The notes beneath the pieces are model-generated. The model made no database searches. It worked only from the letters and a program-made list of their open reading frames with translations, and was not told where the DNA came from. A program made the translations under genes and the position numbers. Below, in pieces: positions 1-64,000 of a stretch of DNA of 64,000 bases. Origin of the DNA: Cryobacterium adonitolivorans (GTDB taxonomy: Bacteria; Actinomycetota; Actinomycetes; Actinomycetales; Microbacteriaceae); contig NZ_SOFL01000045.1 in assembly GCF_004402695.1 (NCBI RefSeq), positions 29,935 through 93,934 on the forward strand, written 5' to 3'. Position 1 is the first letter of the stretch. Every line of letters starts with the position of its first letter.

Positions 1-666
1 CGAGGACTTGATCTGAGGCAGCATCGACTTCGGCACATTGAAGATGCGCAGGATCTCGTCATCCCACTGCAGCGTCTCCAGGTCCATGAAGAGCGTGCGG
101 CTGGCGTTGGTGACGTCGGTGGCGTGAACGCCGCCCTCCAGGCCTCCGGTGAGGTTCCAGAGCACCCACGAGTCCGTGGTGCCGAACATCAGGTCGCCGG
201 CGTCTGCCTTGGCCCTGGCCCCCTCGACGTTTTCGAGGATCCAGACGATTTTGGTGCCGGAGAAGTAGGTTGCCAGCGGCAGGCCCACCTTCTGCTTGAA
301 CCGCTCCACGCCGCCGTCGGCGGCGAGACGGTCGACGATCGGCTGGGTGCGGGTGTCCTGCCAGACAATGGCGTTGTAGACGGGTTTGCCGGTGGTGCGG
401 TCCCAGACCACGGCGGTTTCGCGCTGGTTGGTGATGCCGACCGCGGCGATGTCGTGCCGGGTGAGGTTGGCCTTGGACAGGGCCTGGCCGATCACCTGCC
501 GGGTGTTGTCCCAGATCTCCATCGGGTCGTGCTCGACCCAGCCGGCGCGGGGGAAAATCTGCTCGTGCTCGAGTTGGCCGGTCGAGACGATGGATCCGGA
601 GTGGTCGAAGATGATGGCGCGAGAACTCGTGGTGCCCTGGTCGATGGCGAGTACATACTTAGCCAT
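1..666 (-). CDS. glpK: Glycerol kinase GlpK (N-terminal part, cut by window edge)
   Basis: Phosphorylates glycerol to sn-glycerol-3-phosphate with ATP in the cytoplasm. The first 222 codons are present, and the rest lies left of the window. The start is ATG at 666, with a strong AAGGAGGT site 6 nt upstream. The FGGY-kinase N-terminus is clear: [10 protein letters not shown] near residues 9-18 (phosphate-binding loop), then [14 protein letters not shown] and IVWQDTRT. It lies downstream of the glycerol facilitator on the same strand, 118 bp away with a hairpin between, which suggests a glpF-glpK operon. Family assignment is very secure; only the C-terminal half is unseen. Confidence 0.97.
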
Positions 667-749
667 GGTGTACCTCCTTGTACGTTGCGTGATGGCTTGA
701 ACAGACTATAAAACCGACTGCCGGTTTCGGGTGGTGTTTGCACAGCGAA

Positions 750-779
750 GCAGGCCGGTCCGTGGAGGAACCGGCCTGC
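750..779 (-). terminator. Hairpin between glpF and glpK
   Basis: The arms 750-759 (GCAGGCCGGT) and 770-779 are perfectly complementary over 10 bp with a 10-nt loop. It lies just after the glpF stop and before the glpK ribosome-binding site. There is no U-tract, so it may be a partial terminator or an mRNA-stability element that sets the glpF:glpK ratio. Confidence 0.5.
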
Positions 780-784
780 CTCGG

Positions 785-1549
785 TCATGCCATGATCGGC
801 AGCCAGACCAGCGACGCCCAGCCCGCCAGGAGTCCGCCGATAACGGGTCCGACAACGGGAACCCAGGAATAGGCCCAGTCCGAGGAGCCCTTGCCCTTGA
901 TCGGCAGGATGAAGTGCGCGATCCGCGGGCTGAGGTCACGGGCCGGGTTGATGGCGTAGCCGGTGGGGCCACCGAGCGAGACGCCGATGACGAGAACCAG
1001 CAGGGCAACGGGCAGCGCACCCAGCGCACCCAGACCGCCGCTTTCGCCCTGACGGCCGCCGCCGAATGCGATCACCACGAAGACCAGCACGAAGGTGCCG
1101 ATGATCTCGGTGACCAGGTTCCAGCCGTACGAGCGGATGGCCGGCCCGGTCGAGAAGGTTCCGAGCTTGTTGGCGGGCTCGGGCTCCTCGTCGTAGTGCT
1201 GCTTGTAGGCCAGCCAGCACACGACGGCGCCGAGGAAGGCGCCGAGGAACTCGCCGGCCAGATAGACGAGCACGGACAGGAAGTTCACCGGGACGCCGAG
1301 GCCGAATTCGGTGGCGCCGGAGGCGACGAGGCCGAGGGTGACGGCCGGGTTGAGGTGTGCGCCCGAGTTGTATGCCACCGTGACACCGGCGAAGACCGCG
1401 AAGGCCCAGCCGAAGGTCACCATGAGGAACCCGCCGCCGAAACCCTTGTTCTTCGTCAGGGCTACGTTGGCAACGACACCACAACCAAGGAGGATGAGCA
1501 TCCCTGTGCCCAGCACCTCCGACAAAAACACAAGACCGATATTGTCCAC
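785..1549 (-). CDS. glpF: Glycerol facilitator (aquaglyceroporin) GlpF
   Basis: MIP-family channel of 254 aa for passive glycerol uptake across the membrane. Both pore motifs are present: NPAVTLG near residue 67 and NPARDLSPR near 195. The Asp after the second NPA is the usual mark of glycerol-conducting members rather than strict water channels. About six hydrophobic segments are visible. The start is GTG at 1549, with AGAAAGG a few bases upstream. It heads the minus-strand glycerol operon with glpK and is divergent from dhaKLM across a 234-bp gap. The two units therefore probably respond to related C3 substrates. Confidence 0.95.
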   Translation of the reverse strand: MDNIGLVFLSEVLGTGMLILLGCGVVANVALTKNKGFGGGFLMVTFGWAFAVFAGVTVAYNSGAHLNPAVTLGLVASGATEFGLGVPVNFLSVLVYLAGEFLGAFLGAVVCWLAYKQHYDEEPEPANKLGTFSTGPAIRSYGWNLVTEIIGTFVLVFVVIAFGGGRQGESGGLGALGALPVALLVLVIGVSLGGPTGYAINPARDLSPRIAHFILPIKGKGSSDWAYSWVPVVGPVIGGLLAGWASLVWLPIMA

Positions 1550-1783
1550 GATGACCTTTCTCGTAAGAATCGAGATGCCGGCTGTACCGGAGCAATCCCT
1601 TCGCGGTGAGCGATTTCGCAGTCACCATAGCGCGGGCGGGGCGCGAGCGAAATAGTCCCGGTGGGCAGCATCATCTGCCTCTTACCCAGACCGATGGCAG
1701 CGCGTAGGTTGGGCAGGGAGCACAGTTACGTGCCCGGCGCTGAAGCCTGCGCCGATCGATCCCGACGAAACGAAGGAATGGTC
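1550..1783. promoter_or_regulatory. Divergent glpF / dhaK control region
   Basis: This 234-bp non-coding gap separates the glycerol operon from the dihydroxyacetone kinase operon. It must carry both promoters. I see no confident -35/-10 pair. Short matching arms ATTTCGC (1613-1619) and GCGAAAT (1647-1653) are 27 bp apart and are only a weak operator candidate. Confidence 0.4.
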
Positions 1784-2785
1784 ATGAAAAAGCTTGTCAA
1801 CGACCCGAAGAACGTTGTCGACGAAGCCGTCGCCGGTTTCGGTGCGGCGCACGCGGATATCGTGCGTGTCTCCCTGGACCCCGTGTTCATCGTGCGTGCG
1901 GACGCGCCGGTGGCGGGAAAGGTCGGCATCGTCAGCGGCGGTGGCAGCGGGCACGAGCCCCTGCACGGTGGTTTCGTCGGGTTCGGCATGCTGGATGCGG
2001 CGGTGCCGGGCGCCGTGTTCACGTCGCCGACCCCTGACCCGATCCTGGCCGCCACCAAGGCCGTCGACGGGGGAGCCGGGGTACTGCACATCGTGAAGAA
2101 CTACACCGGGGACGTCCTCAACTTCGAAACGGCGGCTGACCTGGCCGAAGCCGACGAGATTGAGGTGCGCACCGTCATCGTCAACGACGATGTCGCAGTG
2201 AAGGACTCCCTGTACACCGCCGGTCGACGCGGTGTGGCCGGGACCGTCCTCGTAGAGAAGATCGCGGGCGCGGCCGCGGCCAGGGGTGACGACCTCACTG
2301 CCGTGGCCACCGTCGCAGAAAAGGTGATCGGCCAGGTGCGCTCGATGGGGGTGGCCCTGACTCCCTGCGTCGTGCCGCACGCCGGCGAGCCGAGCTTCAC
2401 CCTGGCCGACGACGAGATCGAGATCGGCATCGGAATCCACGGCGAGCCCGGGCGCGAGCGCATCAAGCTCGAACCGGCCGACGCGATCGTCGACCGGATC
2501 CTCGGACCGATCCTGGACGACCTCCCCTATGCATCCGGAGATAAGGTTCTGCTCTTCGTCAACGGAATGGGCGGGACGCCTCAGGTTGAGCTGTACATTG
2601 TATTTCGACGGGCCGCCGAAGTTCTCGCCGAGCGAGGCATCGAGGTGACACGCACGCTCGTCGGCAATTTCACAACATCACTGGAGATGCAGGGCATGTC
2701 GATCACGGTACTCAAACTCGACGATGAGTTGACCGCCCTGTGGGATGCTCCGGTACACACGGCCGCACTGCGGTGGGGAAAGTAG
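1784..2785 (+). CDS. dhaK: Dihydroxyacetone kinase subunit DhaK
   Basis: Binds dihydroxyacetone covalently through a histidine hemiaminal, so that phosphate can be passed on from DhaL. The 333-aa length matches the family. The substrate histidine is residue 219 in GIHGEPG, and [13 protein letters not shown] forms part of the sugar site. ATG 1784 is preferred over ATG 1778 because GAAGGA (1772-1777) is correctly spaced only for 1784; longer upstream readings lack family similarity. It is the first gene of dhaK-dhaL-dhaM, with 10 bp to dhaL. Together with glpFK it covers entry of both glycerol and dihydroxyacetone into glycolysis. Confidence 0.96.
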
Positions 2786-2795
2786 GGAAGACCGA

Positions 2796-3434
2796 ATGAG
2801 CGTAGACGTCGCATGGGCACAGACCTGGATCAGGAGCAGCGCGAAGGTTCTCTCAGAACACCGCGCCGAACTGAACACCCTCGACCGCGAGATCGGCGAC
2901 GGTGATCACGGCGAGAACATGGACCGGGGCTTCCAGGCCGTCCTGCCCAAGCTCGATGCGCTGGCCGACGCCGCCACGCCTGGTGAGCTGCTCAAGACGC
3001 TCGCGGCGACGCTCATCTCCACCGTCGGCGGTGCGGCCGGTCCGCTCTACGGCACGGCGTACCTCAAGGCCGCCGCCGCCGTGAGCGGGATCGCCGAACT
3101 GGACGGCCCCGCCGTCGTCGCCCTGCTGACGGCGGGGCGGGACGGCATCGTGCTGCGCGGCAAAGCCGAATCCGGGGACAAGACCATGGTGGACGCCTGG
3201 ACCCCGGCAGTGGACGCGGCTATCGAGGCCGTGGCCGCCGGGGCCAGCCCCAGCCTGATCCTGGCCGCCGCCGCGGATGCTGCCGAGGCCGGCGCTGTCG
3301 CGACCGAACCCTGGGTCGCCCGCAAGGGCCGTGCGAGTTACCTGGGGGAGAGGGCCATCGGCCATCGCGATCCCGGCGCCCAGTCGACAGCGCTCATCCT
3401 CCGCTGCGGCGCCGATGCGGCCGCACAGTCCTGA
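2796..3434 (+). CDS. dhaL: Dihydroxyacetone kinase ADP-binding subunit DhaL
   Basis: Carries the tightly bound ADP that is rephosphorylated by DhaM and hands the phosphate to DHA bound on DhaK. It is 212 aa, normal for the family. The acidic Mg/nucleotide motif DREIGDGDHGENMDRGF lies near residues 28-44, and GGAAGPLYGTAY and the KAESGDKTMVDAWTP region follow as expected. The start is ATG 2796 behind AGGGAAG. The stop is 2 bp before the dhaM GTG, so the two are probably translationally coupled. Confidence 0.96.
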   Translation: MSVDVAWAQTWIRSSAKVLSEHRAELNTLDREIGDGDHGENMDRGFQAVLPKLDALADAATPGELLKTLAATLISTVGGAAGPLYGTAYLKAAAAVSGIAELDGPAVVALLTAGRDGIVLRGKAESGDKTMVDAWTPAVDAAIEAVAAGASPSLILAAAADAAEAGAVATEPWVARKGRASYLGERAIGHRDPGAQSTALILRCGADAAAQS

Positions 3435-3436
3435 TC

Positions 3437-4165
3437 GTGGCTGACCTGAACGTGCCCGAGTCCCTCGTCGGTCTGGTTTTCGTCTCGCACAGCGTCGAGA
3501 TCGCCAGCGGCCTGGTGACGCTGGCCCGCCAGATGGCCCCGAACGTCGCCCTGGTGGCCGCTGGCGGCAGGGACGACGACGGAATCGGCACGAGCTTCGA
3601 CAAAATCGCGGCAGGCATAACGGAGGCCGACCGGGGCGGCGGCGTCGTCCTGCTCTGCGACCTGGGCTCGGCCATCCTCACCGCGGAGACCGCGCTGGAC
3701 TTCCTCGACGACGAGGTGCGGGCCCGGGTGCGAATCGCGGACGCACCACTCGTAGAGGGCGGGGTGGCAGCCGCCGTCGCGGCCGAGATCGGGGGAGACC
3801 TCGCGGCCGTGCTCGCAGCGGCTCAGTCGGCCCAGGGCGGCGGGTCGGCTCCGGCGGAGTCCGATTCGCCCGAACCATCGGGCACGGCCAGTACCGGGGA
3901 GGCCGCGCGGCCGGTCAGCCGCACGGTGACGTTGCGAAACCGGGACGGCCTGCACGCCAGGCCCGCCGCGGACTTCGTGAAACTCGCCAGTGGGTTCGAC
4001 GCCGAGGTCACCGTCAACGGCAAGGACGCGCACAGCCTGCTGGGCATCATGTCGCTCGGGCTGACCCGGGGGATGAGCGTGGAGATCTCCGGTCCCGACG
4101 AGCGATCGCGGGCGGCCGTGGATGCCCTGGCCGACCTGGTCGAGACCGGATTCGGCGAAGAATAG
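3437..4165 (+). CDS. dhaM: PTS-dependent DHA kinase phosphotransferase DhaM (EIIA-HPr fusion)
   Basis: Phosphoryl carrier that recharges DhaL-ADP from the PEP:sugar phosphotransferase system. It is 242 aa with two domains. The N-terminal EIIA(Man-type) domain has its active histidine at residue 18 (FVSHS). After a Pro/Ser/Ala-rich linker (about 135-160), an HPr-like domain has NRDGLHARPAADF with the active histidine at 173. The EI-like third domain of the E. coli protein is absent, so general EI must phosphorylate the HPr domain. The GTG start at 3437 follows dhaL directly. Confidence 0.93.
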   Translation: MADLNVPESLVGLVFVSHSVEIASGLVTLARQMAPNVALVAAGGRDDDGIGTSFDKIAAGITEADRGGGVVLLCDLGSAILTAETALDFLDDEVRARVRIADAPLVEGGVAAAVAAEIGGDLAAVLAAAQSAQGGGSAPAESDSPEPSGTASTGEAARPVSRTVTLRNRDGLHARPAADFVKLASGFDAEVTVNGKDAHSLLGIMSLGLTRGMSVEISGPDERSRAAVDALADLVETGFGEE

Positions 4166-4216
4166 CCGCGTCCCGATGCCTAGTCCGGGGGCATGCCGGG
4201 GGCGTACGCTGTGGGC

Positions 4217-4537
4217 ATGGTCCAGAATGAGAAATCCTCGGCCCAGGCGCATCGCAGGGGCGCCAACCGTCTGTTCGACTGGGTGGAGGACCGGCTCCGT
4301 CCCGCCTTCGACTCCCCACCCGTGGGCAGCTACGACGCTGCCGAGGCGACGGGGCTGACCCAGTGCCCGGTGTGCGGACGGCCGATGACCGAACACACCA
4401 TCGACCACTCGGCCCATGACACAGTCCTGAATTGTCCGATCCCACACCCGGGAGCCTGGGACCGGGATGCATTCGAGCCGGTCAATGAGTTCGGAATGGT
4501 GATCCGACGCCGGCCCGACGATGGCACCCCGGACTGA
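4217..4537 (+). CDS. Small conserved hypothetical with Cys/His motif
   Basis: A 106-aa protein of unknown function. It has CPVCGRP near residue 50, then His-rich TEHTIDHSAH and a further Cys-containing NCPIPHPG, a pattern that could bind one metal ion; this is inference. The start ATG 4217 is chosen because a TACGCT box (4205-4210) lies exactly 6 nt upstream, which fits a leaderless mRNA. An in-frame ATG at 4193 has no better support. It follows dhaM by about 50 bp but has its own promoter and is probably not part of that operon. Confidence 0.7.
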   Translation: MVQNEKSSAQAHRRGANRLFDWVEDRLRPAFDSPPVGSYDAAEATGLTQCPVCGRPMTEHTIDHSAHDTVLNCPIPHPGAWDRDAFEPVNEFGMVIRRRPDDGTPD

Positions 4538-4578
4538 GCCCTGCGGCACCAGGCGCGGCCCGCCCCGTTCCCACGAAC

Positions 4579-4630
4579 TGCAACCAGGGGGTTGCTTTTC
4601 GTTTTCGATTGATGCAACCTTAGAGTTGCA
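4579..4630. promoter_or_regulatory. Two inverted-repeat operators for the ArsR-type regulator
   Basis: Two copies of TGCAAC-N6-GTTGC occur at 4579-4595 and 4613-4630. They share arm sequence and 6-bp spacing, and their centres are 34 bp apart. They occupy the gap immediately upstream of the SRPBCC-arsR operon, with the second ending 26 bp before the start codon. This is the expected place for an autorepressor; assignment to the ArsR protein is inference. Confidence 0.7.
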
Positions 4631-4656
4631 GTAATCGACTGAAAGGAACGGAAACC

Positions 4657-5139
4657 ATGACCATGACCACAAATCCTCCCGCCGTTGTCGATAGCGGCAC
4701 CTTCACGGTGCGACGGACCATCACCATCCAGGCCCCGATGGACCGGGTCTGGGAGGCCATCACCGACGCTCGCCACATCGCCGCCTGGTTCGGGCAGTCC
4801 GCAATACTCGACACGGTGGCCGTCGGTGCCCGGGGAGTGTTCTCCTTCGAGGGCGTCGGCGACTTCCCGGTGCTGATCGAAGAACTCGAGCCGCCCCGCC
4901 TGATCGCGTATCGCCAGAGCAACGACAACACGCGTGCGGTCGACCCGGCCCGGGTCAGCCCCGAGCGATCGACGGTTTTCAGGTTCGCGCTCGAACCCGC
5001 GGGGGCGGGCACCCAGCTCACCGTTGTCGAGTCCGGATTCGACTCGTTGGCCGATCCCGCCGCCGGCATGGAGAGCAACCGTGGCGGTTGGGATGCGGAG
5101 CTCGACGAACTGGTGGCCTACCTCGAGGGCGGCTCGTGA
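4657..5139 (+). CDS. SRPBCC (AHSA1-like) domain protein
   Basis: A 160-aa START/Bet v1-fold protein that probably binds a hydrophobic ligand in its helix-grip cavity. The AHSA1 signature is clear: RTITIQAPMDRVWEAITD near residue 20, HIAAWFG, and a C-terminal GWDAELDELVAYLEGG. ATG 4657 has AAAGGA about 8 nt upstream. The stop overlaps the following regulator start in a GTGA. SRPBCC-ArsR pairs are common in Actinobacteria, where the regulator controls the pair. The ligand cannot be read from sequence. Confidence 0.9.
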   Translation: MTMTTNPPAVVDSGTFTVRRTITIQAPMDRVWEAITDARHIAAWFGQSAILDTVAVGARGVFSFEGVGDFPVLIEELEPPRLIAYRQSNDNTRAVDPARVSPERSTVFRFALEPAGAGTQLTVVESGFDSLADPAAGMESNRGGWDAELDELVAYLEGGS

Positions 5140-5453
5140 CAATCAGCACCCTCGTTCCCGTGTTCGCCGCGCTCGGCGACGAGACGCGGTGGAGCATTCT
5201 GGCAGCCCTGGGCGAGGGTGACGCATCGGCGTCCGCCCTCGCCGGGCGGCTGCCGGTCACCCGCCAGGCCATCGCCAGGCACCTTGCCGTTCTGCAGGAG
5301 GTTGGACTCGTGGATTCCGTGCGCGTTGGCCGTGAGCTGCGTTACCGGGTTATCGGCACGCAACTCAGCGACACGGCGCGGCGGCTGGACCGCATCGGTG
5401 ATGAGTGGGACCGCCGGCTGGCGGCCATCACGCGAATCGCCGAGGAGCTGTGA
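5136..5453 (+). CDS. ArsR-family transcriptional regulator
   Basis: A 105-aa winged-helix repressor. The HTH spans roughly residues 25-65 (ASALAGRLPVTRQAIARHLA, then LQEVGLV) and the wing follows (VRVGRELRYRV). No cysteine metal site is visible, so it belongs to the non-metal, SRPBCC-linked branch. GTG 5136 overlaps the upstream TGA, giving translational coupling; earlier in-frame starts would lie inside the SRPBCC gene. It probably binds the two TGCAAC-N6-GTTGC repeats upstream of the pair. Confidence 0.92.
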   Translation: MTISTLVPVFAALGDETRWSILAALGEGDASASALAGRLPVTRQAIARHLAVLQEVGLVDSVRVGRELRYRVIGTQLSDTARRLDRIGDEWDRRLAAITRIAEEL

Positions 5454-5465
5454 AACCCTCCTTCT

Positions 5466-5493
5466 TGTTGACATAATGTGCATTATCGGTCAT
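5466..5493 (-). other. dif: Chromosomal dif site (XerC/XerD dimer resolution)
   Basis: Read on the minus strand, the 28 bp are XerC arm ATGACCGATAA, centre TGCACA, XerD arm TTATGTCAACA. Compared with the actinobacterial dif consensus as I remember it (TTSNCCGATAA, TVNACA, TTATGTCAAGT), 25 of 28 positions agree. The inner palindrome ATAATG-TG-CATTAT is perfect. Placement in a gene-free gap is typical. Published consensus is from memory; the match to the XerD arm and inner arms is directly visible. Confidence 0.82.
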
Positions 5494-5702
5494 ATTCCGG
5501 TGCCGGGGAGACGGCCGGGATCCTGGTCGATCCCGCATCAGATCGTGCCGGTTCGACCCGTGACGGTGCTCGCCCGGACGCAGGCGTATGCGAGGCGGTG
5601 AGGAAGCACGCTGCACGCCGGGCGCCGCCGGGTGCATTCGGCTGGCACCGACGTTCGGCGACGGTCGGACGCCCCGTCGACGCACCCCTTCCGAGCCACT
5701 CA

Positions 5703-5730
5703 GTGCGCCAATCTGCATGTTATGTCAAGA
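5703..5730 (+). other. Degenerate dif-like half-site, inverted
   Basis: TTATGTCAAGA at 5720-5730 matches 10 of 11 positions of the XerD arm consensus and is opposite in orientation to the nearby dif. The partner arm (5703-5713) matches poorly. It could be a relic of a Xer-exploiting element or a decayed second crossover site. Confidence 0.4.
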
Positions 5731-5798
5731 AAATCGCTCTCCTGAGCAGAACCGCCCCTCGTTTTGAAGACGAAGTGGCATGACAAGGACGATTCTGG

Positions 5799-8186
<2,388 letters not shown>

Positions 8187-8349
8187 CGTGTCTCCAAAAT
8201 AGAGGGGGTGCCGTGCCGAAAGGGGTGCCGTGGCTGCGCAGCCGACCAGCTTCGAGCATACGTGAGGATCTCCGTCGTCACCGGGCAGTTTCGGTGTCGG
8301 GGTTGGACTGCGCGTAGCCGTGGGAGCGGCATCGGATTAGGTTGACGGC

Positions 8350-8946
8350 ATGCCAAACACTGTCGGACCCACCAGTGCAGTCTTCGCCATCTCCATCGAC
8401 CCCCGCCAGCTGACCGCGAGGGAGATCAGCGGCATCAGGGTGGCCTTCGCCGTAAGCGGGGTGGTCGCCATCGCCATCGGGACGATCCTGCTGGTCTGGA
8501 CCGAGGCCACCCTCTCGGTCATCGCCGTGCTGTTCGGGCTCTATTTCGTGATCAGCGGGGTCGTGCGTATCGCACGCGGGGTCGCCAGCACCGGGTCGGC
8601 CGTTGGCGGCAGGGTGCTCAACATCGTTCTCGGCGTACTGGTGCTGGTCCTGGGCATCCTGGCGCTCCGCAACCCCGAGGGGTCGTTGGCCGTTCTCGGG
8701 CTGCTGGTCGGCATCGTGTGGATCGTGGAGGGGGTGGCGGGGCTCGTGGAGTACACCACGGACTCCAGCCGCTGGCCCGGAATCCTACTGGGCGTGGTCG
8801 GCGTCCTGGCGGGCCTGATCGTGCTGTTCGCACCGGTGCAGACCATCGGCGTCCTCGTGACGATCGGCGGAATCATGCTGATCATTTCGGGACTCGTGCA
8901 GCTCGTGCGCGCGTTCACCTTCGGGCGCGGCGTCGCCGCCGGCTGA
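8350..8946 (+). CDS. HdeD/DUF308-family membrane protein
   Basis: A 198-aa integral membrane protein with about six hydrophobic helices in paired repeats. Short loops such as EATLSVIAV, NPEGSLAVLG and APVQTIGVL separate the helices, as in the HdeD (DUF308) family. Its role in Actinobacteria is unknown; the E. coli namesake is linked to acid resistance. ATG 8350 lies 6 nt behind a TAGGTT box (8338-8343), which fits a leaderless transcript. It is a single gene, convergent with the following SDR gene. Confidence 0.85.
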   Translation: MPNTVGPTSAVFAISIDPRQLTAREISGIRVAFAVSGVVAIAIGTILLVWTEATLSVIAVLFGLYFVISGVVRIARGVASTGSAVGGRVLNIVLGVLVLVLGILALRNPEGSLAVLGLLVGIVWIVEGVAGLVEYTTDSSRWPGILLGVVGVLAGLIVLFAPVQTIGVLVTIGGIMLIISGLVQLVRAFTFGRGVAAG

Positions 8947-8958
8947 CGGCGGGTGCTG

Positions 8959-9753
8959 CTAGCTTGAGAAGTCGGAGGTGTCGCCGACGTAGCGGGTGTT
9001 GTTGGCCGGGACCGGGTCTACGGCCGCCAGCACGATCTCCGCGGCGAACTCGCTGACGTTGTAGAGCTTGCCGGCGGAGTTCTGGCGGGCGCTGATGGCC
9101 CCGGGATTCGCGCGTTCGAGCAAGACCGCCGTGATGGTGCCCTGGATCATGTCGCCGGAGACGACGACGAAACCGATGCCGGCCTCGGCCAGTTCGGGGA
9201 TGACGGCGCGCAGGGCGTCCTCGCCGGCGCGCTTGCTGCGGGCGACGGGCTCGTAGACGGCGACGTTCGACGCGGTGTCGACGAAGTGGGCCTGGTGGCT
9301 CGTGATGAAGACCACGCGGGCCCCGTCGCTGAGTAGGGGGACGGCCGCGGTGAGCAGGTTGACCTGGGCGTCCCGGTTCAGCTGCATGGCGTAGTCCTCG
9401 GCCATGCCTGACTCCATGCCGCCGGAGGCATTCATCACGAGGATGTCGAGTCCGCCGTACTCGGCGCGGATGGTGTCGAACATCGCCGAGACGGACTCTG
9501 CGTCGGTGAGGTCAGCGGCCACGGTGATGGCGGTTCCGCCTGCGGCACGGATGGTGTCGGCCAGCTTGGTGGCACGCGCTTCCTTATTCCGGTAGTTGAT
9601 GACGACCTTCGCGCCGGCTTCGGCGAAGTAGGCGACGGTGTCGGCTCCGATCCCCCGGGACGAGCCCGTGACGAGGATGCGCTTTCCCGAAAGGCTGCCG
9701 GGCTGGAGGGGATTCATCGATGGTGTGCTCACGGTGATAAACACTACCAACAT
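8959..9753 (-). CDS. Short-chain dehydrogenase/reductase (SDR)
   Basis: A 264-aa NAD(P)-dependent oxidoreductase. The nucleotide loop is GSSRGIG near residue 30, followed by NASGG after strand 4. Ser of FITSHQAHF and the YEPVARSK segment provide the S-Y-K catalytic set, although spacing around the Tyr is slightly unusual. Start ATG 9753 is chosen because GGAGGTG lies 7 nt upstream; a TTG at 9768 and a GTG at 9732 lack this. The substrate is not predictable. It is divergent from the nfeD-SPFH pair. Confidence 0.88.
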   Translation of the reverse strand: MLVVFITVSTPSMNPLQPGSLSGKRILVTGSSRGIGADTVAYFAEAGAKVVINYRNKEARATKLADTIRAAGGTAITVAADLTDAESVSAMFDTIRAEYGGLDILVMNASGGMESGMAEDYAMQLNRDAQVNLLTAAVPLLSDGARVVFITSHQAHFVDTASNVAVYEPVARSKRAGEDALRAVIPELAEAGIGFVVVSGDMIQGTITAVLLERANPGAISARQNSAGKLYNVSEFAAEIVLAAVDPVPANNTRYVGDTSDFSS

Positions 9754-9810
9754 GCCCAACACCTCCAAGTGCTAGCGTCAGGTGCAAGCGACGCTAAGAG
9801 GGGCGGCGAC

Positions 9811-10281
9811 ATGGTGGATTTGACGGACTACCTGTGGATCGTATGGCTGGTGTTCATCCTGGTCTGCGTCATCATCGAGCTACTCACGCTGGATTTCACC
9901 TTCCTGATGATCGCCGTCGGCAGCGTCGCCGGGCTGGGCGCGAACCTGCTCGGCTGGGACTGGTGGGTGCAGATCCTCGTCGCCGGCGCCGTGTCGATGC
10001 TGCTGCTGCTGCTGATCCGACCGGTGCTGTTGCGCTTGATGGCCAGGAACGCCGCGTCGGTGCCACCGAGCAACGTTGCCGCGCTGATCGGCATGGGCGG
10101 GCGGGTGTCCTCCACGGTCGCCGAGCTGGGCGGCTTGGTCAGACTCGACAACGGCGAGACCTGGACAGCCCGCCTGTCCCCCGACCGGGCCCAGACCCGC
10201 ATCGATCCCGGTGAGCGGGTGCTCGTGTCCGCCATCGAAGGCTCCACCGCTGTTGTCGTCCCCGATGAAAGGACCGATTAA
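9811..10281 (+). CDS. NfeD-family membrane protein
   Basis: A 156-aa protein with two to three N-terminal membrane helices and a soluble OB-fold tail (GMGGRVSSTVAELGGLVRLDNGETWTARL). NfeD proteins act with stomatin/SPFH partners in membrane microdomains. The stop is 1 bp before the SPFH gene, the classic NfeD-SPFH pairing. ATG 9811 is preceded by a GAGGGG stretch; the upstream in-frame TTG region has no family similarity. Confidence 0.9.
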   Translation: MVDLTDYLWIVWLVFILVCVIIELLTLDFTFLMIAVGSVAGLGANLLGWDWWVQILVAGAVSMLLLLLIRPVLLRLMARNAASVPPSNVAALIGMGGRVSSTVAELGGLVRLDNGETWTARLSPDRAQTRIDPGERVLVSAIEGSTAVVVPDERTD

Positions 10282-10282
10282 C

Positions 10283-11263
10283 GTGCCAAGTCTCGATCAA
10301 CTCCTTCTCCAGATCTTCGTGCTGGTCCTCATCATCGTCGTCCTGGTCTTCGTCGTGGTGGTGCTCGTACGCACCATCCGCATCATCCCCCAGGCCAGTG
10401 CCGGTGTCGTCGAACGCCTCGGCAAGTACCACAAGACCCTGATGCCCGGACTCAATATCCTGGTGCCTTTCGTCGACCGGGTACGGCCACTCATCGACAT
10501 GCGGGAACAGGTGGTGTCCTTTCCTCCGCAGCCGGTGATCACAGAGGACAACCTGGTGGTGTCGATCGACACCGTCGTCTACTTCCAGGTCACGGATGCC
10601 CGCGCCGCGACCTACGAGATCACCAACTATCTCGGCGCGGTCGAGCAGCTCACCACGACCACTCTGCGCAACGTGGTCGGGGGGCTCAACCTCGAAGAGG
10701 CGCTGACCAGCCGGGACAACATCAACGGTCAACTTCGGATCGTGCTGGACGAGGCCACCGGGAAGTGGGGCATCAGGGTCGGCCGGGTCGAGCTGAAGGC
10801 CATCGACCCGCCGCACTCGATCCAGGACTCGATGGAGAAGCAGATGCGCGCCGAACGAGACCGCCGGGCGCTGATCCTCACCGCCGAGGGCACCAAGCAG
10901 TCCGCCATCCTCACGGCCGAGGGCGCGCGCCAGGCCTCGATCCTGCAAGCCGAAGGCCAGGCCAAGGCCGCCGTCCTGCGGGCGCAGGGTGAGGCGGAGG
11001 CGATCACCACGGTCTTCAAGGCCATCCACGACGGCGATCCCGACCCGAAGCTCCTCGCCTACCAGTACCTGCAGACCCTGCCGAAGCTGGCCGACGGCAC
11101 GGCGAACAAGCTCTGGATCGTGCCGAGCGAACTGACCGAGGCGATGAAAGGCATCGGCAGGGCCTTCGGCCCGAATCCGGTACCCGGTTCCCACCCGGGC
11201 GCCGCCACAGCCGAGCCGTCGGGGGCTCCCCCGGAAACACCAGTGCCCGGACATGACCGCTGA
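10283..11263 (+). CDS. SPFH/Band-7 domain protein (stomatin-like)
   Basis: A 326-aa membrane-anchored scaffold. One N-terminal helix (residues 8-33) is followed by the SPFH core (IIPQASAGVVERLGKYHKTL, then LIDMREQVVSFPPQ) and an Ala/Glu-rich coiled coil (AEGTKQSAILTAEGARQASI) that drives oligomerisation. The C-terminal 40 residues are Pro/Gly-rich and disordered. GTG 10283 has GAAAGGA about 9 nt upstream; ATG 10265 would overlap nfeD and is less likely. It is coupled to nfeD and overlaps the next gene by 11 bp. Confidence 0.92.
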   Translation: MPSLDQLLLQIFVLVLIIVVLVFVVVVLVRTIRIIPQASAGVVERLGKYHKTLMPGLNILVPFVDRVRPLIDMREQVVSFPPQPVITEDNLVVSIDTVVYFQVTDARAATYEITNYLGAVEQLTTTTLRNVVGGLNLEEALTSRDNINGQLRIVLDEATGKWGIRVGRVELKAIDPPHSIQDSMEKQMRAERDRRALILTAEGTKQSAILTAEGARQASILQAEGQAKAAVLRAQGEAEAITTVFKAIHDGDPDPKLLAYQYLQTLPKLADGTANKLWIVPSELTEAMKGIGRAFGPNPVPGSHPGAATAEPSGAPPETPVPGHDR

Positions 11264-12005
11264 CCTGGCAACCTTCCTGTCCCCGCCGGGGCCGCGCATC
11301 CTCGCGCACCGCGGGCTCAGCACGCAGGCGCCCGAAAATACCCTGCTGGCGTTCCTGCAGGCCATCGTCAGCGGGGCGACGCACCTCGAAACCGACGTGC
11401 ACGCCAGCCGCGACGGCGTCGCCGTGATCAGCCACGACCCCGTCCTGCCCAACGGCGGACCGGCCGTGAACGCGCTGACGATGGCCCAGCTCGGCCGGAT
11501 CGACCTCGGCGCGGGCCAGACCTATTGCTCGCTCGCGGAGGCCCTGGCCGCTTTCCCCGAGGCGCGGTTCAACATCGACGTCAAGTCCGCCGACGCCGTG
11601 CTGCCGGCCGCGCGTGCCATCCGGGCGGCCGCCGCGTCCCGCCGGGTGCTCCTCACCTCGTTTTCTGAGAGCCGGCGACGCCGAGTGCTCCGGGCCGTTC
11701 CCGGCGCGACGACGTCGGCCTCCGCCCAGGGGATCGCCCTGATGCTGGCCGCAATCGGCCTCCGCCAGCACTGGGCGCTCCCCCGCATCCTGCGCGGGAT
11801 CGACGCCATCCAGGTGCCGCTGCGGGCCGGACGGCTGCGCATCGTCACTCCCCGTGTCATCAGCCGAATGCATGCAATCGGGGTGGAGGTGCACGTGTGG
11901 ACGGTCAACGACCCGGCAGTGATGGCCCGGCTGCTGGCGCTGGGCGTCGACGGGCTCGTTACCGACCGCTGCGACCTCGCTGCCCACGTCGTCGCACGGC
12001 GGTGA
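11253..12005 (+). CDS. Glycerophosphodiester phosphodiesterase
   Basis: A 250-aa GDPD TIM-barrel enzyme that hydrolyses glycerophosphodiesters to glycerol-3-phosphate and an alcohol. Catalytic motifs are HRGLSTQAPENTLLAF near residue 22, the metal-binding ETDVHASRDG, and VISHDPVL. The C-terminal VHVWTVNDPAVMARLLALGVDGLVTD is typical. No signal peptide is seen, so it is probably cytoplasmic. It overlaps the SPFH gene end by 11 bp and is likely co-transcribed with it. Confidence 0.93.
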   Translation: MTADLATFLSPPGPRILAHRGLSTQAPENTLLAFLQAIVSGATHLETDVHASRDGVAVISHDPVLPNGGPAVNALTMAQLGRIDLGAGQTYCSLAEALAAFPEARFNIDVKSADAVLPAARAIRAAAASRRVLLTSFSESRRRRVLRAVPGATTSASAQGIALMLAAIGLRQHWALPRILRGIDAIQVPLRAGRLRIVTPRVISRMHAIGVEVHVWTVNDPAVMARLLALGVDGLVTDRCDLAAHVVARR

Positions 12006-12076
12006 ACACGGCCCGCCGGTCAAACGGAGCGAAACAGATGCGGTTTCTGAGAGATCCCCGGGAGATCGGCGGTAAC

Positions 12077-12103
12077 GGAAAGATAACGCACAGCTTGATG
12101 GTT
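12077..12103 (+). promoter_or_regulatory. SigR/SigH-type promoter for rbpA
   Basis: GGAAA at 12077-12081 and GTT at 12101-12103 are separated by 19 bp, close to the disulfide-stress sigma consensus GGAAT-N18/19-GTT. The box lies 37 bp before the rbpA start. Streptomyces rbpA is known to be under SigR control, which supports the assignment. Confidence 0.5.
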
Positions 12104-12139
12104 TACAACTGAGAATGCATCGCGAGAAGGGACCACACG

Positions 12140-12502
12140 ATGGCAGACCGTAGTTTGCGTGGCATGAGGTTGGGTTCACAGAGCCTGCAGAGCGAAGAGG
12201 GCGTGACCTTTTCCCCACGCGTCAGTCACACGTATTTGTGTGCAACGTGCGAACGCGAGACGGTGATGATTTTCTCCGCCGAAGCCGAGGCACCGGATGA
12301 ATGGGAGTGTCGTTTCTGCTCCCAGACCGCAACCAGGTTGGTTGATTCGAAGCCAGTGGTCGTCGACCACTCCGACGAAAAGATCGCCCGCACCCACTGG
12401 GACATGCTCCTGGAGCGTCGCACCCGGGCCGAGCTCGAAGAGCTGCTGGAGGAACGCCTTGCGGTCCTGCGTCAGCGTCGGGGCCAGAAGGTCGGCGCCT
12501 AG
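12140..12502 (+). CDS. rbpA: RNA polymerase-binding protein RbpA
   Basis: An actinobacteria-specific transcription factor of 120 aa that binds RNA polymerase and the primary sigma factor and stabilises open complexes. The central zinc-ribbon-like fold has CATCERET and CRFCSQTA near residues 34 and 57. The C-terminal sigma-interaction helix is rich in RTRAELEELLEERL. ATG 12140 has AGAAGGG upstream. It is a single gene, convergent with lnt, with a possible SigR-type promoter about 40-60 bp upstream. Confidence 0.97.
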   Translation: MADRSLRGMRLGSQSLQSEEGVTFSPRVSHTYLCATCERETVMIFSAEAEAPDEWECRFCSQTATRLVDSKPVVVDHSDEKIARTHWDMLLERRTRAELEELLEERLAVLRQRRGQKVGA

Positions 12503-12551
12503 CCACCTCAGCGGGCAGCCTGGCTCCCGCACTCAGACCTGACGGCGTCGG

Positions 12552-14153
12552 CTAACCCCGGCGCCGTTTGCGTATCTTCGCGCGGTCGGCGCCCACCTGC
12601 CCGGCCGACAGGCGGGGGCCGCCGTCGGAAAGAGCCAGGGTTCGGGCCGAGACGATGCAGAGCAGCATCCCCGCCAGTCCGAGACCGGAGACGAACCATT
12701 CCAGGGGCCGGCCGACGGTCATCGCAGGGGTGTCCGAGATGCTCAGCGGAACGGTCTGGATCATGGCCCCGGACACCCAGGTGGGCAGGCTGTCGAGGGT
12801 CTCGCCGTCCGGCGTGATGATCGCGCTCGTGCCGACAGTCGAGATGTTCACCACGGTTCGTCCGGCCTCGATCGCGCGGAGCCGCGCGATCGCCAGCTGC
12901 TGCACCGATTCGTCGGTGCGGCCGAAGTCGGCGTTGTTGGTCTGGGCCAGGATGATCTCGGCGTCGTCGTCGATCATCTCGTTCACGAGTTGGTCATCGG
13001 CGATGTCGAAGCAGATGGCGATTCCCGCGATGATGCCGTCGATGTCGAAGACATTGTCCCGTGTGCCGATCTCGTAGTCCCGGGAGACAAGGTCGATGAG
13101 ATCGGGTGCAAACGGCCGCCAGAAGGCCCGGTCCGGCATGTACTCCGCGAAGGGAACCGGGTGCACCTTGTCGTAGAGGTCCACCGCACCGTCGCCGGCC
13201 TTCCAGAGTAACGAGGTGTTGTAGAACTTGCCGTCACGCTCGGTGATGGTTCCGGCGATGAGTGGAGCATTCATGGCCCGGCTGATGTAGTCGGCCACCC
13301 GTGCGGAGTCTGCGGACCGGAGCGGGTCGACGTCGATGCCGTTCTCGGGCCAGACGACGAAGTCCACCGGCTCGCCCACCAGCGGCAGGGTCGCCGACAC
13401 GTGGTCGTTCAGGATCTGGCCGGGCGAGTTCTGCGCGAACAGGCCGGCGTCGGAGGCGCCCTGCACGGCCGCGATGCGGGCGGTCCCGCTCTGCAGGGTG
13501 GGCCACGCCGGGAACGCCAGCAGCAGGGCGACCGCGGCCACCGCTATCGCGGACCGGCCCCCGACGCGCACACCGGGCTCCCGGCACAGTTGCACGGCCA
13601 GGGCGCTGAGCCAGACCATGACGAAGCTGAGACCGGACATCCCCACCCAGGCGATGAGTCCGTTGAACGGGCTCTCGGATTGGGAGATGGCGACGCGGCC
13701 CCATGCGAAACCGCCGTACGGCCACACCGCGGAGATGGCTTCCCGAGCCGTCCACAGCCCTGCCACGACGACAGGGAGCATGCCGAGCCGGCCGGTGACG
13801 GACGGCCAGACCCGCGGGCCGAGGTTCAACACCACCCCGGTCAACGCCAGGCCGACGCCGAAAAACAGCGCCTCGAGGCCGGCCAGGGCCAGCCAGGGCA
13901 CCGGACCGAGGTACAGGGTGAGCCAGCTGATGTGGATGAGCCAGAACGACAGGCCGGCCACCATGCCGACGAGAAGACCCGTCCACGGCCCACGGCCCAG
14001 CAGGGCCAGGAGCATCAGCACCACACCGATCGGAGCCAGGATCCACCAGTTCCGGTCCGGGAATCCGCCGTCCAGGATCGCGCCCGCGCCGGCGGCAAGC
14101 AGAATCGCCGCCCACAGGGGCAGGCCGGTGCCGCGCTGTATGCCCGTCTTCAC
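12552..14153 (-). CDS. lnt: Apolipoprotein N-acyltransferase Lnt
   Basis: A 533-aa membrane enzyme that adds the third acyl chain to the N-terminal cysteine of lipoproteins. About six to eight N-terminal helices precede a nitrilase domain from about residue 225. The catalytic Glu is in VVWPENGID, the Lys in DLYDKVHPVPFAEYMP and the Cys in GIAICFDIADD. A further helix lies near 490-510, and the tail is basic. GTG 14153 is the only start near the membrane domain. It is 9 bp downstream of helY. Lipoproteins in this window (FKBP protein, 31 kb protein) are candidate substrates. Confidence 0.93.
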   Translation of the reverse strand: MKTGIQRGTGLPLWAAILLAAGAGAILDGGFPDRNWWILAPIGVVLMLLALLGRGPWTGLLVGMVAGLSFWLIHISWLTLYLGPVPWLALAGLEALFFGVGLALTGVVLNLGPRVWPSVTGRLGMLPVVVAGLWTAREAISAVWPYGGFAWGRVAISQSESPFNGLIAWVGMSGLSFVMVWLSALAVQLCREPGVRVGGRSAIAVAAVALLLAFPAWPTLQSGTARIAAVQGASDAGLFAQNSPGQILNDHVSATLPLVGEPVDFVVWPENGIDVDPLRSADSARVADYISRAMNAPLIAGTITERDGKFYNTSLLWKAGDGAVDLYDKVHPVPFAEYMPDRAFWRPFAPDLIDLVSRDYEIGTRDNVFDIDGIIAGIAICFDIADDQLVNEMIDDDAEIILAQTNNADFGRTDESVQQLAIARLRAIEAGRTVVNISTVGTSAIITPDGETLDSLPTWVSGAMIQTVPLSISDTPAMTVGRPLEWFVSGLGLAGMLLCIVSARTLALSDGGPRLSAGQVGADRAKIRKRRRG

Positions 14154-14162
14154 TTCAACAGC

Positions 14163-16607
14163 CTATGCGACCGAGGAATACGCGACGATGCCGCGCCGGA
14201 TGGAGTCCATCGCCACCCGCGCCGTACGACCGACGGGGCCGTCCGCGACGAGCGAGAGCTGGTCGAGCAGGTCGATGGTCTGCTTGGTCCAGCGCACGAA
14301 GTCTCCCGCCGCCATTTCCGCCTCTTCCAGCACCAGCCCGAGCGAGTCGCCCCGCGCCCACTTCCACATCGCCAGGCTCAGGCCGCCCGCCAGGGGATTG
14401 CTGCCGGGCAGTTTGTGGTCCCGTTCGAGGTCGTCGAGTTGGCTCCACAGGATCTGGGTGGCGTCCAGGGCGGGCCGGAAGGGGCCCTTAGGCAGGAACC
14501 GTTCGTCGGTCATACCCTCGTCGCGGCGGGGCTCGAAGACCAGGGCGCAGGCCATCGCGGCCAGGCTCGGTGCGTCGAGGGAGTTCCAGAGGCCACGGCG
14601 CAGGGACTCGGCCACGAGCAGGTCACGGTCGGCGTAGATGCGGCGCAGGATGCGGCCGCTCTCGCTCAGCGTGACCGCGCGGCCCTCGCCGGGCAGGAGG
14701 TAACCGAAACCGAGCAGCACATCGGTGACCCTGTCGAAGACCCGGGCGACGGCCCCGGTGCGGACCGTGATCTGGCTGGTCAGGGCCTCGGTCTCCCGGG
14801 TCAGCTTCCACCAACGCTGGGCCCAGCGGGCGTGAGCCTCGCGCTCAGGGCAGCTGTGGCACGGGTGCGCGCGCATCCGCTTGCGCAGGCCGGCAAGTTC
14901 CTTCTGGCGCCGGTCCCGGCCGCGGGCGTTCGAGTCGGCGGCCGCGTTCTCCCGTTCCAGGTCGGACAAAAGTCGGCGGATGCCGGAGTACTCGGTGAAG
15001 TCGCCGAGGTGGCAAGCCATCGAGGTGGCGTAGCCGTCGAGCGAACTCTGCTGCTGCCGCACCCTCCGGGCCAGGTCCACAACGGCGCGGTCGGCCTGGA
15101 ACTGCGCGAACGAGGACTCCAGAACCTCCCTGGTGTGTTCCCGGCCGAACTGGTCGATGAGATTGACGGCCATGTTGTAGGTGGGTTTGAAGCTCGAATT
15201 TAGCGGGTACGTGCGCCGGGAGGCCAGCGAGGCGACGGCCTGCGGGTCCAGGCCCTGCTGCCACTGGATGACGGCGTGCCCCTCGACGTCGATGCCGCGG
15301 CGACCGGCGCGACCGGTGAGCTGGGTGTACTCCCCCGGCGTGATCGGCACCCGCGCCTCCCCATTGAACTTCTCGAGCTTGTCAAGCACCACGGTGCGGG
15401 CCGGCATATTGATGCCCAACGCCAGCGTTTCCGTGGCGAAAACGGCTTTGACCAGTTTTTTCTGAAAGAGCTCTTCGACGACTTCCTTGAACGCGGGCAG
15501 CATGCCGGCGTGGTGGGCGGCGACCCCGCGTTCGAGACCGTCGAGCCATTCCCAGTAGCCGAGCACGGCGAGGTCCTCGTCGAGCAGGGTGCGGCAGCGT
15601 TCGTCGACGATCTGCCGGATCTCCTCACGCTCGGCGGTGTCGGTGAGGCGCACCCCGGCGCGGAGGACCTGGCGCACGGCCTGATCGCAACCGACCCGGC
15701 TGAAAATGAAGAAGATCGCGGGCAGCAGGTGCTTGCCCTCGAGCATCCGCACGATCTCCGCCCGATCCATGCGTCCGGACTCCGCTTGCGCGCGTTGCTG
15801 GTGGTACCGGCTCTGGTTCGAACCGCGGCGCCCGGAGCCTGACCTGTCGGAGAGCGGGCGGCCGCCGGCCTGGGCCAGGCGGACCAGCTCCGGATTCACC
15901 CGATGGGTTGCGGCCAGTCCTGACGAGTCGAACAGGTCAAGCATCTTGCTCTTGACCAGAACGTGCTGATCCAGCGGTACCGGTCGTTCTTCGGAGACGA
16001 TGACGTCGGTGTCACCGCGCACGGCCTGCAGCCAGTCGCCGAACTCCTCCGCGTTGGACACCGTCGCGCTCAGCGACACCATCCGAACCGACTGCGGCAG
16101 GTGGATGATGACCTCTTCCCAGACGGCCCCGCGGAACCGGTCGGCCAGGTAGTGCACCTCGTCCATGATCACGAAGGCGAGATTGGTCAGCAGGTCGGAA
16201 TCGGCGTAGAGCATGTTGCGGAGCACTTCGGTGGTCATCACGACGATCCGGGCGCCGGCGTTGACGTTGGTGTCTCCCGTGAGCAGGCCCACCTGGTCTG
16301 CGCCGTACTCGGCCACGAGCTCCTGGAACTTCTGGTTGCTCAGCGCCTTCATCGGCGCGGTGTAGAAGACCTTGGCGGTGGGCCGCTGCATGGCCAGGAA
16401 GATGGCGAACTCGGCGACGACGGTCTTGCCGGCGCCGGTGGGCGCGGCGACGAGCACGCTGTTCCCCGCCTCGAGCGAGGCCCCCGCGGCCAGCTGGAAG
16501 GAATCCAGGTCGAAGCGCAAGCCCCGACGGAAGGTCTCGAGTTTGGGGGTCTGCGCCCGCAGGCGTGCTGCCGTGTACCGGTCCGCCGGCGTCTGGATGT
16601 CTGTCAT
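14163..16607 (-). CDS. helY: Ski2/Mtr4-like DEAD/DEAH helicase HelY
   Basis: An 814-aa superfamily 2 RNA helicase. Walker A APTGAGKT is at residues 55-62, Walker B is DEVHY, motif III is SLSATVSN, and motif VI is QLTGRAGRRGID. The C-terminal half holds the DSHCT-type region and CHSCPEREAHARW, a conserved pair of cysteines in HelY proteins. Start ATG 16607 gives a domain beginning with MTDIQTPADRY; the open frame continues upstream into tatC but without family similarity. It follows tatC by 8 bp in the conserved pafBC-tatAC-helY order. Confidence 0.94.
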   Translation of the reverse strand: MTDIQTPADRYTAARLRAQTPKLETFRRGLRFDLDSFQLAAGASLEAGNSVLVAAPTGAGKTVVAEFAIFLAMQRPTAKVFYTAPMKALSNQKFQELVAEYGADQVGLLTGDTNVNAGARIVVMTTEVLRNMLYADSDLLTNLAFVIMDEVHYLADRFRGAVWEEVIIHLPQSVRMVSLSATVSNAEEFGDWLQAVRGDTDVIVSEERPVPLDQHVLVKSKMLDLFDSSGLAATHRVNPELVRLAQAGGRPLSDRSGSGRRGSNQSRYHQQRAQAESGRMDRAEIVRMLEGKHLLPAIFFIFSRVGCDQAVRQVLRAGVRLTDTAEREEIRQIVDERCRTLLDEDLAVLGYWEWLDGLERGVAAHHAGMLPAFKEVVEELFQKKLVKAVFATETLALGINMPARTVVLDKLEKFNGEARVPITPGEYTQLTGRAGRRGIDVEGHAVIQWQQGLDPQAVASLASRRTYPLNSSFKPTYNMAVNLIDQFGREHTREVLESSFAQFQADRAVVDLARRVRQQQSSLDGYATSMACHLGDFTEYSGIRRLLSDLERENAAADSNARGRDRRQKELAGLRKRMRAHPCHSCPEREAHARWAQRWWKLTRETEALTSQITVRTGAVARVFDRVTDVLLGFGYLLPGEGRAVTLSESGRILRRIYADRDLLVAESLRRGLWNSLDAPSLAAMACALVFEPRRDEGMTDERFLPKGPFRPALDATQILWSQLDDLERDHKLPGSNPLAGGLSLAMWKWARGDSLGLVLEEAEMAAGDFVRWTKQTIDLLDQLSLVADGPVGRTARVAMDSIRRGIVAYSSVA

Positions 16608-16615
16608 CTGATGCG

Positions 16616-17410
16616 CTAGAGCGCCAACTCCCGTTCGAGGGCACGAGCGCGCCGGGCGGCTCGCTTGTCGTGCAGGTACGCGATTGAGTACGCGGCGAAG
16701 TACAGCACGATCATCGGCACGGCGAGCATGAACATGGAGACCACGTCGGCGGCCGGGGTGGCGATGGCGGTGAAGAGGATGATCACCAGAACGGCGATGC
16801 GCCAGGACTTGATGATTGAGGCGGCACTGATCACCCCGGCGAAATTGAGCAGGACCACGAAAACCGGCAGCACGAAGGCAATCCCGATGGCGACCAGCAG
16901 TTTGAGGGTGAAGTCCAGGTAGTTCTGGGCGTTGATGAACGCCGCGTCCTCGGGAGGCGCGAAGCTCGTCATGAGGCCGACCACCTGGGGCAGCACATAC
17001 CAGCCGGCGGCACAGCCGGCAAGGAACAGGGGCACCGCCGTCAGGACGAAGCCGTAGACGTACTTCTTCTCGCCGCGGGTGAGGCCCGGCATCAGGAACG
17101 CGAAGATCTGATAGAGCCACACGGGGCTGGACACCACCAGGCCCACGTAGAACGCGATCTTCAGCTTGAGGTCGAAGGCGGAGGTGATGTCCGGGTAGTT
17201 GATCTGCGCGTTCCGGGCCTGCGCCTCGATGATGGCGTAGATGGGCTGGCGCAGGGCGTCCCAGACTGCCTCGGAGAGTATCCAGCCGATGATGCCGCCG
17301 ATGAGGATGCCGGCGGCGGCGCGGAACAGGCGCTTGCGAAGCTCGACCAGGTGCTGTCCGAGCGACATCGTGCCCGCACGGTTCGCACGCTTGGTGGTGC
17401 GTACGGCCAC
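16616..17410 (-). CDS. tatC: Sec-independent translocase subunit TatC
   Basis: The twin-arginine signal receptor of the Tat export pathway, 264 aa with six membrane helices. Recognition motifs are MSLGQHLVELRKRLF near residue 15 and FLMPGLTRGEKKY near 106, and the conserved Pro/Glu loop follows. The C-terminal tail is strongly basic (DKRAARRARALERE). The GTG 17410 start lies 5 bp downstream of the tatA stop, so the two are co-translated. No tatB is visible in the window. Confidence 0.97.
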   Translation of the reverse strand: MAVRTTKRANRAGTMSLGQHLVELRKRLFRAAAGILIGGIIGWILSEAVWDALRQPIYAIIEAQARNAQINYPDITSAFDLKLKIAFYVGLVVSSPVWLYQIFAFLMPGLTRGEKKYVYGFVLTAVPLFLAGCAAGWYVLPQVVGLMTSFAPPEDAAFINAQNYLDFTLKLLVAIGIAFVLPVFVVLLNFAGVISAASIIKSWRIAVLVIILFTAIATPAADVVSMFMLAVPMIVLYFAAYSIAYLHDKRAARRARALERELAL

Positions 17411-17415
17411 GGGAG

Positions 17416-17658
17416 TTAGGACTTCGTCTGGTCGCCCGGGCCGACGGGCCGCGTCGTGCCGTCAGCGGAATCCGGGTGCGCCGTCGTACCGGTCTTGTCT
17501 GCGGGCTCGTCGACGGTGTCGCTCTTGATCTCGTTCTTGAAGATCTTCATCGACTGGCCGAGGCTGCGGGCCAGGCCGGGAAGCTTGGGCGCACCGAACA
17601 ACAGCAGGATGACGACGAGGATGATCAGGAAATGCCATCCGGTCAGATTGCTCAACAT
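17416..17658 (-). CDS. tatA: Tat translocase pore subunit TatA
   Basis: An 80-aa protein: a short N-terminal membrane helix (LIILVVILLLFGAPKLPGLA), the FG-PKLP hinge, an amphipathic helix (ARSLGQSMKIFKNEIKSD) and an acidic/Pro-rich disordered tail. ATG 17658 with GAGG upstream is chosen over TTG 17667. It overlaps the end of the upstream small membrane gene by 7 bp and precedes tatC. Confidence 0.95.
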   Translation of the reverse strand: MLSNLTGWHFLIILVVILLLFGAPKLPGLARSLGQSMKIFKNEIKSDTVDEPADKTGTTAHPDSADGTTRPVGPGDQTKS

Positions 17659-17993
17659 GAGGGCCAATCCTCTGGCTTGTAGGGAGTGTGTTGGATTAGT
17701 TTACCCCGGTTGATTGCGAGATCCCGCCGGTGTGCCCGCCGGTGCGCACGCTCGAGGCGCGCCTGGTCGATCGCGGCGGCCAGTACCCGGCGCTTCTGGA
17801 ATACCGCCGGGTGGAACGGGGCGCCCGGCACCCCGGTGTCGAGGTCGAGTTCGGCCAGCTGGTCGCCGAGGTCTTCGAGGGCGCCCATGGTCGCCATCAG
17901 CTTGCGAAACAGGTGCACGGCGAACCAGACCAGCATCGCGATGAGCCCGGCGACCAGCAGCGTCCAGATCAGGATCCAGGACCAGACCGGCAT
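17652..17993 (-). CDS. Small single-helix membrane protein between pafC and tatA
   Basis: A 113-aa protein of unknown function. One N-terminal membrane helix (MPVWSWILIWTLLVAGLIAM and on to about residue 27) is followed by a cytoplasmic helical region (MATMGALEDLGDQLAELD) and a very basic segment (RLERAHRRAHRRDLAINRGK). Start ATG 17993 overlaps the pafC stop in ATGA, and the stop lies inside the tatA start region, so it is a coupled member of the pafBC-tat operon. A protein of this type is often found at this place in Microbacteriaceae; function is not known. Confidence 0.8.
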   Translation of the reverse strand: MPVWSWILIWTLLVAGLIAMLVWFAVHLFRKLMATMGALEDLGDQLAELDLDTGVPGAPFHPAVFQKRRVLAAAIDQARLERAHRRAHRRDLAINRGKLIQHTPYKPEDWPSC

Positions 17994-19012
17994 CAGCGCG
18001 GCGCCCCATCGGCCTGCTCGGTCTGCGCTGCCGCCGAAGTCTCGTACCTGGCGGCACCGGCGGCGGCCCAGTCGGCGACGGTCTGCCTGGCCAGGCCCGG
18101 ATCCACCACGGTGACAACGCCGGCCAGACCGGCTACGAGCCGCTTGAGGCCGTGGAAGTGCGACACCCGTACCTCGGCCCTGGACAGTTGGCCGTCGGCG
18201 GCCGGACCGTGAGGAACCGGCCCGTAGTCGGCGAGAAGTTCCAGGGCCGCGGCCGGCAGCTCGATCGTGACGGTGAGGTCGTCAGCGGAGCCCTCGAACA
18301 GGGTGTCCGGCAGGAGGACGCCGTCATCGTGGGAGTCCGCCGGCACAACCGTGGAGCGCAGGTTGCTCATCCGGTCGAGCCGGAAGGTGCGCATGGCCTC
18401 GCGCAGGTGGCACCACCCGCGCAGGTACCAGTCGCTGTCGACGGATTCGATGCGCAACGGGTCGACGCAGCGGTGCTGGGCGGTACCGCGGGAGTTCAGG
18501 TAGTCGAATTCCACCTGGGTGCCCGCACGCACGGCGGCCTGGATGACCGCAATCGCCACGTCGGCGTCGGTGCGAGACACCGCGAGCTGGCTCGGCGCTC
18601 CCGTGGAACTGCGGGTGAGCTTGGCCATCAACGTGGCGATGGCGTCCCGGTCGCCGTTCTCGGGGAGGGCGGACAGGTACTGCAACCCGGCGATCAGAGC
18701 GGCAGCCTCCCGCGCCGAGAACCGGGGCGAATCGTCGATGGCGACCAGGTGGGTGAGGACGATATTGTCGTTGGTCTCGAATTCATCCCACTGGATGTCG
18801 AAGAGGTCGCCGTGCAGGTACTGCCGGGTCTCCCCCGGCACACCCGACATGGCGATGAGGTTCACCGCGTCACGCACCCGCTCGGGGGTGACCCCGAAGT
18901 GGTCGGCGACGGCCGTCACGCTCACCCTGTCGTGGTCCATCAGGAACGGGACGAGGGAGAGCAGGAAGGTGAGCTTGTCGGACGCTCCGAGCGTCACGGG
19001 CTTGGCGTTCAT
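17993..19012 (-). CDS. pafC: WYL-domain transcriptional activator PafC
   Basis: A 339-aa HTH-WYL regulator. The N-terminal winged helix is near residues 25-60 (VSVTAVADHFGVTPERVRDAV), and the WYL domain includes VEFDYLNSRGTAQHRCVDPL and DWYLRGWCHLREAMRTFRLD. Together with PafB it forms the RecA-independent DNA-damage activator known in mycobacteria. Start and the upstream pafB stop overlap by 4 bp. It is kept here although no pup/pafA/proteasome gene is visible. Confidence 0.93.
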   Translation of the reverse strand: MNAKPVTLGASDKLTFLLSLVPFLMDHDRVSVTAVADHFGVTPERVRDAVNLIAMSGVPGETRQYLHGDLFDIQWDEFETNDNIVLTHLVAIDDSPRFSAREAAALIAGLQYLSALPENGDRDAIATLMAKLTRSSTGAPSQLAVSRTDADVAIAVIQAAVRAGTQVEFDYLNSRGTAQHRCVDPLRIESVDSDWYLRGWCHLREAMRTFRLDRMSNLRSTVVPADSHDDGVLLPDTLFEGSADDLTVTIELPAAALELLADYGPVPHGPAADGQLSRAEVRVSHFHGLKRLVAGLAGVVTVVDPGLARQTVADWAAAGAARYETSAAAQTEQADGAPR

Positions 19013-20034
19013 CGTGCGACCTCCGTCTCCGGCAGTGGGGCGTGACTGTCCCGCACCTGGCGGAGACGGCCCAGGACGGCGTCGATCAGGGTGGGCGGGG
19101 AGAGCACGAAGACCTCGGGTCCGTAGCCGGCCAGCTCGTCGGCGAGGATGTTGACGTCGGTGTAGTGCAGTTCCACGCTGTCTTCGGCGCGGCCGGGCTC
19201 ACCGCGCTTGCTCAGCCGCACCGCAGCATCCGAGCCGGGTTCGACGGTGATCAGCGCGACCTGGGCCTGCCACAACGCGTCGAGTTCGGCGAGGGCCCGT
19301 TCGCCTTGGCCGTCGTCGGCCGGCAGGACGGTGAGACCGGGCACGGTCACGACGGGACCGACGATCCTGGCGAGCAGGAAGGTACGGGTGGCGCCGGCAT
19401 CCTGATCGGCGCCGTACAGGTGCCATCGGCCCTCGTGCAGCACCACGGCCAGCGGCGCGATGACCCGGCGGCGCGGCGCGCTCTCGCCCGGCTTGAGGTA
19501 GAGGAAGGCGACGACCTGGCCGCGGTCCATGGCCTTGCCGAGCGGTTCGAAGGATGACTCGCGGGCGCGCAACGACGGCGCGTAGCCGATCACGGGGTCG
19601 CTCGAGTCGATGCCGAGCGAGTTGAGCTTGGTGAGCGCACGGCGGGACTCGGCCGAGAGGGACCCCTCACGCCACACCGCGGCGGCGAGTTTGAGCAGCA
19701 TGATCTCGTCGGGCGAGAACGAGATGTCTGCGGGCAGGTCGTAGAGCCCCTTGGGGATGCGGTAGCGCAGGTGGTGATTGCTGCCGGGGTCGTCGGGCGA
19801 CTCGATGGTTTCGAGGGGGATGCCGAGTTCGCGGATGTCGTCCTTGTCCCGCTCGAACTGCCGCTCGAGGCTGGCGTTGTCACCGCCGACCCGGAACCGT
19901 TGCCGATATCCCTGCACGGTCGAAAGGATATCGGCCTTTGTCAGGCCGATCTGGGTGGCAATGAGCGCAAGGACCAGGCTGAAGAGGCGTTCCTCGACAG
20001 TGACGGGGTGCGGCAGGTCTGGGGTGGGCGACAC
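19009..20034 (-). CDS. pafB: WYL-domain transcriptional activator PafB
   Basis: A 341-aa partner of PafC with the same HTH-WYL layout. The HTH includes IGLTKADILSTVQGY, and the WYL domain includes VVAFLYLKPGESAPRRRVIAPLAVVLHEGRWHLYG. The C-terminal WCX region responds to an unknown ligand or single-stranded nucleic acid signal in other species. GTG 20034 lies 7 nt behind TAGAAT (minus strand, 20042-20047), which fits a leaderless transcript that starts the pafB-pafC-tat-helY run. Confidence 0.93.
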   Translation of the reverse strand: MSPTPDLPHPVTVEERLFSLVLALIATQIGLTKADILSTVQGYRQRFRVGGDNASLERQFERDKDDIRELGIPLETIESPDDPGSNHHLRYRIPKGLYDLPADISFSPDEIMLLKLAAAVWREGSLSAESRRALTKLNSLGIDSSDPVIGYAPSLRARESSFEPLGKAMDRGQVVAFLYLKPGESAPRRRVIAPLAVVLHEGRWHLYGADQDAGATRTFLLARIVGPVVTVPGLTVLPADDGQGERALAELDALWQAQVALITVEPGSDAAVRLSKRGEPGRAEDSVELHYTDVNILADELAGYGPEVFVLSPPTLIDAVLGRLRQVRDSHAPLPETEVAR

Positions 20035-20067
20035 GTACGCGATTCTATCGGTGGTGCACTCAATGGT

Positions 20068-20100
20068 CGGCCCGTCCCGCGGGGAACGCGGGACGGGCCG
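20068..20100 (-). terminator. GC-rich hairpin after the FKBP gene
   Basis: Perfect 14-bp arms (20068-20081 and 20087-20100) flank a 5-nt GGGAA loop. It lies between the FKBP lipoprotein stop and the pafB promoter on the same strand. No U-tract follows, but actinobacterial terminators often lack one. Confidence 0.7.
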
Positions 20101-20109
20101 GGAAGCCGG

Positions 20110-21075
20110 TTAGTCGACGCCGAGGATGTCCACGACGAACACCAGCGTGGAGCCGGCCGGGATGGTGTCAGTGGCCTGGTCGCCGTACGCCTGGTCGGGC
20201 GGGAGAACGGCCACGATCTGGGATCCGACGGTCTGGCCGATGAGGGCGTTCGCGAAGCCGGGGATCACACCGCCCTCGGTGGTGGAACCATCCGCGGCCA
20301 CGAAAGCGGCCGGAGCTCCGGCGGCCCAGCTGGAGTCGAAGACCTCCTTCGAATCCCAGACCACGCCGGTGTAGTGCACGGTGACGGTCGACCCGTCGGT
20401 GACGGTTTCGCCGTCGCCCTTCTTGAGCACGCCGATCTTCAGCTCGGTGGGCGGCTCCGCCGAGGGAATCGTGATGCCGGGGGTGCCGTCGTCCGCGAGG
20501 ACCACGGCGGGCAGGCCAGCGACGGGCAGCTGGTCGGCGCCGTCGGCGCGGGTGAGGTAGGCCTTGACGACGTCGAGCACGAACACGAGCGAGTCGTCTT
20601 CGGCGACGCCGATGTCGGCGTTGCCGCCGGACGGGCCGAAGGCGTCTGCCGCAGACGCGACGACGGCGACCCGGGAGCCCACCTGGGCGCAGAGCAGACC
20701 GTCGGTCAGTCCGGTAAGGGTCTGGTCGTTGAGCACGAAGCTGGCCATGGTGGTGCCGTCGTACGAGCTCTGCTCGATGGCTTCACCCGTGGTGGCGTTG
20801 AAGACGCTGAGGTCGACCTGCACCTTCTGGCCTTCGGTGAGGCCGGGGCCGGTGCCGTCGATGATCTCGCTGCGCTGGGTGGTGTCGGTCTTGAGCGGGG
20901 TCGGGAAGTCGACCGTGGGGGCCGAACCGAACTCCCCGGTCACCTCCACCAGCTTGGACGCGTCGCCGGAGGACACCGGAGCCGTGCAGTCGGAGTTGTC
21001 GGGGCCGGCGCTGCAGGCGGTCAGGGTCGCGAGCACCAGGCCGGCGGTTGCGATAAGTGCGGGAACTTTACGCAC
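20110..21075 (-). CDS. FKBP-type peptidyl-prolyl isomerase lipoprotein (two FKBP domains)
   Basis: A 321-aa exported proline isomerase. A type II signal peptide ends in LTAC (Cys at residue 21). Two FKBP modules follow. The second is clearly canonical (VTVHYTGVVWDSKEVFDSSW, VIPGFANALIGQTVGSQIVAVLPPDQAYGD). The first (about residues 65-170) is diverged but keeps the same strand order. GTG 21075 has GAGGA upstream. It sits upstream of pafB, as in many Actinobacteria. Confidence 0.92.
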   Translation of the reverse strand: MRKVPALIATAGLVLATLTACSAGPDNSDCTAPVSSGDASKLVEVTGEFGSAPTVDFPTPLKTDTTQRSEIIDGTGPGLTEGQKVQVDLSVFNATTGEAIEQSSYDGTTMASFVLNDQTLTGLTDGLLCAQVGSRVAVVASAADAFGPSGGNADIGVAEDDSLVFVLDVVKAYLTRADGADQLPVAGLPAVVLADDGTPGITIPSAEPPTELKIGVLKKGDGETVTDGSTVTVHYTGVVWDSKEVFDSSWAAGAPAAFVAADGSTTEGGVIPGFANALIGQTVGSQIVAVLPPDQAYGDQATDTIPAGSTLVFVVDILGVD

Positions 21076-21181
21076 GGGTCCTCATTTCGATACGGGAAGG
21101 CGGCAGCGTGATGCCGTCGAGTGACTTTCAGGGTGAGAGCTGGCGGAAACCGCTGGTGCGGGCGGCGGGCCGAAGCCCATC

Positions 21182-22183
21182 CTATCCGGCGTCGAGGTCG
21201 CGGGCCTTGGAGAGTGCCGCGCCGTTCTCGGCAGTGCGGTTGCGCTTGCGCATCACCTTGGCGCTGACGGACCGTTCGCCGAGAGCGCCCGGCGTCCACA
21301 GCTCGACATCGGCGTCACTGAAGTCGGTCTTCGAGGGGCGACGCTTGAGCTCGGGCAGGATCGTGTCCGGTGCGAGGCGGCGGGCGGTGATGAGGAAGCC
21401 GGTGTGCCCGATCATGCGGTGGTCGGGACGAACCGCGAGGCCTTCCACGTGCCAGCCGCGCACCATCGTCTCGTGTGAATCCGGGTTGGTGTAGTTGCCG
21501 GTGGCGCGAATGGCCTCCGCGACGCGGGACAGCTGGGTGACGGTGGCCACGTAGCAGAGCAGCACTCCCCCGGGCTTGAGCGCGTCGGAGACGACATCGA
21601 TGCACTCCCACGGAGCGAGCATGTCGAGTACGACCCGGTCGACGGACTGCGCCGGCATGGTCTCCGGCAGCGTGTCGGCGAGGTCGCCCAGCGTGATGGT
21701 CCAGTTCCGCGGGTCGGTGCCGAGGAAGGTGGCGACGTTGGAGCGGGCCACGTCGGAGAACTCCTCCCGGCGTTCGAAGGAGGCCAGGGTGCCGGCCGGG
21801 CCGATGGCGCGCAGCAGCCACAGCGACAGGGCGCCGGAGCCGACTCCGGCCTCGACGACCGTGGCGCCGGGGAAGATGTCTGCCTGGGCGAGGATCTGGG
21901 CGGCATCCTTGGGGTAGATGATGGCCGCGCCGCGGGGCATGCTCATCACGAAGTCGATGAGCAGCGGGCGCAACGCGAGGTGTTCGACGCCGACGTTGTT
22001 GGTGACGACGGAGGCGTCGGGCCGGCCGATGATGTCGTCGTGCTCGAGGATGCCCCTGTGGGTGTGGAAGGTCTTGCCCGGTTCGAGGGTGATGGTGTTC
22101 AGTTTGCCCTTGGGGCCGGTGAGCTGAACTCTGTCGCCGGCGCGGAACGGACCGCTGTTCTGGATGACCTGGTTGTCGCTCAT
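21182..22183 (-). CDS. trmI: tRNA (adenine-58-N1)-methyltransferase TrmI
   Basis: A 333-aa SAM-dependent methyltransferase that makes m1A58 in the tRNA T-loop. The N-terminal beta domain includes TFHTHRGILEHDDIIG. The SAM motif VVEAGVGSGALSLWLLRAIG lies near residue 110, and VDRVVLDMLAPWECIDVV holds the catalytic region. The start ATG overlaps the stop of the upstream HAD gene in ATGA. In mycobacteria the corresponding gene neighbours mpa/dop/pup; here it adjoins the FKBP gene directly. Confidence 0.94.
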   Translation of the reverse strand: MSDNQVIQNSGPFRAGDRVQLTGPKGKLNTITLEPGKTFHTHRGILEHDDIIGRPDASVVTNNVGVEHLALRPLLIDFVMSMPRGAAIIYPKDAAQILAQADIFPGATVVEAGVGSGALSLWLLRAIGPAGTLASFERREEFSDVARSNVATFLGTDPRNWTITLGDLADTLPETMPAQSVDRVVLDMLAPWECIDVVSDALKPGGVLLCYVATVTQLSRVAEAIRATGNYTNPDSHETMVRGWHVEGLAVRPDHRMIGHTGFLITARRLAPDTILPELKRRPSKTDFSDADVELWTPGALGERSVSAKVMRKRNRTAENGAALSKARDLDAG

Positions 22184-22911
22184 GCGCGTGTTGCGTCCTC
22201 GGTATGGGTATTGGTGCGGGTGGATGGGGAAGATCGTCGGGTCTGGTAGACCTCGGTCAGGGTGGCCAGCGAGGTGCCGGTCAGGCTCTGCACCAGCGTG
22301 TAGTGCTCACTCTGCTCGATAGGCACCATGTGCGGAACGGCGATGACGACGGCGCCGGAGGCGACGGCCGCCGCGACGCCGGGCAGGGAGTCCTCGATCG
22401 CGACGGAGTGCCTGGGGTCGACGCCGAGGACGCCCGCGGCGGTGAGGTAGGCCTCGGGGTGCGGCTTGCTCTGCTGCACCATGTCGCCGGAGATGATGGT
22501 GGCGAAGGCGGCGAAGCCGACGAGGTCGGCGATCTGGCGGGCCATCCGCTGTTCGGACATGGTGACCAGGGCCATCGGCATCCCGGCCCCGTGCAATTCG
22601 GTCAGCAGCTCGTGCGCCCCGGGGCGCCACGGGATGCCGGCGGAGCCGAGCTGCTCCTGCACCCGCGTGGTGAGCAGGTCGACGATGGCCTCCGCGGCCA
22701 GGTTCACCCCGCGGTTCTGCAGGATGGCTGCGGAGCCGAGCATGCCGGAGCCGACCAGCAGCATGGCGTCCGCGTGCGTCCAGACGCCACCGAAGGACTC
22801 CACGAGCTCGTGTTCGGCGCGCATCCAGTACGGTTCGGTGTCGACCAGGGTGCCGTCCATGTCCCAGAGAACGGCGGCTGGTGGGGGCGAGAATGCGGGG
22901 ATCAGTGTCAC
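22180..22911 (-). CDS. HAD-family phosphatase (beta-phosphoglucomutase-like)
   Basis: A 243-aa haloacid dehalogenase-fold hydrolase. Motif I is DMDGTLVDTEPYW near residue 18, motif II is VTMSEQR, and motif III/IV is SKPHPEAYLTAA with IEDSLPGVAAA. The cap domain between motifs I and II is alpha-helical. GTG 22911 is chosen because it lies about 8 nt behind TAAACT and the HAD core begins at once; the upstream open frame has no similarity. It is coupled to trmI by a 4-bp overlap. The substrate is unknown. Confidence 0.87.
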   Translation of the reverse strand: MTLIPAFSPPPAAVLWDMDGTLVDTEPYWMRAEHELVESFGGVWTHADAMLLVGSGMLGSAAILQNRGVNLAAEAIVDLLTTRVQEQLGSAGIPWRPGAHELLTELHGAGMPMALVTMSEQRMARQIADLVGFAAFATIISGDMVQQSKPHPEAYLTAAGVLGVDPRHSVAIEDSLPGVAAAVASGAVVIAVPHMVPIEQSEHYTLVQSLTGTSLATLTEVYQTRRSSPSTRTNTHTEDATRA

Positions 22912-22993
22912 GGGGTTCAAGTTTAGGGGGCACGGCCTATCCTTGGAGGAGGCCGCCCAGTCGCGGTGGCCGGAATACACGAGGTTTCGCGCA

Positions 22994-23938
22994 GTGACAG
23001 ACGGCAATGGGTTCCTCAGCGGGCGTCTCCTGGTGGTCGCCTTCGAAGGCTGGAACGATGCGGGCGAAGCCGCAACGGGCGCCGTGAGTACGCTGAAAGA
23101 GCTCCTCGACGTCGAAGAGGTCAAGCGCATCGACCCCGAGCTCTACTTCGACTACCAGTTCAACCGCCCCACCATCTCCACCGACGAAGACGGCCGCCGG
23201 GTCATCGAGTGGCCCAGCGCGGTCATGTACGGCCCCGTCGTTCCCGGTGCCAGCGGGGTTCCGTTGGCCGAGGATGCGCAGCTCAAGGTGAGCGGCACCA
23301 ACGCCGGCAACATCTACCTGCTGGTGGGCACGGAGCCCTCGCGCAGCTGGAAGAGCTTCACGGCCGAGATCCTGGACTCCGTGCTCGCCGCCGACGTGAG
23401 CGGGATCGTCTTCCTCGGCGCGATGCTGGCGGATGTGCCGCACACCCGGCCGATCTCGATCTTCGTCTCGAGCGACAACCCAGAGGTGCGCGCAGAGCTG
23501 CAGATCGAGCGCAGCAGCTACGAGGGGCCCGTCGGCATTCTGAGCGTGCTTGCCTCGGCGGCGGAGACCGTGGGAATCCCGAGCCTGTCGATCTGGGCGT
23601 CCGTGCCGCACTACGTGCACAACGCCCCGTCCCCCAAGGCCATGCTCGCCCTGATCGACAAGCTCGAGGAGATCATCGACGTCGTGATCCCCCGCGGCGA
23701 CCTGGTCAGCGACGCCTCGGAGTGGGAGACGGGCATCGACGCTCTCGCCGCCGAAGACGAGGAGATGGCCGCGTACATCGGTCAGCTCGAGCAGGCCAGG
23801 GACACCGTCGACTCACCGGAGGCGAGCGGCGAGGCGATCGCCCAGGAGTTCGAACGGTACCTGCGCAAACGTGGCGACGGTCAGGGCGGTTGGGCCGACG
23901 GCCGCCAGGGCCCCGGCCCGGAGCCGCGCCAACCCTAG
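22994..23938 (+). CDS. PAC2-family protein
   Basis: A 314-aa member of the proteasome-assembly-chaperone-2 fold family. Diagnostic segments are LLVVAFEGWNDAGEAATGAV at the N-terminus, FDYQFNRPTISTDEDG, and VGILSVLASAAETVGIPSLS. The C-terminal third is helical and acidic. Family members are found beside mshC in mycobacteria (Rv2125-like), and that position is kept here. GTG 22994 has GAGG 9 nt upstream; the open frame extends much further left but without similarity. Its function in bacteria is not established. Confidence 0.9.
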   Translation: MTDGNGFLSGRLLVVAFEGWNDAGEAATGAVSTLKELLDVEEVKRIDPELYFDYQFNRPTISTDEDGRRVIEWPSAVMYGPVVPGASGVPLAEDAQLKVSGTNAGNIYLLVGTEPSRSWKSFTAEILDSVLAADVSGIVFLGAMLADVPHTRPISIFVSSDNPEVRAELQIERSSYEGPVGILSVLASAAETVGIPSLSIWASVPHYVHNAPSPKAMLALIDKLEEIIDVVIPRGDLVSDASEWETGIDALAAEDEEMAAYIGQLEQARDTVDSPEASGEAIAQEFERYLRKRGDGQGGWADGRQGPGPEPRQP

Positions 23939-23961
23939 CCGGTCGCCCGTCCTCCCCGACG

Positions 23962-24019
23962 TGCCCACCTGAGGACGAGTTGCCCCGGCATAGCGGGGCA
24001 GCTCGTCCTCAGGTGGGCA
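23962..24019. repeat. Long hairpin repeat between convergent genes
   Basis: The arms 23962-23987 and 23994-24019 pair over 26 bp with a single G-U position, around a 6-nt GCATAG loop. The stem is far longer than a standard terminator. It lies between the PAC2 gene and mshC, which converge, so it could end transcripts from both sides or be a REP-like dispersed element. Confidence 0.75.
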
Positions 24020-24037
24020 ACTCGCGGGGTAGGCGGG

Positions 24038-25318
24038 CTAGAGCTTGACGCCCAGGAGTGCGTCGATCGCGGCGGCCACGAGGGCGCGGTCGTCGACTCC
24101 GGCCACCGCCGCCTCGTCCACAGCGGCCAGGGCACCCCGGGTATCAAGATCGTCGACCAGCGCGGCACGCATCCGCTCGACAACGGCCGCGGCGCTCGCA
24201 AACGCCGAGACAGCAGCACCGGCCGCGGTGTCGGCCGGGCCGAAGGCCAGCGTCCAGGCTGACAGGCGAGCCTCGGCGTCCACCAGCTGCTGCGCGGTCC
24301 ACTCCCAGTCCGTGCGGTAGTGCTGGGCCAGCAGGGCGAGGCGGATGGCACGCGGGTCGCTGCCCCCGGCCCGAAGGCGGGAGACAAGAACCAGGTTGCC
24401 GAGCGACTTGCTCATCTTCTCGCCCTGGTAGGCGACCATTCCGGTGTGGCTGTACACCTGGGCCAGCGGATGCCCCGACAGTGCGGCGGCGTGGCCGGCG
24501 CTCATGTCGTGGTGCGGGAAGATCAGGTCGCTTCCGCCGCCCTGCACCGTGAAGTCGGTGCCGAGTTCGGCGAGGGCGATGACCGAGCACTCGATGTGCC
24601 AGCCGGGGCGGCCGGCGCCCACGGGTGAGTCCCAGGCCGGCTCTCCGACTCTGGCGGCGCGCCAGAGGAGCGGGTCGAGCCTGTCGCGCTTGCCGGCCCG
24701 GTCGGGGTCTCCCCCGCGCTCGGCGAACAGGGTGAGCATGGGGCCCGGCTCGAGGTTGCTCTCGTCGCCCAGGGTCCACGGCGCCTGGCGCTCGGCCGCG
24801 CGAATGTCGAAGTACAGGTCGGCGCCGGGCCCGTCGGGTGTCGGCAGGGCATCCGGCGTTGGCACCTTGTAGGCCAGGGCGGACTGGCGCAGTTTCAGCA
24901 CCGCGGCGCTGATGTCGTCGATGACGTCGGTGACGGCCACGAAGTCGTCCGGCGGGATGATGCCGAGCGACTCCATGTCGGCCCGGAACAGGTCGGTCTG
25001 CTCCCGGGCGAGATCGCGCCAGGCGACGCCCGTGGCCGTTGCCCGCTCCAGCAGTGGGTCGTCGACATCGGTCACGTTCTGGGCGTAGTGCACCCGGTAG
25101 CCGCCGTCGCGCCACACCCGCTGCAGGGTGTCGAAGGCGAGGTAGGTGGCGGCGTGGCCCAGGTGGGTGGCGTCGTATGGCGTGATGCCGCAGACGTACA
25201 GCCTGGCCACATCCGTCGGTCGGGCTTCGACGATCGAATCCGTCGCCGTGTCATGCAGGCGCGGAGCGGCGGAGAGTCCCGGAATTGACGGGATGACGGG
25301 GTGTGACCAGGCGCGCAT
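24038..25318 (-). CDS. mshC: Mycothiol ligase MshC
   Basis: Joins L-cysteine to GlcN-Ins with ATP, the third step of mycothiol synthesis. It is 426 aa and cysteinyl-tRNA-synthetase-like: [17 protein letters not shown] holds the zinc Cys and HIGH-type motif near residue 43, [11 protein letters not shown] holds the second zinc Cys, and [14 protein letters not shown] is the KMSKS loop. It is shorter than CysS and lacks the anticodon-binding domain. ATG 25318 lies 6 nt behind TAGGCT (25325-25330, minus strand), fitting a leaderless transcript. Convergent with the PAC2 gene. Confidence 0.95.
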
Positions 25319-25331
25319 GCTTCCAGCCTAA

Positions 25332-26186
25332 CTACGCCGTGATGGTATTCGTGCCCAGCAGGATCATCACGAGGATGCCGAGTGCGATGCGGTAGACCAC
25401 GAACGGCATGAAGCTGCGCTTGGAGATGTAGTTCATGAAGAAGCCGATCACGAACAGCGCCACGACGAACGCCACGACGGTTGCGACGAGGGTTTCCAGC
25501 GGGCCGAACAGTTCGGGCGTGCAGTTCGCGGCGGCCGCTACGCACGGTTCCTTGATGGACTTGTAGACCTGGTAGAAGCCGCTGCCGAGGACCGCGGGGA
25601 TCGCGAGCAGGAACGCATAGCGGGCGGCGGCGGCCCGCTCATAGCCGAGGAACAGGCCGGCCGTGATGGTGCCGCCGGAGCGGGAGACGCCGGGGATGAG
25701 TGCCAGCGCCTGGGCGAAGCCGAAAATGACGCCGTGTCCGACGGTGAGGTCGTCCAGTTTTCGGCGCTTAGCACCCACGTAGTCGGCGACGCCGAGCAGT
25801 ACGCCGAAAGCGATGAGCATGATCGCGGTCACCCACAGGTTGCGCAGGCTGGTTTCGATCTGGTCCTGGAAGAGCAAGCCCAGGATGACGATGGGCAGGG
25901 TGCCGAGGATGATCAGCCAGCCCATGCGGGCATCCGGATCGCTACGTGGAACCTTGCCGGCCAGGGACTTCGCCCACTGGCCGATGATGCGCACGATGTC
26001 GCGCCAGAAGAAGATCACCACAGCCGCCTCGGTGCCGATCTGGGTGATCGCGGTGAATCGGGCGCCGGGGTCCTCGCCGGTGCCGAGGAACTGACCCACG
26101 ATGCTGATGTGGGCGCTGGAGGAGACCGGCAGGAATTCGGTCAGACCCTGGACCAGGCCCAGGATGACCGCGTTGATGAAGTCCAC
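25332..26186 (-). CDS. uppP: Undecaprenyl-diphosphatase UppP (BacA)
   Basis: A 284-aa polytopic membrane enzyme that dephosphorylates undecaprenyl diphosphate to recycle the cell-wall lipid carrier. Conserved blocks are [20 protein letters not shown] near residue 10 (catalytic Glu and Ser/His) and [20 protein letters not shown] near 170 (catalytic Arg). Seven to eight helices are visible. GTG 26186 is the start. It lies upstream of mshC on the same strand, 13 bp apart, as in mycobacteria. Confidence 0.96.
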
Positions 26187-26237
26187 GTGATACTCGTTTC
26201 GCTTGTGCGGTGTGCTGGCCGTTAGCGCGACAGCGGG

Positions 26238-27563
26238 CTAGTACGTCGTCAGCAGATCGGTCAAAACCGTCCTGCCAAACACTAATGCGTCCAGTGGCAC
26301 GCGCTCATCAACGCCGTGGAACAGTGCCGGAAAATCCAGATTCGCTGGGAGCTTCAGCGGGGCGAAGCCGTATCCTTTGATGCCCAGTTTACTCAGCGCC
26401 TTGTTGTCGGTGCCGGCGGGCATGAGGTACGGCAGCACCGGTGCGCCCGGGTCGTGGGTGTCGAGGGTCTGGACGATCCGGTCGATCAGGGGGCCGGCGA
26501 ACTCGGTTTCGAGCCCCACATCACGGTGCATCACCACGATCTCGATGTCAGGGCCGACCAGCTCGGCCAGCTCGGCCAGCACGGCGTCTTCCTCGCCCGG
26601 TAGGGAGCGCACGTCAATGAGGGCCTCGGCACGGTCGGGGATGACATTGTGCTTGTAGCCCGCCTGCAGCACGGTCGGGTTCATGGTGGTGCGCAGGCTC
26701 GCCTGGATGAAGCCGGATGCCGTGCCCGTCGCCAGGGCCAGTTCGTCCGGACCCATGGACTGCGGCTCGACACCGAGGATTCGCGCGATCTCGGAGAGCA
26801 ACTGCCGGGTGGTGTTCGTCAGGCGGATCGGCCACTGGCGGCGCCCCACTTTGGCGACGGCCTCGGCGAGCCTCGTGATCGCGTTGTCGGTGACCAACCG
26901 CGACCCGTGCCCGGCCGGGCCGTGCGCGACGAGTTTGAGCCAGATGAGAGCCTTCTCACCCGTTTGCAGCAGGTAGGCCCGTTCCCCGCCGATGCTGATC
27001 GAGTATCCGCCGACCTCGCTGATGGCCTCGGTCGCTCCGGCGAACAGGTCCGGACGGGTGTCGACGAGGTGGTGCGAGCCGAACACTCCCCCGGCCTCCT
27101 CATCGGCGAAGAACGCGATGATCAGGTCCCGCTCGGGCTGGCCGCCCTGGTCGAGCACATCCGTGAGGGAGGCCAGGATCATCGCGTCCATGTTCTTCAT
27201 GTCGACAGCGCCGCGCCCCCAGAGCATGCCGTCCTTGATCTCGCCGCCGAACGGATCCACCGACCAGTTCGCCGGATCGGCGGGCACCACGTCGAGATGA
27301 CCGTGCACCACCAGGGCGCCCGTGCTCCGGTCGCGGCCTGGCACCCGGGCGACAACGCTGGTGCGACCCGGCTCCGAATCGAACAACTCCGGCGCCAGTC
27401 CCAGGGCACGCAGCTTCTCAGCTACGTACTCCGCGGCATCCGTTTCGCCGTTGGAGCGGCCCTCACCGTAGTTCGTGGTGTCGAACCTGATGAGATCGCG
27501 GGCGATCTCGGTGGTCAGGTCGAGCGTGTCGGCCGAAGCGGGGCTGGTGGCGGGGGCTGTCAT
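26238..27563 (-). CDS. M20-family metallopeptidase (dipeptidase/deacylase-like)
   Basis: A 441-aa zinc hydrolase of the ArgE/DapE/CPG2 group. Metal and catalytic motifs are VVHGHLDVVPAD (His/Asp), GRGAVDMKNMDAM, and FFADEEAGGVFGSH (general base Glu pair). A dimerisation domain occupies the middle third. ATG 27563 is selected because TAGCGT lies 7 nt upstream (27571-27576), which fits a leaderless mRNA; the frame stays open further upstream through the tRNA gene and cannot be coding there. Substrate not predictable. Confidence 0.92.
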   Translation of the reverse strand: MTAPATSPASADTLDLTTEIARDLIRFDTTNYGEGRSNGETDAAEYVAEKLRALGLAPELFDSEPGRTSVVARVPGRDRSTGALVVHGHLDVVPADPANWSVDPFGGEIKDGMLWGRGAVDMKNMDAMILASLTDVLDQGGQPERDLIIAFFADEEAGGVFGSHHLVDTRPDLFAGATEAISEVGGYSISIGGERAYLLQTGEKALIWLKLVAHGPAGHGSRLVTDNAITRLAEAVAKVGRRQWPIRLTNTTRQLLSEIARILGVEPQSMGPDELALATGTASGFIQASLRTTMNPTVLQAGYKHNVIPDRAEALIDVRSLPGEEDAVLAELAELVGPDIEIVVMHRDVGLETEFAGPLIDRIVQTLDTHDPGAPVLPYLMPAGTDNKALSKLGIKGYGFAPLKLPANLDFPALFHGVDERVPLDALVFGRTVLTDLLTTY

Positions 27564-27717
27564 GATGTTCACGCTACCGGGCATCCGGGCGGCACCGGCT
27601 GAAGCGGTCCTGCACGGGTATCCGGGGGGCCGTGCGGCGCTGTGGTGTCCGGAAGTGGTTTTGATCCGTGCTAAGTTATTCCCCGGCAGCAAAACAAAAT
27701 TGCGGCCAAAACATCCA

Positions 27718-27802
27718 GTCCGGGTGGCGGAAATGGCAGACGCGCTAGCTTGAGGTGCTAGTGCCCGTATAGGGCGTGGGGGTTCAAGTCCCCCCTCGGA
27801 CA
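27718..27802 (+). tRNA. tRNA-Leu (GAG)
   Basis: An 85-nt type II tRNA. The acceptor stem GTCCGGG (27718-27724) pairs with CTCGGAC, and the discriminator A is at 27802. The anticodon stem CTAGC/GCTAG encloses TTGAGGT, giving anticodon GAG, which reads CUC/CUU. The long variable arm GTGCCCGTATAGGGC and a normal T-arm (GGGGGTTCAAGTCCCCC) follow. CCA is not encoded. Confidence 0.95.
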
Positions 27803-27842
27803 CGGCGATTGTTGGTAAGACAGCAATCAACGAGAACTGGTT

Positions 27843-27884
27843 GAGACAGTTCACGGGCCGGATCTCAGGATCCGGCCCTGTCTC
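27843..27884 (+). terminator. Terminator after tRNA-Leu
   Basis: The inner stem GGGCCGGATC (27855-27864) and GATCCGGCCC (27869-27878) flank a TCAG loop. The outer arms GAGACAG and CTGTCTC pair as well. It begins 41 bp after the tRNA. Confidence 0.7.
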
Positions 27885-27928
27885 GTTAACACGTCCTCGT
27901 TAACCCGTCAGTGAGGTAGCGCACAAGG

Positions 27929-28091
27929 TTACCTCGCCGGGGCCGGTCCCGACGAGCGTCGGACCACGAGCGACGGCGGCGGCAGCGTTGTGGCCAGCAC
28001 ATCCGTGTGCTCGAGCTGGGCCACCGCGGCACGACCCTGGCCCTCGAAGTCGTTCCGCAGGGGTGTCAGTGGCGGATCGAAGTAGGCCTGC
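27929..28091 (-). pseudogene. C-terminal remnant of a LacI-family repressor
   Basis: Read on the minus strand from about 28091, the sequence gives AYFDPPLTPLRNDFEGQGRA and ends LPPPSLVVRRSSGPAPAR before TAA at 27929. This is the typical end of a LacI-family sugar-binding domain. The HTH and most of the effector domain are absent. There is no start codon or promoter, so it is a dead 3-prime fragment. Confidence 0.7.
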
Positions 28092-28095
28092 CGCC

Positions 28096-28311
28096 CCGCG
28101 GAAGCTCGCCGAGCGCCTGGCCCTGGACGCCGGAATCGACCTTCCGGCACCCGTGACGAGCGGCGTCCGGGTCGAGGTGGTGCGGCGCGGCGGCGCCCTC
28201 TTCGTGATCAATCACGGTCAGGACGACGCGAAGGTCCTGATCGACGGCACCGACGCGCTCACGGGCGCGCCGACATCCGGCATGCGGCTGCCCCGCAGGG
28301 AGTCGCCATAG
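28096..28311 (+). pseudogene. C-terminal remnant of a GH42-type beta-galactosidase
   Basis: From about 28102 the plus strand reads KLAERLALDAGIDLPAPVTS followed by GVRVEVVRRGGALFVINHG and a short beta domain to TAG at 28311. This resembles the C-terminal beta domain of GH42 galactosidases (pattern VE-VRRG-LFVINH). The catalytic barrel is missing. It abuts the lacI remnant head to head, consistent with a deletion that removed both 5-prime ends and their shared promoter. Family call is from pattern memory. Confidence 0.6.
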
Positions 28312-28404
28312 TACGAACCATGGGAGCCGCCGGGGACGGGACACCGGCCGGAGACTGAGTCGGAATTCGCTCCCGGGGTCTTCTCCTGAGGCTGCTAGAG
28401 TCAA

Positions 28405-28430
28405 CGAAAGCGCTCGTGAGAGCGCTCTCA
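28405..28430 (+). promoter_or_regulatory. CebR/LacI-type operator upstream of cellobiose phosphorylase
   Basis: TGAGAGCGCTCTCA at 28417-28430 is a perfect 14-bp palindrome and differs from the Streptomyces CebR box (TGGGAGCGCTCCCA) at one symmetric position pair. A degenerate copy, CGAAAGCGCTCG, lies at 28405-28416. It is 87 bp before the start of the GH94 gene. Confidence 0.7.
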
Positions 28431-28516
28431 TTGAGACTAGGCTCGGCTACGGCGGCGGATTCAGGATGTTGGATCTTGCCCTCCAGACGGTCCGTGGATA
28501 CCGAAAAGGTGCACGC

Positions 28517-30988
28517 ATGAAGTTCGGCCACTTCGACGACGAAGCCAGGGAATATGTCATCGAGACCCCGTTGACGCCCTACCCGTGGATCAACTATCTC
28601 GGCAGCGAGGACTTCTTCTCGCTGGTCTCGCACACGGCGGGCGGGTACACCTTCTACAAGGACGCCAAGATGCGCCGTCTGACCCGGTACCGCTACAACG
28701 ACGTTCCCACCGACTCCGGTGGACGCTACTTCTTCATCAAGGACGGCGACGACGTGTGGACGTCCAGCTGGCTGCCGATGAAGAAGGACCTCGACTTCTT
28801 CGAGACCCGCCACGGCATGGGCTACACCCGCATCACCGGTGAGCGCGGCGGACTGCGGGTCTCGACGCTCTACTTTGTTCCCCTCGGTGAGACGGCGGAG
28901 GTACAGAAGGTCACGATGACCAACACCTCGGATCAGGTCAAGACTTTTTCTCTGTTCTCCTACCTCGAGTTCTGCCTGTGGAACGCCCAGGACGACCAGA
29001 CCAACTACCAACGCAACCTCTCCATCGGCGAGGTCGAGGTCGAGGGCAGCGCGATCTACCACAAAACCGAATATCGCGAGCGTCGCGACCACTACGCCGT
29101 CTACGGAGTGAACGCCGAGATCGCCGGCTTCGACACCGACCGGGAGACCTTCGTCGGACTCTACGAGACTCTCGCGGAGGCCAAGGTGCCGCATGCCGGC
29201 GCCGCGGCGAACTCGATGGCGTCCGGCTGGTACCCGATCGGCTCCCATCAGGTCGACTCGACGCTGCAGCCAGGTGAGAGCCGTGACCTCGTCTTCGTTC
29301 TCGGCTACGTCGAGAACAATGCCGAGAACGGTGAGGAGAAGTGGGCCGACGACGCCAAACAGGTCATCAACAAGACCCGGGCCCAGGCCCTGCTCGCCCG
29401 CCTGTCCACCACCGAGGCCGCGGATGCCGCCTTCGACGCCCTCGGCGGGTACTGGACGGACCTGCTCTCGGCGTACACGGTGACCTCGCCGGACGACAAA
29501 CTCAACCGGATGGTCAACATCTGGAACCAGTACCAGTGCATGGTGACGTTCAACATGAGCCGCTCGGCGTCCTACTTCGAAACCGGCATCGGCCGCGGCA
29601 TGGGCTTCCGCGACTCGACCCAGGACCTCCTCGGTTTTGTGCACCTGATCCCGGACCGCGCGCGCGAGCGCATCCTGGACATCGCCGCGACCCAGCTGCC
29701 GGACGGGTCGGCGTACCACCAATACCAGCCCCTCACCAAGCGGGGCAACAACGAGCTCGGGTCGGGCTTCAACGACGATCCGGCCTGGCTGATCATCGGG
29801 GTGGACGGCTATCTCAAGGAGACCGGCGACTACACGATCCTCGAGGAGGTGGTGCCGTTCGACAACAACGACGCCCTCGCCGAGACCCTGTACACCCACC
29901 TCACCCGGTCGTTCGAGTTCACCCTGAACAACCTCGGGCCGCACGGGCTCCCGCTGATCGGGCGCGCCGACTGGAACGACTGCCTGAACCTGAATTGTTT
30001 CTCCACAACGCCGGGCGAGTCGTTCCAGACCACCGAGAACCAGGCCGGCGGGGTGGCGGAGTCGACCTTCATCGCCGCGCAGTTCGTGCTCGCCGCGGGC
30101 CAGTATGCGGCCATCGCCGAGCGCGGCGGTGACACCGTGCAGGCGGACAAGGCCCGCAAAGCCGCCGCCGCCATGAGCCAGACGTTGCTGACGCACGGTT
30201 GGGACGGCGACTGGTTCCTGCGCGCCTATGACTTCTACGGCAACAAGGTCGGCACCTCCGAGGACACCGAGGGTCAGATCTGGATCGAACCCCAGGGCTT
30301 CGCTGTCCTTGCCGGCGTCGGCGTCGAGCACAACAGCGACGGCACCCCGGTGAAGACCAGTCCCGCGTTCCGCGCCCTGGACTCCGTGGACCGCCTGCTC
30401 GGTTCCGAACACGGCCTGGTGCTGCAGTACCCGGCGTACCGGAGCTACCGCGTCGAGCTCGGCGAAGTGTCGACCTATCCCCCGGGCTACAAGGAGAACG
30501 GTGGCATCTTCTGCCACAACAACCCGTGGGTGATCATCGGCGAGACCGTGCTGGGCCGTGGCGCGAAGGCGTTCGACCACTACCGGAAGATCACCCCGGC
30601 CTACCGGGAGGAGATCTCCGAGGTGCACCGCACCGAGCCATATGTGTACGCGCAGATGATCGCCGGCAAGGAAGCCTCCCGGCACGGCGAGGCCAAGAAC
30701 TCCTGGCTGACCGGGACTGCCGCATGGAACTTCGTGACGGTCTCCCAGTACCTCCTGGGTGTGCGCACCGACTATGACGGGCTCGTGGTCGACCCGCAGA
30801 TCGGGCCGGATGTCGCGGAGTTCACCGTGACCCGGCAGGCCCGCGGCGCCACGTACGTGATCACCGTGGCGAACTCGGGACGCGAGGGCTCCCGCGCGAG
30901 CCTCGAGGTGGACGGTGTCGCCATCGAGGGCCGCACCGTGCCGTACGCCGCGGCCGGCACGACCGTGCAGGTGTGGGCGACCCTGTAG
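28517..30988 (+). CDS. Cellobiose phosphorylase (GH94)
   Basis: Cleaves cellobiose with phosphate to glucose-1-phosphate and glucose in the cytoplasm. It is 823 aa, the usual size. The N-terminal [15 protein letters not shown] and [15 protein letters not shown] match the family, and the general-acid Asp lies in [32 protein letters not shown] and the C-terminal [14 protein letters not shown] are also diagnostic. ATG 28517 has AAAAGGTG upstream; the frame opens earlier without similarity. It is a single gene with a CebR-type operator. No signal peptide, so cellobiose must be imported by a transporter outside the window. Confidence 0.95.
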
Positions 30989-31024
30989 GGGGAACGAATT
31001 GCGGCCGGCCGGACATTAGTGGGT

Positions 31025-31741
31025 ATGGACGTCTACCGAACAGCCCGCGCACGGGCCTGGCAGCTATGCGTCGCCGTCGCGTGCGTCGGTGTGTTGCTCG
31101 CAGGATGCGGCCGGGGCGACGCCACGGCTCCGTCCGCCGCCGGCCCGACCATGGGGCCGGCGCCGGCCGGGCCCAGCGCTGACGAGGTCTTCACGGCGTG
31201 CAGCCCACCGGGGACCGTGGACTACGACCCGATCGAGTCACTGGCGGTGCTGGCTGGGGACAGCATCGTGGTGATCATGGGCGAAATCGATCGGATCCAG
31301 GCCGGCCGCGACAGCACCTACACCGCGTCGAAGGAGACGTCGACGACGCGAAGCGCGGTGATCGTCGTGCGTGACGTCACGGTTGTCCACGGGAAACTGG
31401 ACCCGGCCACCAGCGGCAGCGTGTACATCGAATTCGCTTCGGGCGGCCCGGACGAGTGCTCGCGGATCGTGCCGGCCGGAACGGCCATCGTCGCCTATCT
31501 GGAGCCGGCCTGGGACGGCGCCCGCAGCTACGTCGACGAGGACCCGACCTCCGAGTACACGGAAATCCAGGAGCCCGGCGCCGGTCGGCCCGCCGGCCAG
31601 CCGCTGTACCGGGCATCCGCGCTCGAGGGTCTGGTCTGGCAACTACCGGGCAGCGCCGAGGTGATCTGGCCGCTCTACCTGGGCACCGGCCCCGGGTCGA
31701 TCCGTGAGGCCCTCCCGGACGGCTCTCTCGCCGGCCCCTAG
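31025..31741 (+). CDS. Putative lipoprotein of unknown function
   Basis: A 238-aa secreted protein from ATG 31025 (GTG 31019 is in frame and possible). A type II signal peptide has basic residues, a hydrophobic core (LCVAVACVGVLLAG) and lipobox LAGC. A Ser/Pro/Ala-rich linker follows, then a beta-rich domain with DSIVVIMGEIDRI, IVVRDVTVVHGKL and YIEFASGGPDEC. Two later cysteines could form a disulfide. I recognise no family. Confidence 0.8.
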   Translation: MDVYRTARARAWQLCVAVACVGVLLAGCGRGDATAPSAAGPTMGPAPAGPSADEVFTACSPPGTVDYDPIESLAVLAGDSIVVIMGEIDRIQAGRDSTYTASKETSTTRSAVIVVRDVTVVHGKLDPATSGSVYIEFASGGPDECSRIVPAGTAIVAYLEPAWDGARSYVDEDPTSEYTEIQEPGAGRPAGQPLYRASALEGLVWQLPGSAEVIWPLYLGTGPGSIREALPDGSLAGP

Positions 31742-31772
31742 CGATCCTGAGGGATTACACGCGATGCGCGGG

Positions 31773-33364
<1,592 letters not shown>

Positions 33365-33368
<4 letters not shown>

Positions 33369-33754
33369 GAGCGCTCTTCTCCGTGCTCCGCGGCATCGAC
33401 GATGCCGATGAAACGGCTGCCGATGCCGTCGATCTCGCGCCGGCTCAGTCCGTCCGCGGCCACCGGAAGCTCGTCGTAGCCGTCGTAGCCGTGGTGGTCG
33501 CAGGAGAGGAACGTAAATTCCGGCCACCACTTCTTCGGCCGCGCCGCCTCGGTGAACCCGCACACACTGCAGGTCAGCTCAATCCAGACGGGCTTCTTGC
33601 CGGTGCGGTTCGCCCGCGACTGCACGAGCCAGGCTGGCGGATTCTTCTCGATCTCGGCGAGTTGGGTTTCGGTCATGCGGCTGGGAAGGTCGTGGCGCTG
33701 CGCCATCTCGAGGGGAATGTCGAGGCGGAGCGCTGCTTCTCGTCTGGTAATCAT
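33365..33754 (-). CDS. Conserved hypothetical with zinc-ribbon-like motif
   Basis: A 129-aa protein. The N-terminal half is an HTH-like helical segment (ITRREAALRLDIPLEMAQRH) and the second half has CSVCGFTEAARPKKW followed by CDHHGYDGYDEL, a likely metal-binding ribbon. ATG 33754 is preferred over TTG 33763. It overlaps the ABC-F gene by 4 bp, so the two are co-translated, which suggests a link to the ribosome or translation; this is inference. No family recognised. Confidence 0.75.
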
Positions 33755-33819
33755 CAGGTTCAACGATAGGCGCTGCGACGTACGCCAACACTCCGGGGCG
33801 GGAACTGGTTCAATGAAGC

Positions 33820-34710
33820 ATGACTGAAACCGTTTCCCCGCTCGGCCTGCTGCTGGATGTCGATGGTCCGATCGCCAGCCCGGACACCCGCACCATCGCC
33901 ACTCCCAGCATCATCACCGACCTGATCACCCTGGCCGGCGCGAACGTGCCGATCGGCTTCATCACCGGGCGGTCGGCGCAGTTCATCGGCGAGCAGGTCG
34001 TGGCTCCGCTGCTCACGGCCGGGCTGCCGCGCGAGATGCGCATGTACGGGGTCTGCGAGAAGGGCGCCGTGTGGTTTCCGATCACCGAGACCGGAATGGG
34101 CGAGGTCGTCGTCGACGACAGCGTGGCCCTGCCCGCCGCGGTCGTCAGCCGCATCCGCGAACTGGTCGCCACCGACTACGCCGACACCATGTTCTTCGAC
34201 GAGACCAAGCTGGCCATGATCTCGGTCGAGCAGCGCACGGATGTGGACCGGGCCGAGTATCACGCCGCCCAGGAGCGCTTCAACGAGGCCGCGTATGCCA
34301 TCCTGATCGCCTGCGGCCTCGGGGTGCGTTTCGGCGAGCGGACCTCCCCGGATGTTGACGGCGCGGTGCCGTTCCGCATCGACCCCACCATCATCTCCAC
34401 CGACATCGAATCGGTCGACCTCGACAAGGACCACGCCGCCAAGCGCGCCCTCACCTTCTTCGCCGAGGGTGGACCGCTCCCCCGGCTGTGGCGTTCGGTG
34501 GGCGATTCGCGCAGCGACTACCTCATGGCCGACCACCTGCACGCGGCCGGCTACGACGTGGCTCACGTTGACGTGCGCCCGGCGGACGGCATCCTGGACC
34601 GGCCGTACCCGGTGATCGTGGAGGGCGACCTCATACACGATGAGGCCGGCGCCGCGTTCCTGGGCTACTGGGTGCAGAAACTCGGCCTCGGCGAGGCCGT
34701 ACCTGAGTAG
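33820..34710 (+). CDS. HAD-superfamily hydrolase
   Basis: A 296-aa phosphatase-like protein. Motif I is LLLDVDGPIASPD near residue 11, where Asp-x-Asp is intact, FITGRSAQFI is motif II, and VGDSRSDYLMADHL is motif IV. A C2-type cap lies in the middle. The arrangement resembles the trehalose-phosphatase/sucrose-phosphatase branch, but the substrate cannot be set. It has no operon partner and is divergent from the zinc-ribbon gene. Confidence 0.85.
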   Translation: MTETVSPLGLLLDVDGPIASPDTRTIATPSIITDLITLAGANVPIGFITGRSAQFIGEQVVAPLLTAGLPREMRMYGVCEKGAVWFPITETGMGEVVVDDSVALPAAVVSRIRELVATDYADTMFFDETKLAMISVEQRTDVDRAEYHAAQERFNEAAYAILIACGLGVRFGERTSPDVDGAVPFRIDPTIISTDIESVDLDKDHAAKRALTFFAEGGPLPRLWRSVGDSRSDYLMADHLHAAGYDVAHVDVRPADGILDRPYPVIVEGDLIHDEAGAAFLGYWVQKLGLGEAVPE

Positions 34711-34728
34711 TCGGCGCCTGGCACTCGC

Positions 34729-35655
34729 CTAGTCTTCGACAAAGCGGATGCCGTTCTGCAGGGTGCTGCGCAGCTCGAACACCTTCTCGAAACTGCCGCG
34801 TTCCATCCCGGCGATGCCGTCACGCAGCACGCCTACCAGGCGCGACCGCGGGATCACGACCACCATCGGCCGTCTGCCGCGGCTCGGCAACGACAGGGGT
34901 TCGGCCACGGCCTGATCGGGAACCACCACGACCAGCGCGGTGAAGCGCACCCGGAGGGACTTGGCCAGGATCCGCGCGGCGGCCGCGAACTCGTCCAGCG
35001 GTTCCTCGCCAGGCGCCAGGCCCTCGCCGACGAGTTCGCCCCGCTTGAGGTGCGCGGGCGACCCCCAATCCTCCGAGAGGATCGCGAACAGCCCGGCCGG
35101 GCCGAGCACGACGTGGTCGACCTTCTCGACGTCGTCGCGGGTGGCGATGTCGTGCCAGGCGGTGTAGCCGATGCCGAGGCCCGAGATCAGCTGGGCGGTG
35201 CTTTCCTCGGCGAGGGCCTTGGCCAGGCGGTGCCTGATCTCCCGCGGCGCCGACCGCACCAGGTCGGGGGCATACGGGTCCGCGATGACGGTGCCGCGCC
35301 CGGCCCACTCCCGCAGCAGCGCGAGGTAGCGCTGGCGTGAGTGGCCACCGGGATGGCCGTGCATCCTGGCCCTCATCCCGGAGGAGGACGGCCGCTGGGC
35401 CGGCTGTGCGGCACTGCTCGGGCCGGAGTAGCCGGATTCCGGGTAGCGCGCCCCGTCGTAATCGGCCCGGGACTCGGGGCTCCCGATGCGCTCCCAGGCC
35501 ACCTGCACGGCGTGGAAGGACGCCGCACTGCCGCCGACATCGGGGTGGGATTGCCGCAGCTTCAGCCGGTAGGCGCGTCGCAGCTCCTCGTCGGTCACCG
35601 ACGGGCTCACGCCCAGCACCTCGTAGGGGCTGGCTGCGGCCGGACTCTCTGACAT
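34729..35655 (-). CDS. J-domain protein with NERD-like C-terminal domain
   Basis: A 308-aa protein. Residues 9-66 form a DnaJ domain with intact HPD (37-39), so it should stimulate an Hsp70 (DnaK). A Ser/Gly/Pro linker follows. The C-terminal part (about 125-270) has EKVDHVVLGPAGLFAILSED, the pattern of nuclease-related NERD domains, but the usual catalytic Lys (DTK-type) is not evident. ATG 35655 has GAAAGAG upstream. It is a single gene, and what it delivers to DnaK is unknown. Confidence 0.82.
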   Translation of the reverse strand: MSESPAAASPYEVLGVSPSVTDEELRRAYRLKLRQSHPDVGGSAASFHAVQVAWERIGSPESRADYDGARYPESGYSGPSSAAQPAQRPSSSGMRARMHGHPGGHSRQRYLALLREWAGRGTVIADPYAPDLVRSAPREIRHRLAKALAEESTAQLISGLGIGYTAWHDIATRDDVEKVDHVVLGPAGLFAILSEDWGSPAHLKRGELVGEGLAPGEEPLDEFAAAARILAKSLRVRFTALVVVVPDQAVAEPLSLPSRGRRPMVVVIPRSRLVGVLRDGIAGMERGSFEKVFELRSTLQNGIRFVED

Positions 35656-35801
35656 TCGTGCGGTCTCTTTCGGCCTGGAACGGGAAAGGCCGTTCGGCTC
35701 CCAGCCTAGCCAGCGTTGCTGGTATCTCGCCGACATCGTGGGGCGCCCGCGCACCGGTGGGCGCGCTCCGCTGAACGCGCGTTTCGTGCGACGATCAGCG
35801 A

Positions 35802-36449
35802 GTGAAGACTTCAACTCCCGTTCCCCGGGTGCACCGCTCAAGCACCCGGTTCATCGTCATGGTGGCCGTCGGCGTCCTTGCCGGCCTGGCCACAGGTCTG
35901 CTGGGCAACTGGTTGCTGGCGCCGGCGCTCGGCTGGGCGGTCGCGGCGGTGCTCTACATCGGCTGGGTGTGGGTGAGCATCGCTCCGCTGGACGCCGCCA
36001 CCACGGCGGCCCACGCCACCAGAGAAGACCCGTCGCGAGGCATCACCGACCTGCTGCTGATCCTGGCGAGCCTGGCCAGCCTCGGCAGCATCCTCATCGT
36101 GCTGCTGCAGGCACGTGTCGCGGTGGGGGCCGGCCAGGTCCTGCTCGCCGCCCTGGCGGTGGTCGGAGTCGCGCTGTCCTGGGTTCTCGTGCACACCCTG
36201 TTCACCCTGCGGTACGCCTCGATCTACTACGCGGATGACGACGGCGGCATCGACTTCAACCAGCTGGAGCCGCCCAGGTACGCGGACTTCGCCTACCTGT
36301 CGTTCACGTTGGGCATGACCTTCCAGGTGTCGGACACGTCACTCACCTCGTCGACCATCCGAGCGGTGGCCCTGCGGCACGCGCTGATGTCGTTCCTGTT
36401 CGGCTCGATCATCCTGGCGACGCTGATCAACCTCGTGGCCGGCCTGTGA
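35802..36449 (+). CDS. DUF1345 membrane protein
   Basis: A 215-aa protein with about five to six membrane helices. The family-defining segment PPRYADFAYLSFTLGMTFQVSDT sits near residue 150, ahead of the last helix. Function of DUF1345 is not known. GTG 35802 is the start. It is convergent with the SMP-30 lactonase gene and separated from it by 34 bp without a clear terminator. Confidence 0.88.
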   Translation: MKTSTPVPRVHRSSTRFIVMVAVGVLAGLATGLLGNWLLAPALGWAVAAVLYIGWVWVSIAPLDAATTAAHATREDPSRGITDLLLILASLASLGSILIVLLQARVAVGAGQVLLAALAVVGVALSWVLVHTLFTLRYASIYYADDDGGIDFNQLEPPRYADFAYLSFTLGMTFQVSDTSLTSSTIRAVALRHALMSFLFGSIILATLINLVAGL

Positions 36450-36483
36450 GCCAGACCGGTCGGGGCAGCGCCAGGCGTGGCAC

Positions 36484-37332
36484 CTAACCGGCGAATGGTG
36501 CTGCCGGCAGTCCCGCCACGCCAGGGGTCACCGAGAAAACCGAACCCGCGAGCGGGTCTTCGCCAGGGGCGAGGTCTTCGCGGGAGGTGGTGATGAACAG
36601 TCGACGGAGGTCGTCGCCACCGAACGTGCAGGCCGTGACCCGGTGCGCTGCCACCTCGACGACCTCGTCCAGGGTGCCTCGCGGCGTGTACCGGCGCACC
36701 GCCCCACCGGCGTACAGCGCGACCCACACGCCGCCCTCACTGTCCACGGTGAGGCCATCGGGGTAGCCATCGCTGGCGGGGATGTCGACGAAGGTGCGCA
36801 ACCCGGTCAGCCCGGTCTCCGCGGCCCAGTCAAAAACCCCGATCCGGCCGGTCGGAGTGTCGTTGTAGTAGGCAAGCGAGCCGTCCGGACTCCACGCGAG
36901 ACCGTTGGAGATGGTCACGCCGGCCAGGGCCAGGCCCACGGATCCGTCCGGGGCGAGCCTGTACAGCGATCCGGCGCCGGTGCGTTGGTCGTAGGCCATT
37001 GAGCCGCAATAGAACGAGCCGTCCGGAGCGGTGCCGCCGTCGTTCATACGCACGCTCGGATCCGCCCACACCTCCGGCAGCCGCGTCAGGGTGCCGTCGG
37101 GGTCCTCGAGGGCGAAGCCGCGTTCGAGGGCGATGACCGCACCGCCACCCACGCGTGGTCGCAGGGCGGCGGCGACGGTGTCCACGTGCCGGCGGGTCAC
37201 GCTGCCGTCGGCGGTCACGGACAGAACGTCACCGGCGAACAGGTCGACGAGGCGCAGTCCGCCCCAGGACGGGGCAAAGACCGGGCCCTCGCCGTGAAAG
37301 GTGATCGGGTCGGTGAGCTGTTCGGCGCGCAT
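36484..37332 (-). CDS. SMP-30/gluconolactonase-family protein
   Basis: A 282-aa six-bladed beta-propeller hydrolase that probably opens a sugar lactone. The metal-binding Glu is in FHGEGPVFAP (near residue 15), the Asn in MNDGGTAPDGSFYCGSM, and the catalytic Asp in GYPDGLTVDSEGGVWVALY. NGLAWSPDGSLAYYNDT is also typical. ATG 37332 follows GAGGA. The substrate cannot be set from sequence. Confidence 0.9.
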   Translation of the reverse strand: MRAEQLTDPITFHGEGPVFAPSWGGLRLVDLFAGDVLSVTADGSVTRRHVDTVAAALRPRVGGGAVIALERGFALEDPDGTLTRLPEVWADPSVRMNDGGTAPDGSFYCGSMAYDQRTGAGSLYRLAPDGSVGLALAGVTISNGLAWSPDGSLAYYNDTPTGRIGVFDWAAETGLTGLRTFVDIPASDGYPDGLTVDSEGGVWVALYAGGAVRRYTPRGTLDEVVEVAAHRVTACTFGGDDLRRLFITTSREDLAPGEDPLAGSVFSVTPGVAGLPAAPFAG

Positions 37333-37388
37333 GGGATCCTCGTCGACCTGGTGGCTGGGCCGGTCGCCGGCCCGGGATGATCGGGTGG

Positions 37389-37553
37389 TCAGTTGCGCAG
37401 CGCACGCACGGGGATGGCGATGGCCGCGCTGACGGCCAGGATGCCGGCGAAGAAGATCGCACCTTGCCAGGCGGTCACGGTGAAGGCCAGGCCGAACAGC
37501 CACAGACCCAGGACGAAGACGGCCATCGCGACGACGAAGGTAAGAATGGGCAT
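37389..37553 (-). CDS. 54-aa two-helix membrane protein
   Basis: ATG 37553 to TGA 37389 encodes 54 aa with two hydrophobic helices (ILTFVVAMAVFVLGLWLFGL, then GAIFFAGILAVSAAIAI) and a basic end VRALRN. An AGAGGA site lies about 6 nt before the start, and base use at third codon positions looks coding. It is 56 bp upstream of the lactonase gene on the same strand. Function is unknown. Confidence 0.7.
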   Translation of the reverse strand: MPILTFVVAMAVFVLGLWLFGLAFTVTAWQGAIFFAGILAVSAAIAIPVRALRN

Positions 37554-37643
37554 GGCAGGTTCCTCTCAACGGTGCCGCGAAAGCGTTCCCGGCTCGTTTC
37601 GAGAGTACTAGTTCGCAGGGCAGGGCGCGGCTCTGCGCGCCGG

Positions 37644-38369
37644 TCAGGCGCTGTAACCGACCTCACGCTCCGGGCCGAGCGGATCGATGAGCTCCGGCGC
37701 ATCACCGGAGACCGGTGCCACCTGATGGAAGGCCAACCCGGCCGCCGCCTCCGTGGATGCCTCGACCATCGCGTCGACGAGCACCTGGTCGCCGTCGGCG
37801 TGCGGGTCCAGCCAGCGATCCCAGCATTCCTCCGGCAGGACCACGGGCATCCGGTCGTGGATATCGACGAGGGCACCCTGGGCGGCGGTGGTGAGGATGG
37901 TGGCCGTCAACACCCACCGGGCCGGGTCGTCGGGGCCGAGCGTCGGATTGCGCCACCACGAGTACAGCCCGGCCAGCGCGAGGGGCAGGCCATCGTCGGA
38001 GTGCACGAAGTATGGCGTCTTGGTGGTGCCGACGGTGTGCCATTCGTAGTAGCCGGTGACCGGCACGATGGCACGGGTCTTGGCGAGGGCGGTGCGGAAC
38101 GTCGGCTTTTCGGCGACGGTCTCGGCACGGGCGTTGAAGGTGGCGAACGCGGCGGTCAGCTCGGGAGAGAAGGTGGGGACCAGCGACCAGCGAGCCGGTT
38201 CCAGGCGGCGAACGACCGGATCGGACTTGATCGATTCGAGCACGATGGCGATCTGTTCGGTCGGTTTGACGTTCCAGGATGGCTCCGGCAGCTCCCCGGC
38301 CTCGTGCTCGATGTCGAACATGGCGGCGAGGTCAGGCGCCGAATCGGTAATGATGAATCGCCCACACAT
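37644..38369 (-). CDS. SRAP-domain protein (YedK/HMCES-like abasic-site shield)
   Basis: A 241-aa protein of the SOS-response-associated peptidase family, which crosslinks to abasic sites in single-stranded DNA through Cys2. The sequence starts MCGRF, so Cys2 is exposed after Met removal. Other catalytic residues are the Asn in WNVKPTEQ, the Glu in GYYEWH and the His in IHDRMPVVL. ATG 38369 lies 6 nt behind TAACCT (38376-38381, minus strand), suggesting a leaderless mRNA. It is divergent from imuA and shares an 84-bp gap holding an SOS box. Confidence 0.95.
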   Translation of the reverse strand: MCGRFIITDSAPDLAAMFDIEHEAGELPEPSWNVKPTEQIAIVLESIKSDPVVRRLEPARWSLVPTFSPELTAAFATFNARAETVAEKPTFRTALAKTRAIVPVTGYYEWHTVGTTKTPYFVHSDDGLPLALAGLYSWWRNPTLGPDDPARWVLTATILTTAAQGALVDIHDRMPVVLPEECWDRWLDPHADGDQVLVDAMVEASTEAAAGLAFHQVAPVSGDAPELIDPLGPEREVGYSA

Positions 38370-38405
38370 AGGCTCAGGTTACCGTGCCGCCATGAGAGGA
38401 CCTGG

Positions 38406-38414
38406 TTATCCACA
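38406..38414 (+). promoter_or_regulatory. DnaA box
   Basis: TTATCCACA matches the DnaA consensus at all nine positions. It lies in the SRAP/imuA intergenic region, 13 bp before the SOS box. Such a match is unlikely by chance in GC-rich DNA, but a single box is weak evidence of function. Confidence 0.45.
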
Positions 38415-38418
38415 CCGG

Positions 38419-38447
38419 TTGACGAAATCGAATCTGTGTTCGAAAAT
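38419..38447 (+). promoter_or_regulatory. imuA promoter with LexA (SOS) box
   Basis: TCGAATCTGTGTTCGA at 38428-38443 differs from the actinobacterial SOS box TCGAAC-N4-GTTCGA at one base. It lies between a TTGACG -35 (38419-38424) and a GAAAAT -10 (38442-38447). The -10 is 6 nt before the GTG start, which implies a leaderless transcript repressed by LexA. Confidence 0.8.
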
Positions 38448-38453
38448 TAGAGA

Positions 38454-39221
38454 GTGTCCATTCCTCTGACCTCCGAAGCGCGCGTCGCCGGCTCCTCCGC
38501 CGGCACTGCCGGCACAGCCGGCTCCGCTGCAGAGCGTGTCAGCGAGCTGCAGGCGCGCATCCACGGTATGCAGCGCGACCGCTGGGACGGCGGCGGGCGG
38601 CCCGTCTCCGGGGTCCTCGCCGAACTCCTGCCGGACGGGATCCTGCGAACGGGTGTGGTCTATACGGTCGACAACTCGACGTCGCTCATCATGGCCGTGC
38701 TGGCCGCGGCGACAGCGGACGGCGGCTGGAGCGCCGTGGTGGGCCTTCCAGACTTCGGCGCGGAGGCGGCCATCGGATTCGGCATCGACCTCGAGCGTGT
38801 CGTGTTGGTTCCCTCCCCCGCCGATCAGTGGTTGGCGGTGACGGCGGCGCTGGTGGACGTACTGCCGGTCGTCGTCGTGCATCCGGAGCGTGCCGTTGGC
38901 GACGCCGAGGCGGCCCGGCTCGGCGCGCGGCTGCGGCAGAGCGGCTGCACCCTGATCGTGGCCGGTGCGTGGTCCCAGAGCGAGGCAGCACTGCGGGTCA
39001 CCGGCACCCGCTGGGAGGGCCTGGGCGCCGGACACGGCTACCTGGCCGGTCGCGACCTGACCGTGCACGTTTCCGGGCGAAACGGCAGTGGACCGCGACG
39101 GTCCACGCTGGTGCACCTTCCGGAGGTCGCCGCCCCGGGTGACGCCGAACCTGTTGTCCGCCGGGAGAGCGGTCGGCGCGGCCGGGCGGGGGCCGGCATC
39201 CGGAAATCGGGTCGGTCATGA
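38454..39221 (+). CDS. imuA: Mutasome accessory protein ImuA
   Basis: A 255-aa RecA-fold-related protein of the ImuA' type that works with ImuB and DnaE2 in damage-induced mutagenesis. The N-terminus (AAERVSELQARIHGMQRDRW) is a helix typical of this group. The central core VVYTVDNSTSLIMAVLAAAT and LERVVLVPSPADQWLAV follows. No complete Walker A is present, as in mycobacterial ImuA'. GTG 38454 is directly behind the SOS promoter. It overlaps imuB by 4 bp. Confidence 0.88.
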   Translation: MSIPLTSEARVAGSSAGTAGTAGSAAERVSELQARIHGMQRDRWDGGGRPVSGVLAELLPDGILRTGVVYTVDNSTSLIMAVLAAATADGGWSAVVGLPDFGAEAAIGFGIDLERVVLVPSPADQWLAVTAALVDVLPVVVVHPERAVGDAEAARLGARLRQSGCTLIVAGAWSQSEAALRVTGTRWEGLGAGHGYLAGRDLTVHVSGRNGSGPRRSTLVHLPEVAAPGDAEPVVRRESGRRGRAGAGIRKSGRS

Positions 39222-40837
39222 ACCGCGAACGCACTATCGTTCTGTGGTGCCCGGACTGGCCGGTGCGTGCCGCTCGGTCCGCCACCGACCTGCCCGCAGA
39301 CACCCCGATGGCTCTCATCGATCACAGGATGGTCTTCGCCTGTTCGCCAGAGGCGCGGCGTCTGGGCGTCCGGCGGGGCCTGACCGTGAGGGAGGCCCAG
39401 TTCCGCTGCACAGACCTCATCGTGTTGCCCTACGACCCCGCGTTGGACCGGCGGGCCTTCGAGCCCGTGCTGGACGGACTCGAGGACATCGCGCCCGGTG
39501 TGGCCGTGCTCCGTCCTGGCACCTGCGCGATCCGGGCCCGCGGCCCGGTGCGGTACTACGGCAGCGAGGCCGCCGCGGCGCGAGCCATGCTCGACTACCT
39601 GCACGGGGCCGGACTTCCCGAGGCCAGGGCCGGCATCGCCGACGGCCCGTTCGCGGCCGAGCAGGCGGCGCGCGCTCCGGCGACGGGTCCCGGGGGCGTC
39701 GGGTCGGAGTCCCCGGATCGGGTGCGCATAGTCCCTTCCGGAGAATCCGCCGCGTTCCTGGCACCGCTGCCCGTGTCGGCCGTTGCCGATGCCGGACTGG
39801 GCACCCTGCTGGCCCGGCTCGGGGTGCACACCCTCGGCCAGCTCGCCGCTCTGCCCGCCCTGGACGTGCACCGCCGGTTCGGGGCTGCGGCGGCGCAGGC
39901 CCACGCCAGGGCGGCCGGGCGGGAGCACGAGGAGGTCGTGCCCCGCACCCCCACACCGGTCTTCGACCGCGGCCAGGAGTTCGAGCCGGCCCTGGACCGC
40001 ATCGACCAACTCGCCTTCGCGCTGCGCAGCACCGCTGACACCTTCGTGCTGGCGTTACGGGAGCAGACGCTGGTGTGCACGGCCGTGTCGATCCTCGTCA
40101 GCACCGAAGACGGTCTCCTGACCGAACGGACCTGGCGGCATCCCCGGTGGTTCACGGCCTCAGACCTGATCGACAGGGTGCGCTGGCAGTTGCAGGGCGA
40201 AGGGCGGGCAGACTCGGGCCTGGCCGCCGGGGTGATACGAGTGACGTTTTCCCCCGACCGGGTCGACGCCGTCGCTAACCACGAGGACGGCCTGTGGGGA
40301 ACGGGCCCCGACGAGCGCATCCACCACGCCCTCACCCGGGTGCAGGGCCTGGTCGGCCACGCCGGCGTCGTGACGGCGGCCATCAGCGGCGGGCGGATGC
40401 TCGCCGACCGCCAACTGTGGGTGCCCTGGGGCGATGACGGTGCCGGCCCGCCCGGCCGCGCCTCGGGCGGCGACGCCCGCCCCTGGTCCGGGAGCCTCGG
40501 CGGGCTGCTCCCCGCCACGGTGTACCGGGAACGCCGGCCGGTCACCCTTGTCACCGACGATGGCCACGCATTGCGGGTCGATGACCGCGGTGCGCTCGTT
40601 GGCGAGCCGGCGCGGTTCTCGCCGCCTCGGTCTGCAGCGGGAGGCACCGAGGGATCCACCGGCACCGAGCCCCGAACGGTGGTGGCGTGGGCGGGCCCGT
40701 GGCCGGTGCTGGAACGGTGGTGGGACACCCCGGCCGGGCGCACGGTGCAACGGGTGCAGATCGTCGAGGAGCACGGCAGCGCATGGCTGTTGGCCCTGGA
40801 CGGCGACGGCTGGCGGGCCGAGGCCCGGTATGACTAG
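39218..40837 (+). CDS. imuB: Y-family polymerase-like mutasome protein ImuB
   Basis: A 539-aa DinB-like protein acting as the mutasome scaffold. The N-terminal WCPDWPVRAARSATDLP and LGVRRGLTVREAQFRC match the family. Acidic catalytic residues of active Y-polymerases (DxD and SxDE) are not evident, as expected for a non-catalytic ImuB. The little-finger region is about residues 255-360, and a long C-terminal tail should hold the clamp-binding part. It starts inside the imuA stop (ATGA) and is followed by a small bridging ORF. Confidence 0.93.
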   Translation: MNRERTIVLWCPDWPVRAARSATDLPADTPMALIDHRMVFACSPEARRLGVRRGLTVREAQFRCTDLIVLPYDPALDRRAFEPVLDGLEDIAPGVAVLRPGTCAIRARGPVRYYGSEAAAARAMLDYLHGAGLPEARAGIADGPFAAEQAARAPATGPGGVGSESPDRVRIVPSGESAAFLAPLPVSAVADAGLGTLLARLGVHTLGQLAALPALDVHRRFGAAAAQAHARAAGREHEEVVPRTPTPVFDRGQEFEPALDRIDQLAFALRSTADTFVLALREQTLVCTAVSILVSTEDGLLTERTWRHPRWFTASDLIDRVRWQLQGEGRADSGLAAGVIRVTFSPDRVDAVANHEDGLWGTGPDERIHHALTRVQGLVGHAGVVTAAISGGRMLADRQLWVPWGDDGAGPPGRASGGDARPWSGSLGGLLPATVYRERRPVTLVTDDGHALRVDDRGALVGEPARFSPPRSAAGGTEGSTGTEPRTVVAWAGPWPVLERWWDTPAGRTVQRVQIVEEHGSAWLLALDGDGWRAEARYD

Positions 40838-40937
40838 GCCCCACGTGATCGACGGCACCGCGCTTGACGGCACAGCGCTTGACGGCACAGCGATTGGTGA
40901 CACAGCGAGGACGGTGCAGCCCGATGGGATTCAATAA
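40830..40937 (+). CDS. 35-aa ORF bridging imuB and dnaE2 (putative)
   Basis: ATG 40830 overlaps the imuB stop region, and its TAA (40935-40937) lies 11 nt inside dnaE2. The peptide is M-T-R-P-H followed by a five-residue repeat VIDGT, ALDGT, ALDGT, AIGDT, then ARTVQPDGIQ. The pattern could couple translation of imuB to dnaE2. No database support can be given. It may instead be only a tandem DNA repeat with an open frame. Confidence 0.35.
   Translation: MTRPHVIDGTALDGTALDGTAIGDTARTVQPDGIQ
40845..40904 (+). repeat. 15-bp tandem repeat between imuB and dnaE2
   Basis: Two exact copies of GCGCTTGACGGCACA (40860-40874, 40875-40889) are flanked by degenerate copies at 40845-40859 and 40890-40904. 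The unit is a multiple of 3, so changes in copy number keep frame in the 35-aa ORF. Confidence 0.8.
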
Positions 40938-43900
40938 CCCACCCATTCCCTGGTCGGAACTGGAGCGTCGGCTCTCCGACCGGCGACCCGGCGGCCCTCC
41001 CCCAGAGGCCGACGGCGGCGACAGCCCGGCCTGGTCCAGACACCGCCAGCCCTACGCGCCCCAGACCCCGCCGCGCCCACCCGCGGAGGCCCTCGTCGGC
41101 TACGCGGAACTGCACGCCCACTCGAACTTCAGCTTCCTCGACGGCGGAAGCTCCCCGGAACGCCTCCTCGAGGAAGCCGGGACGCTGGGCCTGCACGGCC
41201 TGGCCCTTACCGATCACGACGGGTTATACGGTGCGGTCCGCCTGGCCGAAACCGCGGAGAGCTACCCGGGCGTCCGCACGGTGTTCGGGGCAGAGCTGTC
41301 CCTCGGGCTGACCCGACGGCAGAACGGGGTGCCGGACCCCGAGGGCAGCCACCTCGTTGTCCTGGCCAGGGGTCAGGAGGGCTACCACCGGCTGGCCGCT
41401 GCGCTCACCCACGGCCAGCTCGCCGGCGGCGAGAAGGGCCGCCCCATCTACGACGCCGAGGAACTCGGCGAGGCGTCCGACGGGCAGTGGAGCATCCTGA
41501 CCGGGTCTCGTTCCGGCGCGGTGCGCCAGGCCCTGTTGCGGGACGGCGACGCGGCGGCGGCCCGGGAACTGGACCGCCTGGTCGCCCTGTTCGGCCGCGA
41601 CAGCGTAAACGTCGAACTGGTCGACCACGGCCGTCCGCAGGACAGCGTGACCAATGACCGGCTGGCCGCCCTGGCGGAGCGGGCCGGCCTGCCCGTGCTC
41701 GCCACCAACAACGTGCACTACGCCCAGCCGGGCGACTTCAGGCTGTACTCCGCACTGGCCGCCGTACGCGCCCAACGCAGCCTGGACGACATGGACGGCT
41801 GGCTGCCCGCTGGCCCCACCCAGCACCTGCGGAGCGGAGCAGAGATGGCCGCGCGCTTTCGCCGGTATCCGGGGGCCGTCGCCCGCACCGTGCCGCTCGC
41901 CGACGAACTCGCCTTCTCCCTGCGCCGGGCCAGGCCCCGGCTCCCTCGTCAGCACGTTCCCGACGGGCACACGCCGATGAGCTGGTTGCGCCAGCTGGTC
42001 TGGGACGGCGCCGAACAGGCGTACCCCGGCTACAACGCCAATGTGCGGGAGCGTCTGGAGAAGGAACTCGCCGTGATCGAGGCGAAGGACTTCCCCGGCT
42101 ACTTCCTGATCGTGCATGACATCGTGCAGTTCGCCCGGCGTTCTGGCATCCTCTGCCAGGGCCGAGGGTCCGCGGCGAACTCGGCGGTCTGCTTCGTGAT
42201 CGGCATCACCGCCGTGGACTCGATCTTCTATCGGCTGCCCTTCGAGAGGTTCCTCTCCAGCCTGCGCGAGGAAGAACCCGACATCGACGTGGACTTCGAC
42301 TCCGACCGGCGGGAGGAGGTGATCCAGTACGTCTACGAACGCTACGGGCGCCTCAATGCCGCCCAGGTGGCCAACGTGATCACCTACCGGCCGAAGTTCG
42401 CGGTACGAGACATGGCGAAAGCCCTCGGCTACAGCACCGGACAGCAGGACGCCTGGTCCAAGCAGGTGGAACGGTGGGGTTCGGCGGTGTCCAGCCCGGA
42501 CCACGACATCCCCGGCCAGGTCGCCGACCTCGCCGGCCAGGTGCTCGGATTCCCCCGTCACCTCGGCATCCATTCCGGCGGCATGGTCCTCACCGACCGA
42601 CCCGTCGGAGAGGTCTGCCCCATCGAGCACGCCCGCAAAGAGAACCGCACGGTGCTGCAGTGGGACAAGGATGACTGCGCCTGGATGGGCCTGGTCAAGT
42701 TCGACCTGCTCGGCCTCGGCATGCTCGCCGCCCTGCAGTACACCTTCGACCTGGTGCGGGACTCGCTCGGCGAGGACTGGGGCCTGGGCAGCATTCCCCG
42801 GGAGGAGGCCGGGGTGTACGACATGCTCTGCCGAGCCGACTCCATCGGCGTGTTCCAGGTGGAGAGCCGCGCCCAGATGGGCACCCTGCCGCGCCTGCAA
42901 CCGCGCCGCTTCTACGACCTCGTGGTCGAGATCGCACTGATCCGCCCCGGGCCCATCCAGGGCGGCGCCGTGCACCCGTACATCCGGCGCAAGCTCGGCC
43001 AGGAACCGGTCAGCTACCTGCACCCCAAGTTCGAGCCGGTCCTGGAACGCACCCTCGGCATCCCGCTCTTCCAGGAACAGCTCATGCAGATGGCCATGGC
43101 GGTGGGCGGCTGCAGCGGCGAGGACGCCGACCTGCTCCGCCGGGCGATGGGATCCAAGCGCGGTGTCGAGAAGATCTCATCCCTCCGCGCCACCCTGTAC
43201 GAGGGCATGGCCGGCAACGGCATCACCGGCGACCTGGCGGACGAGATCTACGAGAAGATCGAGGCGTTCGCGAACTTCGGCTTCGCCGAGAGCCACTCGA
43301 TCAGCTTCGCCCTGCTGGTCTACGCCAGCGCCTGGTTGAAGCTGCACTATCCCGGCGCCTTCCTCGCCGCGCTGCTGCGGGCCCAGCCGATGGGGTTTTA
43401 CTCGCCGCAGTCACTGGTCGCGGACGCCCGCAGGCACGGTGTGCAGGTGATGCGACCCGATGTGCAGCTCTCCGGCGCCGATGCGATTCTCGAGTTGCTG
43501 CCCGACGCGGCGGGCGAGCCCGGCGGCCGGCCGGGCTGCCTGGACCACGACCAACCCGCCGTGCCGGTCTACGACCGGACCCTGCCCGTCGACGATCGGG
43601 GCCACCGCAGGGACGGCGCCCTGGCCGTGCGGCTCGGGCTGGCCGATGTGCGCTCCATCGGCGCCGCGGTGGCCGAGCGGATCGTCGCAGACCGGGCCAG
43701 GTTCGGTCCGTTCCATTCCATGAACGACCTGGCCCGGCGGGCCAGGCTGAACACCGAACAGCTCGAATCCCTGGCCACGGCTGGAGCCTTCGATGGGCTG
43801 GGCCTCGAGCGCCGGCAGGCCCTGTGGTCGGCTGGGGAAGCGGCCCAGGAGACCGACGCCCACCTGCGCGGCTCCTTCGAGACCGTGCAACCGCCCCTGC

Positions 43901-44325
43901 TGGCCCTGATGACACCGGTGGAGCAGGTGGCCTATGACCTCTGGGCCACCGGAGTCTCCACCGACGACCATCCGATCCGCCATGCCAGGCCGGCCCTGGC
44001 CGCCCGGGGCGCCCTGGCCGCGAATCAGCTGGCCGCCAGCGAGAACGGCCGCCGGATCGAGGTCGGTGGGGTGGTCACCCATCGGCAGCGACCGGCCACG
44101 GCGAACGGCGTCACCTTCATCAACCTGGAGGACGAGACCGGCAACGTCAACGTCGTGGTGAGTGTCGGGGTCTGGAACCACTTCCGCAGGATCGCCCGGG
44201 AATCCCCCGCCCTGATGATCCGCGGCATCCTCGAACGCTCGCCGGAGGGCGTCGTCAACCTGATCGCCGACCGATTCGAACCCCTCACCGTGGCGGCCCA
44301 CACGTCGTCGCGGGACTTCCGCTAG
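40924..44325 (+). CDS. dnaE2: Error-prone DNA polymerase III alpha subunit DnaE2 (ImuC)
   Basis: Catalytic subunit of the mutasome, 1133 aa. The PHP domain opens with YAELHAHSNFSFLDGGSSPE near residue 59, and the polymerase palm acidic triad lies around EEPDIDVDFDSDRREEV. Fingers and clamp-binding regions follow, and an OB domain closes the protein (RIEVGGVVTHRQRPATANGV). DnaE2 is shorter than replicative DnaE1. ATG 40924 is chosen over an upstream in-frame ATG 40864, which lies in the tandem repeat. It is third in the imuA-imuB-dnaE2 operon under the SOS box. Confidence 0.96.
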   Translation: MGFNNPPIPWSELERRLSDRRPGGPPPEADGGDSPAWSRHRQPYAPQTPPRPPAEALVGYAELHAHSNFSFLDGGSSPERLLEEAGTLGLHGLALTDHDGLYGAVRLAETAESYPGVRTVFGAELSLGLTRRQNGVPDPEGSHLVVLARGQEGYHRLAAALTHGQLAGGEKGRPIYDAEELGEASDGQWSILTGSRSGAVRQALLRDGDAAAARELDRLVALFGRDSVNVELVDHGRPQDSVTNDRLAALAERAGLPVLATNNVHYAQPGDFRLYSALAAVRAQRSLDDMDGWLPAGPTQHLRSGAEMAARFRRYPGAVARTVPLADELAFSLRRARPRLPRQHVPDGHTPMSWLRQLVWDGAEQAYPGYNANVRERLEKELAVIEAKDFPGYFLIVHDIVQFARRSGILCQGRGSAANSAVCFVIGITAVDSIFYRLPFERFLSSLREEEPDIDVDFDSDRREEVIQYVYERYGRLNAAQVANVITYRPKFAVRDMAKALGYSTGQQDAWSKQVERWGSAVSSPDHDIPGQVADLAGQVLGFPRHLGIHSGGMVLTDRPVGEVCPIEHARKENRTVLQWDKDDCAWMGLVKFDLLGLGMLAALQYTFDLVRDSLGEDWGLGSIPREEAGVYDMLCRADSIGVFQVESRAQMGTLPRLQPRRFYDLVVEIALIRPGPIQGGAVHPYIRRKLGQEPVSYLHPKFEPVLERTLGIPLFQEQLMQMAMAVGGCSGEDADLLRRAMGSKRGVEKISSLRATLYEGMAGNGITGDLADEIYEKIEAFANFGFAESHSISFALLVYASAWLKLHYPGAFLAALLRAQPMGFYSPQSLVADARRHGVQVMRPDVQLSGADAILELLPDAAGEPGGRPGCLDHDQPAVPVYDRTLPVDDRGHRRDGALAVRLGLADVRSIGAAVAERIVADRARFGPFHSMNDLARRARLNTEQLESLATAGAFDGLGLERRQALWSAGEAAQETDAHLRGSFETVQPPLLALMTPVEQVAYDLWATGVSTDDHPIRHARPALAARGALAANQLAASENGRRIEVGGVVTHRQRPATANGVTFINLEDETGNVNVVVSVGVWNHFRRIARESPALMIRGILERSPEGVVNLIADRFEPLTVAAHTSSRDFR

Positions 44326-44335
44326 CGTCGATCCA

Positions 44336-45175
44336 GTGAATGAAGACCGATACTCCAATGATGTGCTCGCCGCCGGATGGCGGGAGGCCGGCCGCCGTGT
44401 CGTCCCCCAGCAGGAGGCCGTGCGCGACCTGGTCGTCGAAGAGGTCGCCACCGGGTTCTGTGGTGCGGTCATCAGGGTTGAGAAGAAGGTCGTCACCCTG
44501 GAGGACCGGCACGGAAAACTCCGGCTGTTCCCCCTCGGCGGCGGATTCCTGCTCGACGGCGAGCCGGTCGTCCTGGTACCAGCGCGCGCCACGGCCCCGG
44601 CCGCCAGGGGACGCACGGCGTCCGGCTCACTGGCGGTGGCGGATGCGCCGGCGCGGGTGGCCAGGGGCAGCCGCATCTTCGTGGAGGGCCGCCACGATGC
44701 CGAGCTCGTCGAGAAGGTCTGGGGCGCCGACCTCCGCATCGAGGGCGTCGTCGTGGAGTACATCGAGGGCGTGGACAACCTCGCCGAGCTGCTGGCGGAG
44801 TTCAAGCCCGGTCCGACCCGCCGGGTCGGAGTTCTCGTCGACCACCTGGTGCCCGGATCCAAGGAGAGCCGCATCGCCGACGCGGTCGCCAATGGCCCGC
44901 ATGGCCGCCACGTCCTGGTGGTCGGTCATCCCTACGTGGATGTCTGGCAGTCGGTGAAGCCGGCCCGATTGAACCTGCCCGTCTGGCCCCAGATTCCGCG
45001 CAACATCGAGTGGAAGCACGGCATCTGCGCGGCCCTCGGCTGGCCGCACGACGACCAGGCGGACATCGCAAGGGCCTGGCAGCGGATCCTGGGCCAGGTG
45101 CGCACCTACGCCGATCTCGAACCGGCGTTGCTGGGCCGGGTCGAACAGCTGATTGACTTCGTCACCGTCGAATAG
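44336..45175 (+). CDS. DUF3097-family protein
   Basis: A 279-aa conserved actinobacterial protein of unknown function. Recognisable blocks are VRDLVVEEVATGFCGAVIRV near the N-terminus and RIFVEGRHDAELVEKVWGADLR, VEYIEGVDNLAELLAEF and VGVLVDHLVPGSKESRIADAV in the middle, a TOPRIM-like layout with acidic residues (EGRHDAE, VDHLVPGSKE). GTG 44336 lies 7 nt behind TAGCGT (44323-44328), which overlaps the dnaE2 stop, so it probably has its own leaderless transcript. Confidence 0.87.
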   Translation: MNEDRYSNDVLAAGWREAGRRVVPQQEAVRDLVVEEVATGFCGAVIRVEKKVVTLEDRHGKLRLFPLGGGFLLDGEPVVLVPARATAPAARGRTASGSLAVADAPARVARGSRIFVEGRHDAELVEKVWGADLRIEGVVVEYIEGVDNLAELLAEFKPGPTRRVGVLVDHLVPGSKESRIADAVANGPHGRHVLVVGHPYVDVWQSVKPARLNLPVWPQIPRNIEWKHGICAALGWPHDDQADIARAWQRILGQVRTYADLEPALLGRVEQLIDFVTVE

Positions 45176-45271
45176 AGCCGTCACCGGCACGCTTTGAGCA
45201 TTTCTGTCAGAATTCGTACACTTTGATGGCTTTTTTCGCACAGATCTTCACGCAGACCGAGCGATGTGGGC

Positions 45272-45425
45272 TAGTGTTGTCGAAGTAGTTGTAGTGCTTG
45301 CACGTCTAAAAAACGTATCGACTTCGGTCGGTGCGGGCTTATTCCTTTCGGAAGCGGACGACGAATACCGCGACGAACGGCCTCGAAAGTCGGGGCCATT
45401 CTTACACTCCTGGAGGAGTTTCATA
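45272..45425 (+). promoter_or_regulatory. Candidate promoter and long cold-shock leader
   Basis: TAGTGT at 45272-45277 could be the -10, which would give a 5-prime leader of about 140 nt before the csp start. A long structured leader is normal for cold-shock mRNAs. No clear -35 is visible. The Shine-Dalgarno CTGGAGGAG is strong. Confidence 0.4.
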
Positions 45426-45629
45426 ATGGCAACAGGTACCGTGAAATGGTTCAACGCTGAAAAGGGCTTTGGATTCATCGCTCCCGACGACGGAAGCGCC
45501 GATGTCTTCGCGCACTACTCCGCGATCGCTTCGAACGGCTACAAGTCGCTCGACGAGAACCAGAAGGTCGAGTTCGAGGTAACCCAGGGCCCCAAGGGTC
45601 CCCAGGCCGAGAACATCCGCGCCCTCTAA
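45426..45629 (+). CDS. Cold-shock protein (CspA family)
   Basis: A 67-aa single cold-shock domain that binds single-stranded RNA and DNA. RNP1 is KGFGFI (residues 15-20) and RNP2 is VFAHYS. The opening [17 protein letters not shown] is diagnostic. ATG 45426 is behind GGAGGAG; the frame remains open upstream but the leader is non-coding. It is a single gene with a strong intrinsic terminator. Confidence 0.97.
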
Positions 45630-45660
45630 ATAGAGCTGCGGCAGCTGCATTCAGCTGCTT

Positions 45661-45696
45661 GCAACGCCCCCGCTTCGGCGGGGGCGTTGCTTTTTT
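45661..45696 (+). terminator. Intrinsic terminator of the cold-shock gene
   Basis: The 13-bp stem GCAACGCCCCCGC / GCGGGGGCGTTGC with a TTCG tetraloop is followed by six T. This is a textbook rho-independent terminator, 31 bp after the stop. Confidence 0.95.
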
Positions 45697-45731
45697 AACG
45701 CGCTGACTGTGTCACGGAGCGTTTGCCTAAC

Positions 45732-45801
45732 GCAACTGTTCCCCGTGCGGACTTTTGCGTCCGGCGGACCGGGTGCATTTGTCCGCACGGGGAACAGTTG
45801 C
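45732..45801. repeat. 21-bp inverted repeat between convergent genes
   Basis: The arms 45732-45752 and 45781-45801 are perfectly complementary over 21 bp, with a 28-nt loop that itself contains GTCC-GGC-GGAC. It follows a complete terminator, so it is not needed to stop the csp gene; it may terminate the lrp transcript or be a dispersed element. Confidence 0.75.
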
Positions 45802-45828
45802 CGTGCGGGTTCGCGGGAAAGGGCCGGG

Positions 45829-46308
45829 TTACTTGACCAGGTCCTGCCAGCCATCACCGTCGACGTACTCGAAGATCAGGTTGGTCTCCGTGTGCGCCAC
45901 CGCCGGATGCTCCGCCAGGTGTTCGAGGACGAAGTCGCGCAGGTCGGAGGCATCCGCCGCGGCCACGTGCAACAGGTAGTCGTCGGCGCCGGCCGTGTGA
46001 AACAACCCGATCACGCCGGGCCAGTGCGGGGCGGCACTGCGGAAGTCATCGATCTGCTCCCTCGCGTGCTTGGCCAGTCGCACCGAGATCAGGGCCTGCA
46101 GCGACGCCCCCAGGGCGGCCAGGTCGATGTTCGCCCGGTATCCGCGGATGTGGCCCAGCTGCTGGAGCCGGCGCAGCCGGAGGGAGACCGTGGACTCGGC
46201 CACGCCGATTTCGGCGGCCAGCGCGGCTCCCGATGCGCGTGCGTTGACCGAGAGCGCACGGAGCAGGGCCCGGTCGACGCGGTCCAGGTCGGCTTTCTTG
46301 GAATCCAT
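45829..46308 (-). CDS. Lrp/AsnC-family transcriptional regulator
   Basis: A 159-aa regulator. The N-terminal HTH (SGAALAAEIGVAESTVSLRL) is followed by RRLQQLGHIRGYRANIDLAAL and the RAM effector domain (about residues 70-150), where TAGADDYLLHVAAADASDL is typical. It probably binds an amino acid and acts as an octamer or dimer. ATG 46308 has GAGAG upstream. It is a single gene; target genes are not indicated by the context. Confidence 0.92.
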   Translation of the reverse strand: MDSKKADLDRVDRALLRALSVNARASGAALAAEIGVAESTVSLRLRRLQQLGHIRGYRANIDLAALGASLQALISVRLAKHAREQIDDFRSAAPHWPGVIGLFHTAGADDYLLHVAAADASDLRDFVLEHLAEHPAVAHTETNLIFEYVDGDGWQDLVK

Positions 46309-46455
46309 ACACGCTCTCTTTCGTCGAGCGTCAGTTTATCGACCGTTCTTCGACTCTGACGGCCGCCTCTGCATCAACTGCATCACAGGTGGGTTTCCGG
46401 CGGATGACGCCGGTGAACCTGCGACCCGCCCCTCGAGCGTCCCCGCAGCGCCGGG

Positions 46456-48393
46456 TCAGCTGCGGCCGAGGCGGCGGCGGAGCAGGTCGATGCGCTTTTG
46501 GATCTGGGTAACGCTGGCCTGGGCAACCGCCGGTCCCCCGCACAGCCGACGCAGCTCGGCGTGCACCATGGCGTGCGGCTCCCCCGCAAGCTTGGACCAC
46601 ATGCCCACGAGACTGCCCAGCAGTGCCCGCTGCTCTTTGAGCGTGCGGTAGAGGGGCATCGGCTCCTCGGGTGCGCCCTCGACTGCGGCGGCCGCTGTGC
46701 GCCGTTCAGAGCCGCGCTTGGCCTGTCGGTGCTGGCGCTGGCGCAGCAGCTCGGAGACCTGCTCGGGTTCGAGCAGCCCGGGGATCCCGATGAAGTCGAA
46801 CTCCTCGTCGGTGCCGGGTTCGGCGAGCTCGCCGAATTCGTCGCCGTTGAACATCACCATGTCGAAGGTGGCCTGGGAGTCCAGCGCCTGCCAGGTGAAT
46901 TCCTCTTCACCGAGGTCGTCCGAGGCCTTCTCGGACTTGTTGGCGGCCGCCACCATCGCGTCCTCGGGGTTGTACATGCCGTCGTCGCCGTCGTCACGGT
47001 TGCTGCGATCCAGAGCGTGGTCGCGTTCCAGCTCCATCGCGTTGGCCAGACTCAGAAGACCGGGGACGTTGGGCAGGAAGATCGAGGCGGTCTCACCGCG
47101 GCGACGGGCGCGCACGAAACGGCCGATGGCCTGCGCGAAGAACAACGGCGTTGAGGCGCTCGTGGCGTAGACGCCGACGGCCAGGCGCGGCACGTCCACG
47201 CCCTCCGACACCATCCGCACCGCGACCATCCACCGCCGGGTGTTGTGCGAGTACTCGTCGATCCGGTCGCTGGATTCCTTTTCGTCCGAGAGCACCACGG
47301 TGGGCGCTTCGCCGGAGATCTCCTCGAGGATCGCCGCGTAGGCGCGCGCCGTGGTCTGGTCCGTCGCGATCACCAGGCCGCCGGCGTCGGGGATGCCGTG
47401 CCGTACCTCGGTGAGGCGGGCGTCCGCTGCCCGCAGGACCGCGGGAATCCACTGGCCGCTCGGTTCCAGTGCCGTCCGCCAGGCCTGCGAGGTGATGTCC
47501 TTGGTGTTGCCCTCGCCGAGCTTGGCCTCCATCTCGTCGCCGGTGCGGGTGCGCCACTTCATGTGCCCGGCGTAGACCATGAACATCACCGGGCGCACGA
47601 CGCCGTCTTCGAGGGCCCGGCCGTAGCCGTAGTTGTAGTCGCTCTGTGACAGCCGGATGCCGTGCTTGTCGGGCAGATAGGTCACGAACGGGATGGGAGA
47701 GGTGTCCGACCGGAACGGGGTGCCGGTAAGCGACAGCCGCCGGGTGGCAGGGTCGAAGGCCTCGCGGATGGCGTCGCCCCAGCTGAGGGCGTCGCCGCCG
47801 TGGTGCACTTCGTCGAGGATCACCAGCGTGCGGCTGGCCTGGGTGAGTTCGCGGTGCAACGCCGCGCGGGTGGCCACCTGCGCGTAGGTGACGGCGATGC
47901 CGTGGAAATGGCTGCCGTAGCGGCCGTGGGCGTTCTTGAAGCCGGGATCCAGGCGGATGCCGGCACGGGCGGCCGCGTCGGCCCACTGGCGTTTGAGGTG
48001 CTCGGTCGGGGCGACCACGGTGATGCGGTCGATCACCCGGCGGGCCCGCAGTTCGGCGGCCAGGCGCAGCGCGAAGGTGGTCTTGCCTGCGCCGGGGGTG
48101 GCCGCGGCGAGGAAGTCGCGGGGCTGGTGCTGGAAGTACGCCTCGAGGGCCTCCGCCTGCCAAGCGCGAAGCTTGCTCGCGGTGCCCCAGGCTGCTCGCT
48201 CGGGGAAGGACGGGGAGAGGTGCTCTGCGGCGCTGGTGCCGGCAGGTCCGCGGTCCGGCCCGAACACTGGCGGGGTGTCGACGGTGTTGGCGAGAATGCT
48301 GTCGCGATCAGGCACGGCGAACAATCCGGGTTCAGTGGTCTCCCGGTGCGAGGGTTCCCGGAAAGCGGATCCGAAGTCAGGTGGAGTAGTCAC
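46456..48393 (-). CDS. DEAD/DEAH-box helicase
   Basis: A 645-aa SF2 helicase. Walker A is ATPGAGKTTFAL (residues about 100), Walker B is ILDEVHHGGD, motif III is SLTGTPFRSD, and the second RecA domain carries VSEGVDVPRLAVGVYAT and QAIGRFVRARRRGE. A helical C-terminal domain of about 200 residues contains QRQHRQAKRGSERR. GTG 48393 is chosen because TAATCT lies 8 nt upstream; a TTG at 48411 is also possible. It resembles actinobacterial helicases of uncertain role. Confidence 0.87.
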   Translation of the reverse strand: MTTPPDFGSAFREPSHRETTEPGLFAVPDRDSILANTVDTPPVFGPDRGPAGTSAAEHLSPSFPERAAWGTASKLRAWQAEALEAYFQHQPRDFLAAATPGAGKTTFALRLAAELRARRVIDRITVVAPTEHLKRQWADAAARAGIRLDPGFKNAHGRYGSHFHGIAVTYAQVATRAALHRELTQASRTLVILDEVHHGGDALSWGDAIREAFDPATRRLSLTGTPFRSDTSPIPFVTYLPDKHGIRLSQSDYNYGYGRALEDGVVRPVMFMVYAGHMKWRTRTGDEMEAKLGEGNTKDITSQAWRTALEPSGQWIPAVLRAADARLTEVRHGIPDAGGLVIATDQTTARAYAAILEEISGEAPTVVLSDEKESSDRIDEYSHNTRRWMVAVRMVSEGVDVPRLAVGVYATSASTPLFFAQAIGRFVRARRRGETASIFLPNVPGLLSLANAMELERDHALDRSNRDDGDDGMYNPEDAMVAAANKSEKASDDLGEEEFTWQALDSQATFDMVMFNGDEFGELAEPGTDEEFDFIGIPGLLEPEQVSELLRQRQHRQAKRGSERRTAAAAVEGAPEEPMPLYRTLKEQRALLGSLVGMWSKLAGEPHAMVHAELRRLCGGPAVAQASVTQIQKRIDLLRRRLGRS

Positions 48394-48449
48394 TTCATAA
48401 GAGATTACCAACTCGCGCCGACATCTGCCCGACGGGGCACAATGACAGC

Positions 48450-49178
48450 ATGTCGAAACAGCAGCATCCGTGGTCCAGTTACGTCGCTCTCGGCGGCTCG
48501 TTCACCGAGGGCGTCGGAGACCGGGAACCGGCCAGCCCCGGCGGCAGTCGCGGGTGGGCGGACCGCGTTGCCGAGATGCTCAGCCTGGGCTCCGACGAGT
48601 TCGCGTACGGCAACCGTCAGGGGCAAGCTGATGAACCAGATCCTGGCCGAGCAGGTGGGACCGGCCCTGGCCCTGCACCCCGACCTGGTCACGATTTCCG
48701 CCGGTGGCAACGATGTGCTGCGGCCGGGCAGCGACCAGGATGCCATAGCCGCGCGGCTCGACGACGCGGTCGCGCTCCTGGGCTCTGAGGGTGCCACGGT
48801 CGTGCTCTTCACCGGCACCGATCTGCGTTTCTCCCCTGTGCTCAGTGGGCTGCGAGGCAAGGCCGCCATCTACAACGAGAACATCCGCGCCATTGCCGCC
48901 GCCCGTGACGCCATCGTGGCGGACATGTGGTCGCTGAGCGAGATCCAGGACGCCCGGGCGTGGGCCCCAGCCGCAACTGCCGAAGCCGATGCCGGCGGGT
49001 CACCTGGCGCCAGGCGCGCACCGAAGACCTCGCCTGGGCAAGGGAGTACCTGGTGCCCTGGGCGCTGCGACGGGTGCGTCACCAGTCGTCAGGGGAGCAC
49101 ATCCTGCCCAAGCGCCCGGCCGCGGACCCGGTGGCCAGGCTCGACAGGCCTGTCGAACCCGAACGGGGAGTCGGTTAG
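48450..49178 (+). pseudogene. Decayed SGNH/GDSL hydrolase
   Basis: The N-terminus (YVALGGSFTEGVGD, with the Ser of block I as GGS) is normal until about 48617, where the frame is lost; restoring it needs about 5 nt. The next frame gives ALHPDLVTISAGGNDVLRPG (block III) and MWSLSEIQDARAWAP. The segment with the catalytic Asp-x-x-His (normally DRLHLNxxGH after AWAP) is missing. The frame then changes again to RVTWRQARTEDLAWAREYLV, the usual C-terminal end. The frameshift and the loss of the catalytic block show it is inactive. Confidence 0.8.
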
Positions 49179-50398
49179 ACCTCGCCGGGGTGCGTCCAAC
49201 GCCAGAACGGCCCCGGGTCGGTGATGGTCTGATCGAGCACGAGCGGAACCGTGACGGTCTCCGAACCGACGGTCACTTCGACGCTGCCGACGGAATCGCC
49301 CTTCTCGCCCAGGGCCAGCGCCCTGACGTCGACGGTACTTTCGATCGGGGTATCCGACCAGACCACGGCTGACTCGGAGGCTTCCGCCACGGCCTGCCCC
49401 GACTGACCCCACGGGGTCGTGAAGGTGCCGAAGGAGGTGCCGGCCTCCACCAGCGTGACCGTGCGGAAACCGGGCTTGACGCTCTCGATGAGGCTCAGGA
49501 CGCTCTCGTTCAGTTCACTGTGGGTGTCCCCGCCGAGCACAACGCCCACGAGGGTGACCGAGGTATCGCCGACCGGCACGTCCACGGCGAAAAGCAGGCA
49601 GGCGCCGGCCTCGTCGGTGGTGCCTGTTTTGATGCCGTCGACGCCGTCGACGCCGAGCAGCTTGTTCGTGTTGGTCACGGTGCCCACGGTCGGGATGTCG
49701 GCGGTGGGCATGGCCACGATGCTCGCCAGCGCGGGGTTGGCCATCACCAGCTCGCCGATGGCTACCAGGTCGGCCGGGCTGCTCACGCTCTGGGCGGAGA
49801 TCCCGCTGGTGTCGGCGACGGTGGTGCCGGTCAGGCCGTTCGCGGCGAGGTAATCCGCGGCGGCGGCCAGGTAGGCGTCCACGGAGCCGAACGCCCACAC
49901 GGCCAGGGAGACGCTGTAGTTGTTCGCGGACGGGATCAGCATCGTTTCGAACGCTTCACGTTGGCTGAGCACCTGGCCGGCGGAGACGGGCGCAACCGAG
50001 CCGTCTTCCGCGATCGCGTCGTAGTAGATGTCGACGTCGTCGTCGGTGAAGGTGATGTCTGGCCCTGGCTCGTCGCCGGTCAGGGGCTTGGCGTCGAGGA
50101 TCACCAGTGCGGTGACCATTTTGGTGATGCTGGCGATGGGCACCGAAGCCTGGTCCCCGGTGGAGCCCAGGACCCCGTCGAAGCCGACGGCGCCGATGGC
50201 GCCGGCACCCAGGTCGGGCCAGGCGGGTGCGACGGCCGCCTGGGTGAGCGCGGGCGGCTCGGTGAGAGCTGCGGCCGTGCTGGACACGGGGGCGAGGCCA
50301 GAGCTGGTGAGGTAGGCGACGGCCGCGAGGATCACGGCGAGCACGCCGAAGAAAGCGAAACGCCGACGGCGATAGACCTGGCGACGGGAGTTAGACAT
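49175..50398 (-). CDS. D-alanyl-D-alanine carboxypeptidase (class C/serine PBP5-like)
   Basis: A 407-aa cell-wall transpeptidase-fold enzyme. An N-terminal membrane anchor (FAFFGVLAVILAAVAYL) precedes the catalytic domain. Motifs are SITK (Ser at 90), SAN and KTGT, in the right order and spacing. A C-terminal beta domain (about 320-400) follows. It trims the terminal D-Ala of peptidoglycan stem peptides. ATG 50398 is the start. The stop overlaps the end of the decayed hydrolase on the other strand by 4 bp. Confidence 0.93.
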   Translation of the reverse strand: MSNSRRQVYRRRRFAFFGVLAVILAAVAYLTSSGLAPVSSTAAALTEPPALTQAAVAPAWPDLGAGAIGAVGFDGVLGSTGDQASVPIASITKMVTALVILDAKPLTGDEPGPDITFTDDDVDIYYDAIAEDGSVAPVSAGQVLSQREAFETMLIPSANNYSVSLAVWAFGSVDAYLAAAADYLAANGLTGTTVADTSGISAQSVSSPADLVAIGELVMANPALASIVAMPTADIPTVGTVTNTNKLLGVDGVDGIKTGTTDEAGACLLFAVDVPVGDTSVTLVGVVLGGDTHSELNESVLSLIESVKPGFRTVTLVEAGTSFGTFTTPWGQSGQAVAEASESAVVWSDTPIESTVDVRALALGEKGDSVGSVEVTVGSETVTVPLVLDQTITDPGPFWRWTHPGEV

Positions 50399-50462
50399 TC
50401 GATGATTCTATCCACGGCTGCCGCGCCGGGTTCGAAAGCGCCGCCGCGCGCCAGCGAATCCG

Positions 50463-51266
50463 CTAGGCGCGCAGCGCGTAGAGTGCCACGGCGCTGGCCG
50501 AGGCCACGTTCAGCGAATCCACTCCGTGCAGCATCGGGATCGTGACCACGGTGTCGGCCACGGCCAGTGCGGTGCGGCTCAGGCCGTCACCCTCGGTGCC
50601 GAGAACCAGTGCCACCCGTTCCGGCGGGTCGTTCGCGAAGACGTCGAGGGAGACGGCGTCGTCGGCCAGGGCCAGGGCCGCCAGGTGGAAGCCGTGCTCA
50701 TGCAGGACCGCCGCGGCCTGGTCCCATTCCGGCAGCCGGGTCCAGGGCACCTGCAGCACGGTTCCCATGCTCACCCTGACACTGCGCCGGTACAGCGGGT
50801 CGGCGCAACGCGGGGTGATCAGAACGGCGTCAGCGCCCAGCCCCGCGACCGACCTGAAGATCGCTCCGACATTGGTGTGGTCGACGATGTCCTCGAGGAT
50901 CACGATACGCCGGGCGCCGCGGATGATGTCGGCCACCGACGCCAGGTCGGGACGGTGCATGGCCGCCAGGGCGCCGCGGTGCAGGTTGTAGCCGGTGAGC
51001 TGTTCCAGCAGCGCCGCCGAGCCCACATAAATCGGAACCTCCGGCCAGTCCGCCAGCAGTCGCCGGGCGTCGGGCAACCACTGCTCCTGCACGAGAACCG
51101 AACGCGGGCGATGCCCGGCGGCGAGGGCCCGCCCGATGACCTTGGCCGACTCGGCGATATACAGGCCGTTCGCCGGTTCGGACACGCGGCGAAGGGCCAC
51201 ATCGGTCAGCCGCGAGTAGTCGGCGAGGCCGGGCGCATCGAGGTCGGTAATCGGGACGATCTGCAC
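50463..51266 (-). CDS. SpoU/TrmH-family RNA 2'-O-methyltransferase
   Basis: A 267-aa knotted methyltransferase for rRNA or tRNA. The N-terminal region (RRVSEPANGLYIAESAKVI) is substrate-binding. Conserved motifs are EDIVDHTNVGAIFRSVAGLG (motif 1), VALVLGTEGDGLS (motif 2) and IPMLHGVDSLNVASASAVALY (motif 3, knot). GTG 51266 has an AGAAAGG-like site upstream; the open frame continues further without similarity. It is divergent from the sirtuin gene. Confidence 0.92.
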   Translation of the reverse strand: MQIVPITDLDAPGLADYSRLTDVALRRVSEPANGLYIAESAKVIGRALAAGHRPRSVLVQEQWLPDARRLLADWPEVPIYVGSAALLEQLTGYNLHRGALAAMHRPDLASVADIIRGARRIVILEDIVDHTNVGAIFRSVAGLGADAVLITPRCADPLYRRSVRVSMGTVLQVPWTRLPEWDQAAAVLHEHGFHLAALALADDAVSLDVFANDPPERVALVLGTEGDGLSRTALAVADTVVTIPMLHGVDSLNVASASAVALYALRA

Positions 51267-51339
51267 GGAGCCGCCGCCTTTCTGGGAGGTGTCAGTTGCC
51301 GGCTGCCGGCGCCGGAACCTCGAACCGTAACACAGCCGA

Positions 51340-51353
51340 AAACTGACCAGTTT
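51340..51353. promoter_or_regulatory. 14-bp palindrome between the methyltransferase and sirtuin genes
   Basis: AAACTG-AC-CAGTTT is a perfect inverted repeat with a 2-bp centre in the 161-bp divergent gap. It is AT-rich relative to its surroundings and could be an operator. No local regulator gene matches it. Confidence 0.4.
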
Positions 51354-51427
51354 AGACTCAGAGGACATCGGCGCCACGCCAGCTCCCCTGGGGCCCGGCC
51401 GGCGGCGACGGACGAGGATGGAGCATC

Positions 51428-52282
51428 ATGACGGCCGAGACTGTCCTGACGACGTCGGCGGCGGCCGGAGAGGACCTCGACGCCGTGGCCGCGCTCCTGC
51501 GCGGCCGGCGAACGGCAGTCCTCACCGGGGCCGGGGTGAGCACCGATTCCGGAATCCCCGACTACCGTGGTGCGGGCGCCCCGGTACGAGTGCCGATGAC
51601 GTTCCAGACCTTCCTCGCCGACGAACGGGCGCGCAAACGCTACTGGGCCGGAAGCCACCTGGGTTGGCACCGGTTCCGTGCGGCCGAACCCAATCTGGGC
51701 CACCGGTCCCTCGTGGCCCTCGAAACGGCCGGCCTGGTCAGCGGCATCATCACCCAGAACGTCGACGGCCTGCACACCCGCGCCGGATCCCGCCACGTCG
51801 TCGACCTGCACGGATCGATGGACCTGGTAATCTGCCTCTCCTGCGGGCAGGCATTCGGCCGGGACAGCATCGCCGCGCGCCTGGAGGCGCACAACCCGGT
51901 GCTGGCGGACCCTGAACACGTCGAGATCGCACCGGACGGCGACGCTATCGTGGTCGACATCGACCACTTCACCGTGCCGGACTGCTCGGTGTGCGGCGGA
52001 CTGCTCAAGCCCAATGTGGTGTTCTTCGGTGAGCTGGTCCCGACGGGAAAGTTCACCGCGGCGTCCGCGCTCGTGCGGGCGGCTGATGCCCTGATCGTGG
52101 CGGGTTCTTCGCTCGCGGTCAATTCAGGGATCCGGTTGCTCGAGCAGGCCAGGCGCCGCAAACTGCCCATCGTGGTGATCAACCGCGGGGCGACCAAGGG
52201 CGATGGGCGCGCCCTGGTTAAACTGGAGGCAGGCACGTCGGAGACGTTTGCCGGGTTGGTGACCCGACTCATCGACCTGTAG
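51428..52282 (+). CDS. Sir2-family NAD-dependent protein deacylase
   Basis: A 284-aa sirtuin. The NAD site is TGAGVSTDSGIPDYRG near residue 33, the catalytic His is in VVDLHGSMD, and TQNVDGLH is intact. Zinc cysteines are CLSC and CSVC. The C-terminal GSSLAVNSG and INRGATKGD complete the Rossmann fold. It removes acyl groups from lysines; partners are unknown. It may be the first gene of a pair with the phosphatase 44 bp downstream. Confidence 0.94.
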   Translation: MTAETVLTTSAAAGEDLDAVAALLRGRRTAVLTGAGVSTDSGIPDYRGAGAPVRVPMTFQTFLADERARKRYWAGSHLGWHRFRAAEPNLGHRSLVALETAGLVSGIITQNVDGLHTRAGSRHVVDLHGSMDLVICLSCGQAFGRDSIAARLEAHNPVLADPEHVEIAPDGDAIVVDIDHFTVPDCSVCGGLLKPNVVFFGELVPTGKFTAASALVRAADALIVAGSSLAVNSGIRLLEQARRRKLPIVVINRGATKGDGRALVKLEAGTSETFAGLVTRLIDL

Positions 52283-52325
52283 CCGGCCACCGCCGACAAG
52301 TACCCGTCCAGCAGAAGGCAGCGTT

Positions 52326-52895
52326 GTGATCACCAAGCTCGCGATCGTCAGGCACGGCCAGACCGATTGGAACCTGGAAAAACGAATCCAGGGCAGCACG
52401 GATATCCCGCTGAACTCCACGGGCCGGGCCCAGGCGGCGGAAACCGGTCTGCGGCTCAGCCGCACCCGCTGGGACGCGATCGTCACCAGTCCCCTGCTGC
52501 GTGCGCACGAAAGCGCCCGGATCATCGCCGGCGAACTGGACCATCCGGCACCGCTCGTCGTGCCCGAACTGACCGAGCGTCACCACGGCCAGATCGAGGG
52601 ACTGACCTTCGCGGAACGACAGGTGCGGTTCCCCGACGGCTCCTCTGTGCCGGGCCTCGAAACCCGCCAGGCCGTGCTCGACCGGGTGTTGCCGGCGCTG
52701 GAACGGGTCGCGCTGGCCTACGAAGGCCGGAAGGTTGTCGTGGTCTGCCACGGCGGTGTTATCGGCACCCTGCTGCGCTACACCACGCACGGCGACAGGC
52801 CTGCCGCCGGCGAGCTCATCCCGAACGGCTCGATCCACGAGTTCCGTTGGCAGAGCGGCCGGCTCCACCTGGAGAGCGTCGTTTCGGCGCGTTAG
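52326..52895 (+). CDS. Histidine phosphatase family protein
   Basis: A 189-aa phosphoglycerate-mutase-fold phosphatase. The RHG motif IVRHGQTDWNLEKRIQGSTD opens the protein, and the second catalytic His is in VVCHGGVIGTLLR. The Glu in LTERHHGQIEGLT is the acid. GTG 52326 is the start. It converges with the glycosyltransferase gene, 8 bp away. The substrate is unknown. Confidence 0.9.
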   Translation: MITKLAIVRHGQTDWNLEKRIQGSTDIPLNSTGRAQAAETGLRLSRTRWDAIVTSPLLRAHESARIIAGELDHPAPLVVPELTERHHGQIEGLTFAERQVRFPDGSSVPGLETRQAVLDRVLPALERVALAYEGRKVVVVCHGGVIGTLLRYTTHGDRPAAGELIPNGSIHEFRWQSGRLHLESVVSAR

Positions 52896-52903
52896 AACCT
52901 CGG

Positions 52904-54013
52904 TCAGCGTCGGCGGGATGCCGCCTGGGTGCCCTGCAGCACCCGGAGAAGTCGTTCGGCAGACCCGGCCCAGGTGAAGCGTGCGGCCTGGACGACGGAG
53001 AGCCGCGAGCGGCGCAGCCACTCCCCCGGCGCCTCGAGTGCGCGTACGGCGTCCGCCAGCGCGTCCGGGTCCAGCGGCGGGACATAGCTTGCCGCGCCGC
53101 CGCCGATCTCCCGGAAGATCGGGATATCGCTCGCCACCACCGGAATGCCCAGGCTCATCGCCTCAACCAAGGGGATGCCGAAGCCCTCGTCGAGGGACGT
53201 CGTGACCAGGGCCGTGGCGCTGGACAGCAGGGACACATACTCCTCGTCGCTGACGCCGTTGTGGAAGACCAGCGTCGCCTGGGGGGCGAGGGCGGCCAGC
53301 CGGGCACGCTCAGCGTCACCGACACGGCTGAGCAGGTGCAGCTCATAGCCGGGTAGGGCCGCTGCGGCGCGCACCAGGGTGTCCACGTTCTTGTAGGGCA
53401 TGAACGAGCCCATGTAGACCAGGCGCTGGGTCGCCGGTCCGGTTCTCTCGCCCGGCGAGGCCGCTGCGGCGACGGAATCGGCCGCATTGGGCACCACGAA
53501 GACCGGCCGCCGGGTGAGACGGTGGCTTTTGATCAGCGCGCCGGTGGTCTCTGACACGGTCACGACGCCGTCGGACCGGTTCAGCAGCATCCGTTGGGGC
53601 ACCCAGGAGAGGTGATACAGCCGCCAGAGCAGCCGGATGCCGAGCGAGAACTCTCGCGGCGGTGTGCGGTTGCGGTAGTAAATGAGGTCGTGCACGGTCA
53701 GAACCAGGCGATACCGTCTGCCCCACGAGCCCATCGTCTGCATCGGGCTGAACACGATGTCGGGGGCCAGCCGGTTCACGGTCAGGGCGACCAGTGGTTC
53801 GAGCGGGCTGGTGGGCGAGCGCACCAGCTGCCAGGGCAGGGCAGGCAGCAGAGCCAGCTGCCGGTGGTCGCTGATCAACATCGTCACCGGATGCAGCCGG
53901 CCGAGTTCGGTGACCAGCCCCGCCGTGTACCGGCTGATGCCGTCGTGCCGATCGATCCGTGTGTAGCGGCAGTCGAAGACGATGCGCAGGGGGCGCTGAG
54001 CCGAGGGCGTCAC
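52904..54013 (-). CDS. Glycosyltransferase family 4 protein
   Basis: A 369-aa GT-B enzyme. RHDGISRYTAGLVTELG is the N-terminal acceptor-side loop, VYMGSFMPYKNVDTLVRAAA opens the nucleotide-sugar domain, and DEGFGIPLVEAMSLGIPVVASD is the E-x7-E donor motif. It resembles mannosyltransferases of cell-surface glycan synthesis. GTG 54013 overlaps the upstream alpha/beta hydrolase stop by 4 bp. Confidence 0.88.
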   Translation of the reverse strand: MTPSAQRPLRIVFDCRYTRIDRHDGISRYTAGLVTELGRLHPVTMLISDHRQLALLPALPWQLVRSPTSPLEPLVALTVNRLAPDIVFSPMQTMGSWGRRYRLVLTVHDLIYYRNRTPPREFSLGIRLLWRLYHLSWVPQRMLLNRSDGVVTVSETTGALIKSHRLTRRPVFVVPNAADSVAAAASPGERTGPATQRLVYMGSFMPYKNVDTLVRAAAALPGYELHLLSRVGDAERARLAALAPQATLVFHNGVSDEEYVSLLSSATALVTTSLDEGFGIPLVEAMSLGIPVVASDIPIFREIGGGAASYVPPLDPDALADAVRALEAPGEWLRRSRLSVVQAARFTWAGSAERLLRVLQGTQAASRRR

Positions 54014-54936
54014 GACGCGTCGTCTCCGGAACCCGCCGGGCTGGCCGGTTCAAGGAAGGCGCGCAGCTCCCTGGCCGCGTCTTCCGGCACTTCATAGTGG
54101 ATCAGGTGGCCCACCCCGGGCAGGACGTGCAGCCGGGCGTCCGGGAACAGGGCGCGCAGCCGGACCTGGGCCTGCACCGGGGTGATGTCGTCCTTCTCGG
54201 CGGCGATCAGCAGGGTGCGGGTGCCGATGGCGGCGGCGTATTCGCTGACGTCGTGGCCGACGGATGCCGTGAAAGCCTCGAGCACCACCGTGCGATCCGC
54301 GAAAGCGGAGAAGTAGCGGTCGTGCTGATTGTGGATCCAGCGCCGCCGTTGCCGGCTCGGGGTCTTGGCCATGGTGATGCTCATCACCCGAACGATCACG
54401 CGGTTGCGCAGCAGCGCGAAACCGAGCCGCTCCGGCAGCTTGGACGCCAGCCAGTAGTAGAAGACGGCGAGCCGGGTCAGCATGCCGCGGGGCCCGGACA
54501 GGGCGGGCGCGGCGATCGGGTTCACCAGCACCAGGTCCTGGGCGGGCAGGCCGCCCGGCGCCGCGGCGGCTGCGGCGACGACGATCGAGCCGAACGAGTG
54601 GCCGAGGACCACGACCCGGCCCGGCAGTGCCAGCAACCGCAGGAATTCGGCCAGCCAGTCGGCATAGGAGTCGATGGTGTGCGGCGCCGTGCCGAACGGA
54701 GCTGATTCGCCGAAGCCCGGCAGGTCCGGCGAGATGATCCGCAGGCCCTGGAGCTGAGCGACGACGGCCTCGAGGCCGTGGTGGTCGCCGCGGAACCCGT
54801 GCACCATCACGACTGTCGTCGGTGCGGCGGGGTCCCCGTACTCCCAGTAACGGGTGTCGCTGCCCAGCACGGATTGGGTGTGGGTGCGCGCATCCATGAG
54901 GGTGAGCAGGTCGGCATAGGGCGAGGGAACGATCAT
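54010..54936 (-). CDS. Alpha/beta hydrolase
   Basis: A 308-aa hydrolase. The oxyanion region is MVHGFRGDHHGLE, the nucleophile elbow is GHSFGS (Ser), the acid lies near DDITPV and the catalytic His in GVGHLIHYE. A helical cap lies between. ATG 54936 is chosen because TAAACT is 7 nt upstream (54944-54949, minus strand), consistent with a leaderless mRNA. It is coupled with the GT4 gene by a 4-bp overlap. Confidence 0.9.
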   Translation of the reverse strand: MIVPSPYADLLTLMDARTHTQSVLGSDTRYWEYGDPAAPTTVVMVHGFRGDHHGLEAVVAQLQGLRIISPDLPGFGESAPFGTAPHTIDSYADWLAEFLRLLALPGRVVVLGHSFGSIVVAAAAAAPGGLPAQDLVLVNPIAAPALSGPRGMLTRLAVFYYWLASKLPERLGFALLRNRVIVRVMSITMAKTPSRQRRRWIHNQHDRYFSAFADRTVVLEAFTASVGHDVSEYAAAIGTRTLLIAAEKDDITPVQAQVRLRALFPDARLHVLPGVGHLIHYEVPEDAARELRAFLEPASPAGSGDDAS

Positions 54937-55082
54937 CGATCCCAGTTTAGGCTGGCGCCGAGCACGCGGCCTGACCGAAGTCGGACCGATCGACCTAGAA
55001 TCTCCCATACCTGCACCATCCACATCCGCGTCGGATCCTGGCCCCCTCCGGCCACACCCGCGTCAGGGACGGAAGGAACGCC

Positions 55083-56780
55083 GTGAGCTTCACCGCACCC
55101 ATTCAGCTGCCAGGGCTGACCCTCGATCCGCGGTGGTATCGCCGCGCGGTGTTCTATGAGGTCATGGTCCGTTCCTTCGTCGACAGCAACGCCGATGGCA
55201 CCGGTGACCTGTCCGGACTGATCTCGAAGCTCGACTACCTGCAGTGGCTGGGCATCGACGCACTGTGGATTCCGCCGTTCTTCACCTCCCCTTTAGGTGA
55301 CGGCGGCTATGACGTGGCCGACTACCGGACGATCCTGCCCGAGTTCGGCACCCTCGACGAGTTCAAGGAGCTCGTCACCAAGGCGCACGAGCGAAACATG
55401 CGTATCGTCATCGACCTGCCGCTCAACCACACGTCGGATCAGCACCCGTGGTTCCAGCAGTCCAGGCAGCAGCCCGACGGACCGTTCGGTGATTTCTACG
55501 TCTGGAGCGACGACGACGGCAAGTATCCCGACATCCGGATCATCTTCACGGACACCGAGGAGTCGAACTGGGCGTTCGACTCGATCCGGCGCCAGTTCTA
55601 CTTTCACCGGTTCTTCTCCCACCAGCCCGACCTGAACTATGACAACCCGGCCGTGCACGACGCGATCCTCGGTGTTGTCCGGTACTGGCTGGACCTGGGC
55701 GTCGACGGGTTCAGGTTGGACGCGATCCCGTACCTGTACGAATCCGACGAGGGCAACGGTGAGGGCGAGCCGCTGACCCACGAGTTCATCAGGCGGCTGC
55801 GGACCATCGTGGACCGGGAATATCCGGGGCGCATCATGATTGCCGAGGCCAATCAGTGGCCGCGGGAGGTGGCCGCCTTCTTCGGCACCGAGGCCGAGCC
55901 GGAGTGCCACATGGCCTTCGACTTCCCGGTGATGCCCAGGATCTTCTACTCGCTGCGCTCCCAGCGGGCCGGCGAGCTTGTGCGGGTACTCTCCGAGACG
56001 ACGGACATCCCCGAGGGCGCGGGGTGGGCGGTGTTCCTACGTAACCACGACGAGCTCACCCTGGAGATGGTCAGCGAGCAGTACCGGCAGGCGATGTACG
56101 GCTGGTACGCCTACGACCCGCGGATGCGCGCCAATATCGGCATCCGCCGTCGCCTGGCGCCCCTGCTGGACAACAGCCGATCGGAACTCGAGCTCGCGCA
56201 CGCCCTGCTGTTCTCCCTGCCCGGCAGCCCGTTTCTCTACTACGGCGATGAGATCGGGATGGGCGACAACATCTGGCTCCCCGACCGGGACAGCTCGCGC
56301 ACGCCGATGCAGTGGACACCGGACCGCAACGGCGGGTTCTCGGCCGCGGACCCCGGCAAGCTGTACCTGCCCGTCGTGCAGTCCCTGGTGTACAACTATG
56401 CCCAGACCAACGTCGAATCCCACCTCGCCCAGTCCGGTTCGCTGCTGCACTGGATCCGCAACGTCATCCACGTGCGCACCAGCCACCCCGCCTTCGGACT
56501 GGGGTCGCTCACGGTGCTGTCCACCGACCACGAATCCATCCTGGCCTTCACCAGGGTGTACCCCGGCTCAGGGTCGAGCTTCGGCGACCAGCCGGAGACC
56601 TTGCTCTGCGTGTTCAGTTTCGCGCACAACCCCGTCGCGTTCCGGATCCAGGAACCCGACCTGGCCGGCACCCGGCTCTATGACATCTTCGGCGGGGCCG
56701 TGTTCCCCTCGTTCGACGAGGAGGGCGGACTCACCCTCACCCTGGGCGCGCAGAGCTTCTACTGGTTGCACTGCGGCTGA
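55083..56780 (+). CDS. treS: Trehalose synthase / maltose glucosyltransferase TreS
   Basis: Interconverts maltose and trehalose, 565 aa (GH13). It has FVDSNADGTGDLSGLISKLDYLQWLG near the N-terminus, the nucleophile Asp in GVDGFRLDAIPYL, the acid Glu in IMIAEANQWP and the transition-state Asp in FLRNHDEL. The PRMRANIGIRRRLAPL and YYGDEIGMGDNIWLPDRD segments are TreS-specific. GTG 55083 has GGAAGGA upstream. It lies 3-4 kb from glgM and glgC. No maltokinase domain is fused. Confidence 0.94.
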   Translation: MSFTAPIQLPGLTLDPRWYRRAVFYEVMVRSFVDSNADGTGDLSGLISKLDYLQWLGIDALWIPPFFTSPLGDGGYDVADYRTILPEFGTLDEFKELVTKAHERNMRIVIDLPLNHTSDQHPWFQQSRQQPDGPFGDFYVWSDDDGKYPDIRIIFTDTEESNWAFDSIRRQFYFHRFFSHQPDLNYDNPAVHDAILGVVRYWLDLGVDGFRLDAIPYLYESDEGNGEGEPLTHEFIRRLRTIVDREYPGRIMIAEANQWPREVAAFFGTEAEPECHMAFDFPVMPRIFYSLRSQRAGELVRVLSETTDIPEGAGWAVFLRNHDELTLEMVSEQYRQAMYGWYAYDPRMRANIGIRRRLAPLLDNSRSELELAHALLFSLPGSPFLYYGDEIGMGDNIWLPDRDSSRTPMQWTPDRNGGFSAADPGKLYLPVVQSLVYNYAQTNVESHLAQSGSLLHWIRNVIHVRTSHPAFGLGSLTVLSTDHESILAFTRVYPGSGSSFGDQPETLLCVFSFAHNPVAFRIQEPDLAGTRLYDIFGGAVFPSFDEEGGLTLTLGAQSFYWLHCG

Positions 56781-56794
56781 TCAGAGGGCACGCA

Positions 56795-56826
56795 AAAGGG
56801 CGACCTGCCGAAGCGGGTCGCCCTTT
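56795..56826. terminator. Terminator between treS and rpmE2
   Basis: The arms AAAGGGCGACC (56795-56805) and GGTCGCCCTTT (56816-56826) form an 11-bp stem with a 10-nt loop. A- and T-rich ends suit termination in both directions between the convergent genes. Confidence 0.85.
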
Positions 56827-56845
56827 GAGAGCACTGCGGGGGTGG

Positions 56846-57097
56846 TTACTTGCCGAAGCCCTTGTAGCGCGAGTTGAACTTCTCCACGCGTCCGGCGGAG
56901 TCCATGATGCGCTGCTTGCCCGTGTAGAACGGGTGCGACTCGGAGGAGATTTCCACGTCGATGACCGGGTAGGTGGTGCCGTCTTCCCACTCGATGGTCT
57001 TCGAGCTGGAGACCGTCGAACGGGTAAGGAACGTCGCACCCGACGCGAGGTCGCGGAAGACCACGGGAGCGTATGTGGGGTGAATGTCAGACTTCAT
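56846..57097 (-). CDS. rpmE2: 50S ribosomal protein bL31, type B
   Basis: An 83-aa ribosomal protein. The start [20 protein letters not shown] and the tail [20 protein letters not shown] match type B. It contains no cysteine, so it is the zinc-free form. ATG 57097 follows AAGGAAG; the frame stays open upstream. In many bacteria type B copies replace type A during zinc limitation, but no Zur box is evident here. Confidence 0.96.
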
Positions 57098-57230
57098 GGA
57101 GACTTCCTTGTTGCGTTTCGATGGGTGAGTTCTGGCTCGCCGGTTGCGGCAGAAAAGTGTATCGGTCACGAGGACCAGCTAGTGAGTTTAGCAGAATCTT
57201 GAAGCCCCGAGGGGCCAGACCCCGGATCGG

Positions 57231-58013
57231 TCAGATTGCGCGGGCCGCGTAGCGCCCGTCGGTCTCGGTCAGCTCGATCGGGAGACCGAATGCCTCAGTG
57301 AGGGTATCGGAGGTGAGCGCCTCGGCCAAGGGGCCGGCGCTGACGATCTTGCCGTCGGCGAGAAGCAGCACGTGGGTGAATCCACGCGGGATTTCTTCCA
57401 CGTGATGGGTGACCATGATGATGGCCGGGGAGTTGGGCTCGCTCGCGTATCCGCTGAGCAGGCGCAGCAGTTCTTCCCTGGCACCGAGGTCGAGGCTGGC
57501 GGCCGGCTCGTCGAGAAGCAGGATCTCCGGGTCGGTCATGATGGACCTGGCGATCTGCACACGCTTCTGCTCGCCGTCGCTCAGGGTGCCGAACTTGCGA
57601 TCGGCGAGGTGATCGAGCTTCCATTCGCCGAGGACGCGCTGGGCGCGGCGCTCGTCGATCTCCTCGTATTCCTCGTTCCAGCGGCCGGTGACCGAGTACG
57701 CGGCGGTCATCACAACGTTCAGAACCGTTTCCGCGGCGGGCACCCGGCGGGCCATGGCGGTAGACGCGAAGCCGATCCGCGGACGCAGTTCGAACAGGTC
57801 GCTGCCGCCGAGCGGCTCCTCGAGGACCTCGGCCGTTCCCTGTGACGGGTGGATGAGCGCGGCCGCGATCTGGAGCGTGGTGGTCTTGCCGGCACCGTTG
57901 GGGCCCAGGATCACCCAGCGCTGATCGCCGTCGACGCTCCAATCCACTGAGTCCAGGATGGTTGTGCCACCCCGGACGACGGAAACTCCGGTGAAGTGAA
58001 GAACGTTGACCAT
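57231..58013 (-). CDS. ABC transporter ATP-binding protein
   Basis: A 260-aa single ABC ATPase. Walker A is [12 protein letters not shown] (residues 38-49), the Q-loop region is [15 protein letters not shown], the signature is [15 protein letters not shown] and Walker B is [17 protein letters not shown] is a variant of the usual LSGGQ. No permease is nearby. ATG 58013 lies 6 nt behind TAACAT (58020-58025, minus strand). Its partner and substrate are unknown. Confidence 0.88.
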
Positions 58014-58053
58014 ACAGCCATGTTATCGGGCGTCGCCGAGGCCCTCGGTCACG

Positions 58054-59235
58054 CTAGAGCAGCGCGGCGTAAATCTCCCGAGTGCTCGCGGCGATCTGAC
58101 CCCAACTGAACATTTCCTCAGCCCGCACTCGGCCGGCGCGGCCCATCTGCGCCGCAAGGGCGGGGTCGCTGAGCACCTCGGTGAGGGTCCGGGCCAGATC
58201 AGACACGAAGACGTCCGGGTCGGTCGGGGTGCCGGTGCCGTCGCTGAGCTGGTCGATGGGCACCAACCGTCCGGTCACGCCATCCGCCACGACCTCGGGG
58301 ATGCCGCCGGTCGCGGTGCCGACGACGGGCAGGCCGCAGGCCATGGCCTCGAGGTTGACGATGCCCAGCGGCTCGTACACCGACGGGCAGACGAAGACGG
58401 TTCCGGCGGTGAGTATGGCCGACAGCTCGTGCTGGGGAAGCAGCCTGTCGATCCACACCACGCCAGAACGCTCCCGCTGCAACGCCTCGACCAGTTGGGT
58501 GACCTCGGCAAGGATGCCGGGCGTGTCAGGGGCGCCGGCACACAGCACGAGCTGCACCTCCGGCGGCAACAGGGCGGCCGCCCGGAGCAGGTAGGGCAGA
58601 CCCTTCTGGCGGGTGATCCGGCCGACGAACACAACCGACGGCCGGTCGGGATCGATCCCGAGGGCGCGAACGACGTCGTCGTCGGTGGTCGGCTTCCACC
58701 GGTCCAGGTCGATGCCGTTGTAGACGACGTGCACACGCGACTCGTCCAGGGCCGGGTAGCTGCGCAGGATGTCGGCGCGCATGCCGCCGCTGACGGCGAT
58801 CACCGCATCCGCTGCCTCGAAAGCGGTCTTCTCAATCCAGCTCGACACGCGGTAGCCGCCGCCGAGCTGTTCGGCCTTCCATGGTCGCAACGGTTCGAGG
58901 CTGTGCGCCGTGACGACGTGGGGCACCCCGTGCAGCAGCCTGGCGATGTGGCCGGCACCGTTCGCGTACCAGGTGTGCGAATGCACGACGTCGGCACCCT
59001 GCACGTCCTGGGCCATCTGCAGGTCCACGCCGAGCGTGGTCAGCGTGGCGTTGGCGTCGGCGAGTTCGGCCGGGACGCCGTAGGCGAAGGTGTCGGCCTC
59101 GGCCCTCTGCTCACCGAAACACCGAACGGTGACATCAATGTCGGTACGGAGGGCCTTCACCAGCTCGGCGACGTGCACGCCGGCTCCTCCATAGATTTCG
59201 GGCGGGTATTCCTTGGTGAGCAGATCAACGCGCAT
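58054..59235 (-). CDS. glgM: GT4 glycogen/maltose-1-phosphate synthase (GlgA/GlgM-type)
   Basis: A 393-aa GT4 enzyme of the actinobacterial GlgA type, which in mycobacteria is GlgM: ADP-glucose + glucose-1-phosphate to maltose-1-phosphate. [20 protein letters not shown] opens the protein, [20 protein letters not shown] starts the second domain, and [25 protein letters not shown] holds E-x7-E. ATG 59235 lies 6 nt behind TAGTTT (minus strand). It is divergent from glgC. Confidence 0.92.
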
Positions 59236-59316
59236 GCAGTAAAACTAGCGCAGGCTGAACGCAGGACACACCCCCGCCCGCTGGTCCCAGCCACAGGATG
59301 GCCCTACTCTGAACAT

Positions 59317-60561
59317 ATGAAGGCCAAGAAGATTTTCGGAATCGTTCTCGCAGGCGGCGAGGGAAAACGGCTGATGCCGTTGACCGAAGACCGCGCTAAG
59401 CCGGCGGTGCCGTTTGGAGGGCATTACCGTCTGATCGACTTCGCGCTGTCGAACCTGATCAACTCCGGTGTGACCCAGGTCGTCGTGCTCACCCAGTACA
59501 AGTCGCACAGCCTGGACCGGCACGTGTCGCAGACCTGGCACGTGTCCGGGGGGCTGTTCAACTCGTACATCGCCTCGGTCCCCGCCCAGCAGCGACTCGG
59601 CAAGCGCTGGTTCAGCGGCTCGGCCGACGCCATCCTGCAGAGCCTCAACCTCATCCACGATGAGAAGCCCGACATCGTCGTCGTGGTCGGTGCCGACCAC
59701 GTCTACCGGATGGACTTCAGCCAGATGATCGAGGCGCATATCGCGTCCGGCGCGCAGGCGACCGTCGCCGCCATCCGCCAGCCGATCGGCCTGGCGGACC
59801 AGTTCGGCGTCATCGAAGTGGATGCCGCCACCCCCGACCGGATCAAGGACTTCCTGGAGAAGCCCAAGGACGCCGTCGGGCTCGCCGACGCGCCGCACGA
59901 GGTCTTCGCCTCGATGGGCAACTACGTCTTCAACGCCGACGCGCTGATCGAGGCCGTGCGCCGCGACGGGGAACGCACCGATTCCAGCCATGACATGGGT
60001 GGCGACATCGTCCCGGACTTCGTCTCGCGGGGTGAGGCCGGTGTCTACGACCTGCAGCGCAACGACGTGCCCGGTTCGACCGACCGCGACCGCTACTACT
60101 GGCGCGATGTGGGAACCATCGACTCGTTCTTCGAGGCCCACCAGGATCTGATCTCCGCATTGCCGGTGTTCAACCTCTACAACGAGAGCTGGCCGATCTT
60201 CAGCCAGCAGCTGAACTCCCCGCCGGCGAAGTTCGTGCGCGACAGCAAGGGCTCCCTGGGTACGGCCATCGACTCCATCGTGTCGCTGGGCTGCGTCATC
60301 TCCGGCGCCCACCTCGAACGCAGCGTCGTCGGACCATGGGCCGTCATCGACTCCGGCGCCCACGTTGTGGACTCGATCGTGTTCGACCGGGTGCAGATCC
60401 GTCCGGGCGCCGTCGTGCACCGCGCCATCCTCGACAAGGACGTGATCGTTGAGGAGGGCGCCTCAATCGGCGTCGACCGGGACCGCGACCTCGCCCGCGG
60501 TTTCAGCGTCACCGAATCCGGGATCACCGTGGTCGGCAAGGGCGTGCACGTCCACCCGTGA
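59317..60561 (+). CDS. glgC: Glucose-1-phosphate adenylyltransferase GlgC
   Basis: Makes ADP-glucose, the donor for alpha-glucan synthesis, 414 aa. [20 protein letters not shown] is the nucleotide and allosteric region. The rest of the core reads [27 protein letters not shown] and [17 protein letters not shown] left-handed beta-helix forms the C-terminus. ATG 59317 lies 6 nt behind TACTCT (59305-59310), fitting a leaderless transcript. The stop overlaps serB in GTGA. Confidence 0.97.
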
Positions 60562-61205
60562 TCCCTGCAGCCCGATTCCTCGTCGTCCTTGATGCCGATT
60601 CGACCCTCATCGAGAACGAAGTCATCGAGCTTCTCGCCGACGCGGCCGGTTCCCTCGCCCTTGTGGCCGAGGTGACCGACCGCGCCATGCGGGGCGAGCT
60701 CGATTTTGCCGCGAGCCTGCGGCAGCGGGTGGCGACCCTGGCGGGTCTGTCGACCGAGGTCTTCGCCGAGGTGGGCGCGCTCATCCGCCCCACCGCCGGT
60801 GTGCACGCGCTCATCGACGGCTTGCATGCCGGGGGAAGCCGGGTCGGTGTCGTCTCGGGCGGCTTCCACGAACTTCTGGACCCGCTGGCCGCGACGCTGG
60901 GCCTCGACCACTGGCGGGCGAACCGCCTCGAGGTGCGGGACGGCCGGTTGACCGGCGGCCTGGTAGGGCCGATCATCGACGCCACAGCCAAGGCGCACGC
61001 GCTCACCGAGTGGGCGGCCCTGGACGGCGTCGACCTGTGCGGGACCGTCGCGGTCGGGGACGGCGCCAACGATCTCACCATGATGCGGGTGGCCGGCCTG
61101 GGCGTCGCGTTCAACGCCAAGCCTGTGGTGCGGCGATCGGCCGACCTGGTCATCGACACGACCGACCTCAGCCAGGTGCTGCCGCTGCTGGGGCTGCGCG
61201 GCTGA
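60558..61205 (+). CDS. serB: Phosphoserine phosphatase SerB
   Basis: Final step of serine synthesis, 215 aa. HAD motif I is [19 protein letters not shown] (DADST, typical of SerB), motif II is [14 protein letters not shown], and motif IV is [15 protein letters not shown]. No ACT regulatory domain is present. GTG 60558 overlaps the glgC stop by 4 bp, which would co-translate it with glgC. Confidence 0.93.
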
Positions 61206-61260
61206 ACTCGACCGGGGCTCCCCCGGGTCGGGCCAGTCGCGTGAGGCCGGCGGCTGCGGC

Positions 61261-61971
61261 CTAGTGGCCCATGCCCAGTCCACCGTCGACGGGGATCACG
61301 GCGCCGGAGATGTACGATGCGTCGTCGCCGGCGATCCAGCTGACCACCCGGGCGACCTCGCTCGGGGACGCGAAACGACCCGCCGGGATATTGCGCTTGT
61401 ACTCGGCCTGCTGCGCTTCGGGCAGCGCCGCCGTCATATCGGTCTCGATGAAGCCGGGGGCGACGACGTTCGCGGTGATGCCGCGGGCACCGAGTTCGCG
61501 GGTGACGGACCGGGCCAGGCCGACGAGGCCGCTCTTGGACGACGAGTAGTTGACCTGCCCCGCGGAGCCGTACAGGCCCACGACGCTGGAGATCAGCACG
61601 ATCCGGCCGAACCTCGCCTTGAGCATGCCCTTCGACGCCCGCTTGACCACCCTGAACGCTCCGCTGAGGTTGGTGTCGATGACCGAGGTGAAGTCATCCT
61701 CCGACATCCGCATCAGCAGGGTGTCTTTGGTGATTCCGGCGTTGGCGACGACGACCTCCACGGGGCCGTATGCGGCCTCGATCTCGGTGAAGGCGGCGTC
61801 GATCGAGGCGTAGTCGGTGACGTCGGCTCGCACGGTGAGGCTCCCGGCCGGGCCTTCGCCGGAGCGCGCGGTGATGGCGACCCTGTGGCCCTTGGCGAGG
61901 AATTCCTCGGCGATGGCGTAGCCGATGCCGCGGTTGCCTCCCGTTACCAGAACTGTTCGAGCGGTCGCCAT
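61261..61971 (-). CDS. fabG: 3-oxoacyl-ACP reductase FabG
   Basis: A 236-aa SDR of fatty-acid elongation. VTGGNRGIGYAIAEEF is the NADPH motif, NAG the strand-4 motif, and ISSVVGLYGSAGQVNYSSSKSGL holds Ser, Tyr and Lys. The ending FIETDMTAALPE and ISGAVIPVDGGLGMGH are typical. ATG 61971 follows GAAAGGA. It is a single gene. Confidence 0.93.
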   Translation of the reverse strand: MATARTVLVTGGNRGIGYAIAEEFLAKGHRVAITARSGEGPAGSLTVRADVTDYASIDAAFTEIEAAYGPVEVVVANAGITKDTLLMRMSEDDFTSVIDTNLSGAFRVVKRASKGMLKARFGRIVLISSVVGLYGSAGQVNYSSSKSGLVGLARSVTRELGARGITANVVAPGFIETDMTAALPEAQQAEYKRNIPAGRFASPSEVARVVSWIAGDDASYISGAVIPVDGGLGMGH

Positions 61972-62142
61972 GGCGCGGTCCTTTCAGTGGGAACGCCCAC
62001 CGAACGGCGGGCACAGATTCATTCAGCTTAGAGCGTCCCGTGAACGGACCCGGGGACCGGGCAGTGGACGTAGTCTTGAATCAACGCGTGGACAGGCGTA
62101 TTTGGACCCTGGGCGGTTGACATCGTCACCGTCAGTTGAGCG

Positions 62143-62532
62143 ATGGGCATGATGAAGCAGCAGCAGCAGTCGATCACGACGCTCCCTCTGTCGCCGGAGG
62201 AGGAGCGGCGGCGCCGCATGATCCGGTATGCCGTGACCATGGGCATCCGCATGGTGTGTATCGTCCTGCTGCTGTTCGTGCAGGGCTGGTGGCTGTTGGT
62301 CTGCGCGCTCGGGGCGATCCTGCTTCCGTATTTCGCGGTGGTCGCCGCGAACGTGCACGGCGACCCGCGTTCTCAGACCGTGCTGCGCCCCGGCGCCGTG
62401 GCGGTGCTGCCCCGCACAGACATGCCCCGCGCAGACATGCCCCGCGCAGACATGCCCCGCGCAGGCGCAGACCGTCCAGATGACAGCGCTTCATCCGACA
62501 GCGCTTCATCCGACAGCAAGGACCCCCGGTGA
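62143..62532 (+). CDS. DUF3099 membrane protein with repeat tail
   Basis: A 129-aa protein. The N-terminus (QSITTLPLSPEEERRRRM) and two helices (CIVLLLFVQGWWLLVCALGA) match DUF3099. The C-terminal 45 residues hold RADMP repeats and SASSD repeats encoded by 15-bp tandem copies. ATG 62143 is used; ATGs at 62149 and 62152 are also possible. The stop overlaps the next GTG in GTGA. Function is unknown. Confidence 0.8.
   Translation: MGMMKQQQQSITTLPLSPEEERRRRMIRYAVTMGIRMVCIVLLLFVQGWWLLVCALGAILLPYFAVVAANVHGDPRSQTVLRPGAVAVLPRTDMPRADMPRADMPRAGADRPDDSASSDSASSDSKDPR
62418..62513 (+). repeat. Two 15-bp tandem repeats in the DUF3099 gene
   Basis: Three copies of AGACATGCCCCGCGC lie at 62418-62462 and two copies of CAGCGCTTCATCCGA at 62484-62513. 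Both units are 15 bp, so copy changes preserve the frame. Confidence 0.9.
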
Positions 62533-62774
62533 TTGGATTCGGCGCAGCCCCGGAATCGACCGGCTGCTCGCGAGCCGGTTGCCGGGAGTCAGCGCTCTGG
62601 CGCCTGGACTGGCGGAATCCGCGCATTCACACCGAGGACCGGGTCAAGACCTGGCTGGCCTGCGACGAGCATGTCGAGTTCCTGCGGGAATTTTTGCTCA
62701 CCCGCGACTTCCCGCTCCGGGTCAGTCCTCTGACGGTTGACGCGAACGCGCTCGACGAGACGGCACCGGCATGA
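62529..62774 (+). CDS. Small conserved actinobacterial protein with Cys motif
   Basis: An 81-aa protein with CSRAGCRESALWRLDWRNPR near residue 13 and RVKTWLACDEHVEFLREFLL in the second half. Three Cys and one His could bind a metal. Proteins with this pattern are sometimes mislabelled acetone carboxylase; the function is unknown. It starts inside the DUF3099 stop (GTGA) and overlaps surf1, so it belongs to a three-gene operon. Confidence 0.8.
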   Translation: MIGFGAAPESTGCSRAGCRESALWRLDWRNPRIHTEDRVKTWLACDEHVEFLREFLLTRDFPLRVSPLTVDANALDETAPA

Positions 62775-63613
62775 CCGGCTGGCGGTTCTTGCTCTCCAGG
62801 CAATGGGCCGGCTACCTGGCGCTCACGATTGTGTTCGCCGTGGTCTGTTCGGGGCTGGGCATGTGGCAGCTCGCCCGGCGAGCGGAGGCGCAGGCCGAGA
62901 TCAGCCGGGTGGATGCGAACTTCGACGCCGAGGGGATCCCCGTCACCGACGCCCTGCCCACGCTGGAGTCCTTCGAGGAATCCCAGAAATGGTTGCCCGT
63001 CGTACTGACCGGAACGTACCTCACCGCGGATGAACTCCTCGTGCGCAACCGGCCGCTGAACATCAACCCGGGCTTCGAGGTGCTCACTCCCCTGCTGCTG
63101 ACCAATGGTGACGTCTTCATTGTGAACCGCGGCTGGGTGCCCACCGGCGAAAACCAGAACGCGCCGGACGCCGTACCGGCGGCCCCCTCCGGTGAGGTCA
63201 CCGTGATCGCCCGACTCAAGCAGGGCGAGCCGTCACTGGCCGGGCGTGGCGCCAGTGGAAACCAGGTCGCCACGATCAACCTGACCGAGATCGCCGAGCG
63301 CCTCCGCACCGAGACCTACACCGGGGCGTACGGCCTGATGAAGTCGGAGGATCCGGCACCTGCCGACCGGCCGACGGCCGTCACCCGTCCGGTCCGCGAC
63401 GAAGGCCCGCACCTCTCCTACGCATTCCAGTGGTTCGTCTTCGCCCTGATGGCCTTCATCGGTCTCGGCTGGGCGGCACGGCAGGAGTTTCGCACCATCA
63501 ACGCCGAAGTCCCCGAGGAGCAGGTCAGGGCCGCGGAACGTGCCCGTCGCCAGGCGGCCAGGCCCCGCAGCGATTCCGACATCGAGGACGAGCTGATCGA
63601 TCAGCACCCCTAG
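62771..63613 (+). CDS. SURF1-family cytochrome oxidase assembly protein
   Basis: A 280-aa membrane protein with two helices (residues about 10-33 and 220-240) flanking a periplasmic domain. GMWQLARR near residue 30, LVRNRPLNINPGFEVLTPL and VNRGWVP are diagnostic. It supports haem insertion into cytochrome c oxidase. Its ATG overlaps the upstream stop by 4 bp. The C-terminal tail is charged. Confidence 0.92.
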   Translation: MTGWRFLLSRQWAGYLALTIVFAVVCSGLGMWQLARRAEAQAEISRVDANFDAEGIPVTDALPTLESFEESQKWLPVVLTGTYLTADELLVRNRPLNINPGFEVLTPLLLTNGDVFIVNRGWVPTGENQNAPDAVPAAPSGEVTVIARLKQGEPSLAGRGASGNQVATINLTEIAERLRTETYTGAYGLMKSEDPAPADRPTAVTRPVRDEGPHLSYAFQWFVFALMAFIGLGWAARQEFRTINAEVPEEQVRAAERARRQAARPRSDSDIEDELIDQHP

Positions 63614-63633
63614 CATCTTTCGCAGCCGGCCCG

Positions 63634-63661
63634 GCCAGCGTGATCAGGCCAGCGTGATCAG
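63634..63661. repeat. 14-bp tandem duplication across the ABC-F stop codon
   Basis: GCCAGCGTGATCAG occurs at 63634-63647 and again at 63648-63661. The TGA stop of the ABC-F gene (63644-63646) lies in the first copy, reached in a different frame than in the second. Confidence 0.85.
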
Positions 63662-64000
63662 ATCCAGGTAGTCCTTGTTCCAGTGGTCCTCCGTGCCGTC
63701 GGGCATGATGAGCACCCGCTCGGGGTTGAGCGCTTCGACAGCGCCCTCATCGTGGCTGACCAGCACCACGGCCCCGGTAAAGTGCGCCAGGGCATCCAGG
63801 ATCTCTTCACGGCTGGCCGGGTCGAGGTTGTTGGTAGGTTCGTCGAGCAGCAGCACGTTGGCGCCGGAGACCACGATCATGGCCAGGGCCAGGCGGGTCT
63901 TCTCTCCGCCGGAAAGGACCCCGGCCGGCTTGTGCGAGTCGTCGCCGGTGAACAGGAATGAGCCGAGCACTCGCCGGGCTTCCATCTCGGTGATGTTCGG
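63644..64000 (-). CDS. ABC-F ATPase, C-terminal part (cut by window edge)
   Basis: The last 118 codons of an ABC-F protein; the rest lies to the right. LSGGEKTRLALAMIV is the ABC signature, VLLLDEPTNNLDPASREEIL is Walker B and VLVSHDEGAVEALNPERVLI is the H-loop region. The final HWNKDYLDLITLA resembles the conserved end of one actinobacterial ABC-F group. It differs from the ABC-F protein at 31.8 kb. Confidence 0.92.
   Translation of the reverse strand, partial: PNITEMEARRVLGSFLFTGDDSHKPAGVLSGGEKTRLALAMIVVSGANVLLLDEPTNNLDPASREEILDALAHFTGAVVLVSHDEGAVEALNPERVLIMPDGTEDHWNKDYLDLITLA

Follow-up and report, generated by a model that had tools for sequence, protein, structure and literature searches.

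A probable chromosomal dif site in Cryobacterium adonitolivorans, with a candidate FtsK-orienting motif and a nearby XerD half-site

Actinobacterial dif sites were predicted in a survey of 2011, none of them given as experimentally confirmed in the available text (PMC3025954). For Proteobacteria, the accessible part of PMC2533119 sets out a rule by which dif centres have to differ between replicons. Near the Bacillus subtilis terminus, XerD sites act in SMC unloading (Karaboja et al., 2021, as reported in papers citing it), and a Hi-C study of 2026 suggests, in the portion available, that SMC is unloaded at dif itself in Sinorhizobium (PMC13342612). The site described here can be compared directly with the predicted dif of Frankia alni (PMC3025954, available text). 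The preliminary description of this DNA had given agreement with an actinobacterial consensus at 25 of 28 positions; against the Frankia site the measured figure is lower, 22/28, with the 22 inner positions all alike and the six outer ones different. The Frankia site is also predicted at the terminus, and the Cryobacterium site additionally has a mapped polarity motif.

The stretch analysed (the window) is 64,000 nt long, bases 29935-93934 of contig C48 (167,866 bp) in a draft assembly of 58 contigs and 3.67 Mb. Its features are collected in Table 1. Positions 5466-5493 have the layout of an 11-bp XerC arm, a 6-bp centre and an 11-bp XerD arm, read on the minus strand just as first described, and lie in what is indeed a gene-free gap, between the stop codon of an ArsR/SmtB-type gene, 12 bp short of dif, and the 3' end of a UvrA-like gene. 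The start of the former is uncertain, with 5139 possible. The reading as the chromosomal dif of Cryobacterium, to which a probability of about 97% is given, is supported by a genus-wide core, by uniqueness, by the switch of a polar motif at the site and by a place opposite dnaA in relatives. The site is an ordinary example of its known type.

Table 1. Coordinates of the features in the window (position 1 is its first base)
Feature	Position	Strand	Remarks
CGGGGGAG, possible FtsK-orienting motif	2068..2075	plus	points toward dif
CGGGGGAG	3790..3797	plus	closest copy left of dif
ArsR/SmtB-type regulator gene	5088..5453	plus	NF033788, 63.2 bits, above the cut-off of 55
dif, XerD-binding arm TTATGTCAACA	5466..5476	minus	conserved core; arm named from the known dif layout
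dif, central region TGCACA	5477..5482	minus	inner four bases GCAC, as in 49/57 genus genomes
dif, XerC-binding arm ATGACCGATAA	5483..5493	minus	arm named from the known dif layout
Hexamer TGCATG preceding the half-site	5714..5719	plus	resembles the dif centre
Lone XerD arm (half-site) TTATGTCAAGA	5720..5730	plus	opposite in orientation to dif, on the XerC side, without XerC arm
UvrA-like gene, 795 aa	5799..8186	minus	3' end toward dif; TIGR00630, 677.1 bits, under the cut-off of 729.8
CGGGGGAG	6119..6126	minus	closest copy right of dif
CGGGGGAG, 12 more copies	last at 61218..61225	minus

With up to three mismatches allowed, the draft genome contains no second match to the 28-mer and so no better candidate; the sole other dif-like site is weaker and on a plasmid-type contig. 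The core CCGATAATNNNNATTATGTCA was found, with at most one mismatch, in all 57 Cryobacterium genomes, and a reversed control of the pattern had no match in them. When the chromosomal dif was chosen as the single site per genome with centre GCAC, GTAC, ATGC, GCGC or GCCC, these centres occurred 49, 5, 1, 1 and 1 times, respectively, and in the eight genomes without GCAC the motif polarity is consistent with the site chosen. Counting the exact GCAC core alone, with centre variants left out, it is present in 81 of 249 sampled genomes of the family (Microbacteriaceae) and 19 of 148 of the class. The same 25-mer appears in 26 named stretches, 23 from Cryobacterium and one each from Agreia, Frigoribacterium and Glaciibacter.

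Placement opposite dnaA rests on relatives within the genus, the assembly of C. adonitolivorans itself being in 58 contigs. Eleven genomes were searched for dnaA; in the ten used, all with single-contig chromosomes (single-contig G064 was left out), the shorter dnaA-dif arc covers 0.468, 0.477, 0.486, 0.492, 0.459, 0.490, 0.470, 0.493, 0.498 and 0.474 of the circle, putting dif opposite the replication origin in 10 of 10 (0.459-0.498). The dnaA match in one of the relatives, G031, is in two pieces, each under the cut-off.

GC skew and KOPS-like polarity had been proposed as checks on whether the window spans the terminus. The skew proved uninformative, weak and irregular, without a clear switch either in the window and its contig or in stretches of two chromosomes, and with no consistent sign per arm in 16 stretches from G007 and 20 from G024; it was dropped as terminus evidence. 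The E. coli KOPS, GGGNAGGG, was likewise dropped as a marker, being neither polar nor switching in these 36 stretches. What does reverse at dif is CGGGGGAG, found de novo by counting all 8-mers in the same stretches, oriented from origin to dif. It is the most skewed 8-mer, pointing toward dif 97 times to 3 over the whole arms of the two genomes. Near dif in the other 55 genomes, that of the window included, 250 copies point toward dif and none away (flanks mostly of about 5 kb per side, up to 10 kb for some). On the window's contig there are 6 copies on the plus strand left of dif and 25 on the minus strand to its right, all 31 toward dif, the strand changing in the interval from 1,676 bp on its left to 653 bp on its right. 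The bias extends to 39 loci of other Microbacteriaceae (73 toward, 0 away) and 16 loci of other families in the class (23 toward, 1 away). Within the window the motif is only mildly over-represented, with 15 copies (2 plus, 13 minus) against 8.58 expected; 2 of 100 shuffles reach 15. This modest excess, the missing GC-skew and KOPS switches and the draft state of the assembly count against the dif reading. Because CGGGGGAG switches at the site and the relatives' site lies opposite dnaA (10/10), the window can be said to span the terminus region, as had been supposed.

Comparable behaviour is described, in the available text, for AIMS, sequences of the FtsK-orienting type like KOPS (PMC5993296), and by analogy CGGGGGAG would be read by FtsK. 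It is thus a candidate orienting sequence for Actinobacteria where GC skew gives no help, and narrows the terminus on the window's contig to about 2.3 kb. In a record-level literature search, with most subscription literature outside it, no report was recognised on CGGGGGAG with FtsK or AIMS, on KOPS in Actinobacteria, on Cryobacterium with dif, or on XerD half-sites or XDS at the terminus.

The genome encodes the expected machinery. One gene matches the XerD model at 339.4 bits, above its cut-off; a second full-length match (265.5 bits, under the cut-off) is taken as the putative XerC gene on the strength of being second best to the XerD model, and there are two weaker partial matches besides. 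A single FtsK gamma domain was found (80.1 bits). By analogy with the known system, XerC and XerD would bind the two arms at 5466-5493. At the septum FtsK, steered by CGGGGGAG copies converging on dif, would pair both dif sites carried by a chromosome dimer and activate XerD; a crossover at the centre would then split the dimer.

A second element of the locus is the half-site of Table 1, a XerD arm without XerC arm 226 bp from dif on its XerC side, near the terminus. Its first nine bases, TTATGTCAA, have three exact matches in the genome, one within dif, one within the dif-like site on contig C41 and one at 5720-5728. It is read as a putative target of the same XerD that binds dif. Copies of TTATGTCAA lie within 1 kb of dif at 10 of the 57 genus loci, all on the XerC side, where 200 permuted motifs average 0.04; a copy in G007, 3.4 kb from dif, is on the XerC side too. 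A further 77 genomes of the Microbacteriaceae contain the exact core; 39 loci from these were examined, and seven of the 39 have a copy no more than 1.5 kb from dif, in each case in direct orientation and on the XerC side. Adding two named loci brings the tally to 18 of 98 loci with TTATGTCAA within 1.5 kb on the XerC side and none on the XerD side (17 of at most 97 genomes if L228 and L278, which have identical flanks, are counted once); 300 permuted 9-mers have means of 0.09 (maximum 3) and 0.07 (maximum 4) on the two sides, respectively. Copies in L350, L354 and L355, on the XerC side in one genus among the 16 class-level loci, lie inside a predicted reading frame and were left uncounted. 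Scored with a weight matrix derived from ten of these very half-sites, the 57 genus loci have 11 sites of at least 26 bits, and no other exceeds 17.4.

At the ninth base, half-sites tend to agree with the XerD arm of the local dif. Half-sites of A type accompany an A-type dif in 17 cases (G007 included) and a G-type dif in one (G021), and those of G type on the XerC side accompany a G-type dif in four cases and an A-type dif in none (Fisher p 0.0007, with the rows for C and T left out and related genomes counted separately). The G-type half-site on the XerD side in G064 is also in a genome with a G-type dif. Since the genomes are related, the p-values for half-sites are too small. When the base after TTATGTCA is C, G or T, the two sides of dif have six copies each in 96 loci: G four times and C twice on the XerC side, T four times and C and G once each on the XerD side.

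Some arrangements near dif are more elaborate. G064 (L118) has three further XerD-arm-like copies, TTATGTCAG, TAATGTCAG and TCATGTCAG, in steps of 20-21 bp behind the XerD arm of dif. In L282, L283 and L284 there is a second, inverted dif-like site 46 bp to the XerC side, with TTATGTCAG as XerD arm and the XerC arm partly kept. Two other explanations of the half-site in the window were set aside: as a -35 box (its reverse complement starts TTGACA) it lacks, by eye, a suitably spaced -10-like box, and as part of a stem-loop it folds no better than shuffles.

The half-site at 5720-5730 may be a working XerD-only site, resembling those near the B. subtilis terminus, where bound XerD, with no recombination involved, would free SMC or assist in loading FtsK or XerD; the chance of this is put somewhat below even. 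Like those reported by Karaboja et al. (2021), it is a XerD arm near the terminus beside dif; it differs from them in its one-sided placement within 1.5 kb of dif. The consistent XerC-side position of exact TTATGTCAA in 18 of 98 loci (permuted mean 0.09), the gap between at least 26 and at most 17.4 bits in the matrix scores, the tendency of the ninth base to track dif (p 0.0007) and the occurrence of half-sites in both orientations all favour function. Against it, no more than about one genome in six has such a site, kinship shrinks the p-values (of the four G-type sites, the three in L282-L284 come from one genus), and the one-sidedness is limited to TTATGTCAA, as TTATGTCA followed by C, G or T is split six and six between the sides, the six on the XerD side including G064 with its XerD-arm-like copies behind dif; the copies in L340 and L280 are inside predicted reading frames.

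The half-site could also be a relic of an earlier dif, left when an element entered by Xer recombination: of the two junctions, the right-hand one would still serve as dif and the left-hand one would no longer have its XerC arm. This is a tentative explanation, with the odds leaning against it. In its favour, nine of the ten genus half-sites are 10-83 bp past the end of a dif-facing reading frame called by a simple predictor (326 bp in G015), about where dif sits in many relatives without half-site; the preceding hexamer is similar to the dif centre; L282-L284 retain part of a XerC arm; and exchange at the chromosomal dif seems to occur in the genus (see below). However, five of the ten half-sites found within 1 kb of dif in the genus are inverted, which a single insertion would not yield, and decay predicts many same-side near-matches, where the 27 motifs differing at one position are found 10 times in all on the XerC side and 7 times on the XerD side. 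By eye, the DNA behind the half-site is unlike any of the flank types described below. An IS1202-type insertion beside the XerC arm, as in the available text of PMC10132070, was considered as a possible origin of the spacer.

Returning to a working XerD-only site, its wider form would be that Microbacteriaceae have an accessory site for XerD on the XerC side of dif, implying a second, recombination-free job for the protein (SMC release, or FtsK/XerD loading), a proposal more doubtful than probable at present. The half-site would let XerD-only action on SMC be tested in Actinobacteria.

Besides the chromosomal dif, 37 of the 57 genomes contain dif-like sites with centres of a different sequence, 50 sites in all; AATG (13) and AGTT (7) are the commonest of these centres. 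The extra site of C. adonitolivorans, at C41:25836 (L032, L066), reads ATCGCCGATAA TATCGA TTATGTCAACT and is identical to the window's dif at 21 of 28 positions. Its contig (74.9 kb, about 62 percent GC) has relaxase, TraG-type and ParB_N domains and is of conjugative-plasmid type. Extra sites in G004, G072, G017 and G016 are on second contigs of 79-187 kb, presumably plasmids; the circular plasmid pA28BH2 of Cryobacterium sp. ANT_H28B has a dif-like site with the C41 centre, and similar sites are present in plasmid records of Arthrobacter, Frondihabitans and Gordonia. Large contigs bear extra sites as well, in G024, in G031, three times in G005, and in G015 on the dif contig itself. The three in G005 (C1:815890, 868195 and 920497) have identical cores at a spacing of about 52.3 kb, perhaps tandem copies of one integrated element.

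The CGGGGGAG copies on several of these replicons also fit convergence on the extra site: 12 of 12 on pA28BH2 (p 0.003 against random motif orientation, as for the other values), 16 of 16 on G004 C2 (p 0.00025), 10 of 10 on C41 if circular (p 0.011), and on G072 C2 13 of 14 for one site (p 0.011) and 12 of 14 for the other, with 11 of 15 on G017 C2 (p 0.37, not significant). A pseudo-site slid along the replicon equals the real one at 20 (C41), 4 (G004 C2), 35 (G072 C2), 13 (G017 C2) and 11 (pA28BH2) percent of positions. Plasmid polarity was therefore rejected as proof of convergence, given G017 C2 and the weaker slide control, and the imperfect motif fits together with that control make it moderate evidence only.

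Divergent-centre dif-like sites of their own are likewise described for other replicons in the available texts on Vibrio cholerae dif1/dif2 (PMC2533119) and on large extrachromosomal replicons (PMC13342612), and convergence of orienting motifs on the extra-replicon site, seen here in several, is as in those multi-replicon systems. Unlike in those systems, the replicons here are actinobacterial plasmids or presumed plasmids of 62-187 kb, CGGGGGAG replaces GGGNAGGG, and convergence is not significant in one of five. With the pdif sites and dif modules of Acinetobacter (PMC13141974, available text) they have in common 28-bp plasmid sites, variable 6-bp centres and flanks common to differing centres; Cryobacterium usually has one or two sites per contig, in contrast to the Acinetobacter modules. 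With their non-chromosomal centres, the extra sites offer a natural test of the proteobacterial centre rule cited above.

A few flank types recur among the extra sites behind the XerD arm. When 51 of these flanks were compared with the DNA behind dif in the 57 genomes, nine (G030, G012, G061, G076, G026, G033, G006, G035 and G027) aligned with scores of 28-68, against 17 for the next genome, at most 15 for the XerC side and at most 13 for shuffles. In G030 and G012 the best match is to a site in the same genome. No complete element was found, and the window's genome, whose dif has no such flank, is not among the nine. The pattern suggests Xer integration, or exchange between replicons, at the chromosomal dif; together with the half-site, this is the part that merits bench work. 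That 5466-5493 is itself a plasmid- or phage-borne Xer site of an integrated element, rather than the chromosome's own dif, is very improbable: extra sites are common in the genus (50 in 37 of 57 genomes) and their flank adjoins nine chromosomal dif sites, but the window's dif has the centre of 49 of the 57 genomes, is free of that flank and coincides with the CGGGGGAG switch, and many relatives have a similarly sized reading frame (a likeness of size and position) ending beside dif.

Two kinds of repeats were noted by eye around dif-like sites. Upstream, in L040, L045, L046, L072, L161, L272 and L322, there is a XerC-arm-like repeat of about 12 bp resembling ATGTCGGGYRAT, possibly an accessory array. 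Downstream, in L058, L066, L161, L162, L268 and L272, there is an inverted repeat, TGCA-N5-TGCA or TCGCA-N5-TGCGA, a possible candidate for the binding site of some factor.
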